A stretch of DNA of 10,263 bases from contig JAATVK010000022.1 of assembly GCA_014523485.1 (NCBI GenBank), forward strand, positions 1-10,263, in the 5' to 3' direction. A model generated the notes under the pieces. That model searched no databases. It saw only the letters and a program-made list of their open reading frames with translations, and was not told the DNA's origin. Origin of the DNA: Nitrososphaerales archaeon TH5894. Its GTDB lineage: Archaea; Thermoproteota; Nitrososphaeria; Nitrososphaerales; Nitrososphaeraceae. A program made the translations under genes and the position numbers. This document shows, in pieces, positions 1 through 10,263 of the stretch (the stretch's first letter is position 1; each line of letters opens with the position of its first letter).

Positions 1-493
1 GATTAGTATGCAGAATGTAAATATTAATGCGAAATATTTCATCTTATGTGCTATGTAATCTTAGAATCACTAATTTCAGTTTAATAAGATTTTAAAAAAT
101 TTAACAATTTTTATTTAGTAAAAGATGGATGGTTTAGTAGATACATGTAGATGTTTGACATAAAAAATGTGAAATGAGGAAAATTTATCATTTGAATAAA
201 TTAATCCTAAAAGATTAGTAATAGAATAAAAAATTTGATAGTTAGTAAAAATGTATAACGAGGATATACACGATATTTAACATTGAATTCCTGTAATCGA
301 TATATTCTTAAGAAAACTCATTTAGTATAGAAAGATGAGTACATAAATAGTCCTTAGATCAGATTTAATTTAGATACTTCGTATAACAAATTTCTTTCCT
401 AGGTGATCACTGTTGCTTTTTCTGAGTTAAATTATTAATTGCACAAGTATTAGAGTTCTTATTGTTAGTATTAACGATGTAAAATTATAAAAA
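1..493. other. Spacer without a recognised gene
   Basis: No reading frame with a credible start, composition or family resemblance was found on either strand. I also saw no tRNA or C/D-box pattern; only isolated CTGA and GATGA words occur, not in the needed order. The one exact structure noticed is a 10-base self-complementary word at 31-40 (GAAATATTTC), which is unremarkable in DNA this AT-rich. The right part is downstream of the minus-strand gene ending at 494, so it probably holds that gene's 3' untranslated region. Confidence 0.6.
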
Positions 494-853
494 CTAACGA
501 ACTTTAGAACCTAATTCAACTTTTTCCCCTTTATCTATTGTTAAAAAAATTGGTTTTCCCTCCATTCCATCTAATGCTAAAATCATTCCTTTTGATTCTA
601 TATTTCCTATAGTCCGAGGTGAAAGATTTGTACATACAATTACTAACTTTTCTTCCAATTCTTCCGGTTTGTAATACATGGCAGCTCCCACGACTACTAT
701 TCTTTCCTCAGAACCGAGATCTATCTCTGCTTTGTAAACTTTGTTCAACTTCGGTAAATATTCAATTTTTTTTATCTTTCCAAGTTTTAAGACAATTTTA
801 CTAAAATCTTCAATGGAGATATTCTCAGATTCAGTTTTCATATCGCTTGCCAT
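494..853 (-). CDS. tRNA-binding OB-fold protein (MetRS beta subunit / Trbp111-like)
   Basis: A 119-residue protein that resembles the C-terminal tRNA-binding domain of methionyl-tRNA synthetase, made as a separate polypeptide as in many archaea (MetRS-beta, Trbp111, EMAP family). Seen: a short charged N-terminus, then the OB-fold pattern with KIEYLPKLNKVYKAEIDLG, then VVGAAMYYKPEELEEKLVIVCTNL, then the SPRTIGNIESKGMILA segment typical of the family. Known of the family: it binds the outer corner of tRNA without sequence specificity and helps MetRS in trans; here that role is inferred. Length fits a free-standing domain. The start is uncertain. ATG at 853 gives MASDMK, while ATG at 841 gives MKTESE. 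A TATA-like box at 869-876 would suit a leaderless start near 841, and one at 883-889 would suit 853. No synthetase gene lies nearby. Confidence 0.85.
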   Translation of the reverse strand: MASDMKTESENISIEDFSKIVLKLGKIKKIEYLPKLNKVYKAEIDLGSEERIVVVGAAMYYKPEELEEKLVIVCTNLSPRTIGNIESKGMILALDGMEGKPIFLTIDKGEKVELGSKVR

Positions 854-868
854 TTTAACTATTTAGAC

Positions 869-889
869 TTATAAATTTCTGTTATATAA
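869..889 (-). promoter_or_regulatory. Two candidate TATA boxes for the tRNA-binding protein gene
   Basis: Read on the minus strand, TTTATAA lies at about 869-876 and TATATAAC at about 883-889. With an archaeal spacing of about 26 bases to the transcription start they predict RNA starts near 846 and 859, which favour the ATG at 841 and at 853 respectively. Which one is used cannot be decided from sequence. Confidence 0.4.
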
Positions 890-1342
890 TATATCATTAA
901 TATAAATTACTGTACTTTTTTGGTCATATATACTAAGGCTTCAGTTGAATATTTTAAGTCCAATCAATAATATATTCAATATTTGGAAAAGTTAACAACA
1001 ACAAATATTTGCATAGCTGCTAAACAGTGGTGATCAAATTGATAATACAATGAACAAGTATACAACCTAAGAATATCTTTAATCTAATTTAACAAGATAA
1101 TACCCGATTCACAACGATATACTACTAAAACTAGTAAAAGTTTCCGATAAAGTTCTAGACACAAAATTAAAGGGTATTTATAATAATAATACTACGAATT
1201 TTCTGAAAATAAGGGATATAAAAGATGCTTGTAAGTTTATATATCAAAGGCAAAAGAAAAAGGATTGTATTATAGAATAGATAAAACCGTTATTCAATCG
1301 ATTACCACCAATGTGATGAATGCTTATTTAACCATGTCTCCT

Positions 1343-1360
1343 AGGCAGTTCTTCCTGCCT
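1343..1360. repeat. Small hairpin in the spacer
   Basis: AGGCAG at 1343-1348 and CTGCCT at 1355-1360 can form a perfect 6-bp stem closed by the loop TTCTTC. It is unusually GC-rich for its surroundings. No T-tract follows on either strand, so a terminator role is not supported. It could be part of an unrecognised RNA or a protein-binding site. Confidence 0.35.
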
Positions 1361-1419
1361 GTATTTGCAATGTATATGCTACATTAGATATAAAATATAT
1401 GCTTGTTGTAAAAATGATC

Positions 1420-1469
1420 TTACATTGCTGTTTGAAAATAACAAAATATAGGTATAGAGGGCAATGTAA
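1420..1469. repeat. 9-bp perfect inverted repeat in the spacer
   Basis: TTACATTGC at 1420-1428 is matched by its complement GCAATGTAA at 1461-1469, separated by 32 bases. The core 8-mer GCAATGTA also occurs directly at 1367-1374. This could be a repressor-type operator set or the stem of an RNA. It lies between the divergently reading tRNA-binding gene and the ATPase cluster, but it is not next to either promoter. Confidence 0.3.
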
Positions 1470-1513
1470 CATGTTATGATTTCAACGAAAATATATGAAC
1501 AATACAACTATAT

Positions 1514-1568
1514 TCGGTCAGATACCCTAGTGCTTTCATCATGTTTCAGAATAGGATTTCATCATTCC
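1514..1568 (-). ncRNA. C/D-box guide sRNA (2'-O-methylation guide)
   Basis: Read on the minus strand this has the complete archaeal C/D sRNA layout: C box ATGATGA (1565-1559), a 9-base guide AATCCTATT (1558-1550), D' box CTGA (1549-1546), a 3-base spacer, C' box ATGATGA (1542-1536), a 14-base guide AAGCACTAGGGTAT (1535-1522) and D box CTGA (1521-1518). All four boxes match consensus perfectly (RUGAUGA, CUGA), which is unlikely by chance in order and spacing. Known of the family: L7Ae binds the C/D and C'/D' kink-turns, Nop5 and fibrillarin are recruited, and the target base paired five positions upstream of D or D' is 2'-O-methylated. GG at 1568-1567 and CC at 1517-1516 may form a short terminal stem. 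Guide lengths of 9 and 14 straddle the usual value of about 12. Outer ends are approximate. Confidence 0.85.
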
Positions 1569-1586
1569 ATTTATCTTTATTTGATT

Positions 1587-1599
1587 CTATATTAAAAGT
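1587..1599 (-). promoter_or_regulatory. TATA-like promoter of the C/D sRNA
   Basis: CTTTTAATATA on the minus strand, centred near 1593, is about 26 bases before the expected sRNA 5' end near 1567. The position is what an archaeal TBP/TFB promoter would need, and it supports independent transcription of the sRNA away from the ATPase cluster. Confidence 0.5.
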
Positions 1600-1641
1600 T
1601 AAACTAAATTAGCTAATTATATAGTATAAACATACAAAGGA

Positions 1642-1651
1642 TCTTTTATAC
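1642..1651 (+). promoter_or_regulatory. TATA box of the winged-helix/ATPase operon
   Basis: TCTTTTATAC is centred about 25 bases before the ATG at 1672, so the message is probably leaderless or nearly so. No Shine-Dalgarno-like sequence precedes this ATG, which agrees with that reading. The sRNA promoter lies about 50 bases away on the other strand, so the two units are divergent. Confidence 0.55.
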
Positions 1652-1671
1652 GAAAATCAAACTTGTAGTCT

Positions 1672-2319
1672 ATGTCTTTAGAAGAAAAAATATTTGACAA
1701 AATTTTTTCTTCAGGTTTATCTGGAGTGAAAAAAACTGATCTAACTAAAGAATTTTCATCAGTAAATCTGGATAATATCTTGAACACATGGATAAAACAA
1801 AACAAAATTATTATAACAAAAAAGGGGAGTACAAATTATTGTTGGCATAAAGAAGGTTATTTTCAATATCTCTTGGATTCCGATCCAAAATTCAAATATA
1901 CTTTTGAAATACTAAAAGAAATTCAAATTTCTTTTCAAAATTTATCCACTTCTTTTGATAAACATGTAGAAAAAATAGAAGGTAAGATGATTGTCATAAT
2001 GGATTCAATCTTGGCAACAACTACCAATAAAAATGCCTTTGAAAATAGTATTTCTAATCCACAAAAGGTAATTAATTTACAAAACTTTAGTGAAGATTTT
2101 GATTTAACTATATCCAAATACTCTGATTCAATAGGATGGGTTCCTTTAGCCACTCTTAGAAACGATCTCTCTCATAAATATGAGATTTCTGAAAAGGAAT
2201 TCTATGACCTTGCTGAACAATTAGTTAATGAAGATAGATCAAAATATGAATTATCTACAGGTGGGAATGAGGGAATTATGATTCGTGGCTTGGTATATGG
2301 TTATGTAAGGTGCTTATAA
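1672..2319 (+). CDS. Two-winged-helix protein, partner of the adjacent AAA+ ATPase
   Basis: A 215-residue soluble protein; I do not recognise a named family. The N-terminal part (about residues 3-63) reads as a winged helix: helices around KIFDKIF and KKTDLTKEF, a recognition-type helix NLDNILNTWIKQ, then a KIIITKKGSTNYCWH wing. A middle helical stretch (about 75-115) could be a short coiled coil. The C-terminal part (about 155-214) is a second winged helix: VPLATLRNDL, SEKEFYDLAEQLV, then a hairpin ending GIMIRGLVYGYVRC. This architecture suggests binding to DNA or docking to a partner. The ATPase gene starts at the codon after this stop, so the two products are probably made together and may act as a complex; this is inference. 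There are no enzymatic motifs. It could be a regulatory or loader subunit, or a sequence-specific adaptor for the ATPase. Confidence 0.8.
   Translation: MSLEEKIFDKIFSSGLSGVKKTDLTKEFSSVNLDNILNTWIKQNKIIITKKGSTNYCWHKEGYFQYLLDSDPKFKYTFEILKEIQISFQNLSTSFDKHVEKIEGKMIVIMDSILATTTNKNAFENSISNPQKVINLQNFSEDFDLTISKYSDSIGWVPLATLRNDLSHKYEISEKEFYDLAEQLVNEDRSKYELSTGGNEGIMIRGLVYGYVRCL
2307..2312 (+). promoter_or_regulatory. Shine-Dalgarno-like site deciding the TTG start of the ATPase
   Basis: AAGGTG lies inside the last codons of the winged-helix gene, seven bases before the TTG at 2320. It matches the archaeal anti-SD well enough to support internal initiation at the unusual TTG directly after the upstream TAA. 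Confidence 0.5.
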
Positions 2320-3930
2320 TTGTATCCATATAACCTTGACAAAAATCCTTTTCCAAGTAATCCTACACCAAATCTAGAGGATGCTCACATTTTAGGTGGA
2401 AAAAGGCATCAAGAGTCTAAAAATTCTATTTTGTCGTGTATTGAAGATCTTGTAAACCTATCGGAAACAAGTGACGCTAGTGAAAAATTCAGAATAATTA
2501 CTGTTATTCAAGATGTAGGTTCAGGAAAAACACATCTCACACTTAATATAAGAATTTCAGGAATAAAGGAAAAAGCAATCATTTCTTATCTTGACATGTC
2601 ACAAATATACCCAAAAAATATTCCAAGTATTTATCAAGCTATGATTAGTGGGTTTGAACCTGAGTACTTGTATACTTTGAAAAAAGAATTACTTTATTAT
2701 CTAAAAGATCGAATTAAATCAGATAACAAAATTGCAAAAAAAATATTTAAATTAGGATTTTTTGAATCGTTATCAGGTAAAGGTATTGATAATAAAATTC
2801 TTCAGATATTAGAAAATAGATCGGAGCCTAATTTAAGATACATTGATAATATTCTTGATGCGGATTTTTCGAAAAATGACATATCTATAATTAAAACTAT
2901 CATAGAGAATCAATTTGAAAATAATGAATCAATCACTTTAATGGATATGATAAATCGCCTTTCAACTTTATCTAAAATTAATTTAAAATTATTTAATAAA
3001 ATTTCTTTGTATCAATTCGACGAATTTAATAATAATAAAGAAACGCTTTCATTTATGAAGGCTATTATTAATGCTCATATACCCAATACGGTCTTAATGC
3101 TAATTCTCACTCCTTCCTCATATCTAAAGATAGCCTCTGATGATAGTTCAGTTTATGATAGGCTGGAGAAAGCTAATTATAAAATTGATCTCGCTGGATC
3201 AAATTCTTTCGAGGAAATATCCGATATAGTATTAGAATATATTAATTTTTATAATCTACCTACTACTATAACAGATGATCAAAGAAAGGAACTTTTCTCA
3301 CAAATAAAAATATTATATGAAGATTTTGATTTTAGAAATATAAGATCTATATTGAATATAATGTATAGTGCGTTTGAAACAGCAAGTCACAAAAAAATGT
3401 CCATAATAAGTGAACAAATTTTGGATGAAACATTACGTAAAACCTATCCAGGTTTAAAAATAAAGGGAAGCCTGGTAGATATATCCATTTCTGATTATAT
3501 TAAAATTAAAAATCATATCGACTCCACTAGGGATCTAAAGAAAGAAATTGTAAACTCATTGAGAGAATTAATAAATTATCTTCACCGACATAATATAAAA
3601 TGTAAATATGAAGATTATTTACCTTTAGAAGAAGAAGCCGTCAACATAATCTACAAAGATAATAGTGGTTCAAAATCTCAAATCACGATGCTTTTAAATG
3701 AATCAACTTTAACTAACATGAAAAGTACAGTCTTTAATATTGGAACAACAGTGAAGGATGTTAACTATCCAAAGGTTACAACTACAAAAAACGATTCTGT
3801 ATCTATTAATTTAGATCGATCAAAAATAATTGATATCCTATATATTTATGATAAAATTAAACGTAATCTGCATACTATGGCTGATACCAATAAAATATTT
3901 TTATTAGCAAAATCGATAAACCTCTATTGA
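2320..3930 (+). CDS. AAA+ family P-loop ATPase of unknown system
   Basis: A 536-residue ATPase, probably AAA+ of the broad ORC/Cdc6, ExeA/TniB and STAND-like assortment. The N-terminus YPYNLDKNPFPSNP resembles the Y-x-L-x-x-N-P-F opening of ExeA/TniB-type ATPases. Walker A is at residues 64-71 (QDVGSGKT), with Gln where the first Gly is usual. Walker B is at 228-236 (ISLYQFDEF; D234, E235). A sensor-1-like LILTPSS is at 261-267, followed by a YDRL motif (279-282). The stretch between Walker A and B is unusually long, about 160 residues and mostly helical, a lineage-specific insertion or lid. The C-terminal 200 residues are charged with no recognised domain. The start is TTG, immediately after the upstream TAA and preceded by AAGGTG. 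Coupling to the winged-helix gene suggests an ATP-driven DNA-associated complex. The function is unknown; defence, chromosome organisation and replication-linked roles are all open. Confidence 0.85.
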   Translation: MYPYNLDKNPFPSNPTPNLEDAHILGGKRHQESKNSILSCIEDLVNLSETSDASEKFRIITVIQDVGSGKTHLTLNIRISGIKEKAIISYLDMSQIYPKNIPSIYQAMISGFEPEYLYTLKKELLYYLKDRIKSDNKIAKKIFKLGFFESLSGKGIDNKILQILENRSEPNLRYIDNILDADFSKNDISIIKTIIENQFENNESITLMDMINRLSTLSKINLKLFNKISLYQFDEFNNNKETLSFMKAIINAHIPNTVLMLILTPSSYLKIASDDSSVYDRLEKANYKIDLAGSNSFEEISDIVLEYINFYNLPTTITDDQRKELFSQIKILYEDFDFRNIRSILNIMYSAFETASHKKMSIISEQILDETLRKTYPGLKIKGSLVDISISDYIKIKNHIDSTRDLKKEIVNSLRELINYLHRHNIKCKYEDYLPLEEEAVNIIYKDNSGSKSQITMLLNESTLTNMKSTVFNIGTTVKDVNYPKVTTTKNDSVSINLDRSKIIDILYIYDKIKRNLHTMADTNKIFLLAKSINLY

Positions 3931-3931
3931 A

Positions 3932-3939
3932 TTTTTTTT
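3932..3939 (+). terminator. T-tract after the ATPase gene
   Basis: Eight consecutive T residues begin two bases after the ATPase stop codon. Archaeal RNA polymerase terminates at such tracts without needing a hairpin. The next gene has its own TATA box, so transcription may stop here or partly read through. Confidence 0.45.
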
Positions 3940-3967
3940 GGTTGTAAATAAAACTATTAAGAATAGA

Positions 3968-3977
3968 CTAAAATATC
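3968..3977 (+). promoter_or_regulatory. TATA box for the GTG-start gene
   Basis: CTAAAATATC, centred near 3972, sits 26 bases before the GTG at 3998. It therefore predicts a leaderless transcript that begins at the GTG itself and supports this non-ATG start. Confidence 0.5.
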
Positions 3978-3997
3978 TATATATTGTGTTATAGATA

Positions 3998-4459
3998 GTG
4001 AAATTTAGACAATTTACTACTCTTAACGACTTAATTAGCAATATTCATGAACAGGGATTTGGAGTAATTGAATATGCTAACAATAAAGTTCCTTGTATAT
4101 ATGTTCAACAACCTTTGTATGATATTATTATGGAGAAATGTATAGGGAAAAAATATGTAGTTGATGTTTTACTAAATATTTTTTATGATGGTCATTATGT
4201 ATTTGTAGATATTCAGCTGGAATTTATAGACTTAGGAATTGAAGAAAATTTCCTAATTCTGGGCAATACTTCGATGAACTTTTTTGATGCATTAAATGAA
4301 AGTGGATTGCTAGGAATTATTCCAAAAAGTAATGGACATATCTCTTCATCCAATATTTTTCTCATTCAACTTCCCAAAAAAGAACGCATATCCAAAGCGG
4401 TAGATATAATCAAGTCCAATTTAAAACAATCAAATATTAAAGATGAAAAGACAATCTAA
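3998..4459 (+). CDS. Hypothetical protein, third gene of the ATPase cluster
   Basis: A 153-residue soluble protein with no signal peptide, membrane segment or motif I recognise. It alternates predicted strands and helices: GFGVIEYANNKVPCIYV, an amphipathic YDIIMEK helix, a strand-rich centre (KYVVDVLLNIFYDGHYVFVDIQLEFIDLG) and a lysine-rich C-terminal helix. The start is GTG. The next in-frame Met is about 45 codons in and would remove the first strand, and a TATA box 26 bases upstream supports GTG. It follows the ATPase by 67 bases and overlaps the next gene by 17 bases, so the two downstream genes are one unit. Association with the ATPase is suggested only by order and strand. Confidence 0.7.
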   Translation: MKFRQFTTLNDLISNIHEQGFGVIEYANNKVPCIYVQQPLYDIIMEKCIGKKYVVDVLLNIFYDGHYVFVDIQLEFIDLGIEENFLILGNTSMNFFDALNESGLLGIIPKSNGHISSSNIFLIQLPKKERISKAVDIIKSNLKQSNIKDEKTI

Positions 4460-4664
4460 AACCAAAAAAAAATCTTATGAAGATAGTGATTTACAACCTA
4501 CTAAAGATACTGTTACATCTTCACCTATTCCGAAGGAAATTGATACTCATTATAAATTATTTGGAAAACACATATGGGATATTAAATTCTTCGAAAAATG
4601 TGAAATTTGTAATTCTCCTTTTGATGAATTTGGTTTCTGTGCCTGTGGGAGTGGTAAGAGTTAA
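4443..4664 (+). CDS. Small zinc-ribbon protein overlapping the upstream gene
   Basis: A 73-residue protein with a basic, low-complexity N-terminus (KRQSKTKKKS) and a C-terminal metal-site pattern: C53-x2-C56, nine residues, then C66-x-C68. This is a compact treble-clef or ribbon-like knuckle. Function unknown; binding of nucleic acid or of a partner protein is a reasonable guess. Its ATG lies 17 bases inside the preceding gene, which indicates translational coupling. It is the last gene of the cluster before the convergent tRNA-Gly. A longer overlapping frame in the same region runs into the tRNA on the other strand and was not chosen, because it lacks the Cys pattern and the overlap geometry. 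Confidence 0.65.
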   Translation: MKRQSKTKKKSYEDSDLQPTKDTVTSSPIPKEIDTHYKLFGKHIWDIKFFEKCEICNSPFDEFGFCACGSGKS

Positions 4665-4670
4665 CAGAAA

Positions 4671-4688
4671 CATTCTCTATAAAGAATG
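4671..4688. terminator. Hairpin between the cluster and the convergent tRNA-Gly
   Basis: CATTCT at 4671-4676 and AGAATG at 4683-4688 form a 6-bp stem with the loop CTATAA. It begins seven bases after the stop codon at 4664 and its right arm touches the tRNA 3' end. It may serve as a bidirectional 3'-end signal for the two convergent units, or help define the tRNA 3' trailer. There is no T-tract in it. Confidence 0.3.
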
Positions 4689-4761
4689 CGACGACCGGGA
4701 TTTGAACCCGGGTTACCAGATTGGCAATCTGATGTCCTAGACCAAACTGGACGATCGTCGC
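4687..4761 (-). tRNA. tRNA-Gly (anticodon GCC)
   Basis: A complete 75-base cloverleaf read on the minus strand. The acceptor stem GCGACGA/TCGTCGC is fully paired, the D stem is GTCC/GGAC, and the anticodon stem TCAGA/TCTGG carries loop TTGCCAA with anticodon GCC (4725-4723). A 4-base variable loop, T stem CCGGG/CCCGG with loop TTCAAAT, and discriminator A at 4687 follow. There is no intron and no encoded CCA, so CCA is added after transcription. It decodes GGC and GGT glycine codons. It is convergent with the ATPase cluster. Confidence 0.96.
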
Positions 4762-4782
4762 CCATACGATTTCAGTTATGTT

Positions 4783-4791
4783 GGTTATTTA
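4783..4791 (-). promoter_or_regulatory. TATA box of tRNA-Gly
   Basis: On the minus strand CTAAATAAC is centred about 26 bases upstream of the mature tRNA 5' end at 4761, the expected archaeal spacing with little or no 5' leader. Confidence 0.55.
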
Positions 4792-5374
4792 GCCTTTTTT
4801 ATTTGAAAAGGAACTGATTTGAGCTGGACTATTGAGTATATCGAGTCTTAGAGATGGAAATTTGTAGGTGGATTATTTTTTAGATGAGAGAGGGTTATAA
4901 TGATCATATTCTATCATGATCTTTTGTGTTTTTATATGGATTTGAATTTTTATACAAAATAAATCTCAAACTTTTCCTTTTGTGTGAGTAGTCAGACTTA
5001 ATTTTTCTTTATGTAAGATAATTAATACATTTAATTTAATTCTTATTATTAAATATTGTTTTAGAATATATTTAATATATTTAATATATGTTACTTTTTA
5101 AATATTATTATAAGCATGTATATCAAAAAATGTTCCTTATTGTTGATATTTATATTTTAATCTTAAAAATAATTAAATTTAGATTATTTTAAATACTGAT
5201 AACAAATAAATCCTAGTCTCTTTCATAGAAATAATATTGGTTTATACTTGTAATAATATGTACTTATTCGGGTAATTGTCTTAATAAGATCTTATAGACT
5301 TCTGAAAGTAGAATTCAATAATATAATGAAAGAGATTTAAAATAAATTATCAGTCTGAATCGTGATTTCATAGC
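4792..5374. other. AT-rich spacer without a recognised gene
   Basis: No supported coding region or known RNA was seen in these roughly 580 bases. Noted structures: a 6-bp inverted repeat GATCAT/ATGATC near 4904-4923; an imperfect run of a 9-base unit (ATATTTAAT) at 5068-5089; and a perfect 10-bp inverted repeat, TCTCTTTCAT (5217-5226) with ATGAAAGAGA (5326-5335), 99 bases apart. The right end is downstream of the minus-strand gene that stops at 5375. Confidence 0.5.
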
Positions 5375-5998
5375 TTAGGTTTGGGTAATTAAAATCAATG
5401 TTGAAAAGCCTCTCTTTTCAAAGACAATGTTGTCTTTAATCTCTTCCACAATTACAGTAGAGGAAATGATTTCATTTTTAAGACAATTTTTGGCATCAAT
5501 TATTATGTAATCATCTAATATATCTGCAGATTCTAGGCTTGATTTGTTAAACGAATAAGTAACAGGTGATGAAGAGTTTAATAAAATTAAATTATCGTTG
5601 TCGTAACTACCTATTCTAACTTCTTTTCCAAAATTTGGAATGGCCTTTATATTTAATCTTATTTCACCTCTAGGACTGTATGTATAGCTTGTTAAATTAT
5701 TTACAAGAATCGAAAATTGAAAAGGATAGCCTGCTGTATATTCTGCCATTTTAGAGATGCCATGATTCATAATGATATCTATTTTTTTTATTGTGTCCCC
5801 AAACTTATAGATAATATAACTCGATTTGATAACAATATTATTAATTTTTTGTTTTCTAATTTTCGATTCTTCCGGAGGAAGATTGTATCTATCGACCCAA
5901 TTAAGATAGTCTAATGATAAATCTTTAATAAATTCTGAACATGTATACTGATAATTTTTTATACTTTCTTTTTGAGTATTGATATTTTTTATAGACAT
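5375..5998 (-). CDS. Hypothetical soluble protein
   Basis: A 207-residue protein I do not recognise. The first 55 residues are polar and helical (KESIKNYQYTCSEFIKDLSLDYLNWVDRYNLPPEESKIRKQK). The rest is rich in predicted beta strands separated by turns (IIYKFGDTIKKIDIIMNHG, PFQFSILVNNLTSYTYSPRGEIRLNIKAIP, DDYIIIDAKN, STVIVEEIKDNIVFEKRGFSTLILITQT), which suggests a beta-sandwich or barrel. No signal peptide or membrane helix is visible, so it is probably cytoplasmic. It starts at ATG 5998; a TATA-like TTATACTT near 6019-6026 gives a leaderless message. It is divergent from the gene at 6062 with only about 60 bases between them, which may mean shared control. Confidence 0.65.
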   Translation of the reverse strand: MSIKNINTQKESIKNYQYTCSEFIKDLSLDYLNWVDRYNLPPEESKIRKQKINNIVIKSSYIIYKFGDTIKKIDIIMNHGISKMAEYTAGYPFQFSILVNNLTSYTYSPRGEIRLNIKAIPNFGKEVRIGSYDNDNLILLNSSSPVTYSFNKSSLESADILDDYIIIDAKNCLKNEIISSTVIVEEIKDNIVFEKRGFSTLILITQT

Positions 5999-6018
5999 AA
6001 TTTAGTTATATATCTAAA

Positions 6019-6040
6019 AAGTATAAGAGAATATAAATAG
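6019..6040. promoter_or_regulatory. Back-to-back TATA boxes of a divergent promoter
   Basis: Minus strand: TTATACTT at 6019-6026, about 25 bases before the ATG at 5998. Plus strand: GAATATAAATAG at 6029-6040, about 26 bases before the ATG at 6062. The two boxes are only a few bases apart, so the initiation complexes for the two genes would compete for the same DNA. Confidence 0.45.
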
Positions 6041-6061
6041 ATATAGCATGATGTGATATTT

Positions 6062-6532
6062 ATGATGTTTAGCAAAATTATTGAAGATTTAAAAATGAAC
6101 TTTAATACAAATAGAGATTTCTTTAATAAATATTTAAAAAGCAATCCAAATATGATTTATTCAAAAATAAACGAAATAACTCAATTTGTAGGTGCACGAT
6201 ATGGAATAGATTTAAAGTTGCATTTTCCAGATCCTAAAAAAATCTATATATTCGATTCTTATGGAAGTGAAAATATTGGAATTGTCGTTGATCGATTTAG
6301 TAAAAAATTTTCCATATCACGTGAATTAGTAAAATCTAAAGCAATAGAAACTTTACCAGGTGCAACAGTTTCAGATGCTTATATGTATGAAGGAAAGGAA
6401 GGAGTTCGCATATCATTTAAGAAGGGAAGACTAGAATTATTACCAGGGTCAATACATATTTGGTGTAGTATTGATAAAGATGTTGAAAATTATGTTAATT
6501 GGATATTGACAAATGTATTAGTTAAACATTAG
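6062..6532 (+). CDS. Hypothetical soluble alpha/beta protein
   Basis: A protein of 156 residues from the ATG at 6062 (MMFSKIIEDLKMN). An upstream GTG at 6053 would add three residues, but the TATA box at 6029-6040 predicts an RNA start at about 6061, so the ATG is preferred. The N-terminal third is helical and lysine/asparagine-rich. The centre has strand-like segments (DLKLHFPDPKKIYIFDSYG, ENIGIVVDRFSKKFSISRELV), and the end has IHIWCSIDKDVENYVNWILTNVLV. No catalytic motif or membrane segment was recognised, and the family is unknown. It converges on the membrane-protein gene that ends at 6550, with 17 bases between the stops. Confidence 0.65.
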   Translation: MMFSKIIEDLKMNFNTNRDFFNKYLKSNPNMIYSKINEITQFVGARYGIDLKLHFPDPKKIYIFDSYGSENIGIVVDRFSKKFSISRELVKSKAIETLPGATVSDAYMYEGKEGVRISFKKGRLELLPGSIHIWCSIDKDVENYVNWILTNVLVKH

Positions 6533-6549
6533 AATAAATTTTTCCATTC
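6533..6549. terminator. T-rich junction between convergent genes
   Basis: The 17 bases between the two convergent stops contain a 5-T run on the plus strand, flanked by AGAAT and ATTCT, a weak 5-bp inverted repeat. This is the only place for 3'-end signals of either gene unless transcription runs into the neighbour. Confidence 0.3.
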
Positions 6550-7245
6550 TTATTTAATATCTCTATTTAACCTTATTATATCATATTTATATTTTAATTT
6601 GTCCACCTCATTGTAAATTTCAGCTTTTACAGGCAATGGCAAGTTCTTTGAAATCCACATATTGCTGCTACGATCTTTTATTTTATAACTCAAAACAAAT
6701 GTTTCCAATTTTCCAACTTTTGAGAACAAATATTCTTTTGAAGTAATTTTGATAGGTATAGTTGTTATTCCAGTATTAATCGAATCCCATTTTGCTCCAA
6801 TTGCTAAATATTTTGGTTCTCTTGTGATATCTTTTATTTGTAGTATTGACGATTCAACAATATCAATATATTTTTGATTTTTTAATTGTTTCTCTTTCAT
6901 TAGCAGATTGGATTTTGATAACTGAGAATAAATCTTTGCTGATTTACTATCATTAGATATAGTAAATTCAGTATTCCAATAATTCTGGCTATTTCGAAAG
7001 ATGATATTAATTAAATAGTTGTCTACGCTCTTGTTTCTATTTTCTATCGTTAAATTATACAAGAAGTGGTCACCATCATGAATTGTATTTCCAGCTGACC
7101 ATAAGTCTTGCTTATCAGGGATTTCAATTGATCTAGTAAGATTATTAAATCCGCTATTTGATGTGATTATAACAATATTTACGATGATAAAAATAACCAC
7201 TAATGACCCAACAACGACTAGAATTAAACGTTTCTTACTTGACAA
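6550..7245 (-). CDS. Single-pass membrane protein with extracytoplasmic domain
   Basis: A 231-residue protein with a short basic N-terminus (SSKKR), one membrane helix (about residues 6-28, LILVVVGSLVVIFIIVNIVI) and an extracytoplasmic domain of about 200 residues. The topology is N-in, C-out, or an uncleaved signal anchor. The soluble part shares landmarks with the secreted protein at 7321-8385: an opening LWSAGNTIHDGDHFLYNLTI like NWYVGEGVTKDMYVKYKM, and a late segment MWISKNLPLPVKAEIYNEV like TYILNEFPYPVMAKTYVDV. The two therefore look like diverged tandem paralogues. This copy lacks the extra C-terminal domain of its neighbour. The start is TTG at 7245. A stop lies four codons upstream in frame and no ATG precedes the membrane helix, so TTG is the most likely start. 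Function unknown; perhaps surface or envelope binding. Confidence 0.75.
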   Translation of the reverse strand: MSSKKRLILVVVGSLVVIFIIVNIVIITSNSGFNNLTRSIEIPDKQDLWSAGNTIHDGDHFLYNLTIENRNKSVDNYLINIIFRNSQNYWNTEFTISNDSKSAKIYSQLSKSNLLMKEKQLKNQKYIDIVESSILQIKDITREPKYLAIGAKWDSINTGITTIPIKITSKEYLFSKVGKLETFVLSYKIKDRSSNMWISKNLPLPVKAEIYNEVDKLKYKYDIIRLNRDIK

Positions 7246-7291
7246 ACTTTTTGTTTAAATAGAATTAATTGAATTGATTAATATTACCTAG

Positions 7292-7298
7292 AAAAAAA
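7292..7298 (-). terminator. T-tract downstream of the secreted protein gene
   Basis: On the minus strand a run of seven T residues lies about 23 bases after the stop of the gene at 7321-8385. It suggests that this gene and the downstream paralogue are separate transcription units, although both read the same way. Confidence 0.4.
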
Positions 7299-7320
7299 TG
7301 ATGGAGGAATGATTATCTAT

Positions 7321-8385
7321 CTATTTAACTGGAACCTGAAATTCTACTTGTTCAGTAAAAATTCCTGTGGTGACACCCTTTACACTATTCACTTGAATTT
7401 TAATTGTTACTATCCCGGGCTGATCAAATGTTATACTATGAGATTTGGTACCCTCTCGTGCTAACTGATTTTTCAAATCTAACAATATAGTATTGTTTGA
7501 AGCCATTACTATAAAATCGTAGCTAGCTTGAGTAACAGGAAATTGATCTTTGTCTGTTACTTCTATATTAAATGTAGTTTCTTGCCCTGAAGTTATAGTA
7601 GGAGGATTCCAATCCAAAGAAACATAAAAGTCACCTCTTTCAGTTCTCTCTTTCAAGGGAGGGGTCACCTCAACGATAGATGATTCTGGAATTGCTGGTT
7701 CACCTTTACCCGTCTCTACCAAAATATACTGAAACTGGATGGGTGCAGAACCTGTTGTTACGTCAACGTAGGTTTTCGCCATTACTGGATAAGGGAATTC
7801 ATTCAAAATGTAGGTGTTGCTCGCTATTCCTTTGTAATATTCAACTCTTACAGAATCTACTGGATCTTTAAATGCTGGAATGTTTAATTCTTGATGACCT
7901 GCTGGTTTAATCTCAGAACCACCAATAGATGCTATTTTACCCCATGATCCAGCATTCAGAGATTGGCCAGGTTTAGGAACAAATGCTGCTAACCATTGCA
8001 ATGAATTGGCATAAGCGCTTCTATATTTTGTCATTTCAGGAGGAATTTCAGATGTTCCTAGAGCAGTTAAATCTAAAGGACTTAGTAGGAATGTTCCATT
8101 GATTACTTTTCCTTGATCTTCTACAAAAACTGGTGATATCCAATTTCCTTTATCGTCCTGATCCTTGAAATATATTGTCATAGTAAATTCTCGACCATTA
8201 TTAGTATCAAAATGACTCATTTTGTATTTTACATACATATCTTTAGTTACACCTTCTCCTACATACCAATTATTGTCTACGGCAAACGCATTTGAAAATA
8301 AAAGGTCTGTAGTAGCCAGTACAGCAGAAGATATTAACACTGTAATAATAGATATCTGCAATTTTGAGAGTTCAGCTTTTGTCAT
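7321..8385 (-). CDS. Secreted or surface protein with C-terminal Ig-like domain
   Basis: A 354-residue exported protein. The N-terminus is a Sec-type signal peptide: a hydrophobic stretch at about 10-33, then SNAFA, with likely cleavage after Ala35. The mature protein has an N-terminal domain (about 38-240) with NWYVGEGVTKDMYVKYKM and YPVMAKTYVDV landmarks, shared with the membrane-anchored neighbour at 6550-7245. A C-terminal all-beta domain (about 250-354) follows: SLDWNPPTITSGQETTFNIEV, then VTIKIQVNS, ending VEFQVPVK, which resembles Ig-like or cohesin/CARDB-type folds. There is no C-terminal membrane helix or sorting motif, so it may be released or held by partners. Composition is less AT-extreme than its neighbours. 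A TATA box 27 bases before the ATG indicates a leaderless message. The function is not known; it has no enzymatic motif I recognise. Confidence 0.85.
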   Translation of the reverse strand: MTKAELSKLQISIITVLISSAVLATTDLLFSNAFAVDNNWYVGEGVTKDMYVKYKMSHFDTNNGREFTMTIYFKDQDDKGNWISPVFVEDQGKVINGTFLLSPLDLTALGTSEIPPEMTKYRSAYANSLQWLAAFVPKPGQSLNAGSWGKIASIGGSEIKPAGHQELNIPAFKDPVDSVRVEYYKGIASNTYILNEFPYPVMAKTYVDVTTGSAPIQFQYILVETGKGEPAIPESSIVEVTPPLKERTERGDFYVSLDWNPPTITSGQETTFNIEVTDKDQFPVTQASYDFIVMASNNTILLDLKNQLAREGTKSHSITFDQPGIVTIKIQVNSVKGVTTGIFTEQVEFQVPVK

Positions 8386-8478
8386 TACTTGTATTACTAA
8401 AAAAGGATTGATAAATGTTTATTATATTATTTTTTTTAATTATAATGATATAAATATAATATTGTAACATATTTCACA
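8386..8478. promoter_or_regulatory. Divergent promoter region
   Basis: Minus strand: ATTTATCA at about 8408-8416, centred 27 bases before the ATG at 8385. Plus strand: GATATAAATATAA at about 8447-8459, centred 27 bases before the ATG at 8479. Both positions predict leaderless messages. An 8-T run on the plus strand lies between the two boxes. Confidence 0.5.
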
Positions 8479-8643
8479 ATGTGTGATTGCCCTTCAGTTC
8501 ATTTTTATGAAGTTGAATTTAAATTAGCAGGAATGACTGTTGTACCTACTCATAAAAATTGTGGAGATTCATTAAATGAGGAACAAATATCTAAATTTGA
8601 TAAAGAGTTGAGAAAGTACTGGCGTTCTGACGAATCTGGATAA
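8479..8643 (+). CDS. Small Cys/His-containing protein (54 aa)
   Basis: A short gene, ATG 8479 to TAA 8641-8643. The product begins MCDCPSVHFYEVEFKLAG, continues MTVVPTHKNCGDSLNEEQ and ends KYWRSDESG. C2, C4 and C28, with H8 and H25 nearby, could bind one metal ion. The hydrophobic-alternating FYEVEFKLAGMTVV segment looks like two strands, and the C-terminal part is a charged helix. The real-gene case rests on a well-placed TATA box 27 bases upstream, the metal-like residue pattern and ordinary protein composition. It is divergent from the secreted protein gene and lies 77 bases before the next small gene. Function unknown. Confidence 0.65.
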   Translation: MCDCPSVHFYEVEFKLAGMTVVPTHKNCGDSLNEEQISKFDKELRKYWRSDESG

Positions 8644-8677
8644 CGTTATAGTTTTTAATGCTGTTAAAATTTAGGCA

Positions 8678-8713
8678 AATTTATTAATGTCTTTTTATTA
8701 TCAAGGTTAGGTG
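8678..8713 (+). promoter_or_regulatory. TATA box and Shine-Dalgarno-like site for the 84-aa gene
   Basis: AATTTATTA at 8678-8686 predicts an RNA start near 8708. AGGTG at 8709-8713 then lies seven bases before the ATG at 8721. This small gene would thus have a short leader with a ribosome binding site, unlike its leaderless neighbours. Confidence 0.45.
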
Positions 8714-8720
8714 TCTTTGA

Positions 8721-8975
8721 ATGACAAAAATGCTTAATGTAAATATTGAAACAAATGGAATAGACCAACAAGAAGCTCAGGATTGGGTGTCGGAATTAGC
8801 GAATGTTTATGCGGACATGGAAATTGAGGAGGTTAAAGTTTCTGGAAATAATATTTCTTTCAAAGCTGGTTTATCTGGAATGGAAGATACTGAGACTGAT
8901 GATGTCAAAATGAAGATAGAAGAATACCTTTCAATGAATGAGGCTTTTGAAGTGAAAAATCTTTCAATTAAATAA
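8721..8975 (+). CDS. Small acidic hypothetical protein
   Basis: An 84-residue acidic protein that I cannot assign to a family. It reads as a compact alpha/beta fold: MLNVNIETNG strand, a QQEAQDWVSELANVYADM helix, two strands (EIEEVKVSG, NNISFKAGLSG), an acidic helix (DDVKMKIEEYLSMNEA) and a final FEVKNLSIK strand. This beta-alpha-beta-beta-alpha-beta order is ferredoxin-like. No Cys or catalytic motif is present. The ATG at 8721 is supported by AGGTG seven bases before it; an in-frame Met three codons later is a less likely start. The transcript probably ends at the T-run at 8993-9000. Confidence 0.7.
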   Translation: MTKMLNVNIETNGIDQQEAQDWVSELANVYADMEIEEVKVSGNNISFKAGLSGMEDTETDDVKMKIEEYLSMNEAFEVKNLSIK

Positions 8976-8992
8976 TATATCCATAAGATTTA

Positions 8993-9000
8993 TTTTTTTT
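8993..9000 (+). terminator. T-tract after the 84-aa gene
   Basis: Eight consecutive T residues 18 bases past the stop codon form a typical hairpin-independent archaeal termination signal on the plus strand. Confidence 0.5.
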
Positions 9001-9056
9001 ATATTTTATAAGTGGGTTTTATAAATTCTTTATTATCATAAATGAGCATTACTCAA

Positions 9057-9065
9057 CTTTAAATA
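9057..9065 (+). promoter_or_regulatory. TATA box for the Cys-rich 80-aa gene
   Basis: CTTTAAATA is centred 27 bases before the ATG at 9089 and implies a leaderless message. A second TATA-like word at 9076-9085 is too close to the start to serve this gene. Confidence 0.5.
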
Positions 9066-9088
9066 GTAGTTTTGGCCATATAAATACT

Positions 9089-9331
9089 ATGACTTGTAAA
9101 GGTATTTGCGTAAGACATAAAGCACAAAAACCCGTTGGATCTGGGAGATATGCTAGTGGTCAAAAGCGTTGTCAAATATGTGAGATATTTATAAAATGGG
9201 ACGGTTTATGGTGTCCATGTTGCGGATATAGATTAAGAACAAAACCACGTAATTTAAAATATAAAGCTAAATTACGTGCAAGAACTAAAAAGATAATAGA
9301 ACCATTAACAGCTCCAGTTATTACTGCATAA
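9089..9331 (+). CDS. Basic zinc-finger-like protein (80 aa)
   Basis: An 80-residue, very basic protein with two Cys clusters. The N-terminal one is C3-x3-C7-x2-H10. The second is C28-x2-C31 followed by C42-x-C44-C45 (CQICEIF then WCPCCGYRLRTKPRN), which reads as a zinc ribbon. The Arg/Lys-rich tail (KYKAKLRARTKK) suggests nucleic-acid binding. From memory, proteins with the segments GRYASGQKRCQICE and CPCCGYRLRTKPRN recur in Nitrososphaerota genomes, often in several copies; I cannot check this here. No biochemical function is known to me. A small nucleoid, transcription or RNA-associated factor is inferred from charge and metal site only. Confidence 0.8.
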   Translation: MTCKGICVRHKAQKPVGSGRYASGQKRCQICEIFIKWDGLWCPCCGYRLRTKPRNLKYKAKLRARTKKIIEPLTAPVITA

Positions 9332-9431
9332 CAAAAACCTTCTAATTTATTTTGAATATGGAATTTAAATAATACCTTATTCTGTGATATAGACATATTT
9401 TTTGTATAATGTGATATTGAGTAATACAACT

Positions 9432-9438
9432 TTTATAA
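9432..9438 (+). promoter_or_regulatory. TATA box of tRNA-Glu
   Basis: TTTATAA is centred about 26 bases upstream of the mature tRNA 5' end at 9461, the expected archaeal promoter spacing. Confidence 0.5.
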
Positions 9439-9460
9439 CAATATAATTATAAATCTATGA

Positions 9461-9536
9461 GCTCCGATGGTGTAGTCCGGTTAAGCATTTCGCCCTCTCA
9501 AGGCGACGATCCCGGGTTCAAATCCCGGTCGGAGCA
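9461..9536 (+). tRNA. tRNA-Glu (anticodon CTC)
   Basis: A complete 76-base cloverleaf: acceptor stem GCTCCGA/TCGGAGC; D stem GTGT/GCAT with G-T pairs; anticodon stem TCGCC/GGCGA with loop CTCTCAA, anticodon CTC at 9497-9499; variable loop CGATC; T stem CCGGG/CCCGG with loop TTCAAAT; discriminator A at 9536. There is no intron and no encoded CCA. It reads the GAG codon; a TTC isoacceptor must exist elsewhere for GAA, which AT-rich genes use heavily. Confidence 0.96.
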
Positions 9537-9703
9537 TTTCTATAAAATTCAGTAGTCCGGTATTCTCTTCATTTTACATGTTTCCATGATAATAGGGGGA
9601 CTATCAAATGCATCATTATTTTTATAGTATGACTGATAAATATTTTGGATAAAATAAATTTATCTTGAGAGGTATGGCTATTCCGCTTTGTTTGGGTTGG
9701 ATT

Positions 9704-10263
9704 TTATTTGATATTTGGAAAAAATTTCTTTAGATTAATCTTATAATAAATAATTTCTCCTCTTCTCTCAATTACGGCAATAATTGCTTCTTTCCCCATT
9801 TTTTCTATTGAACGAATATTTTCGAATAATTGATTTGCCTTGATACTGATACCGTCATTTATACCAAAAATTACATACTTTGCAGCTTTTCTGGAATATT
9901 CGCCTCTTTCATACACTCGAAAATCATTCCCAAATCCGAACCCTTCTTTGGCAATATAACCACGTGTACGAAGATCCCGAAATATTACAAATTTTGTAAA
10001 TATAGATAGGTCAATTTTCAATAATATTTGGAGAAAATTTGAAAAATCCAGTATAGTATTTTGTTTTTTAAGTACAAGTCTTTTAGAATAGAGCAAAAAA
10101 AGAGCCTCATAATTTTCTAGGATATAGATATCTTTGATTTTTTCTCCATACCCTTTACTTCTTAATTGATCTTGGTGTTTAGCCGACTCAATCAGGATTA
10201 CCCCCTTTGAATCTAAAATACCTTCTATTACAAAAGAAAATTCTGTATCGATATCATTTGACA
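9704..10263 (-). CDS. endA: tRNA-splicing endonuclease subunit (partial, 5' end outside the window)
   Basis: A subunit of the archaeal tRNA-intron endonuclease, which cuts bulge-helix-bulge structures in pre-tRNA and pre-rRNA. The frame stays open to the window edge, showing 185 residues. The N-terminal domain carries the usual LENYEALFLLYSKRLVL segment (about 10070-10125). The C-terminal catalytic domain has RDLRTRGYIAKEGFGFGNDFRVYERG, then KYVIFGIND and EAIIAVIERRGEIIYY. Two catalytic-triad positions are present: Tyr in FRVY (codon 9911-9913) and Lys in GKEAIIAV (9791-9793). The catalytic His, normally in a G-H-S-x-Y context, is missing; RKAAKYV stands there (Ala codons 9881-9886). In heteromeric archaeal enzymes one subunit is structural and lacks catalytic residues, so this may be that beta-type subunit; this is inference. 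The TTG at 10096 is an internal codon, not the start. Confidence 0.88.
   Translation of the reverse strand, partial: SNDIDTEFSFVIEGILDSKGVILIESAKHQDQLRSKGYGEKIKDIYILENYEALFLLYSKRLVLKKQNTILDFSNFLQILLKIDLSIFTKFVIFRDLRTRGYIAKEGFGFGNDFRVYERGEYSRKAAKYVIFGINDGISIKANQLFENIRSIEKMGKEAIIAVIERRGEIIYYKINLKKFFPNIK

Follow-up and report, generated by a model that had tools for sequence, protein, structure and literature searches.

Comparison with known C/D box sRNAs

The C/D box sRNAs of archaea such as Sulfolobus, Pyrococcus and Pyrobaculum are RNAs of about 55-60 nt that carry boxes C, D', C' and D, a k-turn stem and a guide adjoining box D, with N-plus-five geometry at the target. A locus on the minus strand of the 10,263-nt stretch of Nitrososphaerales archaeon TH5894 DNA analysed here (the window, one contig of a 2.36 Mb assembly in 281 contigs that is 87.5% complete) is like them in all of these respects. 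It differs from them in the length of its D guide, which is 14 nt here (15-17 nt as parsed in the sister family f9, apparently Nitrosopumilaceae) as opposed to the 10-12 nt published for archaeal C/D sRNAs (PMC7994747), and in having a detected target for one guide only. Guide and target are kept over two families, whereas the seven-species set described in PMC7994747 is reported to have no site common to all. Other C/D sRNAs with one orphan guide likewise have an rRNA site for one guide and none detected for the other; unlike in those sRNAs, the orphan side in f9 covaries with the D guide as an internal helix, and the parts of PMC7994747 considered here contain no passage on hairpin, self-complementary or mutually complementary guides. 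In the 2012 survey PMC3486863, in the part considered, the Thaumarchaeota of the data set are without annotated snoRNAs, and the same parts of PMC7994747, a 2021 review of archaeal C/D sRNAs, make no mention of Thaumarchaeota, of names in Nitroso- or of Cenarchaeum.

The Rfam families sR5 (RF01304), sR9 (RF01312) and snoPyro_CD (RF00095) have the generic C/D box layout in common with the window locus. Their scores at the window were 25.1, 24.8 and 26.5 bits, respectively, all below the corresponding gathering thresholds of 40, 36 and 45. When 17 loci from relatives were compared with Rfam, the only match at threshold was a tRNA, and a further 20 loci (14 from f9, four from family f19 and two from the window's own family) gave none at threshold. 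The sRNA represents a new family within the known C/D box kind, with no Rfam model for it at threshold in the window or in 37 loci from relatives.

Anatomy of the sRNA locus

Read from the sequence, bases 1568 to 1516 of the minus strand are GG-A-AUGAUGA-AAUCCUAUU-CUGA-AAC-AUGAUGA-AAGCACUAGGGUAU-CUGA-CC (Table 1). The initial annotation had described a C-D'-C'-D order with four perfect boxes on this strand, and these were confirmed at the places that it gave. Its identification of the locus as a C/D box guide sRNA is likewise supported: sequence, structure and conservation all place it among the archaeal C/D box sRNAs. The unusual guide spacings to which it had drawn attention are real: the 18 aligned Nitrososphaeraceae sequences all fit a 14-nt D guide, and the length of the D' guide ranges between 8 and 11 nt. 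Guide bases are numbered here from n1, the base adjoining box D.

Table 1. Coordinates of the sRNA and its parts in the window
Feature	Position	Strand	Basis
C/D box sRNA gene, ~55-60 nt (span of family model)	1512..1571	-	match to model R1, 76.1 bits, the window sequence itself being among those used to build R1
TATA-like promoter word UUUUAAUAUAG	1587..1597	-	sequence; 9/11 positions the same in window and three congeners
Terminal stem, 5' side, GG, pairs with 1516-1517	1567..1568	-	pairing maintained through two-sided changes in relatives
Box C, AUGAUGA	1559..1565	-	sequence read, comparison with relatives
D' guide region AAUCCUAUU, 9 nt, variable among relatives	1550..1558	-	no rRNA target found
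Box D', CUGA	1546..1549	-	sequence read, comparison with relatives
D'-C' spacer, AAC, 3 nt	1543..1545	-	sequence read
Box C', AUGAUGA	1536..1542	-	sequence read, comparison with relatives
D guide AAGCACUAGGGUAU, 14 nt; n2-n9 complementary to 23S UACCCUAG; n5 opposite C2441	1522..1535	-	rRNA comparison
Box D, CUGA	1518..1521	-	sequence read, comparison with relatives
Terminal stem, 3' side, CC	1516..1517	-	stem partner of GG 1567-1568; covariation in relatives

A degenerate four-box pattern was matched once in the window and not once in 3000 windows simulated with a first-order Markov model. The C-D'-C' pattern had three matches in the 2.36 Mb assembly, consisting of the window locus and two matches within one 15-nt tandem repeat, and none in the reversed control. 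This repeat (TGATGAGTATTATGC, G000:C135:9155-9205 (+)) imitates the C-D'-C' box pattern. In genome G006 there were two matches and also two in the control, so the C-D'-C' pattern is not fully specific by itself; it also fails to match the sRNAs of G016 and G028, in which the D' boxes deviate.

Conservation among relatives

BLAST homologues of the locus were found in 18 of 61 genomes, its own included; none was found in G001 (69% complete), which is one of six genomes in the genus. The C-D'-C'-D layout is present in all 18 homologues, with some boxes deviating: D' is CUGC or CUGU in three, box C is AUGAAGA in one, C' is AUGAGGA in one and C' is without its first R in one. Identical positions were counted across the window and three congeners (a fourth congener found, L005, was excluded). 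All 24 positions in box C (7/7), box D' (4/4), box C' (7/7) and box D plus the CC (6/6) were identical in these sequences, as were 13 of the 14 positions of the D guide. The D' guide (4/9), the D'-C' spacer (0/3), positions 1569-1586 (9/18) and the downstream sequence (17/36) were less conserved. A loss of boxes in relatives beside a kept spacer, which the initial annotation had raised, is the opposite of this pattern. The upstream sequence at 1600-1660 is also fairly conserved among these four, with 47 of 61 positions identical.

A family model, R1, was used to search the order with Infernal's stricter filters. It had matches in 127 of 300 genomes, comprising 59 of 70 from the window's own family (f1, Nitrososphaeraceae) and 68 from f9; two of the 11 Nitrososphaeraceae genomes without a match are more than 90% complete. 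The exact guide core and box D are present at 57 of the 58 f9 loci examined, the exception (L226) being without the exact core. Across the class, 252 of 400 genomes had a match to a model R2 (55 of 62 from f1, 187 from f9, one from f2 and nine from f19), and genomes of f2, f3, f7 and f10 are among the misses listed for it. Following re-examination of 14 weak R2 matches, the CUGGGGUA core was found in ten, including eight of the nine from f19, and was missing from the f2 match. The f19 sRNAs are identical to ones from records that carry the names Geothermarchaeota and Candidatus Scotarchaeum. Carriers of the sRNA include Candidatus Nitrosocosmicus sp. SS, Candidatus Nitrosotalea devanaterra and Nitrosopumilus sp. 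b1. The sRNA family is real and is conserved across two families.

Some R2 matches were rejected. L291 and L293 lack the CUGGGGUA core and are probably other C/D sRNAs rather than members of this family, while L294 and L285 were not accepted as sound members on account of extra inserted bases and damaged boxes, respectively. L285 (1501-1564 (-) in G266), in which boxes C and D are damaged and the guide is altered, is possibly a decaying copy. Of 71 pattern matches in genome contigs, five were bacterial and were taken as chance.

Terminal stem and folding

When the 5 nt on each side were paired as a terminal stem in an alignment of 51 distinct sequences, 77.6% of cells were paired, compared with 59.2% after shuffling. 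Both sides had changed in 66 cells, compared with a shuffled mean of 28.3; none of 500 shuffles was as high, and slid controls were lower. The stem had four pairs with double changes and 14 pair types; neither number was above shuffles, 497 and 339 of 500 of which, respectively, were as high. In a second alignment (61 sequences), 87.5% of terminal stem cells were paired. The terminal stem covaries in relatives. With respect to the k-turn, a GG/CC stem is present in the window and a covarying stem in relatives, and the G.A pairs are implied by the box sequence only. The window RNA folds no better than shuffles (z 0.41); the corresponding values for relatives were 0.81 (L010), -2.87 (L111) and -3.03 (L105).

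The D guide and its proposed 23S rRNA target

23S rRNA sequences were recovered from eight of 14 Nitrososphaeraceae and 11 of 16 f9 carrier genomes. Because no rRNA was found in the window's own assembly, the target for the window was read from a congener (G004). The D guide pairs with the region UUACCCYAGGGAUAAC of 23S rRNA, beside the peptidyl-transferase centre. In Nitrososphaeraceae this site reads UUACCCUAGGGAUAACAGG in 8/8 genomes, with n2-n9 paired in all eight; in f9 it reads UUACCCCAGGGAUAACAGG in 11/11 genomes and n2-n10 are paired, with Watson-Crick pairs throughout in nine and a G-U pair at n10 in two. Over the 19 genomes, the mean score at this column was 8.31 of 9 (n2-n10), compared with 6.27 at the next column and 7.5 for the best of 40 permuted guides, and the other 16S and 23S columns were rejected as D-guide targets because of their lower scores. 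The match for f9 alone is significant (8.89 at the best column and 6.9 at the next), and none of 60 permuted guides was as good. For Nitrososphaeraceae alone, the best column (7.5 of 9, compared with 6.6 at the next) is not significant, as 12 of 60 permuted guides reach at least 7.5. In the window's family, the assignment of this target therefore depends on homology with f9 together with the co-change at n7.

This co-change involves the Y of the target region. It is U (UUACCCU) with guide n7 A in 8/8 Nitrososphaeraceae and C (UUACCCC) with n7 G in 11/11 f9 genomes, and in Scotarchaeum (f19) UUACCCC is found with guide ACUGGGGUAU, again matching. Guide and target have thus changed together between two families, in one base and a single event. 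The Nitrososphaeraceae duplex consists of only eight contiguous Watson-Crick pairs, with n1 (U against U) and n10 (A against G) unpaired; the n10 A is invariant in this family, and no 23S partner accounts for it. At n5, Watson-Crick pairing at the 23S site was found in 19/19 genomes. This base faces the second C of the CCC run, which is C2441 in E. coli numbering when anchored on what we take to be A2451 within GGGAUAACAGG, and which corresponds to position 2443 in the 2906-nt 23S gene of one strain. As judged from these sequence comparisons, the D guide probably directs 2'-O-methylation of 23S C2441. On the anatomy, conservation, stem covariation and guide-target co-change of the locus, we consider it very likely that it is an archaeal C/D sRNA gene with its own TATA promoter, the D guide of which would direct this methylation.

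Alternative interpretations

The D guide could instead be aimed at the 790 loop of 16S rRNA (GAUACCCGGGUAGUCC). Guide bases n1-n6 and n9-n10 are complementary to 16S AUACCC..GU, the two bases in between giving a mismatch and a wobble, and a 16S target would account for the invariant n10 A of Nitrososphaeraceae. However, every copy of the 16S site that was found is identical (12 loci, two of them from Nitrososphaeraceae, plus L019 and L020), while guide n7 and n10 differ between families. Since 16S GAUACCCGGGUAG is the same in both families where found, the change at n7 is unexplained by 16S; the n7 difference agrees with 23S and disagrees with 16S, and on this ground the 790 loop was ruled out as the target, which leaves this reading very improbable. 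We attach only marginally more weight to a different target in the window's family that escaped detection (a tRNA or other RNA), with the 23S match kept only in f9. The frequency with which permuted guides equal the 23S match in Nitrososphaeraceae alone is in keeping with such a target, as is an invariant n10 A that has no 23S partner. Against it stand the co-change of n7 with the 23S base from one family to the other and the complete pairing of n2-n9 in all eight genomes. Furthermore, there is no common perfect 10-base target: the n1-n10 match AUACCCUAGU was rejected because its sole copy in G028 lies inside the sRNA itself, and there was no excess over the reversed control in any of eight genomes.

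About equally improbable is that the sRNA assists the folding of 23S rRNA as a chaperone close to the peptidyl-transferase centre and directs little or no methylation. The duplex is short, at eight pairs, and chaperone roles have been proposed for archaeal C/D sRNAs (PMC4644070; PMC7994747), but the Watson-Crick pairing of n5 at every 23S site argues against this role, and duplexes of 8-10 bp have been reported to be highly methylated (PMC7089733, citing Yang 2016). It is scarcely credible that the locus is a functionless pseudogene or a chance box pattern. Its stem is a short GG/CC and the window sequence alone folds like its shuffles, but the boxes and the D guide are selectively conserved, the sRNA is found in two families and its stem covaries.

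The D' side and its pairing with the D guide

No consistent rRNA site was found for the D' guide in the 19 genomes (best mean 2.39 of 7; 3.29 for Nitrososphaeraceae alone and 4.33 for f9 alone). In archaeal C/D sRNAs a second functional guide, before box D', is usual though not universal. The f9 D' guide is instead complementary to bases n8-n14 of the D guide; in this helix, considered by itself, 81.0% of cells were paired, compared with 67.9% after shuffling. The alignment used for this helix had 61 rows, including eight from Nitrososphaeraceae and two from Geothermarchaeota. Both sides had changed in 54 cells, compared with 26.8 after shuffling (0/500 shuffles as high), and slid controls had 14.6-39.2% of cells paired; five pairs had double changes and there were 14 pair types, both within the range of shuffles. 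In a duplex test of the D' and D guides, 27 of 32 distinct f9 pairs had p<=0.05 (mean z -2.93), as did five of 30 distinct Nitrososphaeraceae pairs (mean z -0.69), and the two Geothermarchaeota sequences gave p values of 0.11 and 0.05. The D' region of the window could form a 6-pair duplex with its own D guide (p about 0.02, for one sequence), the family overall being without such a signal. At L111 151-213 (-) and at other f9 loci, the C/D sRNA is self-paired through a covarying helix that joins its D' guide to the 5' portion of its D guide.

Pairing of n11-n14 with 23S rRNA is at most scattered in eight of 11 f9 genomes, while n12-n14 also pair in G111, G075 and G214. Given the scattered pairing in these eight, the conservation of n11-n14 in f9 is more likely due to the internal helix, and the D' side there is probably structural. 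A more speculative proposal, to which we give perhaps a modest chance, is that the D' arm does not act as a guide but imitates the 23S target within the sRNA, pairing with the D guide and thereby gating its access to the peptidyl-transferase region. In that case the sRNA would be ancient and widely kept in Nitrososphaeria, with the gate retained as a covarying helix in Nitrosopumilaceae, possibly retained in Geothermarchaeota too, and relaxed in Nitrososphaeraceae.

Promoter, protein partners and predicted mechanism

A TATA-like box upstream of the 5' end had been noted previously, and it was located as UUUUAAUAUAG, whose centre precedes the GG, at the expected 5' end, by about 24 nt. Among 35 Nitrososphaeraceae and 56 f9 sequences, TATA-like words cluster 35-26 nt upstream of box C, with 7 and 16 of the 35 and 22 and 24 of the 56 in the two 5-nt bins. 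In the literature, a promoter motif of this kind is given for approximately 20% of archaeal C/D genes (PMC7994747). Transcription from this promoter would probably yield an RNA of about 55-60 nt, which is predicted to form a C/D k-turn together with a C'/D' k-loop and to bind L7Ae, Nop5 and fibrillarin. Of the genes for these three proteins, fibrillarin (PF01269) was searched for, and it was found in 9/9 genomes searched, including the window's own (G000:C210:1545-2189, E-value: 5.5e-87). In the assembled RNP, n2-n9 of the D guide would pair with 23S UACCCUAG, a site immediately 5' to the peptidyl-transferase loop, and the N-plus-five rule would place the 2'-O-methyl group on C2441, the second C in the run.

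Neighbouring features in the window

The ORF at 2320-3930 (+) codes for 536 aa, including a P-loop-like stretch (VIQDVGSGKTHL), and is preceded by a 215-aa ORF at 1672-2319 (+); neither had a Pfam or PADLOC match at E 0.01. Downstream of the sRNA and on the same strand, 494-853 (-) encodes a small protein with a tRNA-binding domain (PF01588). A tRNA intron endonuclease catalytic domain (PF01974) is encoded at 9704-10096 (-), and the window carries genes for tRNA-Gly(gcc) (4687-4761 (-)) and tRNA-Glu(ctc) (9461-9536 (+)).

Significance

This sRNA stands out for a guide and target of long standing, a D guide with a fixed length of 14 nt and, in relatives, a D' arm that pairs within the RNA. A guide kept for so long contrasts with the picture of rapidly changing archaeal guides, and its co-change with the 23S target provides a precise prediction of a methylation site for ammonia oxidisers.
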